This document shows positions 1 through 64,000 of a DNA stretch of 64,000 nt, piece by piece. Where the stretch lies: positions 1 through 64,000 of the forward strand of contig JAJFFD010000045.1 of the NCBI GenBank assembly GCA_021776805.1, written 5' to 3'. The notes under the pieces were generated by a model that saw only the letters and a list, made by a program, of their open reading frames with translations, had not been told where the DNA came from and ran no database searches. Position numbers and translations under genes: made by a program. Source of the stretch: Planctomycetota bacterium (GTDB lineage: Bacteria > Planctomycetota > UBA1135 > UBA2386). Each line of letters begins with the position of its first letter. The stretch's first letter is position 1.

Positions 1-1558
1 CGCCGAGACCGTCGCTGACAGAAAGGGTGAAGCTGCTGCCGAGAGTTAGGCTATCCGTACCCTCCAGCCTAGGAACGATTGCCCCCGAGCCAGCATTCCC
101 CTCACCAAAGGGCTGGGCGCCGAATGGAATATTGAAGTAAACGTCCTCGCTGCCGTTGCGGTCATCGCTCCAGACCACATACACCGAATCACCGGATGAA
201 GCGATTTGCGGAGCCAGAGACACTCCATCCACCGGATTCTCCGTATCCAGGCGGATGTCAGAATCCAGCCATGTGAGCCCGCCATCGAGAGAGCGATCGA
301 AGTAGATGTCCTCTTTCCCGTCGCGATGACTCAGCCAGGTCACATAGATCGCATTCTCTGCGGCTGTGATTTGAGGACGAGGCTCTACGAGTCTTCCGGG
401 CACCCCCGAGTCGATCCGAAGATCGGATGGCAACCAGCTAGCGCCGCCGTCGAGCGAACGGTTGAAGTAGACTTCTGTGTCTACTCCAAGAGATCCGCGC
501 CTATCCTCCCAGATCACATAGATCGAGTCCCCTGAGAGAGCTATCTGCGGACGACCCCTTCGCGTATCCGGGTCCGAGACATGATTCAGAACATTGTCCG
601 CAGGCAACCAGGTGGCGCCGGCATCCACCGAGTGATTCGATTCGATCTCCGCCCAGCTGACATCAGATGCCTGATACCAGTTTGTCCAGAAAACATGGAC
701 GCGGTCGCCTTGGGCCGCAATCTGCAAGTTTGCAACTACGAAGCCTGAGTCTCGACCCGCTGGAATAGCATCGACTCTGACTTCAGAGGCCAGCCAGGTT
801 GCCCCGCGATCCTTCGAGCAGTTGAGTTGTGCTCTAGAAGAGTAGCTGGGCCACTGGCCAGGTGGATTGAAGTTAATACGATCCGCCCAGACCACATAGA
901 CCGAGTCACCCGAGGTCGCAATCTGTGGAGCAAAGGATGGGTACGATCCAGGTGCATCCGAATCCAAACGGATGTCATTGGCTCCCCAGATGGCACCAGC
1001 GTCGGCGGAACGGTTGAGGTAAACGCCCTCACTTGCATTGCGAGCATCCTGCCAAGTGACGTAAACGCAGTCCTCCGAAACTGCGATCTGCGGCAGCTCC
1101 GATGCAGCGGATCCAATGGGATCCGTATCCAGTCGGAGGTCGGAGCTCAGCCAGGTGAGCCCGCCATCGAGGGATCGATTGAAGTAGATGTCCAGCTCGC
1201 CATTCCGCCCGTCCTCCCATGCCACATAGACTCTGTTTCCTGATGCCACAAGTTGCGGAGAGCTCGAGATCGCTACTCCTGCCAAGTCCGTGTTCAATCG
1301 GATGTCTGACTCGAGCCAGGTCGCTCCACCGTCGAGGGAGCGATTGAAGTAGATGTCGGATTCGCCGTTGCGCTGATCCGCCCAGGTCACGTAGACCGAG
1401 TCGCCGGATGCGGCGATCTGGGGGGACAGGGAAGCAGCTGTACCAGGCAAGTCCGTTCCCAGGCGAAGGTCCGGCGTTTTCTGCGCCATGGCAGGGGCCG
1501 AGAGGATGGCTGTGACTAGCAGGAGTCCGAGCCCTAGTCGTGCTGCTCTCATTTCCAT
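1..1558 (-). CDS. Asp-box (BNR) repeat exoprotein, 3' end off the left edge
   Basis: An uninterrupted minus-strand frame runs from ATG at 1558 off the left edge, giving 519 codons with no stop. The start is preceded by GGAAGGAG at good spacing; a second ATG lies at 1552. Residues 1-25 form a signal peptide ending AMA-Q. The rest is a chain of about 65-residue repeats, each with a SVYVTWAD-like strand, an IYFNRS segment and an Asp-box (SLDGGATW and variants), as in sialidase-type beta-propellers. No catalytic sialidase residues could be assigned, so binding or surface display is as likely as hydrolysis. After the propeller, from about residue 485, a segment with GTDSLTLGSSFTLSVSDG resembles the start of a C-terminal module seen in planctomycete exported proteins. 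The protein is probably secreted or on the surface. Its C-terminus is missing. Confidence 0.85.
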   Translation of the reverse strand, partial: MEMRAARLGLGLLLVTAILSAPAMAQKTPDLRLGTDLPGTAASLSPQIAASGDSVYVTWADQRNGESDIYFNRSLDGGATWLESDIRLNTDLAGVAISSSPQLVASGNRVYVAWEDGRNGELDIYFNRSLDGGLTWLSSDLRLDTDPIGSAASELPQIAVSEDCVYVTWQDARNASEGVYLNRSADAGAIWGANDIRLDSDAPGSYPSFAPQIATSGDSVYVVWADRINFNPPGQWPSYSSRAQLNCSKDRGATWLASEVRVDAIPAGRDSGFVVANLQIAAQGDRVHVFWTNWYQASDVSWAEIESNHSVDAGATWLPADNVLNHVSDPDTRRGRPQIALSGDSIYVIWEDRRGSLGVDTEVYFNRSLDGGASWLPSDLRIDSGVPGRLVEPRPQITAAENAIYVTWLSHRDGKEDIYFDRSLDGGLTWLDSDIRLDTENPVDGVSLAPQIASSGDSVYVVWSDDRNGSEDVYFNIPFGAQPFGEGNAGSGAIVPRLEGTDSLTLGSSFTLSVSDGLG

Positions 1559-1669
1559 GCTGCGCTGACTCCTTCCGAACCTGGTGGCGGGCAGGAAGAT
1601 GGTAGATGGCAGTATAGACCTGTCAACCAACCCAGGAGACCCAAACAGACAGGCACAGACAGCGGAATC

Positions 1670-1694
1670 AAAAAAGGCCCGCACTAGGCGGGCC
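1670..1694 (-). terminator. Rho-independent terminator of the Bax-inhibitor gene
   Basis: On the minus strand GGCCCGC, a five-base loop and GCGGGCC form a perfect seven-pair stem followed directly by six T. It lies 27 bases past the stop of the gene at 1721-2419 and ahead of the start region of the Asp-box gene, separating the two units. Confidence 0.85.
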
Positions 1695-1720
1695 TTCTTC
1701 TTCGACTGACGATCCGGAAC

Positions 1721-2419
1721 TCAGTCCCGACTCGACATCAGGGCCAGGAGATGCTGGAACAACAAAACCACATCCACGAACAGCACCGCCGCCGCGGACA
1801 CATGCGCCGTCACCGGATAGTGATGCAGGATCCGGCTAGTGTCGTACAGGATGAATCCGGAGAACAGCATGGCGCCGATGACCGAGAACCAGGTGCCCAA
1901 CACAATGCCGAACAGCCATGCGCAGATGGCAATTCCGATCATGGAAAAGAGCACGATCGAGAGCACTCCACCCATGAAGGAGAAGTCTTTGCCGCTGACA
2001 AACACATAAGCCGTGAGTCCGAAGAAGATCAGGGCCGTGATTAGGCTGGCCTGACCGACAACTCCCGGCTGCGTCTGGCTGGCATACATAACCCAAGGGG
2101 CAATGAGGAGGCCAAAAACAAAGACGTAGGCAGCGAAGGCGATGGCATTGATCCCAGGCTTCTCTGCGACCGCGTGCACTGCGTAGGCACCACCCAGCAT
2201 GAAGACAATCGCGATGATCGGGTTCTGGACTATGCCCCAGGCGAAGTCCCGTAGAGCCGGAATTTCCTGCACCGCCCACATGGTCGCGCAGAACCCCAAC
2301 ACACCCATCAGCAACCAGGTGTAGGTCTTCTGCAGGAAAGCTGCCCGCTCATTAACAGCTGCCTCAGCAGCGGGAACAGCCTGGTTCATGGCGTAAGGAT
2401 TGGACGGATTCTCGTTCAT
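1721..2419 (-). CDS. Bax inhibitor-1 / YccA family membrane protein
   Basis: 232 residues, the usual length for the family. After a polar N-terminus of about 30 residues there are seven hydrophobic segments. Family marks are GKDFSFMGG near residue 145, GFILYDTSRILH around 185-197, and the C-terminal stretch FVDVVLLFQHLLALM. Known members are pH-sensitive calcium-leak channels or modulators of membrane protease FtsH; which applies here cannot be told from sequence. The gene stands alone, ends in a clear terminator and is divergent from the peptidase gene at 2558. Confidence 0.9.
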   Translation of the reverse strand: MNENPSNPYAMNQAVPAAEAAVNERAAFLQKTYTWLLMGVLGFCATMWAVQEIPALRDFAWGIVQNPIIAIVFMLGGAYAVHAVAEKPGINAIAFAAYVFVFGLLIAPWVMYASQTQPGVVGQASLITALIFFGLTAYVFVSGKDFSFMGGVLSIVLFSMIGIAICAWLFGIVLGTWFSVIGAMLFSGFILYDTSRILHHYPVTAHVSAAAVLFVDVVLLFQHLLALMSSRD

Positions 2420-2557
2420 GCGTTCTCTCTCTTGGATCTCAGCTAACGGGCTCCGACAATAGCTCCGGGCCGCAGGTAGGCAAGAAAGGGTCGGAAGACC
2501 CGATCCAGTCCAAGCGGCAGGCCGAACCCGGCCATCCCCCCACCCAGGAGAACTGCC

Positions 2558-4780
2558 ATGCTCAGCCTCAGCGCCGTCTCGAAAGCCACGGTCCCATTCC
2601 TCTTCGTCCTCCTCCTGCCCGGAGTTGCATCAACTCAGGACAAGTCTCTCAGTCTGAGGCAGACTCTGGGCTCCGCGGTCCGCTTCGCGCCCGAGCCGGC
2701 GAACGTAAGTTGGGGCCCGAAAAAGGACTTGCTGATCATCAAAGGAGCGGGGGAGGGTGGGGCTCTGCAGGCCCGGGAGCCGGGAACCTGGGCGCAGCGT
2801 GAGGTCTCTCCAGAGGCCCGCCAGGCTGCCGAGCGTCGGGCTCGGAACGCTGGTCGAAGGGGCGGTCGGGGACGTCGTGGAGGAGCTCCGGCCGCGCGGC
2901 CGAATCCAAAGGAGGTGAGCCTGACTCGGCGGGCTCGAGAGGGCGACTATCTATTGAACATCCCCGGGAAGGAGCCTCGGATCATCGGCAAGCGCGGCGA
3001 GCGTGAAGCGCATCTGAGTCCGGACAAGGCGTCGGTGAGCTACGTGCGCGATCACAACCTGATCATCAGCAACCTGGCTGGCGACTTCGAGTGGTCCGTG
3101 AGTCGGGATGGTCACGAGCGCCTTCTCTACGGCTACCTGGATTGGGTCTACCAGGAGGAGGTCTATGGTCGTGGTGACTTCCAGGCCCACTGGTGGAGTC
3201 CGGATTCGGCCAAGGTGGCCTTCCTGCGCATCGACGAGTCCGCAGTGAAGACCTTCACGGTGATCGATCACGTGCCAGAGGACGAGCTGGCAGATGAACG
3301 TGCTGTGGTCAACGAGACCACCAACTATCCCAAGGCCGGCGATCCGAACCCGACGGTGCGTCTTGGCGTGGCCATGCCGGAGGCCAAGGCGGTGAGCTGG
3401 ATGGATCTGGACAAGTACGCGGACGAGGAGTTTCTCATCGTGCGAGTGGGCTGGACCCCGGATGGCAGCAGGCTGGTCTTCCAAGTGCAGAATCGCATCC
3501 AGACCTGGCTGGATCTCAACTTTGCCGACCCGGTGACTGGCGCGGTCGAGACGGTGTTTCGTGAGGGGTCGAAGAGCTGGGTGAATGTGCTCGAGACTCC
3601 GCGCTGGCTAAAGGATGGCGGCTTCCTCTGGCATAGCGAGCGCGATGGCTACCAGCACATCTACCGCTATGGGGCGGATGGGAAGCTGCGCAATGCAGTG
3701 AGCCGGGGCAAGTGGCCCGTCAGTAGCGTGATCGAGGTCGATGAGGATCAGGGGCTGATTTGGTTCACCGGTGCTCAGGAGAAGAAGATCGGCAGCTATG
3801 TCTATCGAGCGAAGTTGGATGGCAGCGAGATGCTCTGTCTGACGCCCGAGTTCGGCAGCCACGCGGTGCAGCTGAACAAAGACGGGAGCTTCTTCATCGA
3901 TCGCTTCTCGTCTTTGACGAGTCCAACCGAGGTCCGGCTCTGTGACGCCACTGGGGAGATCCTGCGTCGCTTCGAATCGACGCCGTCCAAGGCCATGGGC
4001 GAATATGCCTTCGCCTTGAAGGAGCATCAGCGCATCGCCGCGCGGGATGGCTTCGAGCTGGATGTGACCTTGATCAAGCCGAAGGGCATGGACGAGAGCG
4101 AGAAGCACCCGATCTGGATCGACACGTACTCGGGGCCGAATGCGCCGACCCTGCGCAACTCCTGGAACTACAGTGCCTGGCATCAGTTCTTGGCGCAGAA
4201 AGGAGTGCTGGTGCTGCAGGTGAACGTGCGCTCGGCGAGTGGTCTCGGGCAGGTGACCACAGCGACCTGCTACAAGCAGTTCGGGGTGCAGGAGCTGAAG
4301 GACATCGAGGATGCAATCGCCTGGGTCGGCAAGAACCCCTGGGCCGACACCAGTCGGGTCGGCATCTACGGTTGGAGCTACGGCGGTTTCATGACCGCCT
4401 TCGCTCTCACTCACAGCAAGGCCTTCCGCCTTGGCGTTGCGGGCGCAGGCGTCTATGACTGGCAGCTCTACGACACGATCTACACCGAGCGTTACATGGA
4501 CACGCCGCAGGCGAATGCAGCCGGCTACTCTGCGAGCTCTGTGCTGGAGGCAGCCAAGGATCTCAGTGGTCACCTGGTGCTCCTGCATGGCACCATGGAC
4601 GACAACGTGCACTTTCAGAACACGGTGCGCTTCGTCTACGAGCTGCAGAAGGCGGACAAGGAATTCGATCTGATGATCTATCCCAAGTCACGGCACGGTG
4701 TGCGAATGGAGGAACAGACCTGGCATATGCGTAAGCTGATCTGGAAGCAGATCAGTGAACAGCTCCTGGGTGAGTCCTAA
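2558..4780 (+). CDS. Secreted dipeptidyl-peptidase IV family serine peptidase (S9B)
   Basis: 740 residues with an N-terminal signal peptide (hydrophobic core 11-25, ending near VAST-Q). The order is N-terminal DPP-IV beta-propeller, then S9 catalytic alpha/beta-hydrolase domain from about 500. The paired glutamates of DPP-IV that hold the substrate amino terminus are present as DWVYQEEV (E200, E201). The catalytic triad is S607 in GWSYGG, D681 in HGTMDDNVH and H713 in SRHGVR. It should therefore remove dipeptides from N-termini of peptides outside the cytoplasm. Odd: an Arg/Gly-rich insert of about 25 residues near 92-118 that is not part of the DPP-IV core. Its stop is five bases ahead of the ion channel gene. 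Confidence 0.92.
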   Translation: MLSLSAVSKATVPFLFVLLLPGVASTQDKSLSLRQTLGSAVRFAPEPANVSWGPKKDLLIIKGAGEGGALQAREPGTWAQREVSPEARQAAERRARNAGRRGGRGRRGGAPAARPNPKEVSLTRRAREGDYLLNIPGKEPRIIGKRGEREAHLSPDKASVSYVRDHNLIISNLAGDFEWSVSRDGHERLLYGYLDWVYQEEVYGRGDFQAHWWSPDSAKVAFLRIDESAVKTFTVIDHVPEDELADERAVVNETTNYPKAGDPNPTVRLGVAMPEAKAVSWMDLDKYADEEFLIVRVGWTPDGSRLVFQVQNRIQTWLDLNFADPVTGAVETVFREGSKSWVNVLETPRWLKDGGFLWHSERDGYQHIYRYGADGKLRNAVSRGKWPVSSVIEVDEDQGLIWFTGAQEKKIGSYVYRAKLDGSEMLCLTPEFGSHAVQLNKDGSFFIDRFSSLTSPTEVRLCDATGEILRRFESTPSKAMGEYAFALKEHQRIAARDGFELDVTLIKPKGMDESEKHPIWIDTYSGPNAPTLRNSWNYSAWHQFLAQKGVLVLQVNVRSASGLGQVTTATCYKQFGVQELKDIEDAIAWVGKNPWADTSRVGIYGWSYGGFMTAFALTHSKAFRLGVAGAGVYDWQLYDTIYTERYMDTPQANAAGYSASSVLEAAKDLSGHLVLLHGTMDDNVHFQNTVRFVYELQKADKEFDLMIYPKSRHGVRMEEQTWHMRKLIWKQISEQLLGES

Positions 4781-4785
4781 AAGGC

Positions 4786-5481
4786 ATGACACGGGGGAAA
4801 TACACCCAGCTGTTAGTTGCCCTCGCAGTCTTGGGGGCGATGTACTCGATCATGGGGTATCCAACAGGCCGGGTGATCTGGAGTATCTCCTTCTGGGTGG
4901 TCCTGCTCGTTTCCCTCCAAGCCTGCGCCAGCTCCCGACAGAAGCTGTTCGCCTCGGCCCTCTTCCTGGCTTCCCTGGGAATCGGTATCCCAGGGCTGGT
5001 GTTCCTACAGCAGAAGGGGGCGCAGTTCTACGTGGATCACACCTGGATGGTCGCCTCGACCTCAGTGTTGCACCTGGTCTTCCTTGCACTGGTCGGGTGG
5101 CTCATCCTCAAGGACGTGTTCACCGGCTTTTCCGTAGACGTGCAGCGCATTGCCGGTGCCGCCTGCTTCTACGTCTTGCTGGGCCTGGCCGGAGCTTGGG
5201 CCTATCAGCTCATCGCCTGCTTCGGCGAGACGGCTGCCTTTCGCGAGCATGACCTCGACATGCACATCCAGGACGACAGCCTGCCCACCTTCCTGTACTT
5301 CTCCTTCGTTACCCTCACCACCTTGGGCTACGGGGACATCCAACCGGTGAATCCAATCGCCCGCCTCTGTGCCGGTGCGCAAGCCTTGGTCGGTCAACTC
5401 TATCTGACCATCTTGGTGGCGCGCCTGGTCGGGCTGCACATTTCCCAGCGCGGACTCGAGCGGGACGAGGCCCAGGAGTAG
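4786..5481 (+). CDS. Six-helix potassium-type ion channel
   Basis: 231 residues. Four hydrophobic segments in residues 5-105 are followed by a two-helix pore module. The selectivity filter TLGYGD is at residues 179-184, preceded by the pore helix FVTLTT, which points to potassium selectivity. There is no recognisable voltage-sensor arginine ladder and no RCK/TrkA-N regulatory domain after the last helix; the protein ends about 20 residues beyond it. It belongs to the ion_trans_2 group. The start lies five bases after the DPP-IV-type peptidase stop, so the two are probably co-transcribed, though a functional link is not obvious. Confidence 0.85.
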   Translation: MTRGKYTQLLVALAVLGAMYSIMGYPTGRVIWSISFWVVLLVSLQACASSRQKLFASALFLASLGIGIPGLVFLQQKGAQFYVDHTWMVASTSVLHLVFLALVGWLILKDVFTGFSVDVQRIAGAACFYVLLGLAGAWAYQLIACFGETAAFREHDLDMHIQDDSLPTFLYFSFVTLTTLGYGDIQPVNPIARLCAGAQALVGQLYLTILVARLVGLHISQRGLERDEAQE

Positions 5482-5485
5482 GGGC

Positions 5486-5752
5486 CTAGAGCTTCAACCC
5501 CTCGTAGCAGCCTCGTCCGGGGCGGCAGTCGTCCACGTCGACGATCTGATCATCCGGGCCGATCTCCGTGCAGGTACGCAGGCACCAGTAGTAGCCATCC
5601 CCTGGGCGATCCCGATAGTCGTAGATCTTCTCATCCATCTGGTGGGTGAGGATCTGCTTCATGATCATGGCGGGGCAGAGATCCTTGGGAGTCAGGTCCC
5701 GGTGAGTAGGCAGCTCGGCATCTGTGTTCTTGTTGAGCTTTTTGGCGTTCAT
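5486..5752 (-). CDS. Small Cys-rich protein of the molybdenum hydroxylase operon
   Basis: 88 residues, no signal peptide, family not recognised. A GAGGTGAT ribosome site sits just before the ATG, and the start is four bases after the stop of the FAD subunit gene, so it is the last gene of that operon. Cysteines are C26, C57, C61, C76 and C82; the last four sit in an acidic, aromatic C-terminal half (WCLRTC, then DDCRPGRGC) and could bind a metal or iron-sulfur cluster. A role as electron acceptor, assembly factor or small subunit of the neighbouring enzyme is inference from position alone. No XdhC/MocA-type chaperone gene is seen here, so it might fill that place. Confidence 0.75.
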   Translation of the reverse strand: MNAKKLNKNTDAELPTHRDLTPKDLCPAMIMKQILTHQMDEKIYDYRDRPGDGYYWCLRTCTEIGPDDQIVDVDDCRPGRGCYEGLKL

Positions 5753-5756
5753 GGCA

Positions 5757-6740
5757 TCACCTCAGTCCGGAAGCCTGGGCCAGGGCATCGCGGAGCACCG
5801 CCTTGCCCAATTCGATCTTGTACTCGTTCTGTGCGAGTGGAACTGCCTTGGCGTAGGCGGCAGCCGCGACCTTGCCGAAGAGTTCCATGCTCGCATCCTG
5901 ACCGGCCAGCATCTCGGCGGCCTGGTCACAGGGAATGGGGTTGGGCGCCACTGCTCCCAGGCAGATACGTCCGGAGAGGATTGCCTTCCCCTTCATCACC
6001 AGGAGCACGGCCGCTGCGGTGGTGGCCCAGTCGAAGCTGAGCTTCTCCCGGCTCTCCACATAGGCTGTGGATGTTCCGGTGACAGCTGCGGGGATGTGGA
6101 TGTGAGTGAGGATCTCGTTGTCGCTGAGAGTGTGCTCCGCTTCTGAGGCCAGGGGTAGCTCGGGATAGAGCTCGGCGATGGGGAAGCGATTGCTTTCCTC
6201 ACCGGATTGGGTGGAGAGCTCAGCTCCCAGGACGTAGAGGGCCGGAGCCAGGTTGCTCGGGTGGACCCGCATGCAATCGAGGGTGCCCATCACCGAGTGG
6301 TAGCGGTTCTCGCCATCCACGGCCAGGCAGCTTGGGCCGCGGCCACCGTGCAGACACTTGAAAGCTTCGGAACGCAGATACCAGCAGCGAGTCTTTTGCA
6401 GAAGGTTGCCGCCGAGAGTGCCGCGATTGCGAATCTGTGGGGTCGCCGTGGTCTCTGCGGCTTGCTTGAGCGCGCGCCATTCCGGGCCAGCAAGGCTTGC
6501 CGAGCTGGCGATGTCGTGGATGCTGGTCAAGCTACCGATGTCGAAGCCACCGGCCTGAGGATTGATCCCGGCCAGATCCTTTTTGAATTCGAGCAGGTTG
6601 ATCAGAGTCTCCGGATTCTCGATGCGTTCCTTGAGTCGGTCGAGCAAGTCGGTGCCGGCAGCTTTGAAGACCGCGTTGGGGCCGCCGCGCAGGCTGGCGT
6701 CCTTGATGTTGTCGGGCAGGAAGAGTTCGAATGAATGCAT
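5757..6740 (-). CDS. FAD-binding subunit of molybdenum hydroxylase (PaoB/YagS-like)
   Basis: 327 residues. An N-terminal FAD-binding domain of the CO-dehydrogenase flavoprotein type has AAGTDLLDRLK (FAD loop, about 27-37) and IRNRGTLGGNL (about 103-113). It is followed by the CODH_FAD_C-like domain. Four cysteines, C119, C129, C138 and C156, lie in an insert directly after the second FAD motif. E. coli PaoB has a comparable insert binding a [4Fe-4S] cluster, and the context (QKTRC, FKC, PSC, LDC) is very similar. The subunit would pass electrons from the iron-sulfur subunit to FAD and then to an acceptor. Gene order is iron-sulfur, molybdenum, FAD, unlike E. coli paoABC where FAD comes second. 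Confidence 0.9.
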   Translation of the reverse strand: MHSFELFLPDNIKDASLRGGPNAVFKAAGTDLLDRLKERIENPETLINLLEFKKDLAGINPQAGGFDIGSLTSIHDIASSASLAGPEWRALKQAAETTATPQIRNRGTLGGNLLQKTRCWYLRSEAFKCLHGGRGPSCLAVDGENRYHSVMGTLDCMRVHPSNLAPALYVLGAELSTQSGEESNRFPIAELYPELPLASEAEHTLSDNEILTHIHIPAAVTGTSTAYVESREKLSFDWATTAAAVLLVMKGKAILSGRICLGAVAPNPIPCDQAAEMLAGQDASMELFGKVAAAAYAKAVPLAQNEYKIELGKAVLRDALAQASGLR

Positions 6741-6749
6741 GTCAGCTCC

Positions 6750-8990
6750 TCACTTCTTCTTGCTGTGCAGGGCCGCAAGGACCTTGTCGGGGGTGATTGG
6801 CATGGAGCGCATGGGCAGGCCCAGGGCGTTGCTCACCGCATTGGCGACGGCGGCGGGAGCAGCTGTCGAAGGAGGCTCGCCGAGGCCGGCGGCGCCCACG
6901 TTGTTCTTGCCGTTGGCGACGGAATACATGATGGCTTCCATCTCAGGCATGTCGAGAGTGCCAGCGATTTTGTAGTTTGCAAAGTCGCCGTTGAGCATGC
7001 GGCCCTGCTTGGGGTCCATGATGCGTTGCTCGTGCAGCACGTAGCTGATGCCTTCGATCATGGCGCCGATCACCTGGCTCTCGGCGAGCTTCTGGTTGAT
7101 CACCAGGCCGCAGTCCTGTACGCCGAGCATCTTCTCGACCAAGACCAGCCCGGTTTCGCGATCGACTCTGACAGCGGCGAATTGGCAGCCGCAGACGTTG
7201 TCCTGGTAGCCATCGTAGTTGGCCTGGCGGATGCCGGTTGCTTCGATGGGCTCGGCGCCGATCAGCTTGCAGGCTTCCTGAAAGGGGATCATCTCCCCGC
7301 CCTGCAGACCGATGTGGCCGTTCTGCCAGATGATCTTGTTTGCGTCGACTTGCAGCCGCTCGGCGACCTTGGCGCCGAGCTCTTGCTTGGCCAGGCCCGC
7401 TGCATGGCGCACCGCCGGGCTGAGGCTCGGCGTGGTCGTGCTGCCGCCGCTCGCCGGTCCGGGGGGATCGTTGGTGTTACCCATGCTGACCCGGATCTGC
7501 TCCGGGCTGATGCCCAGCTCTTCGGCGGTGAGCATGGCCATGAGGGTTTTCATGCCCGTGCCGATGTCCTGGGCGCCGTTGCGCGACTCGACGCTGCCGT
7601 CACGATGGATGCGGCAGGTCACGCGATGCTTGCCGCCGCCCATGCCACCCCAGAATGCGGAGGCCATGCCGGCGCCGCGCAGATACCTGGGATCCTCGCC
7701 GGAGCCGGGGCTGGCGTTGTAATGCTCTGCCCAGCCGAACTTCTCGGCGCCGAGTTGCCACTCGGCCTTGCGTAGTTCCGAGTTGTCGTTTAGCAGGCGG
7801 AAGGCCAGAGGATCCAAGCCGCATTTCGCGGCGAGGATGTCCATCATGCCTTCCATGGCGAAGACACCCTGGGGACGGCCTGGTGCGCGCATGGCCCGTG
7901 AGGCGTCCGTGTCCGTAGCCAGGTCCACATGGATGCGACGATGCTTGGCATTGTCGAAGTAGTTGGTGTGGTGGGAGGTGCTGCCGCCGCGGCCATTGCA
8001 GCCAGGCCCACCAAAGGAGCGTGTATCCCAGGCCACGACCGTGCCGTCCTTCTTCGCGCCGGCACGAATCTGAATCACTGCCGAGGGGCGGTTGCCAGTG
8101 CAGGTGTGTTCTTCGAAGCGGTCGAGCATGAGCTTGACCGGGGCATTCGCCTGCTTGGAGAGGAGAGCACAGGCCATGCCTTCCTCGCCGGGGGTGAACT
8201 TGCTGCCGAAGCCACCGCCGACGAATTCGGCGCGAACCGTGACTCGGTCCTGGGGGATGTCGAGGGCGCTGGCCAGCGCCTGGCGAGCTCCAAAGGTGGC
8301 TTGGGTGGAGGCCCAGATCTCGGCCGAATCCGTTTCCTTCTTGTACCAGACCACATTGCCGTGTGACTCCAGACTGGAGTGAGTCTGCACTTCCATGCTC
8401 CAGGTCCCTTCGGCGGAAACATCGGCTTCCGAGACTTCCAGCTCCATGTCCGGATCCGCTGGTCGACGGCGGGCGGCCGGGCGCGGTACTGGCCATGGAT
8501 CACTGATGTTGTTCTCGTTGAGGTTCGGCGCGCCTTCTGCTGCGAGGAGCTCGACGTTGTGGGCCTCGATTTCATACTCGGCCACGATGGCGCTGAGAGC
8601 ATCTCGGGCCTGGTCGAGGGTGTCGGCGGCGATGGCGGCTACCGGATCGCCAACGTAGCGAATGCGGTTGCGCTCGCCTTGCTTCATGACGACCGCGGCT
8701 TTGACTCCGGGCATGTCCAGAGTCTTGCTGAGGTCAACGCTCTTGACGCTTCCGCGCGGGTGTGGGGAGCGCAGGATGATGCCGTGGAGCATGCCGGGCA
8801 AATTGATGTCGTAGGCATACTTGGCTCTGCCGGTGACCTTGGCGAAGGCATCTATGCGATCGCTACGGCCGCCGACGGACTCGAGCTTGGTATCCAGGTC
8901 CCAGGGAGTCAGGTCCCCTTCTGGAACATCGACTTTGATCTTGCGATTGTCACCGGCAAAGCCGACGCGCATCTCGTGTTCGTTCTTCAT
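6750..8990 (-). CDS. Molybdopterin-binding catalytic subunit (aldehyde oxidoreductase / xanthine dehydrogenase family)
   Basis: 746 residues from the ATG at 8990, which has AGGAGGG upstream and overlaps the stop of the iron-sulfur subunit as ATGA. The frame is open further upstream, but that part overlaps the iron-sulfur gene and is not real. The N-terminal aldehyde oxidase a/b hammerhead domain contains DAFAKVTGRAKYAYDI. The Mo-cofactor domains show GGGFGSKF, ARQALASAL, RAPGRPQG and, near the C-terminus, GLGEPPSTAAPA with the glutamate expected to be the catalytic base. Closest in pattern to E. coli PaoC (YagR), which oxidises aromatic aldehydes with molybdopterin cytosine dinucleotide. The actual substrate cannot be read from sequence. 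It has no export signal and would be carried out with the Tat-bearing subunit. Confidence 0.92.
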   Translation of the reverse strand: MKNEHEMRVGFAGDNRKIKVDVPEGDLTPWDLDTKLESVGGRSDRIDAFAKVTGRAKYAYDINLPGMLHGIILRSPHPRGSVKSVDLSKTLDMPGVKAAVVMKQGERNRIRYVGDPVAAIAADTLDQARDALSAIVAEYEIEAHNVELLAAEGAPNLNENNISDPWPVPRPAARRRPADPDMELEVSEADVSAEGTWSMEVQTHSSLESHGNVVWYKKETDSAEIWASTQATFGARQALASALDIPQDRVTVRAEFVGGGFGSKFTPGEEGMACALLSKQANAPVKLMLDRFEEHTCTGNRPSAVIQIRAGAKKDGTVVAWDTRSFGGPGCNGRGGSTSHHTNYFDNAKHRRIHVDLATDTDASRAMRAPGRPQGVFAMEGMMDILAAKCGLDPLAFRLLNDNSELRKAEWQLGAEKFGWAEHYNASPGSGEDPRYLRGAGMASAFWGGMGGGKHRVTCRIHRDGSVESRNGAQDIGTGMKTLMAMLTAEELGISPEQIRVSMGNTNDPPGPASGGSTTTPSLSPAVRHAAGLAKQELGAKVAERLQVDANKIIWQNGHIGLQGGEMIPFQEACKLIGAEPIEATGIRQANYDGYQDNVCGCQFAAVRVDRETGLVLVEKMLGVQDCGLVINQKLAESQVIGAMIEGISYVLHEQRIMDPKQGRMLNGDFANYKIAGTLDMPEMEAIMYSVANGKNNVGAAGLGEPPSTAAPAAVANAVSNALGLPMRSMPITPDKVLAALHSKKK

Positions 8991-9604
8991 CGTCCGCCCT
9001 CCTTGCCTGCGGCTTGGATGGCCTTGAAGACCCGCGGATAGGTGCCGCAGCGGCAGATGTTGCCGGACATGTCGTTCTTGATCTGGTCCATGCTCGGACT
9101 GCCGCCGTGGCGCTTGCTGCAGGCGACGGCACTCATCACCATGCCCGGCGTGCAGAAGCCACACTGCAAAGCATCCTCTTCGACAAAGGCCTGCTGCATT
9201 GGATGCAGCTCATCGCCCCTGGCCAGCCCTTCGATGGTGGTGATTTCGGCATCCACAGCATCGAAGGCGAGGGTCATGCAGGAGTTAACCGGCTCGCCAT
9301 CGAGAAGCACGGTGCATGCACCGCAGGCGCCGCGATCGCAGACCTTCTTGCTGCCGGTGAGATCCAGGCTGTCGCGCAGGGCGTCGAGGAGGGTGCTGCG
9401 GGTCTCGATCTTGAGTTCCCGCTTGCTGCCGTTCACCTGCAGGGTGATCGGGTGGCTGCCCTTGTCCAGAATGCTGGAACTCTTATCGAGCTCGGCGCCC
9501 TTGCTGAACTCGGTACCAACTCTGCTGCCGACGGCGGCAACAGAGGCACCCTTGAGGAAGGCCCGGCGGCTGAAATTGGCCGGGTCGGAGGGGTTCATGG
9601 TCAT
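8987..9604 (-). CDS. [2Fe-2S] subunit with Tat signal (PaoA/YagT-like)
   Basis: 205 residues. A twin-arginine signal SRRAFLKG at residues 12-19 is followed by a short hydrophobic stretch, so the assembled enzyme should act in the periplasm. A ferredoxin-like domain holds the first cluster (CDRGACGAC plus a cysteine in VNSC). The helical domain holds the second (CGFCTPGM and CRCGTYPR). It is the first gene of the operon. The 187-base gap to the divergent gene at 9792 must hold the promoters of both; no operator could be recognised there. Confidence 0.92.
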   Translation of the reverse strand: MTMNPSDPANFSRRAFLKGASVAAVGSRVGTEFSKGAELDKSSSILDKGSHPITLQVNGSKRELKIETRSTLLDALRDSLDLTGSKKVCDRGACGACTVLLDGEPVNSCMTLAFDAVDAEITTIEGLARGDELHPMQQAFVEEDALQCGFCTPGMVMSAVACSKRHGGSPSMDQIKNDMSGNICRCGTYPRVFKAIQAAGKEGGR

Positions 9605-9791
9605 GATGCGCTCCTGACAAGCCCTGGCAATGGCTCGAGAGTTGCTAGTTTATCAGCTTGCCCCATCAGTCGAGAGGGCGAGCTGGAAGGAATTTGCTGT
9701 GGACTCATGCGGCCAGGGGGCATGGTGGATTGGGAAGGATTCCTGACCCGCTCCTCGCGCCTCGAGGATCGATTTCGGGCATGATGTTGGC

Positions 9792-11396
9792 ATGAAGGTT
9801 GGAGTCACATCCCTATCCCTCGTCCTTTTTCTAGCGGTCGCAAGCTTGCCGGCGCAGCGCTTCAAGACCCACAAGTTGCCCGAGAAGGGTCTGGAGTTGA
9901 AGGTTCCGGCCTTCATGGAGGTGGTGCCGACCAAGCCCAACGACCTCTACACCCTGGCCAAGTTTTCCGGCAAGGCGGAGGCGAAGTGGGGTGGGCACAA
10001 GGGTGATTATGAGTTGACCTACTATGTCTTTGCGATGGGGCGGCCGAACTGGGGGAAGACCGGTCCGGATGGCGATGAGATTCCCGACGAGCTCAAGGGG
10101 ATGCCGGAGAAGATCCGATCCGCCTCCACCCTCGAGCTCTATCTCATGCTGCAGCACTTGAAGAACGATCTCACGGAGAACGACAAGCTCTTCAGAAGGC
10201 CCTTGGTTGACAACAAGAAGCGGGCCTATCGGATCTTCGAGTTTGTGGGTTCTCTTGGCTACGACGTACGGGGCTTTCCCCTGCAGTCCGCGTTGATTCG
10301 AGCTTTCGTCCAAGAGGAAGGCGAGATGACCTTCGGTCTGGTTGCCGTTGGCGCTGTCGAGCCATTCGTCGACCTGGTCAATCGCACGGTGAAGAGCATC
10401 GAGCGAGAGGAGATTCAGGCGGCGGCCCAGGCGGAGACGGCGACGGCCGGCGGCGAGGAGGACGACTTCTACGCCGACAAAGCCCTGCTCGGCATCGAGC
10501 ACCGGCGCAAGGTTCGGGCGAATCTGGTGCCGGGCTGGGAAGCCTACGACAGCGATAACTATATCCTGGTCACCAACGTTCAAAAGCAAAGCGTCATCGA
10601 CAGAATGCTGACTGATCTCGAGATCATGCGTCTCGCTTATCTCGATCGATTCCCGCCGATCGATGACATCGAGGCGGTATCGACGGTGCGCGTCTGCGAC
10701 GGCTATGACGACTACATCCGCTACGCTGGTCGCGGAGCCTACGGCAGCGGCGGCTATTGGGCCTTTGCGGAAGAGGAGCTAGTGCTCTTCAATCCGGAGC
10801 GGAAGGTTCCCGAAGCGCACGAGTGGCTCAAGAAGGTGGATGCGCTTGGCATCCTGTATCACGAGGCCATGCATCAGTACTTCTTCTACGCCAACGGGGA
10901 ACTCTCACCGGGTTCTTGGTTCGGTGAAGGTTACGGGGAGTACTTCGGTGGCGCGGTCGTGGACCGGAGGAAGCGTGCGATTCGAGATGTCAAGACGAAC
11001 AAGTTCCGCATGGACTGGATCAAGCAGGCTCGAAAGGAACGAGCCTGGCCCGATCTCCGGGCCTTTCTGAAGATCGATCGCCGTCGCTTCTATGGCACGG
11101 GAAGTCTGCAGAACTACGCCTTCGCCTGGGCCTTCTGCTACTTCCTCGAGCTCGAGGGCGAGAAGAAGGCAGGCAAGCGCAACGATCGTTGGGCGGCCAT
11201 TCCGGATGACTACTTGATCCACCTGCGGCGGATCACGGAAGAATACAAGCCAGATCAATCCGAGGATCTGCCGAAGGGGTGGCTGACTCAGTATGAGAGT
11301 CAGATCCAGGAGGAGGCCTACGAGGCGACCTTTGACGGCATCGACATGGCTGCTCTGGAGAAGGCCTGGATCGCAGAGATGAAGACCTGGCGCTAG
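9792..11396 (+). CDS. Secreted HExxH metalloprotease-like protein
   Basis: 534 residues with a signal peptide (1-21, ending SLPA-Q). The N-terminal half (to about 210) has no recognisable fold. A linker follows, then a gluzincin-like domain with HEAMH at H357-H361 and a GEGYGEYFGG stretch whose E379 or E383 would be the third zinc ligand. This arrangement matches the peptidase-MA-like superfamily common in planctomycete exported proteins. Substrate unknown. The stop codon overlaps that of the convergent gene in a CTAG palindrome (11393-11396). The protein at 58179-59357 looks distantly similar but has lost the glutamate. Confidence 0.75.
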   Translation: MKVGVTSLSLVLFLAVASLPAQRFKTHKLPEKGLELKVPAFMEVVPTKPNDLYTLAKFSGKAEAKWGGHKGDYELTYYVFAMGRPNWGKTGPDGDEIPDELKGMPEKIRSASTLELYLMLQHLKNDLTENDKLFRRPLVDNKKRAYRIFEFVGSLGYDVRGFPLQSALIRAFVQEEGEMTFGLVAVGAVEPFVDLVNRTVKSIEREEIQAAAQAETATAGGEEDDFYADKALLGIEHRRKVRANLVPGWEAYDSDNYILVTNVQKQSVIDRMLTDLEIMRLAYLDRFPPIDDIEAVSTVRVCDGYDDYIRYAGRGAYGSGGYWAFAEEELVLFNPERKVPEAHEWLKKVDALGILYHEAMHQYFFYANGELSPGSWFGEGYGEYFGGAVVDRRKRAIRDVKTNKFRMDWIKQARKERAWPDLRAFLKIDRRRFYGTGSLQNYAFAWAFCYFLELEGEKKAGKRNDRWAAIPDDYLIHLRRITEEYKPDQSEDLPKGWLTQYESQIQEEAYEATFDGIDMAALEKAWIAEMKTWR

Positions 11397-12454
11397 TCGC
11401 CGGCGACTTCGGCCAGAACGCTGATAGCGACCCCTCTCACCAGCTCGGCCATGTCGCGGAGCTGGATGGCCCGGTCATCACGCAGCATCCAGTCCTCGCT
11501 GCTGCGGTTGTTGATGCGGCCGTCGAGCATGGCCAGGAGCGCGTCCCGGTCCCGCTCCATGATCAGCTCCTGGACCTCACGCATGGAGTCCTTCTTCCAG
11601 GCCAGGAGGAAGTGCATGCGCGGAATCATGACCTCCACGATGCTGTCCACCTCGGGTTTTTCAGCGACAGCACCAGCGGCGAGGCTCTCGCAAAGACTGC
11701 GGTGCTTGCGTAGGCGCAGAAAGGCCTGGCCCATCAGATCGTAGAGGGCATCGCGAGTATGGTCAGCGGCCAGCGGCGGCTGGTAGCTATCGTCATCGAG
11801 AATGCTGCGCGCAAAGCGCACGGCCTCGTAGTCACCGATCGTGAGGAGTTCGGCGGCTGCCGCATGCCACATTTCGTATTGAGTGATGTCGAGGTAGGCG
11901 ACTGCTTCGCGACTCACGTAGCGGTGGGCGAACCAGACCGAGATCAGGCGCAGCTTCTCATCGGCCTTCTCATCCACGGCTTGGAGGATGTTGGCGACCG
12001 CCGCGTCGCTGCCCGGCGCATAGCCCGCGAGATAATTCTCGAAGACCTGCTCGAAGCTGAGCGAGGGGTTCTTGACGACCTTGCCGGAGAACCAGTCGTA
12101 CTCCACCCCTTTGTGCAGGTCCGGGAGGAAGGGCACCTCGGGGAAGTCCTGGCGCAGGACTTCGTGCATGCTGTCGTCCTTCGCGACGATGGTATGTGCC
12201 GGAGTGTCCGGGGCGACTGGCAGACCTTCTCTGGCCGCGGGGAGCGGGCCCTCGATCTTGCCAAGCTCGTGGATTCTGGAGATGGCTGGGTTGGCTGCCC
12301 AGAGAAGTCGTCGTTCGATCCGGCGGACCACGCTCGCCTTCTGCAGGTTGCTCAGGCCCTTGAAGGTCTGCCCTGCGTCTGCATCACTGGTTTGTGCCCC
12401 CTGGGGCAGCAGGCCGAAGAGGAGGCTGCAGGCGATGCTGGCGGGGGTGATCAT
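11393..12454 (-). CDS. Exported protein of unknown function
   Basis: 353 residues from ATG 12454; the frame runs farther upstream but that part overlaps the deacylase gene. Starting here gives a signal peptide (MITPASIACSLLFGLLPQGA). No strong Shine-Dalgarno is visible. The mature part is mostly helical, with an HTIVAKDDSMHEVLR segment near 90 and many Glu, Arg and Leu; no catalytic motif found. It lies 25 bases downstream of the D-aminoacylase gene and is probably its operon partner. Family not recognised. Confidence 0.65.
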   Translation of the reverse strand: MITPASIACSLLFGLLPQGAQTSDADAGQTFKGLSNLQKASVVRRIERRLLWAANPAISRIHELGKIEGPLPAAREGLPVAPDTPAHTIVAKDDSMHEVLRQDFPEVPFLPDLHKGVEYDWFSGKVVKNPSLSFEQVFENYLAGYAPGSDAAVANILQAVDEKADEKLRLISVWFAHRYVSREAVAYLDITQYEMWHAAAAELLTIGDYEAVRFARSILDDDSYQPPLAADHTRDALYDLMGQAFLRLRKHRSLCESLAAGAVAEKPEVDSIVEVMIPRMHFLLAWKKDSMREVQELIMERDRDALLAMLDGRINNRSSEDWMLRDDRAIQLRDMAELVRGVAISVLAEVAGD

Positions 12455-12479
12455 GGGGCATTTGCTCGCGGGTCTGACT

Positions 12480-14087
12480 CTAGCGACCGGAAGCCCGACG
12501 TAGAACCATACCGGGTCGGTTTCCCTGGTGTTTGCCGTCCTCGATGACGACTGCACCATTGACGATGACGAAACGCATTCCTTCCGGGCGAGCCAAGGGA
12601 TCCTCGTAGGTCGCACGATCACCCACAGTCTCAGGGTCGAAGATGCAGATGTCCGCGAAGGCGCCTTCGCGCAGCTCGCCGCGGTCACGCAGCTTGAAGG
12701 TGTTGGCCGGGAGGCTGGTCATCTTATGGATGGCGAGTTCGAGGGGAATGATCTCGAGCTCGCGAACGTAACGTCCGAGGACGCGCACGTTGTTGCCGGC
12801 GCCACGGGGATGGGGCTTGCTGTCCGTCTTGTAATCGATGATGCCGGCATCCGCAGCTACGGCGACAAAGGGCTGCTGCATGATGCTGGCCACGTCCGCT
12901 TCGGACATCTTGTGGTAGACCATGCTGACCCGAGAACCCTTGGCTTCGACCATGAGTCGGATGGCAGCATTCGCCTGTTGCTCCCTACTGTCATCAGCGA
13001 AGAACTCTTCCGCGGCCTCGCGCAGGTTCAGGCCGTTCATGCTCTTGTTGCCCGGTGCCGATGCGATTTGGCAATAAGAGAGATCGCCGAATCCCTGTTG
13101 CGCCATCGTGCCATGTAGGGCGGCCATCATCTCCTGACGGAAATCGGCGTCCGTGGCAAGCTGCTCAGCAAAGGCCTTGCGGCCGATGGCCAGACTGCTG
13201 CTGGGGAAGAGCACGTCCAATGAAGTGCTGCTGGCGGTGTAGGCGTACTGGTCGCCGGTGACTCGTCGGCCGGAGTCTCGGGCGGCCGCAATCATGGCAA
13301 CGATCTCCTCGCCTCGCCCCCAGTTGGGTTTGCCGCTGGCCTTGAGGTGGGAGAGGTGCACGGCGACGGCGGCTTCCTCGCCGATGCGCAAGGCTTCGTC
13401 GATGGCGACGAGAACCTGATCCGATTCATCGCGCATGTGTGAGGCGTAGATGCCCTCGAATTCTGCCAATACCCGGGAGAGGGAAATGAGCTCTTCGGTC
13501 TTGGCGTAGGTGCCGGGAACGTAGATCAGGCCGGTGGACATGCCCACCGCTCCATCTTCCATGGCCTGCCGAAGCAGGGCGCCCATGGCCTCGAGTTCCG
13601 CCGGGCTTGGATCCCTCTCCGCGGTGCCCATGACCTTGCTGCGCAGGCTGCCGTGACCATAAAGGCTGGCGTAGTTGATGCTGATGCCCTGCTCATCGAG
13701 GATGCGGAAGTGTTCGCCGAGGTCCAGTTCCGAGCTCCCGCAGTTGCCGGTGACCACGGAGGTGACTCCCATCAGCAGGTAGTTCTCCGCTTCCGGTCGC
13801 TGTCGGGCGGTACGGTCTGCATGGGCATGGGCGTCGATGAATCCGGGACTGATGACCAGGCCACTGGCGTCGATACTGCGCCCAGCGCTGGCCGAGCTCA
13901 GGTTGCCGATGGAGCTGATGCGCTGGCCCTTGATGCCGAGATCTGCCTGTTTAGGAGGGTTGCCGCTGCCGTCGACCAGGAGCCCGCCGCGGATTAGCAG
14001 ATCGAAGCTTGCCGCCTGCTTCTGTGCTGAGAGAGGAACTGCGCTGCCGAGCAGCAAGATGATCGACGCCAGCAAGGTCTTGCGCAT
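12480..14087 (-). CDS. Exported N-acyl-D-amino-acid deacylase (D-aminoacylase family)
   Basis: 535 residues with a signal peptide (1-21, ending PLSA-Q). It is an amidohydrolase: FDLLIRGGLLVDGSG opens the composite beta-sandwich, PGFIDAHAHAD (about 78-88) gives the first metal-binding His pair, GVTSVVTGNCGSS is the D-aminoacylase mark with the metal-ligand Cys, and SHMRDE and HLSHLKASG supply further ligands. The product would release D-amino acids or hydrolyse N-acylated D-peptides from cell-wall or detritus material in the periplasm. A dihydropyrimidinase-like activity cannot be excluded. The next gene downstream, 12454 to 11393, is likely co-transcribed. Confidence 0.9.
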   Translation of the reverse strand: MRKTLLASIILLLGSAVPLSAQKQAASFDLLIRGGLLVDGSGNPPKQADLGIKGQRISSIGNLSSASAGRSIDASGLVISPGFIDAHAHADRTARQRPEAENYLLMGVTSVVTGNCGSSELDLGEHFRILDEQGISINYASLYGHGSLRSKVMGTAERDPSPAELEAMGALLRQAMEDGAVGMSTGLIYVPGTYAKTEELISLSRVLAEFEGIYASHMRDESDQVLVAIDEALRIGEEAAVAVHLSHLKASGKPNWGRGEEIVAMIAAARDSGRRVTGDQYAYTASSTSLDVLFPSSSLAIGRKAFAEQLATDADFRQEMMAALHGTMAQQGFGDLSYCQIASAPGNKSMNGLNLREAAEEFFADDSREQQANAAIRLMVEAKGSRVSMVYHKMSEADVASIMQQPFVAVAADAGIIDYKTDSKPHPRGAGNNVRVLGRYVRELEIIPLELAIHKMTSLPANTFKLRDRGELREGAFADICIFDPETVGDRATYEDPLARPEGMRFVIVNGAVVIEDGKHQGNRPGMVLRRASGR

Positions 14088-14403
14088 GTGCCTCCTCCGC
14101 GGGCCGAGCCAAGTCCAGGTGGCGATCGATCCCGTGGTTGCGAATAGAGTTACGCGCGAGAGCCTGGGATCGCAAGCCCTGCTCTTGGAGAGGCTAGTCA
14201 GGAAAAGTGCCCGGTCAGGAAACCTACCTAGTGAGCCCTGCTAGTGGCCTCTGCTCACACGCTGCGTTCGGCTTCGTGAGAGCAAGCTCAACGCAAGGTC
14301 TTCCATCCACAGGAGTTTCCGGCACGGTGCTGGAGCTCCGGGGGCGAGATGGTAGGCCTTGCGTTTTTTGTGGCGGTCCTGACCCATCTCGCAGCTGCGC
14401 AAG
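14088..14403. other. Intergenic region with a possible small RNA terminator on the plus strand
   Basis: 316 bases between two minus-strand genes. It contains AACGCAAGG (14290-14298) and its exact complement CCTTGCGTT (14357-14365); the stem can be extended by a G-T and a C-G pair. The right arm runs into six T (14364-14369) only on the plus strand, although no plus-strand gene lies upstream. The minus strand lacks a T run at this hairpin, so it is a poor terminator for the ABC transporter operon ending at 14404. No open reading frame here looks coding. Confidence 0.4.
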
Positions 14404-15675
14404 CTATTCGTGCCGCAGGGCTTCCACCGGATCCATGTTTGCGGCGCGCCAGGCGGGATAGATGCCTGCAGCGATGCCCACGAGGGCGGAGATGCTGAAG
14501 GCCATCAGGACGTGCGGCATGCGGGTGATTGTCATCTGGCCTGAGAACTCCTGGACCAGAATGGGGATCAGCAGTCCGAGGCCCACGCCGAGGATTCCGC
14601 CGCAGGCACTGAGCACCAGGGTCTCAACCAGGAACTGATTGACGATATGGGACTTCTTGGCACCAAGGGCACGGCGGATACCGATCTCGCGGGTGCGTTC
14701 GGTCACCGTGGCGAGCATCACGTTCATGATGCCGATGCCGCCGACGAGTAGAGAGATCGCGGCAATGGAGCCCAGAACGATGTTGAAGATCTGCGCGCTG
14801 GCCTCGGCTTGACGGAGGAGTTCGAGGGGGACGGTGATGTCGATGTCCCCGGCGTCGCCGTGTATGTCATCCATCATGGTGCGCAGCACCCTGGCCGCGG
14901 GGACGACTTCTTCCGGGCTGGAGAGTCGCACCTTGACCTCATGAAGTTCCACGCGCTCGCGGCTCATACTTCCGCCGGAGGTGATGTTGCGTTCATCGCC
15001 GTAGCGCTTTCTAGAGGTGGAGAGAGGAATGAAGAGGCAATCGTCGAGGGAAACGCCGGCGGCCTTGCCGCTGGTGCGACCCAGAATCTCGAGAACACCG
15101 ACGACGACAAAGCGCTCGGTGCCTGCCTGCACGGTCTGGCCGAGGGGCACCTCGAGGGGGAAGAGCTTGCGCGCGGTGTTGCCGCCGAGGACGGCCACGT
15201 TGGCCCCGATGTCGTCGTCGACCTTGGTGAGCCAGCGGCCCTCGTCCACGGCCATGTTGACCACGCCCAGGTAGGTGGGGCTGGTGCCGACGAGGACGCC
15301 GCTGGACCAGTTGGCACCATGGCGGAGATCGACGACCGCCTCGCGGACTTGGACTACATCCAGAGCCTGCGGCAGGGTCGCTTCGATGCGATTCGCATCG
15401 TCGTAGGTCAGTCCATAGATCGTGGCCTGCCAGACGCTCTCGCTGCTGCTCGCTTCCGTGGCCGCTGGCTTTTGGCTGCGGAGCAGGATGTTGCTCGAGC
15501 CCATGGCCTTGAAGGTCTCCTGGGCTTCAAAGCTCGCGCCCTCGCCGACGGCGAGCATGGCGATCACCGAGGAGACGCCGAAGAGAATGCCCAGGGTAGT
15601 GAGAGCCGAGCGCAGCTTGTGCAGCAGCAGGCTCTTCAAGCCCAGATTGAGAGTCTGTACGGATTCGCGAATCAT
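14404..15675 (-). CDS. MacB-type ABC transporter permease
   Basis: 423 residues. One membrane helix near the N-terminus (LGILFGVSSVIAMLAVGEGA, about 31-50) is followed by a large periplasmic MacB_PCD domain and three helices after about residue 290. The stretch GIGIMNVMLATVTERTREIG and the motif GIRRALGAK are typical of FtsX/MacB permeases. Unlike E. coli MacB, the ATPase is a separate protein, encoded just upstream with an ATGA overlap. Together with the two adaptors and the TolC-like protein it should form a tripartite pump spanning both membranes, a mechanotransducer acting on periplasmic substrates. Last gene of the five-gene operon. Confidence 0.92.
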   Translation of the reverse strand: MIRESVQTLNLGLKSLLLHKLRSALTTLGILFGVSSVIAMLAVGEGASFEAQETFKAMGSSNILLRSQKPAATEASSSESVWQATIYGLTYDDANRIEATLPQALDVVQVREAVVDLRHGANWSSGVLVGTSPTYLGVVNMAVDEGRWLTKVDDDIGANVAVLGGNTARKLFPLEVPLGQTVQAGTERFVVVGVLEILGRTSGKAAGVSLDDCLFIPLSTSRKRYGDERNITSGGSMSRERVELHEVKVRLSSPEEVVPAARVLRTMMDDIHGDAGDIDITVPLELLRQAEASAQIFNIVLGSIAAISLLVGGIGIMNVMLATVTERTREIGIRRALGAKKSHIVNQFLVETLVLSACGGILGVGLGLLIPILVQEFSGQMTITRMPHVLMAFSISALVGIAAGIYPAWRAANMDPVEALRHE

Positions 15676-16418
15676 CGGAGGGCCTGCCTGCCTTCGGTGA
15701 TCCGGTTGTCGACGATCTTTTCGACTTCACCGTCCTTGAGCCAGACAGTGTTGTCTGCGCGTTCAGCGACCTTGGGGTTGTGAGTGACCATGACGATGGT
15801 CATGCCGTCAGCTTGCAGTTCTTCGAGGAGGATGAGGATCTCCTTCTCCGTGCTGCTGTCCAGGTTGCCAGTCGCCTCGTCGGCGAGAAGATAGAGCGGG
15901 TCGTTCATGAGTGCGCGGGCGATGGCGACACGCTGTTGCTGACCGCCGGAGAGTTCCATGGGCTTGTGATCCAGTCGTCCCTCGAGGCCAACTCGCAGGG
16001 CGAGCTCTTCGGCCTTGGCCCGCGACTCGGGTCCTACCCGATCCTGGTAGAAGAGGGGAACTTCCAGGTTTTCGAGGACGGTGAGTTGGGGGATGAGATT
16101 GAAGGACTGAAAGATGAATCCGATGCGTTGGCCGCGAGCTTCGGAGAGCACGTTGTCGGTCATGCCGGAGACATTTTCCCCGCCCAGCATGTACTCGCCG
16201 CCGGTGGGGCGATCCAAGCAGCCGAGGATGTTGAGCATGGTGCTCTTGCCCGAACCGCTTCGGCCCATGATGGCAGTGTAGTCGCCTCGGCGAATCTGGA
16301 GGGAGACGCCGTTCAGCGCCTTGACCACGTTGTCGCCCATCTTGTAATGGCGGTGGACGCCGACGAATTCGGCGATGACTTCGCGGTCATCGCCGTTGCT
16401 GTTGCCGTTCTGGTTCAT
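15672..16418 (-). CDS. MacB-type ABC transporter ATP-binding protein
   Basis: 248 residues from ATG 16418, two bases after the stop of the adaptor gene; longer upstream starts would overlap that gene. LolD/MacB-type ATPase: Walker A GRSGSGKST (about 53-61), Q-loop IFQSFNLIPQLT, signature LSGGQQQRVAIARAL, Walker B LYLLADEATGNLD and the H-loop VMVTHN. It powers the permease at 14404-15675. Confidence 0.94.
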   Translation of the reverse strand: MNQNGNSNGDDREVIAEFVGVHRHYKMGDNVVKALNGVSLQIRRGDYTAIMGRSGSGKSTMLNILGCLDRPTGGEYMLGGENVSGMTDNVLSEARGQRIGFIFQSFNLIPQLTVLENLEVPLFYQDRVGPESRAKAEELALRVGLEGRLDHKPMELSGGQQQRVAIARALMNDPLYLLADEATGNLDSSTEKEILILLEELQADGMTIVMVTHNPKVAERADNTVWLKDGEVEKIVDNRITEGRQALR

Positions 16419-16420
16419 GC

Positions 16421-18397
16421 TCAGCGTCTGCCGCTTCGGCCTCGGTTGCGACCACCACGGCGGTCGCGGTTGTCGTCCCGCTCGGACATGCCGCCCACTG
16501 AGGCCATCCACTCGGTATGCATGGCCTTGAGTTCCGGGTCCGCTTCGATGGCGGCTTGAATGTCCGGTTCGGCCAATGCGCGCATCCAACCACGAGCTTG
16601 CTGTAGGGTCGGGTTGTCCGGGAACTTCTCGAGAAGAGCTGCGCGGATCTCACTGACGATTCCGCCGCCGCCTGGGCTGTCCAAGCCTTCGCGGTCCTGC
16701 GCGCGCTTGGTGGCGGTCATCTCTGCCTCGGTGGCGGGTCTGACCTTTTCTGGCTGCGCAAACTCGGGGAGTGGGAAACCCTCTGGGACAGCGATGATCA
16801 CTTGATCGCCCTCTTCCAGGCCCTCCAGGATTTGAATGGTCTCCATGTTATTGGCGCCGGTCTGGACCTGGCGGGCTTCCGGCCCCTGCGGGGTCATAAG
16901 CCAGACATAGTTGACCACGCCCTGCACGTGCACGGCGGCGATCGGGACCTGGAGAACATCTGCCAGGTCATCGATTTCGACGACAACGGTCGCTGACATG
17001 CCTGGTCGCAGGACCTCATTCTTGCCGTCGATAAGAATCTCGGTCATGTAGATCTTGAGGTCCTTGTTCTCGTAGCGGGACTTGGAGTCGGGGAGAGGCG
17101 CCACCTGGCGAACCTGACCCTTGAACTTCATGTCCTTGAAGGCGTCGAGTTGGATCTCGGCGTTCAGTCCGATCTTGATCTTGTCCACATCCGATTCCTG
17201 GACCCGAATGGTGGCCACCATTCGGCTGACGTCTGGCAGGATCATGAGCGCCTGCCGGTGATAGACCTCGGAACCCTCTTCCAGGGTTTCACGGCGGTGC
17301 ATGCTGCCCTTGTTGTAGTAGACCACCAGGCCATCGGTGGGGGCATAGATCACCGCGTGGTCGATCTGGTAAAGGAGGTTCTTGAAGCGTTCCTCAGCGA
17401 GTTTGAACTCAGCCTTGCGGCTACTCAGGTTGGCGATTTCTCGGGCCTTCTTGGCCAGGTTCGAAGCCGCAACCTTTTGTAGATCCAGTTCGGCGTTGCT
17501 GTAGTCCTGGGCGAGCTTGATCTTCTCGGTCTTGAGTTCGTAGTTGATCAGAATCTCGAGCTTGTTGAGGGCCAGGGTGACCTTGGATAGCTGGCTCTGG
17601 TGCTCGTAATGGTCGGCCTCGAGATCGCTGCGGTTGACGAAGTTCTTCTCGAAGAGCTTCTCGCTCTGGCGCCATTCCTCCTCCTTGATCTTGAGGTCGG
17701 CCTGCATGAGCCGGACCTGGTCGATTTGCGAGACAATGTCCTGGGCCATCTTGCCGAATTCGGCCTGCCTGTAGTCGCCGGATACGTGCTGAAGGAGGTC
17801 TTCCTCAACGGTCTTGACCAGGTCGCCCTCGAGCTCCTGCGCCAGATTCTGGAGCTTCTCGTCCTCGATCAGTTCACGAAGATCCCGCAGCATCTCCTCG
17901 TTGGTTGCTTTGATGCCGTCCTCTTCTGGATCGGTGAGACGGCCGAGGAACTTTTCCAGATCCAGTTCGGCGATCTTCAGCACGCTCTCGGCAGTTTCCT
18001 CGCTGGCGACGATCTCCTTCTCCAGAATGCCCAGGCTTTGCTCGGCCTGAACCAGGCGTGCTTTGGCTCTGGCCAAGTTGATTTCGCGCCGGGCCTTGCG
18101 GTCGATCAAGTCGCTGGCGTCGAGCTCGACCAGCTTGTCGCCCTTCTTGACCTCCTCACCCTCGCCAACCATGGAGATGATCGAGCAGCGGCTCTCCACC
18201 TCGGAGGTGATGACGGTCTGCGTGGCGGCCTTCAGCTCGCCGGCCTCGATCAAGCGAACAGCCATGGGGCCTTTCTCGACAGTCACAATGGGGCCGAGGC
18301 TTGCCTCTTCCTCGCCTCCTCCTGAGCAGGCAGGCAGGATGAGAAGCGTTCCGAGAATCCAGCTGCCAGTTCCGAGCTTCATTAGAGATCTACTCAT
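16421..18397 (-). CDS. HlyD/MacA-like adaptor lipoprotein, second of two paralogues
   Basis: 658 residues with a lipoprotein signal (lipobox LPAC, Cys24). It shows the membrane-fusion-protein order: barrel-sandwich half GEGEEVKKGDKLVELD, a very long helical hairpin of about 250 residues, the second sandwich half (APTDGLVVYYNKG), a beta-barrel and a membrane-proximal domain with VQVPIAAVHVQG. It should bridge the permease to the TolC-like channel. Beyond the usual MacA length (about 370) there is the expanded hairpin and a C-terminal tail with a small helical unit (ARGWMRALAEPDIQAAIEADP) and a final Arg/Gly-rich stretch RRGGRNRGRSGRR. The adaptor just upstream, 20490 to 18406, has the same plan. 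Confidence 0.88.
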   Translation of the reverse strand: MSRSLMKLGTGSWILGTLLILPACSGGGEEEASLGPIVTVEKGPMAVRLIEAGELKAATQTVITSEVESRCSIISMVGEGEEVKKGDKLVELDASDLIDRKARREINLARAKARLVQAEQSLGILEKEIVASEETAESVLKIAELDLEKFLGRLTDPEEDGIKATNEEMLRDLRELIEDEKLQNLAQELEGDLVKTVEEDLLQHVSGDYRQAEFGKMAQDIVSQIDQVRLMQADLKIKEEEWRQSEKLFEKNFVNRSDLEADHYEHQSQLSKVTLALNKLEILINYELKTEKIKLAQDYSNAELDLQKVAASNLAKKAREIANLSSRKAEFKLAEERFKNLLYQIDHAVIYAPTDGLVVYYNKGSMHRRETLEEGSEVYHRQALMILPDVSRMVATIRVQESDVDKIKIGLNAEIQLDAFKDMKFKGQVRQVAPLPDSKSRYENKDLKIYMTEILIDGKNEVLRPGMSATVVVEIDDLADVLQVPIAAVHVQGVVNYVWLMTPQGPEARQVQTGANNMETIQILEGLEEGDQVIIAVPEGFPLPEFAQPEKVRPATEAEMTATKRAQDREGLDSPGGGGIVSEIRAALLEKFPDNPTLQQARGWMRALAEPDIQAAIEADPELKAMHTEWMASVGGMSERDDNRDRRGGRNRGRSGRR

Positions 18398-18405
18398 GGC
18401 ATTAC

Positions 18406-20490
18406 CTATTGCTTCCCACTGCTGTCACTTGGGCCCGGCGTGGCTTTGGATCGTTCGCGACCCTCGGAGGATTGCCCGCGATCACCTCTTCCGCCGCGTC
18501 GGCCACCTCGACCGCGACCCTGTGAACTCGACTTGCGCCAGTCCTCGATCATCTTGCTGAGTCGGGGGTCTTCCGCGATGGCCTGCTTGATATCTGGCTC
18601 GCGCATGGCTCGCACCCAACCCATGCCCTCGGCTTTCAGGTCGTTGCGATCAGGGAACTTGGCAGCGAGGGCCTCACGAATCGCAGTCATGGCTGAGTTT
18701 CCCTGGGAGGAGGCGCCGGTAAAGCTGCCGTTCATGTCCCGGCCACCGGAGCGAGCGCCGCGGCGTCCGCCAGCCTCAGGCTTGCCGGCGGGGCTCTTCT
18801 CCTCCTGCATGTCGTCGAACTCAGGTTGTTCGTAGACCGGAGCTTCCATGCCCGGAGGCGGCGAAAGGAAGACGTTCTCCCCTTCCTGCAATGGATCGAG
18901 GATTTGCACGTGGGTGAGGTTGTTCTCGCCGACCTCGACGCGCACTGCTTCGGGCCCGCCTTCCTTGGCTACCCACACGAAGCGGACGGCACCCTGTCGC
19001 CGGACCGCTTGGATAGGCACGTAGAGCGCGTCTTGGACTTCGGAGATGACGATCTCAACCTTGGCCGAAACTCCGGGACGGAGCACCGAGTTGATGCCAT
19101 CGAGAGCGATCGTGGTCTTGTAGACCTTGCGGTCGTTGTTGGTCCAACGATCACCGGAGTCGGGCAGGGGTGAGACTCTCAGGACCTTGCCACTGAAAGT
19201 CCTGCCGTCGAAGGCGTCGACCTTGGCCTCAGCCGTCTGCCCACGGAGCACCTTGTTGACGTCGGCTTCCTGCACCTTCAGATCGCAGAGCATGCGTGAA
19301 ACGTCTGGCAAGACGATGATGTCCTGGCGCTCGCGCACCTGGCCACCTTCCTCGACTACTTCGCGTCCGCGTCTGCCATCGCCCTGAGTGGCGTAGACCA
19401 CCAAGCCGGGGTTCGGCGCAGTGATTATCGTGTTATCGATTTGGAAGACCAGGTTCTCGAAGCGTTCCTTGGACAGGTCGCGCTCGGCTCGCGCGCTCTG
19501 CTGATCCGCTTCTCTTCGCGCCCGGTCGGCGATGTTGCTGGCCTTGACGCGCTCCAGTTCGAGGATTGAGTTCTTGTGGTCCTGACTTAGCTGGATGTGA
19601 GTGGTCTTCAGGGTGTAGTTGATCAGGATATCGAGCTTGCTCTTCTCGAGAGTGACCTTGGAGAGCGAGCTGTCGAACTTGAAGCGATCCGATTCGAGCT
19701 GATTCTGACTGATGAACTCGCGTGCACGCAGCTTCTCGCTCTGCTCGTACTCTTCCTTCTTCAGCTTGAGGTCGGCTTCAGCTAGCAGCACGCCATCGAT
19801 CTGTTCGAGGATGTCTTGTGCCATTTGGCCCATGTCACGTTCCAGGTCCTCGGTAGTCAGCAAGTCATCAGTGACCTTCGCGACCAAGGGGAAGAGCTCC
19901 CGGCTCTCCTCCTGGTTTACCAGGAACTTGAGCTTGTCGACCATGTCCTGGTTGGTGCCGCCGACCAGGGCGGGAGCGCCTCCGGCAACGGCCGTGGGAA
20001 GTTTGCCGAGAAACTTTTCGAGATCCATCCTGGCGATCTGCACCTTGCTGGCAGCGGTCTCCTCGCTGGCCTGAATCTCCTTGTCGATGATGATCAAGTC
20101 CTGCTCAGCCTGAACCAGGAGAGCTTCGGCCTTCTCCAGTTCGATCTCTTGGTCAGCCTTGCGATCGATGAGCTCACTGGAGTCCAGCTCGACGAGCCGA
20201 TCGCCCTTTTCGACATAGCTGCCCTCGGGGATCAAGAAGATCACCTGGGCGCTGCCCTCGACGAGGGATCGCACGCGAGTTTCCTTGGCCGCCCGCAGCT
20301 CGCCGTCGGCGTTCACTGTGATGCGCAGGTTGCCGCGCTTGACCGTGAACATGTCAGGGGTGTCATCTCCCAACAGGCTGCGTCGCTCGCCGCTGCAGGA
20401 GGTGAGCAGGCAGAGGATCCCCAGGCTGCCGCAGAGAGCGACTCGGCCGAGGAGTTGAGTCTTGAGATTCATAATTACTTGTCCCTTCAT
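18406..20490 (-). CDS. HlyD/MacA-like adaptor lipoprotein, first of two paralogues
   Basis: 694 residues from ATG 20490, which overlaps the upstream stop as ATGA; an inner ATG at 20472 gives a cleaner lipoprotein signal (MNLKTQ..., lipobox LTSC), so either start may be used. Domain order matches the next gene: PEGSYVEKGDRLVELDSSEL, a long coiled hairpin, APNPGLVVYATQGD, beta-barrel, ALYVPIQAVRRQGAVRFVW. The C-terminus again carries a helical unit (GMGWVRAMREPDIKQAIAEDP) and a longer Arg/Gly-rich tail with GRGRGGRRGGRGDRG. Two different adaptors could form a mixed ring around one pump, or serve different partners; both are inference. Confidence 0.88.
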   Translation of the reverse strand: MKGQVIMNLKTQLLGRVALCGSLGILCLLTSCSGERRSLLGDDTPDMFTVKRGNLRITVNADGELRAAKETRVRSLVEGSAQVIFLIPEGSYVEKGDRLVELDSSELIDRKADQEIELEKAEALLVQAEQDLIIIDKEIQASEETAASKVQIARMDLEKFLGKLPTAVAGGAPALVGGTNQDMVDKLKFLVNQEESRELFPLVAKVTDDLLTTEDLERDMGQMAQDILEQIDGVLLAEADLKLKKEEYEQSEKLRAREFISQNQLESDRFKFDSSLSKVTLEKSKLDILINYTLKTTHIQLSQDHKNSILELERVKASNIADRARREADQQSARAERDLSKERFENLVFQIDNTIITAPNPGLVVYATQGDGRRGREVVEEGGQVRERQDIIVLPDVSRMLCDLKVQEADVNKVLRGQTAEAKVDAFDGRTFSGKVLRVSPLPDSGDRWTNNDRKVYKTTIALDGINSVLRPGVSAKVEIVISEVQDALYVPIQAVRRQGAVRFVWVAKEGGPEAVRVEVGENNLTHVQILDPLQEGENVFLSPPPGMEAPVYEQPEFDDMQEEKSPAGKPEAGGRRGARSGGRDMNGSFTGASSQGNSAMTAIREALAAKFPDRNDLKAEGMGWVRAMREPDIKQAIAEDPRLSKMIEDWRKSSSQGRGRGGRRGGRGDRGQSSEGRERSKATPGPSDSSGKQ

Positions 20491-22145
20491 TGCCCACTCC
20501 CCTGAGTGACCTGATCTTCGGAGAGTGCACCCTTGGTGATCACGCCTTCCTCACGGGGTCCGCTGGGGAGCGGCAAGGCGGGATCGAAGCGTAGGCCGCG
20601 GGGTTCGATGACGATCCCCTCCAGATCACGCACGAAATTCAATCGCGAGACGGCGAAGCCGACCAATGCCCCGGTTACCGCCAACTGACTGTCCAGCAGG
20701 TCGTCCTGGGCTTCGTTCACGTCGCGCTGAATGGCGCGACCAGCTTCGAGGAGAGCCTTGCTGCTCTCCACTCGTTGCACGGAGAGTGTCTGAGTTTGCA
20801 GTTCGATCAGATAGCTCTCGTAGGCTGCATTCATGTTGCGGAGGGAGGCGCGGACTCCGGCGGTAATCTGATCCTCGAGTTCTTCGCGGTCGCGCATGGC
20901 GGCGTCCAGGTCGATCAAAGCTCGCCGGTAGGCGTTGCGTTCGATGAGTTTGTCGAGAGCGAGGTCGAGATCGAAGCCCGCAGACCATGAGATCTGCGAC
21001 CAATCGAAGTCGAGTGGTGAGCCCGGATCGGTGGGGACAGCGATGACGGATCTGAAATCCAGACTGCTACGCAGCATGTCCTCCGCGACGATGATTCGCC
21101 TGGCGGAATCCTCAACTCGATCGAGAGCAGTTCGATAGTCGTAGCGGCGGGAGAGGGCTAAATCGACAGCCTCTGCCTCGTCCATTTCAATGGGCTCAAG
21201 GCCGACATTGGCCAGGTTGTCCAGCTCACCAACGTCAAACATGATGCGCGACTCGACCGGCAGTCCCAGGCTGAATTTGAACTGATCTTCCGCGTCCGAG
21301 ATGTTGTTCTTGGCGATGATCACCGCGTTCTCGCGGTCCAGTTCCTGATTGCGAGCCTGATCGCGTTGATTGATGTCGGATCGACCGGCATCGAAGAGGG
21401 CGTCGCTGCGCTGTCGATCGAGCCGGACGCTCTCATAGCTCGCCTCGGTGGAGGCCAGATTCTGAATGTCCTGGGCGACCCGCCAGTACTCACTGACGAT
21501 TGCCACTGCCTCAGAAACGCGGAAGCGTTCGAAGCCGCGGATCTGGTAGACGACGTTGCGTTCCGCCTGGGTCAGCTGGTTGCGATTCACCACCGGGTTC
21601 AGGCCGGCGAGGAGGGGCTGGGTGATATCCAGGCTTAGGATGCTGGGTAGACTCGACAGGTCTCCGCCGGAAGTAAGGGAGCGAAAGAAGGTGTTCACGA
21701 AGTTGAACACGATGCGCGTGCCGGCCACGGATTCGATCGAGGAGGACAGGTCATCGCTCAGGGTCAGCCCGGCGGAATCGTCACCGACTCCCGCCGCTGT
21801 AGCGCCGCCTCCACCTCCCCAGCGCAGAGCGAAGTCGTGCTGCTCGGTGGTTAGGGCAAGGGCGGCGAGATACAGGGCTTCCTTCTGATCCTGGAAGGAC
21901 CTGCTGTTCTCCGCAGCCACATCCAAGGCACCCTGTAGATCGAGTTCGATCTCCAGGTCTTCCTCGAGCAGCTGCTGCCGGAGGGTGCTCTCCGGTCGCA
22001 CTACGTCGAAGGTCTTGGCTTCACCGGTGACATGACGAGAGGCCCGTTCGAGGATGCTGTAGACCTGTCGGTCCGCTTCATCCGCGTACATGGCTGCAGT
22101 GCAGCCGGTGAGGGCACAAACTGGTACTAGGAGAAGATAGCGCAA
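20487..22145 (-). CDS. TolC-like outer membrane efflux lipoprotein
   Basis: 552 residues, first gene of the efflux operon. Signal peptide with the lipobox-like LTGC (Cys15). Two repeated outer-membrane-efflux halves are expected; visible marks are long alternating helices rich in Ala, Arg, Glu, short strand segments such as LTLSDDLSSSIES and FDLDLALDKLIERNAYRRALIDLDAAMR, and the repeat join QLTQAERNVVYQIRGFE. The N-terminal 60 residues precede the channel domain. It should be the outer channel of the pump with the adaptors and MacB-type transporter encoded downstream. Confidence 0.85.
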   Translation of the reverse strand: MRYLLLVPVCALTGCTAAMYADEADRQVYSILERASRHVTGEAKTFDVVRPESTLRQQLLEEDLEIELDLQGALDVAAENSRSFQDQKEALYLAALALTTEQHDFALRWGGGGGATAAGVGDDSAGLTLSDDLSSSIESVAGTRIVFNFVNTFFRSLTSGGDLSSLPSILSLDITQPLLAGLNPVVNRNQLTQAERNVVYQIRGFERFRVSEAVAIVSEYWRVAQDIQNLASTEASYESVRLDRQRSDALFDAGRSDINQRDQARNQELDRENAVIIAKNNISDAEDQFKFSLGLPVESRIMFDVGELDNLANVGLEPIEMDEAEAVDLALSRRYDYRTALDRVEDSARRIIVAEDMLRSSLDFRSVIAVPTDPGSPLDFDWSQISWSAGFDLDLALDKLIERNAYRRALIDLDAAMRDREELEDQITAGVRASLRNMNAAYESYLIELQTQTLSVQRVESSKALLEAGRAIQRDVNEAQDDLLDSQLAVTGALVGFAVSRLNFVRDLEGIVIEPRGLRFDPALPLPSGPREEGVITKGALSEDQVTQGSGQ

Positions 22146-22285
22146 TTGATCGACAGGGATGGGGCGCGACTCGCCGCAGGGTTCGCCTTCTACGGTACCT
22201 GAGATGCGCTGGAGAGGGAATTCTCCACGCTCAGGGAGGCAGGGCGAGGGACTCTAACTTCTTGTTACAACTTGTCGAGCGGGTT

Positions 22286-22312
22286 CCCGGTCCGTCCCTG
22301 ATGCGGACCGGG
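22286..22312 (-). terminator. Hairpin after the trypsin-like protease gene
   Basis: CCCGGTCCG and CGGACCGGG (nine perfect pairs, nine-base loop) lie 33 bases past the protease stop. There is no T run on either side, so it may only pause or stabilise the transcript end. Confidence 0.45.
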
Positions 22313-22344
22313 AGAGGGGCCTGGTTCCCCTTGGAGGGTTTTCC

Positions 22345-23850
22345 TCAGCCGCCGATCTTGAACCGGGAACCGTTGCTCAGGCGGAAGACCCCCATGGGGG
22401 GGTCGAAGTAGAGGAATTGGATGAAGAAGTCCTTGCCGACCAGGCTCTCATCGTCGGGGAGGAAGATGTCCTTGCCAACGAATCCGAAGCCCGTATCCGC
22501 CGGGATACTGCGATCTGGGGTTACAAGAAGGTTGCAGCCCGGGATCCCAAAAGGAGTGAGATCCAAGGGCAGGCTGACGCCCGCAGCGGCCCAGTTGCTG
22601 TCCGAGTCACCGATCAGCATGGCGCCAGTCTGGAAGGCGGGGACGCCGCCCACGTTCACGCGCATGGTCTTGCCGATGAGCGGCATGTTGCTGATGGATA
22701 GGAGTCCCTGCCCCGCACTGCCTGGGCAAGAGCTGCCGAAGCTCTGGGATTCACCGAGCACATCCGGGGGATCGAGCCTCTCGATGGCAGCCTGCAGGTC
22801 ATTGCGATCGATGCGGGTTCCGCTGTTGGCGCCGGCGGTCGGGTTGCAACCTCCATGGGTGTGGATGCCCACGGCCATGCCGCTGGTCTCGTCGATGACC
22901 GGTGAACCGGAGTTGCCGCCCGTGGTGTCGGCCTCATATTGCAGAGCAGTGCTGCCGGTGCTGGCCAGAGCGCCGATGTGGGTCTTCTGCACCTGGGTGT
23001 GCGTGCGTGGCAGATTGCTGCTGCTGGCGACGCTGCCATAGCCGGTAATCCGAATCTGGTCGACGCCGATCTGCGTGGGAACCGGACCCAGCTCGTACCA
23101 ACCCTCACCGTAGGCCTGAGGTGGCAGAAGGCCTGTATTGCTGTTTGGCAGCACTCTCGCTGCGCCCCAGTCCTTGCCAACGCCCTCGTTCATGGACTCC
23201 ATGACGTTGTAGGGATACTGGTCGTCCGGATGTGGTTGGACCAGGCCTCCGTTGCTGGTGGAGAGCGGCACATTGAAGTGGATGAAGATGTTGGATCCTG
23301 CCGAAGCGCAGTGGCCAGCACTGAGGCCCATGTCCGGCCCGATCATCCAGGCTGTGCAACCCACCGGGAAGGTCCGCCCCTGACGGTTGTCAAAGCTCAG
23401 TACCCGGTCATCCAGGTCGCCGCAGATCGTGTCGGTCTCTGGAGCGATCTCGCCGGCAGATATGCCCGTGATCTCGACGCGGTTGGCTTTGCTGCCCGCG
23501 GCGGCGATCAATTCGACCCGCACCTCTTCGCCGTTGAAGTAGCAGGAGCGATAGGAGTAGTCCTCCATGCTCATGGCATCGAGTCGCTGATGAACCTCGT
23601 CCTTCAGGCCGGTGATGCGCAGATAGCTGCCCAAGGGCAGATTGACGATGCCGAAGTGGACCTGAATCCAGGATGCATCCTGCGCTCCGAGGGTCTCGCT
23701 GAAGACCACCTGCGAGCCCTTGCCCTGGTTGTCTCGGTAGCCCGAGTCCAGTTCCTGGTCGTGGTCCCTGTAGGCAGCGGGCGCCACCTGGGCGGGAAGG
23801 AGGGAGGCTAGCAGAAATGCGCCGGTGATGAGGGAGAGGGGCTTGATCAC
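22345..23850 (-). CDS. Secreted trypsin-like serine protease with planctomycete-type C-terminal module
   Basis: 501 residues if started at GTG 23850, which gives a clean signal peptide (MIKPLSLITGAFLLASLLPA-Q). A longer in-frame start at 23982 would put about 44 polar residues before it and is less likely. The chymotrypsin-fold domain has the catalytic His in LSAGHC, Asp probably in GKDWGAAR, and Ser in GNSGSPV, followed by GIHTHGGC. From about residue 365 a separate module begins FGSSCPGSAGQG and ends FFIQFLYFDPPMG...LSNGSRFKIGG; this pattern (GC-G, GK/T-V, ADTGFGF, Q-F-YFD) recurs at the C-termini of planctomycete exported proteins and may serve sorting or anchoring. Substrate unknown. Confidence 0.85.
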   Translation of the reverse strand: MIKPLSLITGAFLLASLLPAQVAPAAYRDHDQELDSGYRDNQGKGSQVVFSETLGAQDASWIQVHFGIVNLPLGSYLRITGLKDEVHQRLDAMSMEDYSYRSCYFNGEEVRVELIAAAGSKANRVEITGISAGEIAPETDTICGDLDDRVLSFDNRQGRTFPVGCTAWMIGPDMGLSAGHCASAGSNIFIHFNVPLSTSNGGLVQPHPDDQYPYNVMESMNEGVGKDWGAARVLPNSNTGLLPPQAYGEGWYELGPVPTQIGVDQIRITGYGSVASSSNLPRTHTQVQKTHIGALASTGSTALQYEADTTGGNSGSPVIDETSGMAVGIHTHGGCNPTAGANSGTRIDRNDLQAAIERLDPPDVLGESQSFGSSCPGSAGQGLLSISNMPLIGKTMRVNVGGVPAFQTGAMLIGDSDSNWAAAGVSLPLDLTPFGIPGCNLLVTPDRSIPADTGFGFVGKDIFLPDDESLVGKDFFIQFLYFDPPMGVFRLSNGSRFKIGG

Positions 23851-24042
23851 GGGGTGCTCTAATGGGGGTTGGGTTGGAGCCGGGGGGCTGTTGGCAATGT
23901 ACCAGCTCCCCCGGAATCTGTCTCCTCCATACGAGCGGCTTTGCAGTCTGCCGCCGCCGCGGGCTAAGATGTGCCCAGCCATGTGTCCGGCAGGAAGGCC
24001 GTCGGGCGGTCAGCCATGGCGAGGCGGTAATTTTGAGGGTTC

Positions 24043-24708
24043 ATGACCACGATTCTGGTCACGGCAGGTCCCACGCGGGAATACCTGGACGATGTGAGGT
24101 ATCTCACCAACGCCAGCAGCGGGCGTATGGGCTATGCCATCGCAGCTGCAGCGGTTTCCCGCGGCCATCGCGTCCTGCTGGTGGCTGGCCCGAATACACA
24201 ACCAACTCCCGAGGGAGTTGAGCTACGAGCAGTGATTTCGGCCCAGGAAATGCACGAACAAGCCCTCGAGGCCTTTGATGCCGCCGACGTCGCCATTGGT
24301 GTTGCCGCTGTGGCCGATTTTCGCCCGGCAACGAGGCATTCCGGGAAGATGTCGCGGGCACGGGATCAGACCCGTCTCGATCTTCTCCCCAACCCGGACA
24401 TCATCGCTTCTCTCGGCGGCCGCAAGGGTCATCGGGTGGTGGTGGGCTTCGCCCTCGAGTCCGCCGCCCATGGCGGTCGCGCAGGTCTGCAGGATCGGGC
24501 GGAGAAGAAGCTCCGCAGCAAGTCCCTCGACATGATCGTAATCAACGAACTAAAGGCGGTTTCCGCCGAAGCGTCCCAGCTCAGCCTTCTCTACGCGGAT
24601 GGTCGCCAAGAAGATCTTCCCAGCATGAGCAAGGAGGAGAGCGCGGCTCTCCTCATCGACCGCGTCATGGCTCTCTTGCCGGGTGGGCAGGGAGCTGAGG
24701 AAGCTTGA
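24043..24708 (+). CDS. coaB: Phosphopantothenoylcysteine synthetase domain protein (stand-alone CoaB)
   Basis: 221 residues covering only the synthetase half of the usual CoaBC fusion. Family marks are ILVTAGPTREYLDDVRYLTNASSG (nucleotide-binding start), AAVADFRP (about 94-101), SGKMSR in place of the common KIKK lysine loop, and LLPNPDII. It couples 4'-phosphopantothenate with cysteine using CTP in CoA synthesis. The decarboxylase half (CoaC, a flavoprotein) is not within this window. The start of ftsK follows closely: a TTG in the next frame overlaps its stop, and an ATG lies 53 bases on. Confidence 0.88.
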   Translation: MTTILVTAGPTREYLDDVRYLTNASSGRMGYAIAAAAVSRGHRVLLVAGPNTQPTPEGVELRAVISAQEMHEQALEAFDAADVAIGVAAVADFRPATRHSGKMSRARDQTRLDLLPNPDIIASLGGRKGHRVVVGFALESAAHGGRAGLQDRAEKKLRSKSLDMIVINELKAVSAEASQLSLLYADGRQEDLPSMSKEESAALLIDRVMALLPGGQGAEEA

Positions 24709-24761
24709 GCCGAGTGGATACAGGCGTGGAGCTCGATGGCCTAGAGGTTCAGGGGGGCAGC

Positions 24762-27128
24762 ATGCAGGACCGTCTGCGGGAGCTGCTCGCCCTCGTGCTG
24801 CTGGGATTTTCCCTCTTCGCCCTCCTGGCCCTGGCGACCTTCGATCTGAAAGCCCCCGGATTGTCGGCAGAGATCCCTCGTGGGGGTCTCGCAAACTTGG
24901 GCGGTGTCGCCGGCTACTACCTGGCGCATGGGCTGAATTACGTCTTCGGCTGGGCTGCCTTCGTGCTCTTTCTCTTCGCCTTCGCCCGTGGCATCAGCCT
25001 TTTCCTTGGCCAGGCACAGGATCGCATCGCCCTGCGTCTGCTCGGTGCTGTGGTCTTCGTCGCCAGCCTCGCCCTGCTCCTCGCCGGTGCCGATGGTGGG
25101 GAGCCCGGTCGGCTCACACCCTATGGGCCAGGGGGCAAGTTTGGCGCCAATCTTTCACCCGCGCTCTACGACGCCTTTGGCGGTCTCGGGCGCATTCTCC
25201 TGCTCTTCCTAGGAGCCCTCATCGCCCTCTTCTTTGCGACTGAGCAGCTCTACTCGAAGATGTTTGGGGGTGCCCTGAGCCTCCTGCGAGGTCCACTCAG
25301 TCGCCTGCCCTACTTGCAGGGATTGGCAGAATCGCGGGACGTGGATCCCCTGGAAGAAGAAGAAGAAGAGGAAGAGGACGAGGAGTGGGAAGAGGAGGAG
25401 GAAGAAGAGTGCGAAGAGGAAGAAGCCGAGGAGGAAGAGGAAGATGAGGAAGAAGAGGAGGAGGAAGAAGAAGAGCCGGTGGTCGTGATCGAGGCCCCCG
25501 AAGTCGAGGAAGAGCAGCCAGAGCCGTTGACCCCGCCGCCGGTCAGCCGCCCAAGAGCAGCGCGAAAGCGGCGTCGGCAGGCGATCAAGCAGCCAGAACT
25601 GCCCTATGCGGAGCCCTACGAATTCCCGCCAACGGATCTCTTCCCGCTCTCACAGGAGAAGGATCCCGACTCATCGAGTCGAGCGATCGAGTCCAACAAG
25701 CGAGCCATCGAGCGTCGTCTGCAGTCCTTCAATATCAAAGCGGAGGTCGTCGCGGTCTCGGTTGGTCCAGCGGTCACCCAGTACGAAGTCAGGCTGGGCG
25801 AGGGCTTCAAGCTCTCCCGCATCACCTCCTATGAGGCTGACCTCGCCGCCGCTCTCAAAGCGGTGAGCGTGCGCGTGGTGGCGCCTATCCCGGGCAAGGA
25901 CACGGTTGGTGTCGAGGTGCCGAATCTCACCCGTCAGACTGTGGTAATGCGCGAATTGCTCGACTTTGCCGGCAAGGCTGAGGATTTCGCAATTCCCTTG
26001 TTCCTCGGCAAGGATGTGGCCGGCGCCCCAATTGTCGAAGACCTGACGCGGATGCCGCACCTGCTCATCGCCGGTACCACCGGATCGGGCAAGTCGGTCT
26101 GCATCAACGTCATCTTGCTTTCGATCCTCATGACCCGCTCACCACAGCAGGTGCGAGTCATCCTCATCGACCCGAAAATGGTCGAGTTGCAGGCCTACAG
26201 CAAGATCCCTCACCTCAGCTGTGCGGTCGTCACCAACATGAAGAAGGCTCCAGGCGTCCTGGAATGGGCGGTGGAGGAGATGGAGCGGCGCTACACGCTT
26301 CTCTCCGCGGCTGGGGTCAACCACATCACCAACTACAACAAGCTCGGGCAGCCAGTTCTGGAGGAGCGGTTTCAGCGGCCGATCGAGCCCAAGGACTGCT
26401 ACCTGCCCTACCAGGTGTTGATCATCGACGAGTTGGCGGACTTGATGGTGATGGCGCAGAAAGAGGTGGAGGACTCGATCCAGCGTCTGGCGCAGAAATC
26501 CCGTGCGGTGGGTATCCACGTGGTCCTGGCCACCCAGCGGCCAAGCACGGATGTGATTACCGGCATCATCAAGGCCAACCTGCCTTGTCAGATCGCATTC
26601 AAGGTGAATCGCAAGATCGACTCACGGGTCATTCTGGACTGCAACGGAGCGGAAAAGCTCCTCGGTCACGGTGACATGCTCTACGTCGCTCCCAATTCCC
26701 AGCGCCTGGTCCGTGCCCAGGGTGCCTTCGTGGGCGACGACGAGGTGGGGGGAGTCACCCGCTTCCTGGCGGAACGCGGGAGCAAGCCAGCTTTCATCCC
26801 GGATCTGGCGCAGGCCAAAACCGGCCGTCGGCGCCGACCCGAGAACCGAGACAAGCTCTATACGGAGGCAGCCGAGGTGGTCTTGGGGCAGCAACGGGGC
26901 TCGGCGACCCTGCTGCAGAGGGCTCTATCCGTGGGCTACACCCGTGCGACCCGACTCCTGGAGATGATGGAGGAGGACGGCATCGTCGGGCCCTTCGTTG
27001 GCTCCAAGTCCCGGGAGGTGATGCTCACCCTGGAGGAATACCGCGAGCGTGAGGATGCGGTGGCGACCGAGCTTGGCGAACAGGAACCCGCGGAGGATGC
27101 CGCAGAGACCGCAGAAGCTGGGGAATGA
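24762..27128 (+). CDS. ftsK: DNA translocase FtsK/SpoIIIE
   Basis: 788 residues from ATG 24762, which is preceded by AGGGGGGC; a TTG at 24705 that overlaps coaB would add 19 residues. Four membrane helices (to about 170) are followed by an acidic linker (about 198-239, nearly all Glu/Asp) and the motor: Walker A AGTTGSGKSV (K444), Walker B VLIIDELADL and ATQRPSTDVITG. The C-terminal gamma winged helix (about 697-760) has AEVVLGQQRGSATLLQRALSVGYTRATRLLEMME, the KOPS-reading and XerD-contacting domain in known FtsKs. It pumps chromosome ends through the closing septum. The acidic linker is far more extreme than the Pro/Gln-rich linker of E. coli. Confidence 0.95.
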   Translation: MQDRLRELLALVLLGFSLFALLALATFDLKAPGLSAEIPRGGLANLGGVAGYYLAHGLNYVFGWAAFVLFLFAFARGISLFLGQAQDRIALRLLGAVVFVASLALLLAGADGGEPGRLTPYGPGGKFGANLSPALYDAFGGLGRILLLFLGALIALFFATEQLYSKMFGGALSLLRGPLSRLPYLQGLAESRDVDPLEEEEEEEEDEEWEEEEEEECEEEEAEEEEEDEEEEEEEEEEPVVVIEAPEVEEEQPEPLTPPPVSRPRAARKRRRQAIKQPELPYAEPYEFPPTDLFPLSQEKDPDSSSRAIESNKRAIERRLQSFNIKAEVVAVSVGPAVTQYEVRLGEGFKLSRITSYEADLAAALKAVSVRVVAPIPGKDTVGVEVPNLTRQTVVMRELLDFAGKAEDFAIPLFLGKDVAGAPIVEDLTRMPHLLIAGTTGSGKSVCINVILLSILMTRSPQQVRVILIDPKMVELQAYSKIPHLSCAVVTNMKKAPGVLEWAVEEMERRYTLLSAAGVNHITNYNKLGQPVLEERFQRPIEPKDCYLPYQVLIIDELADLMVMAQKEVEDSIQRLAQKSRAVGIHVVLATQRPSTDVITGIIKANLPCQIAFKVNRKIDSRVILDCNGAEKLLGHGDMLYVAPNSQRLVRAQGAFVGDDEVGGVTRFLAERGSKPAFIPDLAQAKTGRRRRPENRDKLYTEAAEVVLGQQRGSATLLQRALSVGYTRATRLLEMMEEDGIVGPFVGSKSREVMLTLEEYREREDAVATELGEQEPAEDAAETAEAGE
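25353..25476 (+). repeat. GAA/GAG low-complexity tract in ftsK
   Basis: About 124 bases of near-uninterrupted GAA, GAG, GAC and GAT codons, encoding the acidic linker between the membrane domain and the motor. The mix of synonymous codons makes it an imperfect, hence fairly stable, trinucleotide repeat. Confidence 0.8.
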
Positions 27129-27265
27129 GATTGACCGCGCTTGTTCCTCCTGCAGCAGGTGGCTACATTGCGTGCCGGTCAGTGGGGCCTAAGTCCCCAA
27201 GATTCTGTAGTGGGCGTCTAGACTCTACTCAGGATTTGTAAACAAGAAGGCATAGGGAGGCAGTG

Positions 27266-28918
27266 ATGGCGTCGATCCCCTTCACCGGGAGGACGGAGCG
27301 AAGCAAGGACTCTTGGCATTGGGCGTTGCCGCTCCTGCCCATCGCGATCTCCGTTTTCTTGCTCTCCGCACTCACCTGGCAACGCACTCAGGGCGATCTG
27401 GGTGATGGTCTGCTGCCTGGCCTGGTGGTGGGCATGAGCGAGTTCCTCGGCTTCCAGCCGGCCTTCATGCTCTGCCTGCTGGTCATGGCCTGGTCCTCGA
27501 TCTGGTTCTTCAGTTCGCGAATCGAGAAGCCGGGATCCAGGGTGCTCAAGATCCTCGCCCTGACCCTCTGCCTGTCCATCTTGGTCAGTCTGAAGACTGA
27601 GGGTGTCAACCCGGAGCAAGGTGGAATCCTGGGCAGAGCTCTCGCCGGTAGACTCATGTATGTCTTCGGCTACACATTCACCAGCCTGCTGGTGGCTGTG
27701 GTTGGTATCGCCTTCTTCCTGCTGTCCACGGACTTCTTCTTCTACAGCTACTTCGAGGGGATCGGTCGGGATGCCAAGCGCAGCCAAACCAGTCTGGATG
27801 ACGAAGGCGTGGAGACGGCGACGGTGCAGGCCTTTGAAAGCTTGGCCGCCAAGTCGGTGGAGAGCAGCCTGCTGCTCGAGCCCCGACCCCTGGTGCGGGG
27901 CAAAGTGGAGTCCGGTCTGAGTGAGCCTGAGGCAAGTGAGCAAGAGGCAGGTGAACTGAGCCCGAGAGAGCGGCGGGCTGCCATGCGGCGCCGTGCTCCC
28001 AGAGGCCGCCCGACCCAGGTGATCGAAGAGGATCCCCTGGATCGCGTCTTCCCAGGTCCCCTCGAGACGACCGTTGCTGAGCAAGCGGTTGCTGACGAGC
28101 CCCTACTTGACTCCGAGGACTTGGAGATCGCGGCCCTTGCCGGGCTGGAAGATGATGTCGAGGACATCCGCGTAATCGAGCGACCCGCGTCTACGATCAA
28201 AGAGGAAGAGCCTGTCGCTGACGTGACCGCAGACTTCGAAATCGCGGTGGCCGAGATTTCGGAGGGCTTGGAAGCAGAGGAAGAGGAAGAGCTCGAAGAC
28301 GAAGCTGAGTTCGAAGACGAAGAAGACGAAGAAGAGTACGAGGAAGAGGAAGAGGAAGAGGGAGAGGAAGAGGAAGAGTACGAAGAAGACGAGGAGGAGG
28401 CTGAAGAAGAGGAAGAGGAGGAAGACGAGGAGGAAGACGAAGACGAAGACGAAGAGGAGTACGAGGAAGAGGAAGACGAGGAAGACGAAGAGGAGTACGA
28501 AGAAGTCGGGTTTGAAGAGGAAGAGGAAGAGTCTCCCGAAGAGGAGGCTGTTGAACTCGTTCTCGATGCGGGGGAGGAAGAGGAAGAGGCAGAGGAGGAA
28601 GAAGAGGACGCTGAAGAGGCTGAGGAGCTCGCTGTCGAGCCGACCGTCCTACTGCCCCGACCGCGACGCCACCCCAAGCGGCAGGGGAATCTATTTCCCA
28701 GCGCTGAGGGCGATGGGAACTTGGTCGATGAGGCAGCCCGTTTGGTCATCGCCAACGACCGCGCCTCTGCCAGTTTTCTGCGTCGAAGGCTGCGGATTAG
28801 CCGTCAGGAGGCCCTGGGGGTCATCGAGGCACTATCTCAAGAGGGAGTGGTCGACTGCGATGCCGGCGCGTCTCAGGGTCGGGTGATCATGGATCTGGCG
28901 CAGTGGGAGTCGCGCTAG
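27266..28918 (+). CDS. Motorless FtsK-like membrane protein with a gamma-type winged helix
   Basis: 550 residues; ATG 27266 is preceded by AGGGAGG at a five-base spacing (a GTG directly before it is in frame). The plan copies FtsK without its engine. Residues 20-160 hold four hydrophobic segments, including GGILGRALAGRLMYVFGYTF, typical of the FtsK N-terminal domain. About 335-455 is extremely acidic. Residues 482-548 resemble the FtsK gamma winged helix: DEAARLVIANDRASASFLRRRLRISRQEALGVIEALSQEGVV lines up with the matching region of the neighbouring FtsK. No Walker A or B is present and there is no room for a RecA-like domain. It may modulate FtsK, tether DNA to the membrane, or contact XerD. 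It lies 137 bases downstream of ftsK in the same direction. Confidence 0.85.
   Translation: MASIPFTGRTERSKDSWHWALPLLPIAISVFLLSALTWQRTQGDLGDGLLPGLVVGMSEFLGFQPAFMLCLLVMAWSSIWFFSSRIEKPGSRVLKILALTLCLSILVSLKTEGVNPEQGGILGRALAGRLMYVFGYTFTSLLVAVVGIAFFLLSTDFFFYSYFEGIGRDAKRSQTSLDDEGVETATVQAFESLAAKSVESSLLLEPRPLVRGKVESGLSEPEASEQEAGELSPRERRAAMRRRAPRGRPTQVIEEDPLDRVFPGPLETTVAEQAVADEPLLDSEDLEIAALAGLEDDVEDIRVIERPASTIKEEEPVADVTADFEIAVAEISEGLEAEEEEELEDEAEFEDEEDEEEYEEEEEEEGEEEEEYEEDEEEAEEEEEEEDEEEDEDEDEEEYEEEEDEEDEEEYEEVGFEEEEEESPEEEAVELVLDAGEEEEEAEEEEEDAEEAEELAVEPTVLLPRPRRHPKRQGNLFPSAEGDGNLVDEAARLVIANDRASASFLRRRLRISRQEALGVIEALSQEGVVDCDAGASQGRVIMDLAQWESR
28270..28633 (+). repeat. GAA/GAG/GAC low-complexity tract in the FtsK-like gene
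   Basis: Roughly 360 bases of Glu and Asp codons with scattered Tyr (GAGGAGTACGAG-type units recurring). It encodes the acidic linker. The antisense strand reads as a long poly-Ser frame, which is an artefact of this composition. Confidence 0.8.
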
Positions 28919-29194
28919 GACAGCAAGGCGCTGGACCTGCAGTTTTTTTTCTACGGCAAGCGCCGTTGCAGGGCCGGAAAGTCGCCAATTACACAGGTTG
29001 TCCACGGGTTCTCACGAGAACGCAGTCTTGCTTGCAAGTGCGAGGGAGGTCAATCTGCCTGACTGTGATCGGGACCTCGCCGATCGATGCGGTGAGCCTT
29101 GGCGGTGCGGGCCCTGTGTCTTCCAGAATCGCCGCAGAGAGGCAGTTTAGCGCATTCGCAGCAAGGATCATGGATATGGGAGGGGCTGGAACGA

Positions 29195-30547
29195 GTGGTT
29201 GACTTTCATCCGTCGACAGAGCAGCGCGGTGTGCCGAGAAGCGTCGAGGCGGAGCGCTCCGTCTTGGGGTCTCTTCTCCTCGATGCGAACTCCATCGCCG
29301 ATGTTTCGCAGAAGCTGCGCTCGGACGACTTCTATGTGCCGCAGCACAGGTTGATCTTCGAAAGCATCGTCGAGACCTACGACAAGAAGTACCAGGCGGA
29401 CCTGATCATGGTCCAGGAGACCCTCTCCCGACGCGGGCAGCTCGATGAGGCCGGTGGTCGTGAAGTGCTCTTGGAGCTCGCGGGCTGCGTGGTCTCGGCC
29501 GCAGGCGCCGACTATCACGCGGAGATCGTCCGGGAGAAGGCGATCCAAAGGAACCTACTGGAGACCTGCCTGGAGCTCTCCAGGCTGGCCTACGAGAACT
29601 CGGTGGATTCGCGGGATCTCCTGGATGAGGCCGAACGGCGGATCTTTGAGATCTCCCGGATGAACCTCGCCTCGGAAATCGACGGGATCGAGGCCATCCT
29701 GCAGAAGACCTTCGAGCGTATCGACTACTTCCGCTCCCAGGCCGGGGCGCCCACGGGTCTGGTCAGCGGCTACCACGATCTGGACGAGATGACCGGCGGT
29801 TTTCAGCCGGGGGAGCTGATCATCATCGCTGCCCGCCCGTCCATGGGTAAGACCAGCTTTGCCCTCAACCTTGCGGAGCGCATCGCACACAGTCGGGAAG
29901 GGGTGGTCATCTTCAGCCTGGAGATGTCCTCACAGCAGATTATCTCCAACATGTTGTGTTGTCGGTCGCAAGTCGACGGTCAGGCAGTTCGCCGTGGTCG
30001 GCTCACCGATGAGCAGTACCGTCGGCTCCAGGAGGAGGCAGCGGTGCTCTATGAGTCTCCGCTCTTCGTCGACGACAGTGCTGGTCTCTCGCCCACGGGC
30101 CTGCGGGCAAAGTGCCGGCGGCTCAGTCAAAAGCACGAGATCAAGATGATTATCATCGACTACCTCCAGCTCATGGCGACGGGCAAAAGAGAGGAGAGCA
30201 GGCAGCAGGAAATCGCTACCATCTCCCGGTCCATGAAGAGCCTTGCTCGGGAACTCAACGTGCCGGTTGTGGCGCTCTCCCAGCTGAATCGGGATGTCGA
30301 AAGCCGCGAAGATCACAGGCCGCGAATGAGCGACCTGCGTGAATCCGGGGCGATCGAGCAGGATGCGGATGTCATCATGCTTTTGCATCGCGAGGACTAC
30401 TTCAAGCGCACCGAAGAGAATGCAGGTCTGGCCCAATTGATCATCGCCAAGCAGAGAAACGGTCCTACCGGCGATGTCACCCTGCGCTTCTTCCGTGAGT
30501 TCATGCGCTTCGAGAGTTTTCAGCGACGGTCGGAGCCCATGAGCTAG
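29195..30547 (+). CDS. dnaB: Replicative DNA helicase DnaB
   Basis: 450 residues from GTG 29195, preceded by GGGAGGGG; the frame is open for 96 bases upstream, but those codons do not look like DnaB. The N-terminal primase-interacting domain (VPRSVEAERSVLGSLLLD, about 12-29) is followed by a RecA-fold ATPase: Walker A ARPSMGKTSFALN, EMSSQQI, IIIDYLQLM (Walker B), ALSQLNRDVE and LRESGAIEQDADVIMLLHR. It unwinds DNA at the replication fork as a hexamer. It has the usual length and no intein. Confidence 0.95.
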   Translation: MVDFHPSTEQRGVPRSVEAERSVLGSLLLDANSIADVSQKLRSDDFYVPQHRLIFESIVETYDKKYQADLIMVQETLSRRGQLDEAGGREVLLELAGCVVSAAGADYHAEIVREKAIQRNLLETCLELSRLAYENSVDSRDLLDEAERRIFEISRMNLASEIDGIEAILQKTFERIDYFRSQAGAPTGLVSGYHDLDEMTGGFQPGELIIIAARPSMGKTSFALNLAERIAHSREGVVIFSLEMSSQQIISNMLCCRSQVDGQAVRRGRLTDEQYRRLQEEAAVLYESPLFVDDSAGLSPTGLRAKCRRLSQKHEIKMIIIDYLQLMATGKREESRQQEIATISRSMKSLARELNVPVVALSQLNRDVESREDHRPRMSDLRESGAIEQDADVIMLLHREDYFKRTEENAGLAQLIIAKQRNGPTGDVTLRFFREFMRFESFQRRSEPMS

Positions 30548-30574
30548 CCGCTGCGTTCTGCGCAGAGACGCAGC

Positions 30575-33139
30575 ATGCCGGCCAGAGTGTCAAAAGAGAG
30601 ATCGACGTCGAGATGCCAGCAGGCGAGAGCCACGCTGGGCGCCGTCCTATGCTTCCTCTGGGCGGCGATTTCCCTCCCTGCCCAGAATCCCGGGCAGGAT
30701 CCTGCCGGGGCGCAGGATCCCCAGCAGCTGGTCCTGGCCGGCGAAGGGCAGATCGTGCGGGACATCGTGATCGAGCCGGCATCTGAGCCCAAGTCAGACC
30801 TGATCCTCCGCCTCCTGCGGACCAAGGTCGGCGAGCCTTTGCTGCGCGCCAACATCACCCAGGATGAGGAGACTCTCTGGACGGTCCTCAATTACCTGGC
30901 CGGTATCGAAGTCGAAGCTGTCGACGGCGGGGTGAGGGTTTTCTACGTCGTGCAGGCATCCCAGGCCTTCGATCAATTCGAGTTCAAGGGCCTGGATCAC
31001 TTCAAGGAAGCGGATGTGCGGGCCCTTCTCGGCCTGGGGCCCCGCAAGCGTATGAACCGCCTCACCGCTGAGCAGTACGCGGCCAACCTCGAGGCACGCT
31101 ATCGTCGCGATGGTTACGCCTTTGCCAAGGTGCGCTTGGATACGGATGAGTTGGCCAACAAGCTGACCTTCTTCGTCGATGAAGGTACCGAGGTAGAGAT
31201 CGGCAAGGTCTATTTCCGCGGCAACGCGACCTTCCCCGGTGACAATCCCTGGTATTGGTTCTTGGGTGATCAGACCCTGCTCGACAATTCTGGGATCAAG
31301 AGCCAGCCCTCGGGCTTTCTTACCGGCAGCCCCTACTCGGTGGAAATCGTCGAGGAGGATCTCGAGAACCTGCGCTTCTTCTACCGCAGTCGCGGCTTCC
31401 GTGATGCTGAGGTAGAGCTCGCCGGGCGTCGTTTCTATGACGACTTTTCGCTTGTCGATCTGACTTTCCGAATCATCGAAGGACCCCGCTACACGATCTC
31501 TAGGGTCGACTTGGAGCAGATTCCGCCGCCGGGTCAGGATTCACCTCTCTACTCCAAGGAGGAGGTGCTCGCGGAACTCAGGACGAAAGTGGGCGCCTTC
31601 TACGAGTACGAAGTGATCGCCCGTGACAATCTGGGCATCGAGGAGTTCTACGGCAAGCGGGGTCATCCACCGGCCAATCGATACGGGCGGAACCTACAGA
31701 ACGCATTCGAGGCTCTCGAGCCTTCCGAACTCATCGACTTCGAAAACCACGAGATTGATCTGACCTTCCGCATTCGCGAGGGAACGCCCAAGATCCTGCG
31801 TGACGTGAAGATCAGCGGTAATCGCTTCACTGAGGATCGGGTCATCAGGCGGCGGGTTCTCGTGTATCCCGGTGAGATCATCGATATCCCGCGAGTGCAG
31901 CGGTCGATCAACTCCCTCGACTCCCTGCGCTACTTCCTCGATCCGGAGGACTTCAGTGGTGTTCGATTCGAGATGGAGCAAGTGCCAGGGGAGCCGGACC
32001 TGGTGGACCTGGGAGTTGCGGTCAACGAGGGGGATACGGGGCAGTTCTCCTGGGGCGCTGGGCTCAGCACCGGTGCCGGTGTGCAAGGGCGCTTTCAGTT
32101 CATCAAGCGCAACTTCGACATCACCAGTCTTCCTTCAACCTGGGCTCCCATCGGCCTGATCGGCGAAGTGGCACGCAACGAGGCCTTTCATGGTGCCGGG
32201 CAGGAGCTCGAATTGCTGCTGGCACCCGGCACAGAACTGAGTCTCTTTCAGGTGCGCTTTACCGATCCGGACATCTTTCGGCGGCATGTGAACACCATCG
32301 GTCTGGGTGTCGATGCCTTCCGCAATATCGTCTTCCGCGATACTTATGACGCCGACTCTCTCGGTGCCCAGGTCAGCCTCTCGCGGAATTTTACCGAGCA
32401 CACCAGCGTCACTCTTTCCTTCTTGCAGCAGACCACGGATATCGACGATATCGACCCCAATGCCCCGACGATCGTCTGGAATGCGGAGGGCAAGACGGAG
32501 ATGCGTGGTCCGCGGATCGATATCCGTTACAGCGATGTCGACTTCCCTCTGCAGCCATCCAAGGGCCTTGACGTGCGCGCCTACTATGAAGTCATCGGCG
32601 GACCCTTCGGCGGGCAGACCAATTTCTTCACGACCGGCATCGGAGTGGACTACTACCACCCACTGCATCGGGATTCCCTGGATCGAGCTCACGTCCTTTA
32701 CCTGCACAACCGATTCGATTTCGGGCAGGCCTTCCGCAACGATCACGATCTCTACGTGAACAACCGTTGGTACATGGGCGGCAGCAATCTCCGCGGTTTT
32801 GATCAGCGCAAGGCTGGGCCCACTCAATTCGAGGAGCCTCTGGGCGGTGAGGCGAGATACCTGGCTGGAGCCGAGTACCGCTTCCCCCTCGTCTCCAACA
32901 AGAGCCAGAGTGGGCTGCGGGAGCAGGAATTCCTCCGGGGGGTCGTGTTCACCGACTTCGGTCTCTTGGGCACCAGGCTCAACGACTCCTCGTTCACCGA
33001 ACCACGCATGAGCGTAGGCTTCGGCCTGCGGATCACGGTTCCCCTGCTGGGCGTGCCTATAGCCCTGGATCTGGCCTGGCCCATCCGCAAGCAAGACACG
33101 GACGAGCAGCGGCAATTCTTCTTCAGCCTCAGCCGCTGA
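30575..33139 (+). CDS. bamA: Outer membrane assembly factor BamA (Omp85)
   Basis: 854 residues. A signal peptide (hydrophobic core about 22-34, ending LPA-Q) precedes a series of POTRA domains (about 50-450; the unit marks VRVFYVVQASQAFDQFEFKG, LTFFVDEGTEVEIGKVYFRGN and LTFRIREGTPKILRDVKISGN are visible) and a C-terminal 16-strand barrel. The conserved RGF of strand 6 loop is at R740-F742 in GGSNLRGFDQ. The last residue is not the usual aromatic but the final strand ends FFFSLSR. It inserts beta-barrel proteins, here presumably including the TolC-like protein and perhaps the secretins in this window. Closely follows dnaB; whether they share a transcript is unclear. Confidence 0.93.
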   Translation: MPARVSKERSTSRCQQARATLGAVLCFLWAAISLPAQNPGQDPAGAQDPQQLVLAGEGQIVRDIVIEPASEPKSDLILRLLRTKVGEPLLRANITQDEETLWTVLNYLAGIEVEAVDGGVRVFYVVQASQAFDQFEFKGLDHFKEADVRALLGLGPRKRMNRLTAEQYAANLEARYRRDGYAFAKVRLDTDELANKLTFFVDEGTEVEIGKVYFRGNATFPGDNPWYWFLGDQTLLDNSGIKSQPSGFLTGSPYSVEIVEEDLENLRFFYRSRGFRDAEVELAGRRFYDDFSLVDLTFRIIEGPRYTISRVDLEQIPPPGQDSPLYSKEEVLAELRTKVGAFYEYEVIARDNLGIEEFYGKRGHPPANRYGRNLQNAFEALEPSELIDFENHEIDLTFRIREGTPKILRDVKISGNRFTEDRVIRRRVLVYPGEIIDIPRVQRSINSLDSLRYFLDPEDFSGVRFEMEQVPGEPDLVDLGVAVNEGDTGQFSWGAGLSTGAGVQGRFQFIKRNFDITSLPSTWAPIGLIGEVARNEAFHGAGQELELLLAPGTELSLFQVRFTDPDIFRRHVNTIGLGVDAFRNIVFRDTYDADSLGAQVSLSRNFTEHTSVTLSFLQQTTDIDDIDPNAPTIVWNAEGKTEMRGPRIDIRYSDVDFPLQPSKGLDVRAYYEVIGGPFGGQTNFFTTGIGVDYYHPLHRDSLDRAHVLYLHNRFDFGQAFRNDHDLYVNNRWYMGGSNLRGFDQRKAGPTQFEEPLGGEARYLAGAEYRFPLVSNKSQSGLREQEFLRGVVFTDFGLLGTRLNDSSFTEPRMSVGFGLRITVPLLGVPIALDLAWPIRKQDTDEQRQFFFSLSR

Positions 33140-33188
33140 TAGCAGTCCGATATGGCGGTGACCTGCCGGTCTTGGTTAAGTGTCCCGC

Positions 33189-34724
33189 ATGCCCCCTGTT
33201 GCTCTCGGTGCCAAGAATCTGACTCTCGCTGACTGTGTCGCCCTGTCGAAGCTGGGCACAGACCTGCGCTTCGACAAGTCTGTGGCCGCCAAGGTGCGGG
33301 CCTCACGCCGAGTGGTCGAGGCGGCGGTGGCAGATGGTCGCTCGGTCTACGGGGTGAACACAGGCTTCGGCAAGCTGTCCAGCGTGCCCATCCCCAGAGA
33401 AAAGCTCGCGACCTTGCAGAGCAATCTTCTCCTAAGTCATGCCTGCGGCATGGGTGAAGCTCTGCCCTTGGAAGTAAGTCGACTCGCCTTCGCCCTGCGC
33501 ATGAACGCGCTCTGTCTGGGTTGCTCAGGGGTGCGCATGGAACTCCTGAAGCTCATGCGGGAGTTCTACAATGCGGACTTGGTGCCGGTCATTCCCTCGC
33601 TCGGATCCGTGGGAGCTTCTGGCGACCTGGCGCCACTCGCGCACATGGCCTTGCCGCTTATCGGCAGGGGAGAGGTTCATGACGGTCGACGGCGCATCTC
33701 AGGCATGGCAGCCCTGAAGAGAATCGGCGCTGAGCCCATCCTGCTGAGCGCGAAGGAAGGGCTGGCACTGATCAACGGCACCCAGATCATGACGGCCCTC
33801 GGGATGATTGTGCTGCATCAAGCCCTGCTCCTGGGTAAGGCCTCCGATATCGCTTGCGCCATGACTCTGGAGGCATTGCGCGGCACGGACCGGCCCTTCG
33901 TCGCCGCCGTCCATGCGGCGAGACCACATCCAGGTCAGCAGAGGACCGCCGCGAACCTGCGCGCTCTCTTGCGCGGCTCGAAGATCCTGCCGAGTCATGC
34001 GGACTGCGGGAAGGTGCAGGATGCCTATTCTCTGCGCTGTTCTCCGCAGGTGCATGGGGCGGCCAAGGAGTCCTTCGAATTCGCCCGCTCGGTTCTCGAG
34101 GTTGAGGCAAACTCGGTCACGGACAACCCCTTGGTTTTTGCAGACGGCGAGGTGGTATCCGCCGGCAACTTCCACGGTCAGCCGGTCAGTCAGGCGCTGG
34201 ACTTCTTGACGATCTCCGCTGCGACTCTGGCGAACATCAGTGAGCGGCGCACGGAGAACCTGGTGAATCCGGATGTCTCCGGCCTGCCCGCCTTTCTCGC
34301 CGTCAGCCCGGGATTGGAGAGCGGCATGATGATCCCGCAGGTGGTGGCGGCAGCTCTGGTCTCCGAGAACAAGACCCTCGCTCATCCTGCCAGCGTGGAT
34401 TCGGTGCCGACCTCCGCTAATCGCGAGGACCACGTATCCATGGGGGTCACCGCCGCTCGGCATGCCAGCATGGTGGTGGAGAACGCCACCAAGGTGCTCG
34501 GCATCGAGCTGGTCGCCGCTGCTGCTGGTCTGGACTGTGGGGAGCCGCTGGCTCCAGGCCGTGGCGTTGCCGCTGCCTATGCGGCAGTCCGGGCGCGGGT
34601 GCCTGCCCTGAAGGGCGATCGAATCCTGGCCGGGGACCTGGAGAACGCCGCCGACCTTGTTCGCTCCGGATCCCTCTCCAGAGCCGTTGAGAAGAAGACC
34701 GGAGCCCTGGAACCAAGATCATGA
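33189..34724 (+). CDS. hutH: Histidine ammonia-lyase HutH
   Basis: 511 residues from ATG 33189 (a GTG at 33180 is in frame; neither has a clear ribosome site). The MIO cofactor forms from Ala-Ser-Gly within [12 protein letters not shown], at A143-S144-G145, the same place as in characterised HALs. Other marks are [10 protein letters not shown] and [15 protein letters not shown]. It converts L-histidine to urocanate and ammonia. The stop overlaps the start of hutU (ATGA), so the two first steps of histidine breakdown are made together. Confidence 0.95.
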
Positions 34725-36376
34725 GCAAGACCTACCGCGCTCCCCGAGGCAGCGAGTTGAGCTGCGCGAATTGGCAGATCGAAGCCGCCTATCGCATGCT
34801 GCAGAACAATCTGGATCCGGAAGTCGCCGAGGAGCCCAGCCGTCTGGTCGTGTATGGCGGCTCGGGAAAGGCCGCACGCAATCACGAGGCCCTCGAAGAC
34901 ATCCTGACGACCTTGCGACGACTCGACCCGGATGAAACCATGCTGGTTCAATCCGGCAAGTGCGTCGGAGTCTTCAGAACCCACAGCGATGCGCCCCGTG
35001 TGCTCATTGCGAACAGCAATCTGGTGGGTGACTGGGCCAATTGGGAGGAGTTCCGTCGACTCGAGGACAAGGGGCTGACCATGTTTGGCCAGATGACCGC
35101 CGGTTCATGGATCTACATTGGCAGTCAAGGCATCGTGCAGGGCACCTACGAGACTTTCGCCGTTGCTGCCCGCCGCCACTTCGATGCGGACTTATCAGGC
35201 AGACTGGTGGTCACCGCAGGCCTGGGGGGTATGGGCGGCGCGCAGCCACTGGCAGTCACCATGGCCGCCGGTGTTTGCCTGGCCGCGGAGGTCGACGCGG
35301 AGCGCATCCGCAAGCGCTTGGAGACGCGCTACCTCGACCATCTGGCCAAGGACTTGGACGCGGGGATCGATCTCGCTCTGCAGAAGAAGGCGGCGGGCGA
35401 GCCCTACTCGATCGCCGTGAACTGCAACGCGACCGAACTTCTCGCCGCATTGCTCGCCCGCGAGGTGGTCCCGGATTTTCTCACCGACCAGACCAGTGCC
35501 CACGACATGCTCAACGGTTACGTGCCCGACGGAATGCCCCTGGCGCAAGCTGTGGAGCTCCGGAAGGAGGATCCTAGGGCCTACCTGGCCAGGGCCAATG
35601 ACACGGTTGCGCGCCATGTGCAGGCCATGCTGGATCTACAGAGCCGAGGGGCGATCAGCTTCGACTACGGCAACAACATCCGCACGGAAGCCAGAGATGC
35701 GGGAGTTACCGATGCCTTCCGGATCCCCGGATTCGTGCCCGAGTACATTCGTCCGCAATTCTGTGAGGGGCGCGGACCCTTCCGTTGGGTGGCGCTCAGC
35801 GGCGAGGCGGCGGACATTCATCGTACCGATGAGCTTCTCTTGGAGATGTTCGCCGGTCGGGTCGAGCTCGAGACCTGGATCGAGAAGGCCCGTGAGCAGA
35901 TCGCCTTCCAGGGTCTGCCTGCCCGCATCTGTTGGCTAGGCTACGGCGAGCGCGATGCCTTCGCCCTGCGCGTGAACGAGTTGGTTGCCAGCGGCGAGAT
36001 CTCAGCGCCCATCGTATTCGGCCGCGATCACCTGGACTGTGGGTCCGTCGCCTCTCCCTACCGTGAGACCGAGGCCATGCTGGACGGATCGGATGCCATT
36101 GCCGACTGGCCTCTGCTCAACGCCATGTTGAGTACCGCCGGTGGGGCCACCTGGGTTTCGATTCATCACGGTGGAGGGGTGGGCATCGGACGTTCCATTC
36201 ACGCTGGTCAGGTCACCGTGGCGGATGGCAGCGAGGCCGCCGGGCGTCGATTGCAGCTGGTCCTGCGGAACGATCCTGGGATAGGCGTGGCCAGGCACGC
36301 GGACGCGGGCTACGACTTGGCAGCGAAGGTGGCCCGGGAGCGCCGGGTGGATCTCGGTGGACCCAATAAACCCTGA
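34721..36376 (+). CDS. hutU: Urocanate hydratase HutU
   Basis: 551 residues, the usual length. Conserved stretches are [59 protein letters not shown] (NAD-binding), [20 protein letters not shown] and [16 protein letters not shown]. With tightly bound NAD it turns urocanate into imidazolonepropionate. HutI and formiminoglutamate hydrolase genes are not in this window. Confidence 0.96.
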
Positions 36377-36537
36377 GTCCCATCCGGTGGGGAGTTCGAG
36401 ACTGGGGCTTTATGGCGGAGGAGCGAATTTGTAGGCTGTCCACCGCAAGTCTCTCCCAGGGGGGTTAACCTCCTCCAGAGCCTGCGCCATAACTTCTATG
36501 CGGCGGGCGGAGAGACCTTAGGAAGGAAACTGTCAGG

Positions 36538-37308
36538 ATGTTTCGGCGCAAAGCAGAGAAGCAAGACGAAGCCGGCGAAGTGCCGAAGATCAACGAGGAC
36601 ATGATGGTCATCGTCGATCAGGCGGTGAACCCATTCCTGGTCCTCTTTCACGACCCGATCAGTTTCCGTGCAGAGCAGATCCGAGCTCTACGCAACCAAC
36701 TGATTGCGCTCAATTCCGATGGGGCCGCCAAGACGCTGGTGGTGACCTCGGCAATCAAAGGTGAAGGCAAGACCGTCACTGCGATCAACCTGGCTTTGGC
36801 CTTCGCAGAGCTGGATCGCCAGTCGGTGTTGCTTGTGGACGCGGACATGCGCCGGCCATCAGTGGAGAACTACCTCAATCTGAGCCCGCATGCTGGCCTC
36901 TCTGACCTCTTCCTCGATCGCGTCAGCTTCGACGACTCGATCCGGAGTTCAGGAACGCGCAACCTGTCCATCTTGGGGGCGGGAACGCGTATGGCGGCGC
37001 CCTCCGAGTTGCTCACCGGCAGCCGACTGGAGCAGCTCTTCGACCGTGCCAAGGAGCGCTTTCAGTACGTGGTCATCGATACCCCACCGGTGCTCCCCGC
37101 GACCGACGCCAGCGTCATCGCGTCGCGAGCGGATGGCACTCTCCTTACCGTGCGACTCGAGCACTCACAGAAGAAGCAGTCCAAGGACGCGATCCGATAC
37201 CTGCAGGATCTCGGAGCGAACATGCTCGGGACCTTTGTTACCGAGGTCCGAGGTGCCGATCCGGACTCTGATCCAACCTTCCGCTACGAGGCCCTCGAGG
37301 AACCCTAG
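36538..37308 (+). CDS. CpsD/BY-kinase-like P-loop ATPase (MinD/ParA superfamily) of the actin cassette
   Basis: 256 residues, cytoplasmic, with GGAAGGAA before the ATG. The fold is that of CpsD/CapB tyrosine kinases: the leader PISFRAEQIRALRNQL, Walker A SAIKGEGKTV (K78), Walker A' VLLVDADMRRP (D101, D103) and Walker B YVVIDTPPV (D181). BY-kinases usually end in a tyrosine cluster; only one tyrosine lies in the last 15 residues, and there is no membrane partner (Wzz-type) or polysaccharide gene nearby. It may therefore act as a ParA/MinD-like spatial switch rather than a kinase. It heads a three-gene run with a coiled-coil protein and a MamK-like actin, 11 and 23 bases apart. The function in this setting is inference. 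Confidence 0.82.
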   Translation: MFRRKAEKQDEAGEVPKINEDMMVIVDQAVNPFLVLFHDPISFRAEQIRALRNQLIALNSDGAAKTLVVTSAIKGEGKTVTAINLALAFAELDRQSVLLVDADMRRPSVENYLNLSPHAGLSDLFLDRVSFDDSIRSSGTRNLSILGAGTRMAAPSELLTGSRLEQLFDRAKERFQYVVIDTPPVLPATDASVIASRADGTLLTVRLEHSQKKQSKDAIRYLQDLGANMLGTFVTEVRGADPDSDPTFRYEALEEP

Positions 37309-37319
37309 CCTTGGGAAAG

Positions 37320-38096
37320 ATGACTCAGAGTCTGCAGGAGGCGGTGAGGAAGCTCGCCTTCAAGACCTCCATCGAGCAGCTGCAGAAGCGGGGCGTCAAG
37401 GACGTGAAGGTCCTGGGCCTGGATAGAATCGTCGCACTCATCGAGGAGGCGACCAACCGCAGCCTCAAGCACCGGCTGCTCGCCGGCGATCGCGCTGCCA
37501 TAGCGAATGCGACCAAGGAAGAGTTCTTGCGTCTGCTCAAGACCAATCAGGATCTGAAGCAATCTCGTGATGAGCTGCAGCAGGAGAAGGAGAGAGCAGT
37601 CCAGGATGCCGCTGCAGTCCGCAAGGAGATGGAAGCTCTCGCCGGCAAGTTGAAGATTCGCTTGGCCGCGGCGGGTGAAGAGGCTCGTGAACAGTTCGAT
37701 GACGAGGATGAGGAAGTCCGTCGACTGGTCGAGATGCTCTATCAGGACGCCCTGAAGTCAGGCGACCAGGGGGTATTCAAGGAGCGCATGTCCAAGCTCC
37801 TCTTCGGCATGCTCGAAGAAAAGCGGCGCGCCGCGATTGCGGCGACAGAGGCCGCCAAGGGCGAGGAAGTCAGCCAGCTACAGCGGCGTATCGCCAAGCT
37901 GAGCACGACTCTGGAGCAGACAGAATCAAAGCTATCCATGGTTTCTTCTCAGGGTTTCTATGACTCAGGCGTTGCCTCGGTCTACCGCGAGGTGCAGGGA
38001 CTGTCCCTGGATTCGCGCTTCTATGACCTGAAGAAGGAGTTGATGGCAGACATTTTCAAAGCAAACCTGCAGCTGCAGAAAGGACAGCGTGACTAG
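37320..38096 (+). CDS. Coiled-coil protein between CpsD-like ATPase and MamK-like actin
   Basis: 258 residues from ATG 37320 (TTG at 37311 in frame). Family not recognised. The N-terminal 60 residues may be globular (VKVLGLDRIVALIEEATNRS). Residues 65-115 and 165-215 have heptad-like Leu/Glu/Lys/Gln patterns, e.g. LQRRIAKLSTTLEQTESKL, with an acidic EEDEEV-like segment at about 120-135. No membrane helix or signal. The C-terminus (VASVYREVQGLSLDSRFYDLKK) is short and globular-looking. Its place suggests an adaptor linking the actin filament to the ATPase or to a cargo; this is inference. Confidence 0.75.
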   Translation: MTQSLQEAVRKLAFKTSIEQLQKRGVKDVKVLGLDRIVALIEEATNRSLKHRLLAGDRAAIANATKEEFLRLLKTNQDLKQSRDELQQEKERAVQDAAAVRKEMEALAGKLKIRLAAAGEEAREQFDDEDEEVRRLVEMLYQDALKSGDQGVFKERMSKLLFGMLEEKRRAAIAATEAAKGEEVSQLQRRIAKLSTTLEQTESKLSMVSSQGFYDSGVASVYREVQGLSLDSRFYDLKKELMADIFKANLQLQKGQRD

Positions 38097-38119
38097 GCAA
38101 CAAGTGCCAGGTGATTGTT

Positions 38120-39208
38120 ATGAGTGATAAGACCTCAACTTCAGGCAAGCAGAAGGCCTCTGGCGGCAAGGCCAGCGAAAAGGGCGTTCTCTATGTCGGT
38201 GTCGATCTCGGCACTTCGCGTACGGCGATTTCTGCCAGCAATGGTGTTCGCGAGTCCATGGACTCAGCCGTTGGTTACCCAAAGGACGTCGTCAGCCACA
38301 AGCTCCTCAAGAAGGATGTGCTCTACGGTCGTGAAGCGCTCGACAAGCGCCTGAGCCTCAAGCTCTTCAAGCCCTTGGAGAACGGCATCCTCAAGCATTG
38401 CAAGGACCCGAGCTCCAAGGATGCGAAGGACAACGTCAAGGCTGCCAAGGATCTCATTGCGCACGCCGTCAAGATGGCGAATGCTCGCTCTGATGAGCTT
38501 GTCTACGCGGTGATCGGTGTGCCGGCGCAGGCCTCCATCAACAACAAGGAAGCCATCGTCGAAGCCGCCCGGGCAGCCGTTGACTCGGTCATGCTCTGCT
38601 CCGAGCCCTTTGCCGTCGGCTATGGCTTGGACATGCTGGATGACGTGCTGGTGATCGACATCGGCGCGGGCACCACGGACCTATGCCGAATGCACGGCAC
38701 CATGCCTGAGGATTCGGACCAGATCACCCTGAACGTGGCTGGTGATGCAGTGGATCAGGAGCTCAGCAAACTGATCGGCGAGAGTTGCCCTGGCGCGCAA
38801 TTCACCATCCAGATGATCAAGGAGCTCAAGGAGCGGTACGCCTTCCTTGGCAGCGCTCTGGAGTCGGCTGAGGTGGTGCTGCCCGTCGCCGGTAAGCCAA
38901 CCGAATTCGAGGTGACCCAGCAGGTGCACGATGCCTGTGCGATCCTCGTGGATCCGATCGTCGAGGGCTTGAACAAACTGGTCAGCTCATTCGATCCGGA
39001 GTTCCAGCACAAACTACGCAACCGCGTTCTGCTCGCCGGTGGTGGTTCCCAGATCAAGGGTCTGGATACGGCCATCGAAGAAGCGATGAATCGGGACCTG
39101 GGCGGTGGCAAGGTCATCCGCATCGAAGAGCCTCTCTACGGTGGCGCCAATGGTGCGCTGAAGATCGCCCACGACATGCCAGAGGAGTACTGGGACAAGC
39201 TCAAGTAG
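38120..39208 (+). CDS. MamK-like bacterial actin
   Basis: 362 residues from ATG 38120, with AGGTGAT five bases upstream. The actin ATPase motifs are phosphate-1 VGVDLGTSRTA (27-36), connect-1 VIGVPAQAS, phosphate-2 VIDIGAGTTDLC (178-189) and adenosine LAGGGSQIKGL. It follows Magnetospirillum MamK far more closely than MreB: VGYPKDVV, AVIGVPAQAS..NK, CSEPFAVGYGLD, the C-terminal GGANGALKIAHDMPEEYW. The MamK residues E143 and D161, needed for ATP turnover and filament dynamics, correspond to E162 and D180 with the same spacing of 18. A Lys/Ser-rich tail of 22 residues precedes the actin core. No magnetosome (mamA, mamB, mamE, mamJ) genes are seen. It likely forms dynamic filaments of unknown cargo. 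Confidence 0.88.
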   Translation: MSDKTSTSGKQKASGGKASEKGVLYVGVDLGTSRTAISASNGVRESMDSAVGYPKDVVSHKLLKKDVLYGREALDKRLSLKLFKPLENGILKHCKDPSSKDAKDNVKAAKDLIAHAVKMANARSDELVYAVIGVPAQASINNKEAIVEAARAAVDSVMLCSEPFAVGYGLDMLDDVLVIDIGAGTTDLCRMHGTMPEDSDQITLNVAGDAVDQELSKLIGESCPGAQFTIQMIKELKERYAFLGSALESAEVVLPVAGKPTEFEVTQQVHDACAILVDPIVEGLNKLVSSFDPEFQHKLRNRVLLAGGGSQIKGLDTAIEEAMNRDLGGGKVIRIEEPLYGGANGALKIAHDMPEEYWDKLK

Positions 39209-39227
39209 CCCCCGGTACCTCTCCCAG

Positions 39228-39947
39228 TCAGATCCCGAACTCCTCACGGAGGATCTTACGCAGGCCGTAGAAGTCTCGGACCTCGAAGTCCGGGCTGCTG
39301 CGGCCTGTCGCTTCTGAGTGCTTACCCGAGCGACGAATCCGCACCGTGGTCATGCCGATGTCGTTGCTGGGGTCGATGTCGTGTGAGGGATGGTCGCCGA
39401 CATACATCGCCCGTTCGGGTTCGAGACCCAACTCCTTGAGGGCACGGAGATAGACCTTGGGATTGGGCTTGTTGATCCCGACCTGTTCGGTGATGAAGAT
39501 CGCGTTTGGGCTGAGGAACTCGTAGATCTTCAGACGGATGATCTTCTCTGCCTGCTTGATGCTCAGGCCTGCCGAGATGATGCCGCGCACGAGCTTGCGA
39601 TCCGCCAGCCAGCCGAGGACTTCATAGACGTCATCGTAGACTTTGAACTCGCTCCACTTGGTCTCGTGATAGGCGACCACGCCCGCGGCGACGATCAGTG
39701 CAGGATTCAGGTCCGCGCTATCTTCCGGTGGCAGGCGCAGGAGGAGCTTGTCGAAGTGATTGCCGTAGTTGCTGGAGAACTCGACGAGGACCTCCTGTAG
39801 CTCGCGCTGCAGGGTCTCACGATCACTTCGCAGGCCGACGGCAATCATTGCATCGATGGCTGCCCGCCGTGCCTTGTCCGCGAAGACAGAGGTCGAGAAC
39901 AGGGTGTCGTCGATGTCGAAGAAGATCGCGTCGAGTGGCCGAGTCAT
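39228..39947 (-). CDS. HAD-superfamily hydrolase (subfamily IA)
   Basis: 239 residues. HAD motif I FFDIDDTLF (D10, D12), motif II IISAGLS, motif III lysine in INKPNPKVY, motif IV YVGDHPSHDIDPSNDIGM. The helical cap between motifs I and II is about 90 residues, as in the TIGR02253-like group. A small phosphatase on a sugar phosphate, nucleotide or other metabolite is likely. Convergent with the actin cassette, leaving 19 bases between the stops. Confidence 0.88.
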   Translation of the reverse strand: MTRPLDAIFFDIDDTLFSTSVFADKARRAAIDAMIAVGLRSDRETLQRELQEVLVEFSSNYGNHFDKLLLRLPPEDSADLNPALIVAAGVVAYHETKWSEFKVYDDVYEVLGWLADRKLVRGIISAGLSIKQAEKIIRLKIYEFLSPNAIFITEQVGINKPNPKVYLRALKELGLEPERAMYVGDHPSHDIDPSNDIGMTTVRIRRSGKHSEATGRSSPDFEVRDFYGLRKILREEFGI

Positions 39948-39992
39948 CCCAGAAGGAGGATAGGGGAATCACGGCAGCTCTGGCCAGACTTA

Positions 39993-40020
39993 GCAGGATT
40001 GTCCGCTGTGACAATCCTGC
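39993..40020. promoter_or_regulatory. Perfect 11-base inverted repeat upstream of the HAD gene
   Basis: GCAGGATTGTC, six bases, GACAATCCTGC. It sits about 45 bases before the HAD gene start and after the secretin gene terminator. A dyad of this length and with a six-base centre fits a repressor operator; an RNA hairpin in the leader is the alternative. Confidence 0.45.
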
Positions 40021-40030
40021 CCGAGCCCAA

Positions 40031-40056
40031 AGGGAAAGCCGGCACAATGGCCGGCT
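40031..40056 (-). terminator. Terminator of the secretin-domain lipoprotein gene
   Basis: Minus-strand AGCCGGC, six-base loop, GCCGGCT forms a perfect seven-pair stem followed by TTCCCTTT. It starts 23 bases past the stop at 40079. Confidence 0.7.
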
Positions 40057-40078
40057 CCTCAGCTGGCTGCCGGAGCTG

Positions 40079-42637
40079 CTAGCGGCCGGAACCCACGATC
40101 TGGGTCACATCTGTGATGGCGGCGGTGATCAGCACCATCAGGGAGCTGTTCTCGTCCGAGACGCCTTCCTGCTTGAAGAAGAAGGAAACCAGGGGGATCT
40201 GTCCCAGGACCGGGACTTCAGCGCGCCTCTCCATGGTGAAGACCTCGCGGAGACCACCGATCAGCACCGAACCACCATCGGGCACGGTCGCAACCGTGGC
40301 GAAGGAGCGGACCTGAAGGGTGGGCAGCTGGATGGTCACCGGCTGGGTGGTGCCGGCCAGGGAGGTGGAGAAGGTCGGGATGGGCCGAATCAACTCTGCA
40401 ACCGTCGGATGCAGCTCCAGAGTGATGCTGCGGCGGTCGTAGTTCACCGTGGGCTTGACGTCGAGCACGATGCCGTCCTGGATCACATCGACCTTCGGGT
40501 CGGCGATGAACGCCGCCTGGGCCACTTCGATATCGAAGTCCCGGACGTAGGAGGTTTGATTGATGACCGCAACGTGGCCGCGCTGGTTGTTCAGCACGGT
40601 GAGCTCCTGGCCGTTCAGTTCCTGCACATCCTGCTGCTTCTCGATGGCGCGGATCACGGCCTGCAGTTCCAGGTCATCCAGGTAGACGAGGGCTGCGGTC
40701 GCTCCACCGGTCGTGCTCAGGGCGCGGCCGAGGGGATTGGCGAAGTAGTTCTCCGTGCGTGCACGAATGTCGCCGTCGCCACCATCGTTGAAGAAGGCGC
40801 CGGAGATTGGGCTGCCGGCCGGGTCCAGGGTGCCTGAATTGTCCAGCCCGCGGGAAGCGTTGTCATCCAGACCATTGGTGACATCGTCCAGGGTTGCGAC
40901 CGTGCCCTTGGAGCCGGAGCCACCGAGACCACGCCAATCGACACCGATTTCCTGGAGGAAATTGTTGGTGATGGTGAGGAACTTGGACTGGATCGACACC
41001 ACTGTCGTGGAGAAGCGGCGCATGTCGTTGAGCACGCCTTCTACCTGAGTCTGCATTGCCGGTCCGGCAGTGACGATGATGTAGCCGCTCTCGGTGGAGT
41101 CGAGGTTCGCCCCCGTATCCGAGTCCCAGTAGAGCCGATCGGTAGCGTCCTTGAGCTGTTCCACGAGATTGTCCATCGCGATGAAGGAAGTGGTCTCATC
41201 GCTTTCACCGCCGGTGCGCGGCACGCCACTGTCGTCGATTGCGTCTGTTGGCAAGTCGACGATGGTGGGGGGGATGAACTCGGTCTTCGGCATGATCAGG
41301 TCCCGAACGTCTTTCAGTTCGGTGGCCATGGATCCGCCGGCCTCTGACTTGGTGCTGATCTCGACGACGCCATTGTGCACGGACCAGGCCAGGTTTTCGC
41401 TCTCGGCGATCATGATGCCGAGGAAGTTGCCGACGCTGATCGGGGCAGTGATGTCCATGATCAGGGTGAGGTCTTCACCGTCGATCACTTCGCGGGCACC
41501 TGGGGTGATGATGATCGGGATGCCGGTGATGGCCTGGATGCGAGTCTTCACATCGTCGAAGCCACCATCGTCCTCCGTGAAGCTCAGGCCGGCGATGGTC
41601 TCGTCCTGCAGGAGCTGTTGCATGGCGGCGTCCTCGGGATCGAGGGGGCCAGCGGAAGTGGTGGCGACGGAGCGGGCCTGGGCTCGGTTCCAGGCAGCGA
41701 GGTCAGTGAAAACCAGGTCGGTCTGAGGGACGCGGAGCTCTTCCGCGGCTTCGAGCATCTTTTGGATCTCGCGGCGCTTGTCGGCGAAGTAGCGATCGCT
41801 CTGGTCCTGACGCATGGCCTTGATGGCAGCGTCGTGCATCTGACGGGCGACCTGGTTGTTGTTGTCCAGGCGCATGGCCTCGAAGGCGAAGTCCTGCGAC
41901 AGCTTGAACTGGCGGCGCTGGAAGGCGCGCATGGACTTGTTGATCAGGTCCTCGGTGCGGGCGTTCTGCCTGGCCAAGCGAGCCGATTCCTGGCTGCGCC
42001 GTTCATCGGCCACCTGGCGTTCAACTTCGCTGACCTGCTCCTGCTCCGATGCGTCCCGGGCGCGAACTGCGGACTCTTCGAGGGCGGCGACCCGATCGGA
42101 GAGGTTGCCCCAGTTGATGCTCTCGCCAATGTCGATGTTCAGCTGGGCCTGCCGAGCGAGGTCGATAGCTCGATCGAAGTTGCCCTGCTCGAGGGCGGCG
42201 CCACCCGAGTCGAGCATGCCGATGACCTCGGCGCGATGACGCTGAGAGTTGATTTCCTTCAGCCTCTGAAAGTTCTCCGCCAGGCTCTCCGCGCCGGCCG
42301 GCTCGGAAAGGTCCGCGTTCATGCCGCGTAGGCGGCTGAGCGCGGTCGAATTGCCCGGGTCGAGTTCGAGAGCCTTGAGCAGCTCCGTTCGCGCGGCCTC
42401 GCTGCTGCCTTCGCCCTCGAGGCGATCGGCTTCAGCCAGGTAGCGCTGAACGAGGAAGCGGTTCCGTTCTTGGGCCAGGCTCTCCTGGTCTTGCGGTCCG
42501 CTCTCGTCCGGGCTCTCAGCCTCGCCCTGATCGCCGTCGCTGGCGCCGCTTTCGCTCGGGGAGCTGCAGGAACCAAGAACGAAGGCCAGGGTCGAGATCG
42601 ACGTTGCCAGAAGGAGGTGATGATGGCGAATCATCAT
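40079..42637 (-). CDS. Secretin-domain lipoprotein with helical N-terminus (GspD-like)
   Basis: 852 residues. Lipoprotein signal (lipobox LGSC, Cys24; a second ATG at codon 2). Residues 25-300 are TPR-like helices rich in Glu, Arg, Gln, Ala. About 345-425 looks like an STN/N0 domain (ITGIPIIITPGAREVIDG, then SVHNGVVEIST), then an N1-like part. The C-terminal secretin domain shows VDWRGLG, VLIGGLREVFTMERRAEVPVLGQIPLVSFFF and MVLITAAI. Known secretins form outer-membrane gated rings for type II/III secretion or pili, but no GspE, GspF or pilin gene is near. It is the last member of a locus with ExbB/ExbD and TPR proteins and has a paralogue at 49471-52101. Confidence 0.87.
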   Translation of the reverse strand: MMIRHHHLLLATSISTLAFVLGSCSSPSESGASDGDQGEAESPDESGPQDQESLAQERNRFLVQRYLAEADRLEGEGSSEAARTELLKALELDPGNSTALSRLRGMNADLSEPAGAESLAENFQRLKEINSQRHRAEVIGMLDSGGAALEQGNFDRAIDLARQAQLNIDIGESINWGNLSDRVAALEESAVRARDASEQEQVSEVERQVADERRSQESARLARQNARTEDLINKSMRAFQRRQFKLSQDFAFEAMRLDNNNQVARQMHDAAIKAMRQDQSDRYFADKRREIQKMLEAAEELRVPQTDLVFTDLAAWNRAQARSVATTSAGPLDPEDAAMQQLLQDETIAGLSFTEDDGGFDDVKTRIQAITGIPIIITPGAREVIDGEDLTLIMDITAPISVGNFLGIMIAESENLAWSVHNGVVEISTKSEAGGSMATELKDVRDLIMPKTEFIPPTIVDLPTDAIDDSGVPRTGGESDETTSFIAMDNLVEQLKDATDRLYWDSDTGANLDSTESGYIIVTAGPAMQTQVEGVLNDMRRFSTTVVSIQSKFLTITNNFLQEIGVDWRGLGGSGSKGTVATLDDVTNGLDDNASRGLDNSGTLDPAGSPISGAFFNDGGDGDIRARTENYFANPLGRALSTTGGATAALVYLDDLELQAVIRAIEKQQDVQELNGQELTVLNNQRGHVAVINQTSYVRDFDIEVAQAAFIADPKVDVIQDGIVLDVKPTVNYDRRSITLELHPTVAELIRPIPTFSTSLAGTTQPVTIQLPTLQVRSFATVATVPDGGSVLIGGLREVFTMERRAEVPVLGQIPLVSFFFKQEGVSDENSSLMVLITAAITDVTQIVGSGR

Positions 42638-43079
42638 GGTCAGGTACCATCCGTTGGGCAGATCAGCAGGGTGCCGCTGAAACGGTCATCTTGGGATCCT
42701 CCCCTGCCGATGGTTCCTCTCCCCTGTGGATACAGGGAAGGGGCTCGTGCCAGGGACTGTGCGAGAGGTCAGCATCAGGGAGGGACTTATGAGTATCAGG
42801 CGAGGGTGACCTGAAACCCTTGAGGCGCAGAAACTAGCGGCCCTGAGCGAGCCTTGCCAGCCCCAATTCAGGGCTCGCTCGGGCTTTCGGCGAATGCCCT
42901 GCCGAGCACTCCCAGTTCCGGTATTCGGGCCAGGGGATACCCCTGGAATGTTGGGCCAAGGGCTCAGGTTGGTCATAAGTGCCCCCGTGGATTCCCTTGT
43001 GAGCCCTCCAGAGAGGCCTCAGGGAGTAGGCGCACAGGGAGGGGGCAAAACCCCCTCCCGAGAGACTCGCTCTCTGCGG
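42638..43079. other. 442-base intergenic region with two strong hairpins
   Basis: No coding frame convinces here. Hairpin one, 42841-42883: GAGCGAGCC pairs with GGCTCGCTC, extended by CCC/GGG across one bulged T. Hairpin two, 43037-43059: GGGAGGGGG, a five-base loop, CCCCCTCCC, nine perfect pairs, 21 bases past the ExbD stop. Neither has a T run on the minus strand, in which both neighbours are read. The first could lie in a long 5' leader of the secretin gene; the second may end or attenuate the exb transcript. Confidence 0.5.
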
Positions 43080-43628
43080 CTACTTGGCCGCCGCGCCGCC
43101 GCCGAAGTTGATTTCGACGAAGCCGGCGACGGTGACCATATCCACCGTCTTGGCGACATCTCCATAGGTGGTCTGGGAACCTGGCTCGATCACGACGGTC
43201 ATGATCTTCTTCTCGCCGGTCTTCGGGTCGGTGACCCGGCGACTTGGATCATCGGCAATCTTCTTCAGTTCGGTGATCAAGACCTTGTCGTCGGTGATGC
43301 GGCGGGGCCCGACCATCCAGTGGACAAGGTGATTGTTAAGCACGAAGGCTGCCGGGCTGCCGTCCTTGTTTGTGGCGCCTCTATCCGGCTGGCGGAGTGC
43401 TTTTGTACCCCAGTTGTCGCAGACGATCTTGAGGGAGAGCTGCTCCACCGGCTCGGTCTCCGTGGTCTGAGAGCCTCGATCCTTGGGGAGATAGGCGGGG
43501 AGCTTCGCTTCGAGGATTTTGAAGTCGATGCAGAGGAAGAAGATGATGAGGAGAAACACGACGTCGATCATCGGCGTCATATTCATCTCCGCCTCCTGTT
43601 CGACCTCCTCCATGAGCTTATGGGCCAT
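43080..43628 (-). CDS. exbD: ExbD/TolR-like protein, second copy
   Basis: 182 residues. One membrane helix at about 17-35 (MTPMIDVVFLLIIFFLCIDF) with the proton-path aspartate in MID. The periplasmic domain is somewhat longer than in E. coli ExbD (141 residues) and ends with the usual fold segment YGDVAKTVDMVTVAGFVEINF. It starts two bases after the first ExbD gene. It works with the ExbB-like protein at 44213-44923 to use proton-motive force. Confidence 0.9.
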   Translation of the reverse strand: MAHKLMEEVEQEAEMNMTPMIDVVFLLIIFFLCIDFKILEAKLPAYLPKDRGSQTTETEPVEQLSLKIVCDNWGTKALRQPDRGATNKDGSPAAFVLNNHLVHWMVGPRRITDDKVLITELKKIADDPSRRVTDPKTGEKKIMTVVIEPGSQTTYGDVAKTVDMVTVAGFVEINFGGGAAAK

Positions 43629-43630
43629 GG

Positions 43631-44164
43631 CTACTTTCCTCCCTTTGCGGCCTGCAGGCCGCGGAGCAGCTTCGCTTCCTTGTCCTCTTCACTCATGGCG
43701 AGCTCGAGCTTCCAGAAGGCCGCGTCCGGGGTCGCGCAGGCAGCCATGAACTTGCCCACATAGAACCACTCGGTCCACTTGTCGGCGCGGATGAGCACCG
43801 GGTCATTGACCAGGGTCATCGTACTGCCGCCAAGGCTCACCACCTCCGTGTCCGTGACGACGGTGTCCTTCCAGATGCTGAGCAACTCGCCGGCCTTGCT
43901 GAAGTCTTCGCCGTGCTCGGCCGGGTCGTAAAAGGTGTTCGACTTGTAGACGAAGCGACCGTCCTGGGTGATGTTGATGATTGGCCGGACGTCCGGCGGA
44001 TCTTCGTCAGGGATCGCGTACTCAGCCTTGGGGAGGATCAGGTTCTCCATCTCCTTCTGGCTGAGGTCGATCACCAGCACGAAGAAGATCATCAGCAGGA
44101 ACACGCAATCGATCATGGGCGTCATGTCCATGTCGAGTTCCTGTGATCTACCATGCTTTGACAT
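43631..44164 (-). CDS. exbD: ExbD/TolR-like protein, first copy
   Basis: 177 residues. Membrane helix MTPMIDCVFLLMIFFVLVIDL at about 14-34 with the conserved Asp. The periplasmic part (IINITQDGRFVYKSNTFY, then a 30-residue insert, then PVLIRADKWTEWFYVGKFMAACA) keeps the ExbD order with an insertion. Two unlike ExbDs beside one ExbB are common in planctomycetes and in gliding-motility and Tol-like clusters of other phyla. Confidence 0.9.
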   Translation of the reverse strand: MSKHGRSQELDMDMTPMIDCVFLLMIFFVLVIDLSQKEMENLILPKAEYAIPDEDPPDVRPIINITQDGRFVYKSNTFYDPAEHGEDFSKAGELLSIWKDTVVTDTEVVSLGGSTMTLVNDPVLIRADKWTEWFYVGKFMAACATPDAAFWKLELAMSEEDKEAKLLRGLQAAKGGK

Positions 44165-44212
44165 CGGGCAACCTCTCTGGGGTCTGTTCTCTGGGGTTCG
44201 GGCTCGGCCGGA

Positions 44213-44923
44213 TCAGGCCGCCTTCTTGCGGAAGCGCTCGAAGAGGTCCTCAGCGATGGCGTTGACCTCGATGGTCGTGCGCACCACCTTGTTGCGGAAG
44301 GTGAAGAAGAAGGCGCCCGTGGGCAGTGCCACGATGAGACCGAAGATGGTCGTCACCAGGGCCAGCTTGATACCGCCGGCCAGCTGCGCCGGGCTCACCG
44401 AGCCACCAGCTGCGGCGATGTCACCGAAGGTCTTGAACATGCCCGACACGGTGCCGAGCAGACCCATCATCGGTGCCGAGGCGCTGATCAGGGAGAGCCA
44501 GCCGATCTTCTGGAAGAGCTTGACCGACTCTTCGTCTTCCATCTCACGCACGCCGGCTTGGATGGTCTCGAAGGAGTGGCCGAGCTTGCCCAGGCCAGCC
44601 TGAACGATGTTGGTGAAGTAGTTGCGCTCAGCTTCGCAGAGGTCCATGGCCTCCTGGAAGTTCTCTTCGTCGAAGAGAGCCTCGACTTCTTCAATGAGAT
44701 CCGGGGGTGCCAGCTTCTCACGCTTGATGGTGACGAAGTTCTCGATGATGAGAGCCACCGAGACGACGGAGAGGGCGACGATGATCCAGCCGATGGTGCC
44801 GGCGTTGGCGAAGGCGTCGGCGACCGGATTGGTGCCTGCGGCGTCGTCTGCTGCGGCTTCCTGTGCGAAGGCAGCGCCGGAGAGAAGCATCGGGGCAAGC
44901 GTGATGAGGCTAATGTTCTTCAT
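44213..44923 (-). CDS. exbB: MotA/TolQ/ExbB proton channel protein
   Basis: 236 residues. It has an extra cleavable signal peptide (1-20, ending AFA-Q), then a short periplasmic part, helix one (IGWIIVALSVVSVALIIENF), a cytoplasmic stretch rich in acid residues and helices two and three with the family core IGWLSLISASAPMMGLLGTVSGM and ALVTTIFGLIVALPTGAFFF. Signal-bearing ExbBs are typical of TPR-linked clusters. With the ExbDs it should form the energy-coupling stator; no TonB or TolB gene is present, so its output is unknown. Confidence 0.92.
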   Translation of the reverse strand: MKNISLITLAPMLLSGAAFAQEAAADDAAGTNPVADAFANAGTIGWIIVALSVVSVALIIENFVTIKREKLAPPDLIEEVEALFDEENFQEAMDLCEAERNYFTNIVQAGLGKLGHSFETIQAGVREMEDEESVKLFQKIGWLSLISASAPMMGLLGTVSGMFKTFGDIAAAGGSVSPAQLAGGIKLALVTTIFGLIVALPTGAFFFTFRNKVVRTTIEVNAIAEDLFERFRKKAA

Positions 44924-44943
44924 GGGACGCGTTGTGGAACGAG

Positions 44944-44988
44944 GGATCCCGGCGTGAGGTTTACCTGTCCGAGGAATAACCGGGATCC
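44944..44988 (-). promoter_or_regulatory. Inverted repeat in the leader of the exbB gene
   Basis: GGATCCCGG and CCGGGATCC, 27 bases apart, lie 20 to 65 bases upstream of the exbB-like start in a 217-base gap. It may fold as an RNA stem just before the ribosome site or be protein-bound; there is no T run. Confidence 0.4.
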
Positions 44989-45140
44989 GAGGGTCTGGGT
45001 CGGGGGACTGTCAGGGGTCGAAGTTTGTTCTGCCCTGATTGAGGGGCGGGCAGAGTGTGCGAAAGGGAGGCCCGACAGGGAAGCCCCTGGTCGGCGCCTG
45101 AAGAGATTTTCCGTCGAGCGATCAGGCAATGCGTGCTGCC

Positions 45141-46283
45141 TTAGTTGCTCATTGCCTTGGTGGCCTTGGCTGCCCATGCGGACTGGGGATAGTACCTGGT
45201 CACCGTTCTGAAGTACTCGATAGCACGGGACTTATAGTCCTGCTGTTCGCGATCGGGGCCGAGGGCGATAAGCACCTTTCCCGAGTAGAAGAGGGCCTTG
45301 GCCGTGGTGCCTTCCGCGCTGCTATCGAGGATGTTGGCCTTCGCTAGAGCGAGTTGAGCCGCGCGAAGATCTTGGTCATCGCCGGCGGCCTCGGCCTTCA
45401 GGAAGAGCGCCTCGCCGAGGCCGGCCTGAGCCGCCGCAGTGACCGAGCGGTTGCTCGCGCCGGTCAACAGGTTGCGGAAGAACTGGGCTGCCAGGTCGTA
45501 CTTCTCTTCAGCGACGAGCGTCTCACCCTCACCCACGGAAGCTTCGGCGATGAGATCCTGCAGTGTGCTGCTATCGGATTGCTTGGCCAGTGCCTCGGCG
45601 GCGGCGACGGTGGCGCGGAAGGAGCTGCGCGCATCATTGAGCTTGGACTGTGCCAGCTGTGCCCGGGCCTTTTCCAGCCCGGCGCGAGCGGCCCAGATGG
45701 CATCCCAATTCTTGCTGCTGGCCTCGCTCTCGAGTTTTGCCAGGTTGGCCTCCGCCTCCGCTGCCTGGCCGGCGATGATTTGGGTGCGGCCCAACTGCAG
45801 CAGGGCCTCTGGAGCGCGGTAGCCATCCGGTGCCGCGGCGAGGTAGGCTTGAAGGGCTTCGAGTGCAGACTTGGCTCTGGCCTGGTCGCCACCGGAACTT
45901 CGGGCGAGGGCGTCGGCAGCCAGGAACTGCGATTCGAGCTTGAGTGCCTCGCGTGCGGAGTTCTTGGCGCTTTCGCCGTAGAGATTGGCCGCGGTAGCGA
46001 AGTCACCGCGCTTTACGGCACCCTCGGCGAGCATGAAAGACTCTGGGGGCTCATCCCATTGCACGCGGGCGAAGTCGGCTGCAGGGATCTCTTCGCTTGT
46101 GTCGCCGCGCAGGAACTTGATTGCCGAGCTGGTCATCTCCGTAACTTCGACGCCGCGGATGCGCTTGCCCGACTTCTGCAGGATGACGTCGTTGGCCTTG
46201 CCTTGTGCGGCGAGCGGGGCGAGTAGGAGAAGTGAAGAACTCAGGCTCAGGAGACTGAGTCCGCTTGTCTTGGAGATGGACAT
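45141..46283 (-). CDS. Exported TPR-like repeat protein of the exb locus
   Basis: 380 residues from ATG 46283; the open frame extends upstream but only as overlap with the preceding gene. Signal peptide (MSISKTSGLSLLSLSSSLLLL, cut near APLAAQ). An initial small domain (VILQKSGKRIRGVEVTEMTSS...RVQWDEP, about 32-78) has the look of a beta-barrel of the kind found at the head of planctomycete TPR proteins. The rest is helical repeats rich in Ala (APDGYRAPEALLQLGRTQI, YFRTVTRYYPQSAWAAKATKA), matching TPR/Sel1-like pairs. Likely periplasmic partner of the ExbB/ExbD stator. Confidence 0.82.
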   Translation of the reverse strand: MSISKTSGLSLLSLSSSLLLLAPLAAQGKANDVILQKSGKRIRGVEVTEMTSSAIKFLRGDTSEEIPAADFARVQWDEPPESFMLAEGAVKRGDFATAANLYGESAKNSAREALKLESQFLAADALARSSGGDQARAKSALEALQAYLAAAPDGYRAPEALLQLGRTQIIAGQAAEAEANLAKLESEASSKNWDAIWAARAGLEKARAQLAQSKLNDARSSFRATVAAAEALAKQSDSSTLQDLIAEASVGEGETLVAEEKYDLAAQFFRNLLTGASNRSVTAAAQAGLGEALFLKAEAAGDDQDLRAAQLALAKANILDSSAEGTTAKALFYSGKVLIALGPDREQQDYKSRAIEYFRTVTRYYPQSAWAAKATKAMSN

Positions 46284-46357
46284 GGATGCTATGGGTTCTG
46301 TCTGCAGGGTGTCTGCCAGGCCTGGGGGCCGCCAGGCTTGGCGAGAGGGCAGTGCGA

Positions 46358-49225
46358 CTACTTTGGCGGATAACTGGTGAAGAGGTTTGCGACCTCGACA
46401 CCCTCCGGACCGAGGGCCTTGAGGGACGCAAAGTTCTCGCCGGCCTCGGCCTTGTTGTAGAGGACTTGGGCGCGATCTCTGAACATGCTGTCCTTGGCGA
46501 TCGCACGGTTGGCGAACTGGTAGCACTCCCAGTGGAAGGTGTACCAGTTGATGTCGTAGTCCTGGGTGCGGCTGCTGTTGAGCGCGTACTTCTTGTACTC
46601 AGTCCAGAATTTGTCGTAGGCCTCGTCTGCCTTGTCCAGGCCAGGGATGATGACCCTGGTGCCATTCGAGTCGAACTCGACCCATCCACCCAGGGCCAGG
46701 CAGAGCAGGCGGGTGACTGGATAGTTCGGCCGTCCGGCGGCGATGGCGGCTTCCTCGGAAGCGGCGAGTAGTTCGACGGCGCCCTTGAAGTTGCCCTGGC
46801 GAAGGTAGGCTTCGCCGAGCTTCTCCTTGACCCGGCGCTCAACTCGGTCGCGATACTTTTCGTCGCTACCGAAGCCCTCGACCAGCTTCTTGCCCAGGTC
46901 TTCCACCGTCTTCCAGTCCTTGAGGCTGGCGGCGATGAGAACTGAGTTCCACATCACGCTGTACTGCGGCTGGGGGGAGTTTCGGGTGTACTCGAGTCCG
47001 GAGTTGAGGGCGGCCTGGCGGGCGAGAGTCAGCTTCTCGGTGGCGGCCTGCGTCTGTTGACGATCAGGCTCAGTCTCCATGAGGGCGTCGTATTCGACTT
47101 CGACACTCTTCATGTAGTCCTGGTGGGCTGTGAAGATGACCGTCGCGAGCATGGAGCCGAGGGGGCTGCCGGGGAATTCGTTGCGCAGGGTTCGGTATGT
47201 GCTCTCCGCTTGCTCCACCTCGCCGAGCTCCGCCTGCAGGCGTGCGACGATGTCGTAGACGCGGGACATGAAGTTTTCGGCGTAGGCAGCATGCCGGGTT
47301 CGGAACTCGGCAAGCCCGGCGATGATGCCTGGGAACTTGGTTGGATCCTTGTCACCACCGTTGGCCCCAGTCGCCTCCTGGTAGTCCATGTAGAACTTGT
47401 AGTAGTCGATGGTTGCCTTGGTGGCGCCACGGTTGGCGCGGCCTGCGCTGTTCTCCTCGGGAACGATCGCTGCAGGTGTCTCGAGCCAGGATTCGTACTC
47501 GCCGATGAGGCGACGAGCCTGGGCAAAGTCAGCCTTGCGCTGGTAGCAAATGATCAGGCGTCCCTTGGCGGGCTCATAGAAAGGCGTGTCCGCCGGGACT
47601 CGGCCGAAGTTCTGGATGGCCTGATCGATGCGGCCTTCCTGCAAGTCGCGAGTGGCGGTGTTGTAGAGCAGCTTGGCCTCGCTGTCCGTGCCGCCATAGC
47701 TACCCAGCAGGGTGGTGACCCGGTCCTTCAGCGGATTGAGGGCGACATCGCTGTCCGACTTGCTTTGTCGTAGGTAGCCGTTCCAGGTGCGCTCGAGATT
47801 GTCAGCAGTGAGCTCCGCGTCGCCACCGGGAGTCTGGCCGTGCTTTTCGAGCGCGTCGCAGAGTGCCAGTGATGCTTCGAGAAAGCGCTGCTGGCTGCCG
47901 TAGCAGCGACCAGCGATGGTCCAGAGTTCGAGGCCCTTGGCGTCACGTTCGCTGGGGGACATGGCGGCGTAGGCGCGCTTCAATCCCTTGATGGCCGCTT
48001 CGTAGTTCTTGGCCTGGTAGTCGCCCTTGGCCACTTCCAGCATGAGGACGCCACTTACCATGCTGCTCTGCACATCGAGGATGTCTTTGAGCACCGACTT
48101 GGCTTTGGACCCGATGAAGTCGTTCGGGTGGCGACGGTTGATCTCACGAACCTGATCCAAGGCAGCGCCGACCTTGGCCGGGTCACCACTCTCCGCCATG
48201 GCACGAGCCTCGGTGAGGAGCACGGAGTGATCGGCGACGTCATAGATGTCCGCGCCCTCGGCGCCCAGACTGGCGACGTGTTCGCGGAACTCGAGCACGA
48301 AGGAGAGCACTTCGTCAGTGTTGCCGCTGAGGAAGAGCGCATTGGCTGCTCGGTCGTATGCCTGCTGCATGAGGCCGAAGAGCAGCTCCTTGGCGCTGGC
48401 GGAGATCTCGAGATCCGCATTGCTGAGGATCTTGTCGATGCTGTCGATGGTGTCCTTGTAGTCGCGGACCGCACCCTTGTAGTCGCCGAGCACTTCGCCA
48501 ACCTGGGACATTTCGAAGTAGGCGCGCATGCCCAGGATCGAGTCTTCGCCCATGTCGAAGATCATCTCTTCGAGGGTGTCGCGAGAAACGAGGGCCAGGT
48601 GGTCGCGATCTTCACGCACGGCGCGGGCGTTTTCCCGGAGGAGCATGCCCTTGTAGAGCCAGCACATGAAGTAGTCCTGCTCCTGCTTCGAGCCAGCCTC
48701 GCGACTGTGCTCGAGCTTCTCCATTGCGCTTTCGCAGGCGTCGACGCCGTCGCGATAGACCTGGGCCGCGGCTTCTTCCAATCCCTTGATCTGGTCCGGA
48801 GCCTCCTCACGGGCAAGCTCCAGTTCCTCAACCAGGAAGGATCCGTACTCATAGCTCGCACGGACCATGGTCAGCATGGCCGCGTCGGCAACCGGCTCGC
48901 CTTCGTAGCGCTCGATGAAGACCTTGGACTGCTCCAGGGCATCGCGGAAGAGGCGCCGCCGCTCCTCCCGATTGGGGTGGATTTGTGCCCCGATCAAGGA
49001 GATCTCGATCCCCAGCTGGGAGACCAACTTGAAGTCCTCGCTGTCCTTGTAGGACATTTGCAGGGCTTCCACCTGCTCCGTGGCCAGGGATATGAAGCGC
49101 AGTTCCGTCGCCAGGCTGCGGACGAATTCCACGTCCCGGGCGAGTTGCTTGTCCTGGGCAGGCAGGAGGGGAGTGGCTGCGAGGGAGACGGCCAAGAGGC
49201 CGGTGAAGAGCTTGGGGTTCTTCAT
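46358..49225 (-). CDS. Large exported TPR-like protein of the exb locus
   Basis: 955 residues with signal peptide (MKNPKLFTGLLAVSLAATPLL, cut near LPAQ). The mature protein is almost wholly helical hairpins with TPR-like spacing, e.g. YRDGVDACESAMEKLEHSRE, AIKGLKRAYAAMSPSERDA and EQAESTYRTLRNEFPGSPLG. No enzyme motif seen. It is followed 74 bases on by the smaller TPR protein gene and then by exbB-exbD-exbD. Probably a periplasmic scaffold that takes force or signal from the stator. Confidence 0.8.
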   Translation of the reverse strand: MKNPKLFTGLLAVSLAATPLLPAQDKQLARDVEFVRSLATELRFISLATEQVEALQMSYKDSEDFKLVSQLGIEISLIGAQIHPNREERRRLFRDALEQSKVFIERYEGEPVADAAMLTMVRASYEYGSFLVEELELAREEAPDQIKGLEEAAAQVYRDGVDACESAMEKLEHSREAGSKQEQDYFMCWLYKGMLLRENARAVREDRDHLALVSRDTLEEMIFDMGEDSILGMRAYFEMSQVGEVLGDYKGAVRDYKDTIDSIDKILSNADLEISASAKELLFGLMQQAYDRAANALFLSGNTDEVLSFVLEFREHVASLGAEGADIYDVADHSVLLTEARAMAESGDPAKVGAALDQVREINRRHPNDFIGSKAKSVLKDILDVQSSMVSGVLMLEVAKGDYQAKNYEAAIKGLKRAYAAMSPSERDAKGLELWTIAGRCYGSQQRFLEASLALCDALEKHGQTPGGDAELTADNLERTWNGYLRQSKSDSDVALNPLKDRVTTLLGSYGGTDSEAKLLYNTATRDLQEGRIDQAIQNFGRVPADTPFYEPAKGRLIICYQRKADFAQARRLIGEYESWLETPAAIVPEENSAGRANRGATKATIDYYKFYMDYQEATGANGGDKDPTKFPGIIAGLAEFRTRHAAYAENFMSRVYDIVARLQAELGEVEQAESTYRTLRNEFPGSPLGSMLATVIFTAHQDYMKSVEVEYDALMETEPDRQQTQAATEKLTLARQAALNSGLEYTRNSPQPQYSVMWNSVLIAASLKDWKTVEDLGKKLVEGFGSDEKYRDRVERRVKEKLGEAYLRQGNFKGAVELLAASEEAAIAAGRPNYPVTRLLCLALGGWVEFDSNGTRVIIPGLDKADEAYDKFWTEYKKYALNSSRTQDYDINWYTFHWECYQFANRAIAKDSMFRDRAQVLYNKAEAGENFASLKALGPEGVEVANLFTSYPPK

Positions 49226-49430
49226 GGGGACGTATTTAACCTTATCGATCCTAAGGCTTTATGGCAGCGGTCGGGGTCTGACCGTGGCAGCAGTCGGAGG
49301 CTACGCAGGAGGGATGGCTGGCGCAGCTCCCATGGGAACGGCGCAGTATAACGAGCAGTTCACCGGGGGGTAGCGGCCCCTGGGATTTTGCCTTCCTCCC
49401 TGGCCTCTCATGGCTGATCCCGGGGTACAC

Positions 49431-49460
49431 AAAGAAGCGGGCCCTTCAGGAGCCCGCTTC
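49431..49460 (-). terminator. Terminator after the second secretin-domain gene
   Basis: Minus-strand GAAGCGGGC, nine bases, GCCCGCTTC followed by TTTGTG. It lies 11 bases past the stop at 49471 and sets the secretin gene apart from the TPR-exb unit that starts at 49225. Confidence 0.72.
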
Positions 49461-49470
49461 GCTGCGAGGG

Positions 49471-52101
49471 TTAGCGTGAGGAGCTCAGGAAGTCCTCGGG
49501 CTCCAGGGCCAGGATCTCCGGCTCGTACTCCGATGGGATGATGATCGTGCTCTTGATGAGCATGAGCACCCGCCGGTTGAGCACCGACTGACCCTTTCGG
49601 CTGAAGAGGAAGGACAGACCCGGGATGTCCTTGAGGAAGGGGATCCCGGAGACGAAGTCCCGTCGTTCAGCGATCTTCTGGCCGCCCAGGAGGACCGTGC
49701 CGCCGTCGGGCAGAGTGACGGTGGTGCGCACCTTCTGCAGGGTAACCCGGGGCAGCTGGATGGAGACCGGCTGACCGGCACCCAAGGTGGTGGTGAAGGT
49801 GGGGATCGGGGTCTGCAACTCGAGGAGGGTGGGCCGCAGTTCCAGGGTGATGAAGCGACGGTCGGCGGAAACCACCGGCCGCACGTCGAGGACAACGCCG
49901 TCACTGACCACATCGACCACCGGGTTGGCCACCGCGGCGGACTGGGCAATTTCCACGTCGAAGTCGCGGATGAAGGAGGTGTGGCGTAGGGCCGACATGC
50001 TCGCCCGCGTGTTGTTGTAGACCAGGAGGCGGGGGGCAACGATGACTTCGCTGCGATCCTGCTTCGACACGGCGCGCAAGACGACTTCCAGTTCCACGTC
50101 GTCCAGGTAGGCCCACTGCATGGAGAGGCCACCCGAAGCGCTGCGATTGTTGGTGCCACCGGCGAGGCTGGCATCGAAGAGGTTCTCCGTGCGCGCCATT
50201 ATGTCGCCGTCGCCGCCATCGTCGAAGAAGACGCCAGGTTCGGTGCCGGTACCGATGCTGCCTTGATTCGTCGCCGCGGCGTTGATGAGCTCCGGGCGTC
50301 CGAAGTCGTCGAAGCGCAAGTTCGAGCGGTTGTTCTGCTCGAGGCCACGGCCGGGAACACCCTCGGAGGCTTGATCGCCGAGACCACGGAAGTCGACGCC
50401 GATGTCTTCGAGGAAGTTGTCCTCGACTCGCAGGAAGCGGGCCTCCACGTCGACTTGAATGCCCACAGCCTGGCGTAAGTCGCTGAGCAACTTGGACACC
50501 TGCTGGTGGACCTCGCGAGTGTGATTCACCAGGAGAACTCCGTTGAGATAACTCACGGTTCCCACTTCACCGTCCCAGGATTCTGGCGCGATGTTGGTGC
50601 GGATCAGTTCCTGCAGGCGATCGTCATCGACCACTGTCGGCAGGGGATCATCCGGCTCGACGAAGTCGTCTTCGAAGTCGGGCACGCGGAGTTTGAGATC
50701 CGGTCCCGGGTTGCTGGCGACGCCGAGGACCAGGTCGCGCACTTCGTACTGACTGAGGTAGGTGCGGCCACCGGCATTGTCGGGGGTGACCAGTTCGATC
50801 ACGCCATCGCGCACGCGCCAGCGCACGTCGGTCTGGGCTCCGATCACCTGGAGGGCTTTGAGCACCGAGCGGTTCGAGAGGTTGAAGTCCACCAGAGTGG
50901 TGCTCTCCTCATCGAGTTCGGCGACCTCCGTGGAGACCAGGAAGTTCACTTGGGTGACGCCCTGATAGAACTTCGCCCAATCCTGAACAGTCGCACTTGC
51001 GAAGCGATGTTCGAGAACGGTGCTCTCCAAGCGCGCCATGATTTCGCGCTCTTCGGGGCTGTCCAGATCCTCGGGAGCAGCGAAGGTAATGGGTGTTCGC
51101 TTGCTCACCTCGGTCCAACGCTCGATGTCGAACTTCAGAGGTTCGGTCTGCGGCACGTGGCCAGTGTTGAGCTCGTCGAAGGTCTTGGCCCATTCGGCCT
51201 TCCAGCGCTGTCTCGAAAGCTCGACCCGATTCTCGTGCTGAGCTCTGCCTGCCAGGTCGCGCAGGGCGAGGGCGGCCGCATTGTTCGGCTCGATGTTCAT
51301 GGCCGCATCGAGGAGGGTGACTGAGCCTGAGAAGTTGCCGAGCTGGAAGTCCCGGTTCGCTTGTTCGAGGAGGCGTTCCACCTGGGCCTCGCGGGCGACG
51401 GCTGCGCGGCGCTCGGCTTCTTCAAGGTCGCGACGGGAGGCAGCCTGCTGGGCGCTCTCACGATCGGCGGCCAAGCGGGACTGCAGCTGCTTGGCGTTGT
51501 CCACCTTGATCTGGACGGCGCGCTCCAGACTCGACTCGGGGACCGAGTAGGGGTTGTAGCGGAGGATCAGCAGAGCGGTCTCGTAGTGATCCCGGGCATC
51601 GCCGGGGCGATTGTTCTCCATCTCCGCGTCACCCAGGCGCACTGAATCCAGTGCGCGCTGACGATCGCGTTCGAGAGAAACTCGCGCCTGCAGGACTTGA
51701 TCATCGAAGTCGCCTCCGACGGCAGGGTCGCTGTCGCCGAGATTCGCTTGGGCGTTGAGCAGGATCTGCCGGGCCTCTTCGTTCTCCGGATCCAGCTCGA
51801 GCACGTAACCGGCTTCTTGCCGGGCTTCGCTCCAGTTGCTCGCGCTCGCCGCGGCGCGGGCCTTTTGCAAGGTCTCGGCGACCAGGCGCTGGGCCTGTTC
51901 CGGATCTTGCGGCTGGGGATCCTGCTCGGGCGTTTCCGCGCCGGGTTCTGCGGCGTCGGAGTCGTTGCCCGTGGCAACTTGCTCAGCGACTTCTGCAGCA
52001 GCAGGAGGAGGGTTGCTCTCCATGGTCCCTGAACAGGCCCAGAGGAGAGGAAAGGTCGAGACGGCGGCACAGCGCAGGAGGGACGATCGGACCATCTTCA
52101 T
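49471..52101 (-). CDS. Secretin-domain lipoprotein, paralogue of 40079-42637
   Basis: 876 residues from ATG 52101 (a longer frame would begin at 52167 but buries the signal). Lipobox LLWAC (Cys23). The layout repeats that of the other secretin: helical Glu/Ala/Gln-rich first 290 residues (SLERDRQRALDSVRLGDAEM), an N0-like domain (NFLVSTEVAELDEESTTLVDF), N1, then secretin core with VDFRGLGDQ, VLLGGQKIAERRDFVSGIPFL and KDIPGLSFLFSRKG. In both, the domain between N1 and core contains a DDGGDGDIMARTENLF / IRARTENYF element. It ends with SEYEPEILALEPEDFL. Own terminator downstream. It presumably makes, or caps, an outer-membrane ring. Confidence 0.86.
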   Translation of the reverse strand: MKMVRSSLLRCAAVSTFPLLWACSGTMESNPPPAAAEVAEQVATGNDSDAAEPGAETPEQDPQPQDPEQAQRLVAETLQKARAAASASNWSEARQEAGYVLELDPENEEARQILLNAQANLGDSDPAVGGDFDDQVLQARVSLERDRQRALDSVRLGDAEMENNRPGDARDHYETALLILRYNPYSVPESSLERAVQIKVDNAKQLQSRLAADRESAQQAASRRDLEEAERRAAVAREAQVERLLEQANRDFQLGNFSGSVTLLDAAMNIEPNNAAALALRDLAGRAQHENRVELSRQRWKAEWAKTFDELNTGHVPQTEPLKFDIERWTEVSKRTPITFAAPEDLDSPEEREIMARLESTVLEHRFASATVQDWAKFYQGVTQVNFLVSTEVAELDEESTTLVDFNLSNRSVLKALQVIGAQTDVRWRVRDGVIELVTPDNAGGRTYLSQYEVRDLVLGVASNPGPDLKLRVPDFEDDFVEPDDPLPTVVDDDRLQELIRTNIAPESWDGEVGTVSYLNGVLLVNHTREVHQQVSKLLSDLRQAVGIQVDVEARFLRVEDNFLEDIGVDFRGLGDQASEGVPGRGLEQNNRSNLRFDDFGRPELINAAATNQGSIGTGTEPGVFFDDGGDGDIMARTENLFDASLAGGTNNRSASGGLSMQWAYLDDVELEVVLRAVSKQDRSEVIVAPRLLVYNNTRASMSALRHTSFIRDFDVEIAQSAAVANPVVDVVSDGVVLDVRPVVSADRRFITLELRPTLLELQTPIPTFTTTLGAGQPVSIQLPRVTLQKVRTTVTLPDGGTVLLGGQKIAERRDFVSGIPFLKDIPGLSFLFSRKGQSVLNRRVLMLIKSTIIIPSEYEPEILALEPEDFLSSSR

Positions 52102-52308
52102 TCTCGTGCCAGAGACTAGGGGGGACAGGAAGAGGTTGGGGCGAGAGGGCTTGGAGGGGTTGTGCAAGACTCTCGTCCTGCACGGAGGTTCGGGCAGGAG
52201 CGGGCCGGACGGTAGCCGCCTTCAGAGGCAGGGTCAAGACCGCGGCGGCACGCAGGCATCGGAGTCACTGGGACTTGTACAAACGTACGGTGGACCGGCT
52301 TTGTATAC

Positions 52309-52989
52309 CTAAGCCTCGGCCAGAAGAGCCATGGCCCGCTGGATGTCCGTCCAGGTGTCCGCCTTGGCGGCCGGATTGCGCAGGAGGTAGGCGGGATGCC
52401 AGGTGACCACCACCGGGATGCCCTGGTATTCGAGCTTCCGGCCTCGCATCTTGCCGACAGGCTCATCCCGGCTGAGAAGATTCTGCGCGGCCACCCTGCC
52501 CATGGCGACGATGACCCGCGGCGAGATGATCGCCACTTGCTGGCGCAGGTAGGGGAGGCAGGCGGCGACCTCATCCGCTTCGGGATCTCGATTGCCAGGC
52601 GGACGGCACTTGTTGACGTTGACGATGAAGGTCTCCCGGCGGGGAATGCGCATGCCCTTCTCGATGATGTCAGTGAGCAACTGGCCCGCCGGTCCCACGA
52701 AGGGTCGGCCCTGCTCGTCTTCCCGGGCACCGGGCGCCTCGCCGACAAACATGACCTGGGCCTGGGCGGAGCCTTCGCCGAAGACCACGTTCTTGCGGCC
52801 CTCGTGCAGTTTGCACTGGCGGCAGCTGGCGACCTGGCTGGCCAGAAGAGCCAGAGGGTCGACCTCAATCGTCTCGGCCGCCTTCGGCGTCGAGCTGACA
52901 CGACAGGGCAGGGGAAGGTCGCCCCCAAAGCGTTCCACCGCCTGACTCAGGTGTTGGGACAAAGTCTGTCGCAGACGGGCATCGCTCAC
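52309..52989 (-). CDS. Family 4 uracil-DNA glycosylase
   Basis: 226 residues. After an N-terminal extension of about 45, the Udg4 domain has the first cluster cysteines CRQC, motif A GEAPGAREDEQGRPFVGPAG, a cluster cysteine in NVNKCRPPGNRDP and another in AACLPYL, and motif B HPAYLLRNP. These bind one [4Fe-4S] cluster. It removes uracil from DNA. Gene stands alone on the minus strand, divergent from 53080. Confidence 0.93.
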   Translation of the reverse strand: MSDARLRQTLSQHLSQAVERFGGDLPLPCRVSSTPKAAETIEVDPLALLASQVASCRQCKLHEGRKNVVFGEGSAQAQVMFVGEAPGAREDEQGRPFVGPAGQLLTDIIEKGMRIPRRETFIVNVNKCRPPGNRDPEADEVAACLPYLRQQVAIISPRVIVAMGRVAAQNLLSRDEPVGKMRGRKLEYQGIPVVVTWHPAYLLRNPAAKADTWTDIQRAMALLAEA

Positions 52990-53079
52990 CGCAGCAGGGT
53001 AGCGGGATCGGCGCGCAGACTAAACCTGGCCGGCAAGTTCCCCGCTGCCCCGGGCCGACAGCTATAGTTCCCCGCCCTC

Positions 53080-55821
53080 ATGCAGACCCTTGCCAAGCTT
53101 CCGGGAATCGCTGCTTTCGCATGGCTCCTAGGGCTGGCCCTGGCGGTTTATCTGCCCAGTCTCCTCGGGGCCGAGTTCATCAACTTCGATGACCCCTTCT
53201 TCTTTGGGGCCCAAAACGATGCCTTGCGTCAGGGGGGGCTGGCCCTGGTCCTCGATCCGCGGGAGACCATCGCCAATGCCTACCTGCCGGTCAGTCATCT
53301 CTCCCTATATCTGGATCTGCTGATCTTTGGGGAGAAACCCCTCGGACCGCATCTGCATTCGCTCTTCCTCCATGCCCTCGCCGCCTTCTGCATGGCGCGC
53401 CTCCTGGGTCGACTCGGCCTGGCGGCAGTGCCCGCAACGCTGGCAGCGACAGTATTCCTACTGCACCCTGCACTGGTTGAGTCGGTGGCCTGGGTGAGCG
53501 GGCGCAAGGACCTCCTCTCCGGGGTCTTCAGCTTCCTCTGCCTCTCGGCTCTGCTGCAGCGTCAGAACAAGCGCATGCTGCTCCTTGCCCTCCTGGCTCT
53601 ATACAGCAAGGGGACTGCCCTGGTTCTTCCCCTCCTCGGCCTGATCCTGCTTGCGATGCAGTTTCGCCAGAAGAAGCTGAGGACCGGCGGTGCCTGGTCG
53701 GCCCTTGGCATGCTCTTTGGACTCTGCCTCCTGCTCGGCCTGCAGCACAGCTTCATCGCCGCCGAGCAGGGGACCATGGCCACCGCGGAAGCGGGGTCGC
53801 GCCTCGCTCAGGTGCCCGGGGCCTTCCTGCACTATTTACGGACCGCGCTCTGGCCTCTGGATCTCAACATCCTCTACCCGGAAGTCACGAGCCTGGAGGC
53901 CTTTCGTGCCCAGCTGCTGCCGGGACTGATCATTCTCCTGGGCTTCGTCCTGGTTGCTATCGCTGCATGGCGTCCGCTGCCGCTCCTAGCCGGTGGCATG
54001 GCCTGCTTTCTCCTGGCCCTCAGCCCCTTCAACACCGCTTATCCTGCCTCGGCCATCGCCGCCGCGGATCGCTACCTCTACCTGGCGATTCCCGGCCTGG
54101 CTCTGGCGCTCGTCAGCTTGCCGCGTCTGGGGCTGCCATTGGCCTTCCTGGCAAGCGTCCTCGGTGGCTTTGGCAGCTACGCGCGCAGCGCGGAGTTCCG
54201 TAGCAGTGAGGAGATCTGGGAGAGCAGCCTGCGGCAGGACCCGAAAAACTCGGTGGCTCTGCTGAACCTTGCGGTGGCCAGACTGAGCACTGCACCTGAA
54301 GACCTGAGTCGTGCCCGATCGCTGCTGACGCGGGCTGCCAAGGCGGCGCGCTATCCGCAGCATCGGCTCACGGCGGAGCGTCGGCTCATGGATCTGGAAC
54401 TGATCGAAGGCGATGCCCCTGCCGCCGTGGAGCATGCGCGTCAGGCTCTGCGCTCCGCCCGTGCCCTGCCTGAGTCCGGGCAGGCGCGAGCGATTCTGGT
54501 GGACCTTCTCTTGATCAACGCTCGCCTGCATCGCCAGCTTGGGGAGACGGCGGCCGCAGAGGAGTTCCTCGAGGAGCTGCTCGCCAGCGTGCCGGAACAT
54601 CCCCAGCTCCTCGCTTACCAGGCCAGCATCCTCCTGGCGGAGGCTGTGGATGAGAATGGTCATGTGCCCGTCGATTACTCCGGACGTGAGAAGGTGGAGG
54701 CTCTCCTGGCCCGCGCCGCGAGGCTGGCACCTGATGACTATGATCTGCTCATCGCCCGAGGGCAGTGGGCCTATGCGAATGCCGCTTACTTCTCGGCGGA
54801 GAAGTTCTTCAGCAAGGCCCAGCGAGTGAATCCCATTCGGGCGGAGGCCTATCTCGGCCGTGGCCAGCTCCTGCTCAACCAGGAGATGGCGGCGGAGGCC
54901 GAATCAGTTCTGCGTCAGGGGCGTAGCGCCGGCGTTCGCGATCCACAGCTCGACTTCTATCTGGCCCTGAGCCTGGCAGAGCAGGGCAAAGTGGATGCAG
55001 CTCGGCGGTTCTACGAGGCCTACCTCCACCTGCGCCCGGAGGACTCGGCGGCAAGCAGAGCCCTGGCGGGGATCCTGGCTGGCGAAGCCATGCGCATCCT
55101 CTATCAGCTTGGACCCGAGGAGCTGGCCAAGAGAGTGGAGAAGGTGGCGGCTCTGGATCCGCAGCACATCAAGCTTCATCTCATGCGCGCTGTGTTGGCG
55201 CGGCATCGTCGGCGGCCGCAAGAGGCTCTGGACCACCTTGCTCTGGCAGCCGAGGCCATGCCCGGGGATCCGGAGGTCCTGGGTCTACGTGCTGAATCGG
55301 AGCGGGATCGTGGCTATGAGCTGCTCCTTACAAAGGGGAGTCGGGAGCTGGCCATGGATCACTTCATCGCCTTCCTGAGCATGGCCCGGGCGGACATGCC
55401 CACGGATGCGGTGCGTGGCATTCTTGCTGAGGAGTGGCGCCGGCAGCTCCATTCGGCCCAGGAGGCCTTGCTCGCCGGTGAGTTGGCGGCGGCTGAGCGT
55501 GGTTTCCGCCGCTGTCTCGAACTGGTGCCCGAGGATTCGTCACCGAATCTGCAGCTGGGGATGGTTCTCCTGCAGGGAGACCTGGCCGCCCAGGAGACGG
55601 CGCTGCTCTGTTTCGCGGCGGCGGAGGCCGGGCAGATCGAGTTGTCTGCGGACTCCAGTCTGGCGGTCTACTACCGGATTCTCACCCTTTCTCGGCTCGG
55701 TCGGATCGAGCCTGCCCGGGAGCTTGCCGCGCGGTACTTGGCTTCCCCGGACGCGAGCGCTTCCCCCGAGCAGCTGGAGCGAATTCGTGCTGCGAGCAGA
55801 GCATTGCAGGAGAAGAGGTAA
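53080..55821 (+). CDS. TMTC-like multispanning membrane protein with TPR repeats
   Basis: 913 residues. About ten membrane helices fill residues 8-370, the fold of GT-C glycosyltransferases and eukaryotic TMTC proteins: the early acidic motif NFDDPFF (about 34-40) and the signature HPALVESVAWVSGRKDLLSG (about 128-147) stand out. From 380 on there are TPR-like hairpins (SVALLNLAVARLSTAPEDLSRA; RAEAYLGRGQLLLNQEMAAEAE). TMTCs O-mannosylate cadherins; for bacterial relatives the donor and target are unknown, but transfer of a sugar from a lipid carrier to an exported protein is the best guess. Confidence 0.82.
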   Translation: MQTLAKLPGIAAFAWLLGLALAVYLPSLLGAEFINFDDPFFFGAQNDALRQGGLALVLDPRETIANAYLPVSHLSLYLDLLIFGEKPLGPHLHSLFLHALAAFCMARLLGRLGLAAVPATLAATVFLLHPALVESVAWVSGRKDLLSGVFSFLCLSALLQRQNKRMLLLALLALYSKGTALVLPLLGLILLAMQFRQKKLRTGGAWSALGMLFGLCLLLGLQHSFIAAEQGTMATAEAGSRLAQVPGAFLHYLRTALWPLDLNILYPEVTSLEAFRAQLLPGLIILLGFVLVAIAAWRPLPLLAGGMACFLLALSPFNTAYPASAIAAADRYLYLAIPGLALALVSLPRLGLPLAFLASVLGGFGSYARSAEFRSSEEIWESSLRQDPKNSVALLNLAVARLSTAPEDLSRARSLLTRAAKAARYPQHRLTAERRLMDLELIEGDAPAAVEHARQALRSARALPESGQARAILVDLLLINARLHRQLGETAAAEEFLEELLASVPEHPQLLAYQASILLAEAVDENGHVPVDYSGREKVEALLARAARLAPDDYDLLIARGQWAYANAAYFSAEKFFSKAQRVNPIRAEAYLGRGQLLLNQEMAAEAESVLRQGRSAGVRDPQLDFYLALSLAEQGKVDAARRFYEAYLHLRPEDSAASRALAGILAGEAMRILYQLGPEELAKRVEKVAALDPQHIKLHLMRAVLARHRRRPQEALDHLALAAEAMPGDPEVLGLRAESERDRGYELLLTKGSRELAMDHFIAFLSMARADMPTDAVRGILAEEWRRQLHSAQEALLAGELAAAERGFRRCLELVPEDSSPNLQLGMVLLQGDLAAQETALLCFAAAEAGQIELSADSSLAVYYRILTLSRLGRIEPARELAARYLASPDASASPEQLERIRAASRALQEKR

Positions 55822-55911
55822 GCGGGTAATCTGCTCCGGTCAGCTCAACGCGGTCAGGCGGAAGCTGTCATAAGTGGCGTAATTACATATCGTTAGATTA
55901 GGGAGGCAGAG

Positions 55912-56667
55912 ATGGCCAGGAAGAGCCATGACCTGTTCGAGGTCCTCGGTGCGAGGCTCGGACGACCGGCTGGCAGGGCGAAGCCCGCGGCGAAGGCAGC
56001 TAAGCCCAGGGTCAGCGTCAAGGATCGTGAGGTGGCGACACCCCTCGAGATCGGACGTGGCATCGGGACCTGGTTTCAGACTGTGATCGGCGGCTCCGAG
56101 AACAAGTCGAAGGCGGGCGCGAAGACTCGGCGCAAGCCGGCGTCCGCTCCCCGTGCCAGCAGGAAGAAGGCGGGATCGGTCCCGCCCATGGCCTTCGGCG
56201 GCACCTTCCTCGCGGTTGCCGTCCTCATCAGCCTCTCTGCGGGCTTTCTCGCAGGTCAGTTGACCGGTGGCGATGCTGCGGCGGAGGGTAATGGGATTTT
56301 GAATGGCCAGGCCCCGGGACCTTTGAACACCACGAAACGGGCGGCGACCCTACGTCTGACGCCGGCTCAGGAGACCCAGCGACTGCATGACTGGGTCTAT
56401 CAGTTGGCCGCATACAAGGAGTCAGAGCGGGAGCAGGCCAGCAAACTGGTGCACTGGCTCCTGGGACAGGGCCTGGAGACGGCCCGCATGTATCAGCAGC
56501 TTCACAGCCAGAATCAGCAGATGTTCTGGGTAGTCGCGTGCTATAGTCCCGCCCCCGATGACCGGGAGATTTACGAGCAGATCAAACAGCTCGATCCCTC
56601 GGCGGAATACCAAAGCAAGCTAGCGCGAAGGCTTAGTAATCTAGAAGCGAAACCCCACCGGAGATAG
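55912..56667 (+). CDS. Basic single-pass membrane protein, function unknown
   Basis: 251 residues; GGGAGG before the ATG and an A+T-richer stretch upstream that may hold the promoter. The first 90 residues are Lys/Arg/Ala-rich (KPAAKAAKPR, KTRRKPASAPRASRKK) and should face the cytoplasm, possibly on DNA or the ribosome. One helix, FGGTFLAVAVLISLSAGFLAG, covers about 96-116. The outer part (WVYQLAAYKESEREQASKLVHW; MFWVVACYSP) somewhat recalls a SPOR domain, but not strongly. It is 14 bases ahead of the small basic protein gene. Confidence 0.7.
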   Translation: MARKSHDLFEVLGARLGRPAGRAKPAAKAAKPRVSVKDREVATPLEIGRGIGTWFQTVIGGSENKSKAGAKTRRKPASAPRASRKKAGSVPPMAFGGTFLAVAVLISLSAGFLAGQLTGGDAAAEGNGILNGQAPGPLNTTKRAATLRLTPAQETQRLHDWVYQLAAYKESEREQASKLVHWLLGQGLETARMYQQLHSQNQQMFWVVACYSPAPDDREIYEQIKQLDPSAEYQSKLARRLSNLEAKPHRR

Positions 56668-56681
56668 CTCCGGCTGAAACG

Positions 56682-56933
56682 ATGTCGATCCACTCCAGTT
56701 TGAAGCTCTCCGGCGCTCTCGTCGGATCACGGAACGTATGGACCCGCATGGAGCGGCTCCAGGCCCTCAAGCAGGAAGGCCGCTGGCAGGAAGGCGATTC
56801 GGTTCTGGGTCTGCCCAAGGTGCGCACCCAGTTCAAGTCGAAGAGCAAGAAGCAGCTCAAGGCTGATGCTGCCGCCTCTGCTCAAGAGGACACTGCGACT
56901 CCCGGCCAGGCTGAAACCGAAGCCGCCAGCTAG
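56682..56933 (+). CDS. PVC-type small basic protein (TIGR04137-like)
   Basis: 83 residues. The first 55 match a short basic protein known from Planctomycetes, Verrucomicrobia and Chlamydiae: MSIHSSLKLSGALVGSRNV, TRMERLQALK, W.EGDSVLGLPKVRTQF, KSKSKK. Recalled family descriptions suggest a ribosome link; the precise role is not known to me. Here a 25-residue Ala/Glu/Gln-rich acidic tail follows the basic core, which the usual form lacks. Useful as a taxonomic marker. Confidence 0.82.
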   Translation: MSIHSSLKLSGALVGSRNVWTRMERLQALKQEGRWQEGDSVLGLPKVRTQFKSKSKKQLKADAAASAQEDTATPGQAETEAAS

Positions 56934-57066
56934 GCAGGATTCGCCTGAGCGAGTCCTCACTCCGGTCTGCCAGTCTTCGTAGTTGGAGACAGTCCGGAAA
57001 GATTGGCGGGGGCAGTTCCTTCCAGCCGGCTATCATGAGTTCGGATCCAAGCCCTGGGAGTCATAA

Positions 57067-58182
57067 TTGAGCATGCTCGCTGATCGCATGAAGCAGATGA
57101 AGCCGAGCGGCATTCGCCGCATCTTCGAGCTGATGGCGAGCATGGATGATCCGATCAACCTCTCGATCGGCCAGGCCCACTTCGATCCGCCGGAGGCTCT
57201 GATCGAGGCTGCCTGCCAGGCCATTCGCGACGGGCATAATCGCTACACAGTGACTCAGGGCCTACCCGAGTTGAATGCGCGGATCTTGGACCGGGTGGAG
57301 TCTCGCTACTCGCATCGACCGGAGGCCAGTCTGGTGACTTCCGGGGTCTCTGGGGGATTGGTGCTGGGCTTCCTCGCTCTGCTCGATCCTGGCGATGAGA
57401 TCCTGCTGCCGGACCCGGGCTTCACCATGTATGCCCAGTTGGCCGAGCTCTTCGGTGCAGTGGTGAAGTTCTACGACCTTTACCCGAATTGGCAGATGGA
57501 CCCGGACGAGATCGCCTCGCTCATGGGGCCGCGCTGCAAGGTGATCCTGCTCAACTCGCCTAGTAATCCCACCGGCGGGGTCCTGGGCGCAGAGTCGATT
57601 GCCAAGGTGGCATCGATCGCTGCCGAGCATGGGGCGGTGATCATCAGTGACGAGATCTACGATGAGTTCGTCTACAGCGATGACTATGCATCAGCCATTG
57701 GCTTGCATGATCGTGTTCTCCAGCTGAGTGGCTTTAGCAAGACCTATGGGGTGCCTGGTTGGCGTCTCGGTTACGCAACCGGCCCGACGGAGCTATTGGA
57801 TGCGATGAAGACCATCCAGCAGTTCAGCTTCGTCTGCGCTCCTGCTCCTTTCCAAGTGGCGGTGGCAGAAGTGGCCTTCGATCTGGACATGTCTGGCTAC
57901 ATCGAGGAGTACCGTGGCAAGCGCGATCGCCTGGTGTCCGACCTTCATAAGGCCTACCGGCTCCTGCCTCCGCAGGGTTCCTTCTACGCCTTCCCCAGTC
58001 TGCCGGGCGAAGTGCCCGAGGCGGAGTTCATGCAGGCTGCACTGGATGCCCGTCTGCTCGTCGTGCCCGGTAGCGCCTTCTCGAGGAAGGACAGCCACTT
58101 TCGTCTCTCCTTCGCGGTGAGTGATGAGAAGCTTGGCGAAGGCATCCGTGGTCTCAATGATCTCGTTGGCCGACTGACATGA
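57067..58182 (+). CDS. Pyridoxal-phosphate aminotransferase, class I/II
   Basis: 371 residues from TTG 57067, chosen because GGGAG lies six bases upstream; ATG 57073 would be 12 bases from it. Fold-type I marks: NLSIGQAHFDPP, NRYTVTQGLPELN, NSPSNPTGGV, DEIYDEFVY and the PLP lysine in LSGFSKTYGVPGWRLGY. It belongs to the aspartate/aromatic aminotransferase family; the amino donor is not predictable. First gene of a likely three-gene operon (ATGA to the next). Confidence 0.92.
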   Translation: MSMLADRMKQMKPSGIRRIFELMASMDDPINLSIGQAHFDPPEALIEAACQAIRDGHNRYTVTQGLPELNARILDRVESRYSHRPEASLVTSGVSGGLVLGFLALLDPGDEILLPDPGFTMYAQLAELFGAVVKFYDLYPNWQMDPDEIASLMGPRCKVILLNSPSNPTGGVLGAESIAKVASIAAEHGAVIISDEIYDEFVYSDDYASAIGLHDRVLQLSGFSKTYGVPGWRLGYATGPTELLDAMKTIQQFSFVCAPAPFQVAVAEVAFDLDMSGYIEEYRGKRDRLVSDLHKAYRLLPPQGSFYAFPSLPGEVPEAEFMQAALDARLLVVPGSAFSRKDSHFRLSFAVSDEKLGEGIRGLNDLVGRLT

Positions 58183-59357
58183 TTCCTTGGGTCCTGGCCT
58201 TGCTGAGCAGTTTGCCGCTCACGGCTCAGGATCCTGTGGTCAGCACTCCAAGGGTGGTCTGCGAGACCTGTAGGAGTCATGGTCATTCGGACTGCGCCAG
58301 GCACCGGGGGTTCTTGGAGCAGGAGCAGGCAGTCAGTGTTTGCAGCGAGGCGGCGGCATGCAAGCGCTGTGCTGGCGCTCTGGTGCTCGACTGCAAGATC
58401 TGCACGAATCCCGGGGATGAAGCCCTGGTACGCACCCGACAGGATGGCATCGCTGCCTGGTTGCAAGGCAGGCGAGCGCTTCTCGACCCACTCACGCGCA
58501 GCAAGGGCGAGGATCTCCTGCATGCCAAGTTTGCCCATGGCGAGCTCTGTCTCTCCCTGCTCCCGATGAAAGTGGGCAAGCGCAGCTTCAATCAGCATCG
58601 ACTGCTGCACCTGTACGTGGACAGAATCGAGGCGATTCGTAGCGCCTTCATGGCGGACTTCGAGCTCACCGAGGCGGACTTTGTTCCAGAGGGGAAGGGG
58701 AGTTCCCCCCTGTTGCGAGTCTATCTCCTCGCTGACAAGGGCGACCACCGTGCCATCACTCCCAAGGTGACGGGCATCGGGAGTCAAGGGACGGGAGTTA
58801 AGTTGATGGGAGCGCGATTGGTCTACAGCCTGCACTTCGATCCTCGGGTTCTGAACAGCGATGTCGCCCTGCATCGGACCTTGGCGCACAACCTGGGACA
58901 TCTGCTTCTCTCCAACATCAAGCCGGCGGTTTGGCTCGGCAACCGAGGCCACGGTTGGGTGGACGAAGGTGTTGGCTATTACATGGAGTATCGCGTTGAC
59001 AAGCGTTGCACGAACACCTGCTTCGAGGAAGTGGGGACCAACATCGGCGAAACCTACAAGGCCGGTCGTTGGCGGGTGGCTGTGCGCAAGCTCGCCGAGG
59101 AGGGCAAGCTGCGCAACTTTGCTCAGGTGTATCCCCTCAACAGCGATCAAATGGATTGGCAGGCCCGCGCCCAGTCCTTCGCCTATGTGGAGTATCTCCG
59201 CGCACGATTTGGCGGCAGAGCATTCATCAACTTCGTCAAGCGACTGATGGCCGGGGTTCCCACCCGTGATGCGATCAAGTCCTTCGCAGGTCTCAGCATC
59301 CTGAACTTTGACGAGGGCTTCATAACGTGGCTGCGGCAGGAGTATCCAAGGCGATGA
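58179..59357 (+). CDS. Exported protein with Cys-rich head and degenerate HExxH (HNLGH) domain
   Basis: 392 residues; the ATG overlaps the aminotransferase stop. Signal peptide (1-16, ending LTA-Q). Residues 28-75 carry CETC, HSDC, CKRC and CKIC pairs resembling a DnaJ-type zinc-ribbon. The main domain resembles the peptidase-MA-like fold: AHNLGHLLLSN at H237-H241, then GWVDEGVGYYMEY with E263 as the usual third ligand. The catalytic Glu of HExxH is Asn238, so hydrolysis is unlikely while zinc binding could remain. Probably a pseudoprotease or binding protein. Compare the intact HEAMH of 9792-11396. Confidence 0.72.
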   Translation: MIPWVLALLSSLPLTAQDPVVSTPRVVCETCRSHGHSDCARHRGFLEQEQAVSVCSEAAACKRCAGALVLDCKICTNPGDEALVRTRQDGIAAWLQGRRALLDPLTRSKGEDLLHAKFAHGELCLSLLPMKVGKRSFNQHRLLHLYVDRIEAIRSAFMADFELTEADFVPEGKGSSPLLRVYLLADKGDHRAITPKVTGIGSQGTGVKLMGARLVYSLHFDPRVLNSDVALHRTLAHNLGHLLLSNIKPAVWLGNRGHGWVDEGVGYYMEYRVDKRCTNTCFEEVGTNIGETYKAGRWRVAVRKLAEEGKLRNFAQVYPLNSDQMDWQARAQSFAYVEYLRARFGGRAFINFVKRLMAGVPTRDAIKSFAGLSILNFDEGFITWLRQEYPRR

Positions 59358-60871
59358 GAATCCCCTGCGCATTCGCTTTGCTCCTGCTCTTGATCCCCGG
59401 CCAACTGCCGGGGCAGGCTGCCTTGCAGCTCGAGCGCCAGGCCTATCGCCGGCTCGAGCTCCTCCGCGCTGATCTTCTCCGCGCCTGCCTGCAGGCTGAA
59501 GAAGAGATGCGCAGCAAGGTGGCGACGATGCTCGCCGAGGACAGTGCTAGCAGCGATTACCTGGCAACTCTGCAAGCTTTGGCCCTGCTTGCGGGTCACG
59601 AAGCGGATCGAGACTTCGTCAACCGCGCGGGCATGATTCCCCTGGTCTTACCGCATGTGGTCGATCCAGAAGTCGACGAGAAGATCTACTGCACGATGTA
59701 CGCCCCGCGGCGCCTCGAAGGCTTGGGGGAGCAGAGCTTCCTTCTGGTTCTGGAGGATTCGGAGGGGAAGGAACTCGAGCGTCGCCTGGTCACGGAGGAA
59801 ACAAGCCTCGAAGAACTTCTACGCTTTCGACCGAGCACTGAGTTCTCTTTGGCAGAGCGGTCCCCTGGGCAGTTTCGCATTCGGCTGGAGACTCAGCTGG
59901 GAGATTCCGACCCACGTTCCCAGGACCTTCTCTTCACCGAGGTCTTTGAGCTTCTGCCGGGATTTGCGAGTCGCGTCAAACGCATCGAGGAACGCATCGC
60001 TTCCATGGAGCTGGAGAGCTTCAGCCTGCTCGAGCGGTCGATCATCACCGGTGCCTACTGGCAGCTCCTGTACATTCTGCAGGGTGACCCGGCAGTTCCC
60101 GCCAGTGATCCGCTTGGTGACCTGGAGCGCCTGGAAGCTATCCTCAATAATCTACAGAGCGGCAAGAGCGCCGTGGCCGGGCTTCGCGGCAGGATGACTC
60201 TTGGCCTGCCGGCCGTCGCCGATGTCGGGGCTGCGATTCGCTCACAAGACTTGGCCCAGGTTTCCTTGGAGCTCCCAGCGATGGAGTCGGAGGATGTGGA
60301 GAAGCCCTTGCTCCTCTTCGTCTCAGGTAGACCTGTGTGGGGTATGGCTCATCAGCCGCAGAGTCCCAAGACTCGTCGGCCCGAATGGCTGCTCAATCAG
60401 CTCAGGATCGCCGGTTTCGATGCGGCCGGGGACTATCATCTGGCGGTCATGGAGTCTGCCGGCCGCTACGCGCATGCTGGGCGGGCAGTGGCGCAGGTTC
60501 TCGAGGCCTTGCATGGACTCCTGCCGGTGAAGCAGGACAAAGTCATCTTGGTCGGCGAACGCGAGGGGGCCTGGGCGGTCGGGCATGCGGTGACTCGCGA
60601 GGACGCTAGCTGCGCCGGCATGGTTCTGGTCAACGCGGCGGCGATCGCCAAGCCGGACCTGGAGAGCCTCGCGGGCATGCACATACTCGGAGTGACTGGC
60701 CGTGGGCACCCTGGAAACGCGGGCCTTCTCAACCTCTCCAGAATCGCCAAGGGCAGCGAGCTGCTCGCTTCGCTGCAGGTGCTTGCTGATGGCGGTCGGC
60801 CCTGGCCGATCGCAGTGGCGATATCTGCGGGCGATATCACGAGCTTCGCCCGCAAGGTATTCTCACGCTAG
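59354..60871 (+). CDS. Exported protein with possible alpha/beta-hydrolase-like C-terminal domain
   Basis: 505 residues from ATG 59354 (ATGA overlap with the previous gene; a frame start at 59327 is inside it). Signal peptide (MRIPCAFALLLLLIPG, cut near LPGQ). N-terminal 300 residues are helical and unrecognised, with one SPGQFRIRLETQLG strand part. The last 190 look like an alpha/beta-hydrolase: PLLLFVSG, then VILVGEREGAWAVGHAV, then MHILGVTGRGHPGN. The elbow reads GEREG in place of GxSxG, so the nucleophile is missing. Third gene of the aminotransferase operon. The fold assignment is tentative. Confidence 0.62.
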   Translation: MRIPCAFALLLLLIPGQLPGQAALQLERQAYRRLELLRADLLRACLQAEEEMRSKVATMLAEDSASSDYLATLQALALLAGHEADRDFVNRAGMIPLVLPHVVDPEVDEKIYCTMYAPRRLEGLGEQSFLLVLEDSEGKELERRLVTEETSLEELLRFRPSTEFSLAERSPGQFRIRLETQLGDSDPRSQDLLFTEVFELLPGFASRVKRIEERIASMELESFSLLERSIITGAYWQLLYILQGDPAVPASDPLGDLERLEAILNNLQSGKSAVAGLRGRMTLGLPAVADVGAAIRSQDLAQVSLELPAMESEDVEKPLLLFVSGRPVWGMAHQPQSPKTRRPEWLLNQLRIAGFDAAGDYHLAVMESAGRYAHAGRAVAQVLEALHGLLPVKQDKVILVGEREGAWAVGHAVTREDASCAGMVLVNAAAIAKPDLESLAGMHILGVTGRGHPGNAGLLNLSRIAKGSELLASLQVLADGGRPWPIAVAISAGDITSFARKVFSR

Positions 60872-61605
60872 GGACGTCGCTCGAGGAGGGCAAGGCGCTG
60901 CTCACTTACGTAGGGGCTGAGTGCGCGGGCGTCCAACTGTCGCAGGCCCGCAGCGTGAACATCTCTGGCGAATTGGCGAAGGCTGATCGCGTTGCGTCCG
61001 GAGCGCTGCTTGCCCAGCACTCGGGCAAGCAGGCGGCGTCCATGTTGCAGGCTGAGGGAATGGAAGAAGGAGACGATGATCGGACCCCTCGTCACTCTGG
61101 CGAGTTCGCGCAGGATGGCGCTGCGTTCGCTGTGGTTTGGAATGTGCTGCAGGAGACGCATGCAAAGTGCGCCGCTAAAGCTGTCGTCGGCGAAGGGTAG
61201 CTGCAGCGCCCGAGCGTTCACCCGGGAATGCTCTGTTGCACAGAGCTCGAGCATCGCCATGTTGCGATCGAGCAAGATCACCGGTTCGGGCAGGAGAGAG
61301 CTCAGTCTGCCCGTGCCGCAGGCCATATCCAGCCAGCTGCCAGGGGCAGCATTGCAGGCGGCCAGGAGCTCCGCCAGAGCACGCTGCTCCCGGCGCATGG
61401 TCCCTCGCCCGGAGCCAGTGCTAAAGCGCTCCTGCTGATAGCGTTGCGCGTATCCACTCGCCCTTATGTAGGGGGTTTCGGCGGGCTGCTCGGGCGATCC
61501 TGTCAAGGTCCTGGGAGGCCGTTGTCGAAGAAGAGAACACCCCAGTGCATATCCGGATGCAGGGTGGAGCGCCAGACGGGAGATGCGACCATGAATCTGG
61601 ATCAA
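60868..61605 (-). CDS. Class I SAM-dependent methyltransferase
   Basis: Up to 245 residues from ATG 61605. The first 50 look atypical and overlap the divergent PilZ gene start by 15 bases, so a start nearer YIRASGYAQRYQQERF (TTG/GTG in that area) is likely. Motif I GSWLDMACGTGRLSSLL, acidic loop VILLDRNMAML, motif II LQLPFADDSFSGALCMRLLQHIPN and motif III EL are those of the ubiE/type 11 group. Substrate unknown. Its stop and that of the gene to the left overlap in CTAG. Confidence 0.78.
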   Translation of the reverse strand: MIQIHGRISRLALHPASGYALGCSLLRQRPPRTLTGSPEQPAETPYIRASGYAQRYQQERFSTGSGRGTMRREQRALAELLAACNAAPGSWLDMACGTGRLSSLLPEPVILLDRNMAMLELCATEHSRVNARALQLPFADDSFSGALCMRLLQHIPNHSERSAILRELARVTRGPIIVSFFHSLSLQHGRRLLARVLGKQRSGRNAISLRQFARDVHAAGLRQLDARALSPYVSEQRLALLERRP

Positions 61606-61884
61606 AACAAGAATGACTCAGCAGCCCAGCCAGTCGCCGATGAGCGTCGTGGCGGTGAGCGTAAGCCCTTCGATGGGGAGATCAGGATCCGCTTCCTGGA
61701 TTCTGAGCTGGTCGGTCCCGGCGAGAATATCTCCGGTGATGGGGTCTTCTTTGTGACCGAGGGTTCGGTTCGCGTCGAAGTCAGCGCCGGTGATGACGGC
61801 AAGACCTACCAGGGGGAGTTGGTTCGCCTGCACTCCATGGGCAGTGGAAAGACCGGCGTGGCGGTGCGTTTCGAGATGGACTGA
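61591..61884 (+). CDS. PilZ-domain protein (c-di-GMP receptor)
   Basis: 97 residues from ATG 61591 with GGGAG eight bases upstream. A minimal PilZ domain: RRGGER (RxxxR) at about 20-25 and NISGDG ((D/N)xSxxG) at about 48-53, then five strands ending TGVAVRFEMD. Binding of cyclic di-GMP is expected from both motifs being intact. No diguanylate cyclase lies in this window. The longer frame upstream (from 61228) is not coding-like. Confidence 0.85.
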   Translation: MNLDQNKNDSAAQPVADERRGGERKPFDGEIRIRFLDSELVGPGENISGDGVFFVTEGSVRVEVSAGDDGKTYQGELVRLHSMGSGKTGVAVRFEMD

Positions 61885-61901
61885 TCGGCTATCATCTGCG
61901 C

Positions 61902-62396
61902 ATGAGCAACATGCGCGATCAGCTCAAGAAGGCGAAGCTCCTCTCCAAGAAGCAGGCGAAGAAGCTGGCTCACGAAGAGCGTCTGGCACGCAGCGAACTG
62001 GGCCGCGAAGGATTGGAGAAGATAGAATCCGAGCGCAAGGCAGAGCTGGCTTCTCTTCGGGCGGAAGAGAGAGAAAAGAGCAAGGAGTTCCAGGCGCAGG
62101 TCGAGGCGGAAAAACGGGCCGCGGCGGAACGTGCTGCCTGCCTGCAGATACTATCGGGCAAGGCTCTGGCGCCGGAACCCGGCGGACAGGGGCGTTGGTT
62201 CTTCGAGTTGGCGGACGGCAGTCTGCCTTCGTTGGCATTGAATGAGAAGCAGCGTCGACTGCTGGAAGGTGGATCTCTCGCAATCGTGCGGTCTGGTCCC
62301 CAGGGGAGCCACAATTACGGCATTCTCGAACGATCCTTGGCAGTACGCGTGGCGGCAGTGCTGCCCGAGCGCATTGTCTGGGGCCAGCTTCGCTAG
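61902..62396 (+). CDS. DUF2058-like protein (YaiL type)
   Basis: 164 residues. An N-terminal charged helix (MRDQLKKAKLLSKKQAKKL, then REGLEKIESERKAELASL) is followed by a compact C-terminal part (RWFFELADGSLPSLALNEKQ, LLEGGSLAIVRSG, LAVRVAAVLPERI). This order is that of E. coli YaiL, once described as a regulator of polynucleotide-binding enzymes; the function is not established. It lies 17 bases after the PilZ gene and is probably co-transcribed. Confidence 0.75.
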   Translation: MSNMRDQLKKAKLLSKKQAKKLAHEERLARSELGREGLEKIESERKAELASLRAEEREKSKEFQAQVEAEKRAAAERAACLQILSGKALAPEPGGQGRWFFELADGSLPSLALNEKQRRLLEGGSLAIVRSGPQGSHNYGILERSLAVRVAAVLPERIVWGQLR

Positions 62397-62498
62397 GCTT
62401 GGCCCTGGCTTTCGAATCACCGCATGCGGATGCCGGAGCTCCTTGCGCATCCCATTGCAGGTCATAGTCTGGTCCCGATCAGGCAGCGGGATTCAACG

Positions 62499-64000
62499 AT
62501 GACGAGCAGCATGCGGCATACATCTCTGCCTCACTTGGTGATGGCAGCCTTGATCTGTTCGGGGCTGTCGGCTGCGTCGCAGCAAGATCCTGAAGCCTTG
62601 CGAGAGTACATTCGGGCCGAGTATCCGGACCTTCGCAAGCTGCACGCCGGGGAGTTCCTGGCGAAGGCCGAGGCGGCGGGACTGCTGCCAGATCGCGCGG
62701 ACCGGATCCGGGCGAAGAGAGTCCTGGCCGAGCTTCGGCGTGACAAGGCTTCTGGCCGTGGTGTCATGCGCTTTGATGTGCAGCGACCCTACGCCGGCGA
62801 TTTTGCCTCTGCGGGGGGAGGGCAGATCAATGCGCCGGGCATGCTCGAGGGAGTCGCTGCGGAGCTCGAATACAACGACAGTCTTCCCTATGCGGATGCC
62901 CTGCAGGGCAGGACTTTCGTGGCGGGTTCCATCGCTGAGCAGGGTGATCGGGACTACTTCGCAGTCGAGGTTGCGGCTACCGCAGTTGTCAGCGCCGCGG
63001 TGCTTCCGCGGGGCGGAACGGCGATCGAGGATGCTCGCCTGCTCATTCAGAACGCGGCCGGAGCCTTCGTGGCATTCAATGATGATGCCCGGGGCAGCCT
63101 CTTCCCCAGCCTCTCGGCGATCTTGCCAGCAGGCAGTTACCGTTTCGCAGTGGATGTGTTTCCCGGCAGCAGTCTCGGGGACTACACATTGAATCTGCAG
63201 CAGCTGCCGTATTCACCGGAGAATGTGACCCTCGGTGTACTCACTGCCGGCAGCATCAACGATTCTTCCGGCCAGCTATTCAAGCTCTCCCTCGCCGAGT
63301 CCTCGCAGCTCGAGCTAGAGTTTACTCCTGGTCCTCTTGACCTACGTCTGAGCATCCTGCGCGAGGACAACGGGCTGTACTACTTCGTTGATGACAGTAG
63401 CTCTGGCCTCGACCCCAACTTCGCCGGGGAGTTGCCTGCCGGTGAGTATTACCTGCTGATCGATGAGTTCACCGGGGCAGCAGGAGCCTATTCCTTTCAG
63501 GTCGATGCCATCCCTTCGGCAGCGCTGCTGGTCTGTGATGCTGCACCTGTGACTGGGAACATCACGGGAGCGGAGAATTACTGCCTGTATTCTCTCAGCC
63601 TCGCCAGCGCTAGCGAGCTGAATCTGCAGGTCGCTCCTGGAGCAGTGAATCCCCTCGACGATAGCGTGCTCGATTTGCTCGACGCGGACTTGCAACTGAT
63701 CGCTTCGAATGACGATGCGGCTGCGAACCTGCTATCGAGTCTGCAGACCTTCCTCCCCGCGGGCGATTACTTTGTCGCGCTGCGGGGTTTCGGCGCGTCG
63801 GATGGTGCCTTCTCCCTCAGCGCAGTGTGTTCGCCTCTGCCGTCTGGTCAGCAGGGGGCCTTTAGCAGCAACCCTGGGGCGACAGCTCCGGGCGAAGAAG
63901 CCCTCTGGCACATGAGCATCAAGACAGGGAATCCGGTGGAGCTCGTTCTGGGTGACACTGGGAGTCATTTAGATCCGCGTTTCACTTGTGTCGGTAGCGA
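62499..64000 (+). CDS. Exported protein with pre-peptidase C-terminal-like repeats, truncated at right edge
   Basis: An open frame of 500 codons from ATG 62499 (second ATG at 62511) runs off the right edge. Signal peptide ends near GLSA-A. After a helical part (to about 80), residues 110-500 contain at least three beta-sandwich units of pre-peptidase (PPC, DVUA0089-like) type: each has a phrase such as GDRDYFAVEV, FNDDARGSLFPSLSAILPAGSYRFAVDV or NDDAAANLLSSLQTFLPAGDYFVALRGF. Such domains flank or follow proteases in secreted proteins; no catalytic part is visible in the part present. Confidence 0.82.
   Translation, partial: MTSSMRHTSLPHLVMAALICSGLSAASQQDPEALREYIRAEYPDLRKLHAGEFLAKAEAAGLLPDRADRIRAKRVLAELRRDKASGRGVMRFDVQRPYAGDFASAGGGQINAPGMLEGVAAELEYNDSLPYADALQGRTFVAGSIAEQGDRDYFAVEVAATAVVSAAVLPRGGTAIEDARLLIQNAAGAFVAFNDDARGSLFPSLSAILPAGSYRFAVDVFPGSSLGDYTLNLQQLPYSPENVTLGVLTAGSINDSSGQLFKLSLAESSQLELEFTPGPLDLRLSILREDNGLYYFVDDSSSGLDPNFAGELPAGEYYLLIDEFTGAAGAYSFQVDAIPSAALLVCDAAPVTGNITGAENYCLYSLSLASASELNLQVAPGAVNPLDDSVLDLLDADLQLIASNDDAAANLLSSLQTFLPAGDYFVALRGFGASDGAFSLSAVCSPLPSGQQGAFSSNPGATAPGEEALWHMSIKTGNPVELVLGDTGSHLDPRFTCVGS

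Follow-up and report, generated by a model that had tools for sequence, protein, structure and literature searches.

Three collinear genes on the forward strand occupy positions 36538-37308, 37320-38096 and 38120-39208 in the open reading frame list of the window (the whole 64,000-nucleotide stretch of DNA analysed), which belongs to a 5.2 Mb assembly, 91% complete, of an uncultured planctomycete. The first gene encodes a CpsD/BY-kinase-like P-loop ATPase of 256 aa, recognised by family scan, motifs and kept neighbourhood. The second encodes a coiled-coil protein (258 aa from its ATG) that is picked up by our family profile and has no Pfam family; alignment and AlphaFold2 mark off an N-terminal helical domain (37320-37475), and conserved columns and AlphaFold2 a C-terminal module (37941-38090) that we propose as an actin-binding segment. 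The third encodes an actin (362 aa from its ATG) which family score, structure match, alignment and tree assign to the MamK family, presumably as a member of the saltatorellin type. The original prediction of three same-direction genes with gaps of 11 and 23 bases is borne out, given the ATG starts at 37320 and 38120 that these gaps presuppose. Alternative starts are a TTG at 37311, which would give a coiled-coil protein of 261 rather than 258 aa, and a GTG at 38111, which would give an actin of 365 rather than 362 aa. The ATG at 38120 is favoured for the actin because AGGTGA lies directly 5' of it; the coiled-coil ATG at 37320 has a weak GGGAAAG as its sole upstream signal.

Against the NCBIfam MamK model (NF040964) the actin scores 412.1 bits, narrowly passing the cut-off of 400, and it matches the MamK structures 5LJV, 5LJW and 5JYG (E 6e-79) across almost its full length. 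The motifs DLGTS, SEPF (containing E162), DIGAGTTD (containing D180) and AGGGS are intact. E162 and D180 (ATG numbering; E165 and D183 from the GTG) align with MamK E143 and D161 at the same 18-residue spacing, and the alignment agrees with the earlier reading of an actin that follows MamK throughout. Grouping within MreB or ParM, named beforehand as a point that would count against this reading, is not what we find: the protein lies in the MamK family, and it stays under the cut-offs of the MreB subfamily NF010539 (65.9 bits, cut-off 293) and of NCBIfam BeeR NF053558 (212.7 bits, cut-off 530). A true MreB is encoded separately in the same genome (G000:C85). The window actin is 67.8% identical to the actin of Planctomycetes bacterium Poly30, 40.5% to MamK of AMB-1, 32.4% to BeeR and 27.5% to its own genome's MreB. 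It thus shares with MamK of Magnetospirillum the actin fold, family-level similarity over the full length, the catalytic E and D and a score above the NF040964 cut-off, and differs from it in the modest identity and in genomic company, as no MamQ or MamA over cut-off was found in the 91% complete host assembly. The latter result agrees with the placement of the cassette outside any magnetosome cluster; a search of the genome for magnetochrome (PF18509) was silent, as were its controls.

Poly30 (CP036434), the strain of Saltatorellus ferox, encodes one MamK-family actin (420.8 bits) and a weaker MreB-like match. The tree joins the actins of the window and of Poly30 in a same-order clade (97/95) to which MamK does not belong; MamK of AMB-1 falls outside the actins of planctomycetes, on a long branch and with weak support. 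The deep rooting of this tree is not relied on, because MreB and a very divergent actin discussed below (the second actin of locus L093) have branch lengths of 10. An actin-like homolog of Saltatorellus species, 'saltatorellin', is described as possibly taking part in shape shifting (Wiegand et al. 2019, bioRxiv 817700, as cited in PMC11032199); it would be a MamK-type actin from the same planctomycete order as ours. Since the Poly30 gene is the only MamK-family actin in its genome, we infer that it is the named saltatorellin. Its affinity to the window actin, together with that account, leads us to file the latter in the MamK family under the saltatorellin type, as a presumed ortholog of the Saltatorellus actin and not as a displaced magnetosome protein.

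The actin is near-universal in its Planctomycetota order: the MamK model was matched in 61/61 genomes (the relatives and the host itself), with 51 of the 61 over cut-off, and 73 of 294 genomes of the phylum hold an actin over that cut-off. This distribution, with 68% identity to the Poly30 actin and 40.5% to AMB-1 MamK, therefore makes it an actin of a known kind; its partners appear to be undescribed. The original prediction of a MamK-like actin reused for another cargo was right about the family, but the protein is no isolated MamK; it is a lineage-wide planctomycete actin and, by inference, a saltatorellin ortholog.

The trio is conserved, so the scattering of its genes among related genomes that might have spoken against the original prediction is not observed; the three are kept together across genera and families, far beyond chance. 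Profile searches, on which all neighbourhood counts rest, place a coiled-coil relative directly 5' of the actin in 43/52 and 35/40 actin-anchored loci, two sets that partly overlap and are biased to high-scoring actins. Several actin copies have no coiled-coil relative upstream. Starting in reverse from 65 coiled-coil loci found independently of the actin, we see an actin directly 3' on the same strand in 51. For the 14 loci without an adjacent actin, 13 of the genomes hold a MamK-family actin over cut-off elsewhere, and the remaining one has just a short fragment. Across the 294 phylum genomes, 107 have both actin and coiled-coil relative, 9 have the actin and no detectable coiled-coil relative, 24 have the coiled-coil relative only and 154 have neither, counts that ignore shared ancestry, as does the Fisher's test made on them. 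Judged from match ranges, the 24 coiled-coil-only genomes appear mostly to hold paralogs that share the N-terminal domain.

The coiled-coil protein matches no Pfam or NCBIfam family over cut-off. In family alignments, a helical domain at the N-terminus is followed by a long coil, and conservation is highest in the C-terminal segment. The AlphaFold2 model (mean pLDDT 76) predicts the coil to be helical. The N-terminal domain is modelled confidently, with pLDDT of about 91-93 at residues 11-50; nothing credible in the PDB matched this domain by sequence or fold. Scanning named genomes gave relatives in Planctomycetota or bacterial MAGs, of which a few carry a doubtful genus label, and in one finished genome, that of Poly30. 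The actin-upstream relatives at two loci of family f17 (L089 and L090) are much longer, at about 670 aa; therefore the coil varies in length while both ends are kept. Its position and co-occurrence make it very probable that the coiled-coil protein is a partner dedicated to the actin. This is in line with the filament side of the earlier suggestion of a filament-cargo link; nothing found points to a cargo organelle.

The C-terminal module consists of the motif GVASVYREVQGL followed by the helix KKELMADIFKANLQLQ, both made of invariant or near-invariant alignment columns. AlphaFold2 predicts the motif to be disordered (pLDDT <50 at residues 213-228) and places the helix at residues 235-256. A motif that is conserved yet predicted to be disordered often marks a segment that folds on its partner, and we regard it as a putative binding site. 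We considered the C-terminal helix (LMADIFKANLQLQ) as WH2-like and dropped this reading, since Pfam WH2 gave no match even at E 10. The module also occurs on its own, in short genes immediately 5' of the actin in Poly30 and in family f8 genomes. Poly30 further encodes a full-length coiled-coil gene unlinked to its actin and, about 5 kb downstream of the actin, a fusion of this module with a GGDEF (diguanylate cyclase-like) domain (L183 13816-14856). Thus, Poly30 and the window are alike in having a protein with this module immediately 5' of the actin, and differ in that the full-length coiled-coil gene and the ATPase lie elsewhere in Poly30, whereas the window holds one tight cluster of three. 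Fusions of GGDEF to the C-terminal module were also seen at three further loci (L126, L127 and L187).

The ATPase had been called CpsD-like, and indeed scores 132.6 bits against TIGR01007 (cut-off 108), which puts it in the BY-kinase/CpsD (polysaccharide tyrosine autokinase) group; its best matches are XrtA-associated tyrosine autokinase, EpsG and the Eps family. It has the Walker A GEGKT, Walker A' LLVDADMRRP and Walker B VVIDTPP motifs and the segment AEQIRALR, and Walker A, A', B and AEQxRxLR are kept among the trio ATPases, the last of these resembling the BY-kinase oligomerisation motif. The C-terminal Tyr cluster of BY-kinases is not conserved, with a single Tyr in the window ATPase and none to several in relatives. 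The trio ATPase is set apart from its paralogs: the runner-up in the same genome reaches only 47.6 bits. At two family f7 loci (L070 and L071), the P-loop GEGK of the trio ATPase is replaced by GEGL or GEGS, so that catalysis may have been lost there while the gene stayed in place. The linkage of the gene varies: it is on the same strand as the coiled-coil/actin pair in families f1, f2, f3, f4, f6 and f7 and divergent in others. Among the 65 coiled-coil loci, some of them incomplete, it is same-strand in 27 and divergent in 2, and the two overlapping actin-anchored sets have 4 and 5 loci with a divergent copy. In many lineages the gene maps to another part of the genome or none is found close to the actin, and the nearest homologue in Poly30 stands alone, unlinked to the actin. 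This variable linkage, the unconserved Tyr cluster and the loss of the P-loop Lys in f7 make it more plausible that the ATPase regulates or serves as a scaffold than that its catalysis is essential. The spatial switch of the original prediction, as it was stated, is not supported for an ATPase that is often divergent, distant or not near the pair, and that has lost its P-loop Lys in f7.

The host genome carries a second actin/coiled-coil pair (G000:C213; L193 4859-6714). A paralog of the coiled-coil protein (4859-5593) is followed, 26 bases further on, by a 364-residue Volactin-family actin that scores 265 bits against Pfam Volactin (cut-off 35). In alignment, this volactin partner has the N-terminal domain of the trio's coiled-coil protein and a different C-terminus. 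Four loci of relatives (L194, L196, L199 and L200) each have a volactin, 55-81% identical, adjoining the same type of paralog, and the pairing was seen from coordinates in two more genomes (G217 and G229). Thus, two different actins each have their own upstream coiled-coil partner, with one end common and the other distinct. In passing the Pfam Volactin cut-off, the second actin resembles VolA of Haloferax volcanii (PMC10869688); unlike VolA, it is bacterial and follows a coiled-coil partner whose N-terminal domain is shared with the trio partner.

We think that these genes probably specify a saltatorellin-type actin with a dedicated coiled-coil adaptor and a regulatory ATPase, serving cell shape or internal organisation. 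From the genes, families, neighbourhoods, co-occurrence and domain architectures observed, we infer interactions, polymerisation and a cellular role along the following lines. The actin would be an ATP-dependent filament former of the MamK branch, and the C-terminal motif and helix of the coiled-coil protein would bind the actin filament or monomer. The long coil would make the adaptor an oligomer or a spacer, and the N-terminal domain may link the filament to a structure that the two actin systems have in common, for instance the membrane, the nucleoid or an anchor. The BY-kinase-like ATPase could set where or when the pair assembles, much as MinD/ParA-type switches do. The system would more likely serve the shape or internal organisation of the cell, the role proposed for Saltatorellus, than magnetosomes. 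Overall, we favour a reading in which each actin has its own modular coiled-coil adaptor and the ATPase acts as a regulator. An extension of it, which we offer tentatively and regard as somewhat doubtful, is that one adaptor family, with a common N-terminal domain and actin-specific C-termini, runs both the saltatorellin/MamK and the volactin actins in the same cell, that the GGDEF-fused module ties the first actin to c-di-GMP signalling, and that this is the regulatory apparatus behind planctomycete shape change.

The trio could instead position a cargo, with filaments that align or segregate an organelle or particle, the coiled-coil protein as a MamJ-like linker and the ATPase as a ParA/MinD-like switch. 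The MamK family membership of the actin and the relation of the ATPase fold to MinD/ParA fit this, and the partner recalls, by description, the Mad20/23/25/26 coiled-coil proteins that occur with MamK and a second actin, Mad28, in Desulfovibrio magneticus, a deep-branching magnetotactic bacterium (PMC12748827). That network is organelle-associated, whereas the window system is not known to have an organelle; moreover, no conserved cargo gene adjoins the trio (by a crude ORF call), MamQ and MamA are not above cut-off in the genome, and the N-terminal domain is common to the volactin partner, which argues for a general anchor and against a cargo-specific link. We therefore consider cargo positioning unlikely.

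Still less probable, in our judgement, is that the ATPase is an ordinary exopolysaccharide BY-kinase (CpsD/EpsG), the cassette tying envelope polysaccharide synthesis to an actin scaffold as an MreB-like shape or wall system. The top matches and the AEQxRxLR segment are what such a kinase would have, but the unconserved Tyr cluster, the lost P-loop Lys of f7 and the separation from paralogs are not, and no export genes are apparent by eye around the unlinked Poly30 ATPase. It would surprise us greatly if the neighbourhood were just a side effect of vertical descent where genomes rearrange slowly, the three genes being functionally unrelated. Part of the conservation does reflect descent, since the actin tree follows the lineage; yet the pair is kept between families where genes outside the trio are not (again by a crude ORF call), the ATPase flips orientation and remains adjacent, and the C-terminal module stays beside the actin even where the rest of the coiled-coil protein is gone.

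Saltatorellus is a striking bacterial shapeshifter, and in the literature searched its actin is linked to that ability without known partner proteins. Should the coiled-coil family and the ATPase prove to be the partners, the cultured relative Poly30 would allow direct tests, as it carries the actin, the adjacent C-terminal-module protein, a full-length coiled-coil protein, the GGDEF-fused module and the ATPase. The volactin parallel would suggest a rule for the phylum, one adaptor family for several actins, with a bearing on the origin of complex bacterial actin cytoskeletons. We found no description of the partner family, its modular reuse or the volactin parallel in the literature searched, which lay mostly outside subscription papers and preprints.

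We finally note some peculiar actin loci. (i) In one planctomycete genome (G083), two MamK-like actins are in tandem (L093 5631-9217), the second very divergent and 28.8% identical to the window actin. The idea that this is a magnetosome locus was set aside after the neighbouring predicted proteins were read by eye and no mam gene was recognised. (ii) BeeR of Verrucomicrobiota (8R2N; PMC11929497) is, like the window actin, a MamK-related actin of non-magnetotactic PVC bacteria, but at 32.4% identity, and with the window actin below the BeeR cut-off, the two branch apart. A planctomycete BeeR-like actin does exist, in a family f62 genome (G138, L097); it has no detectable coiled-coil partner upstream, and it groups with the BeeR of Opitutus (99/98).
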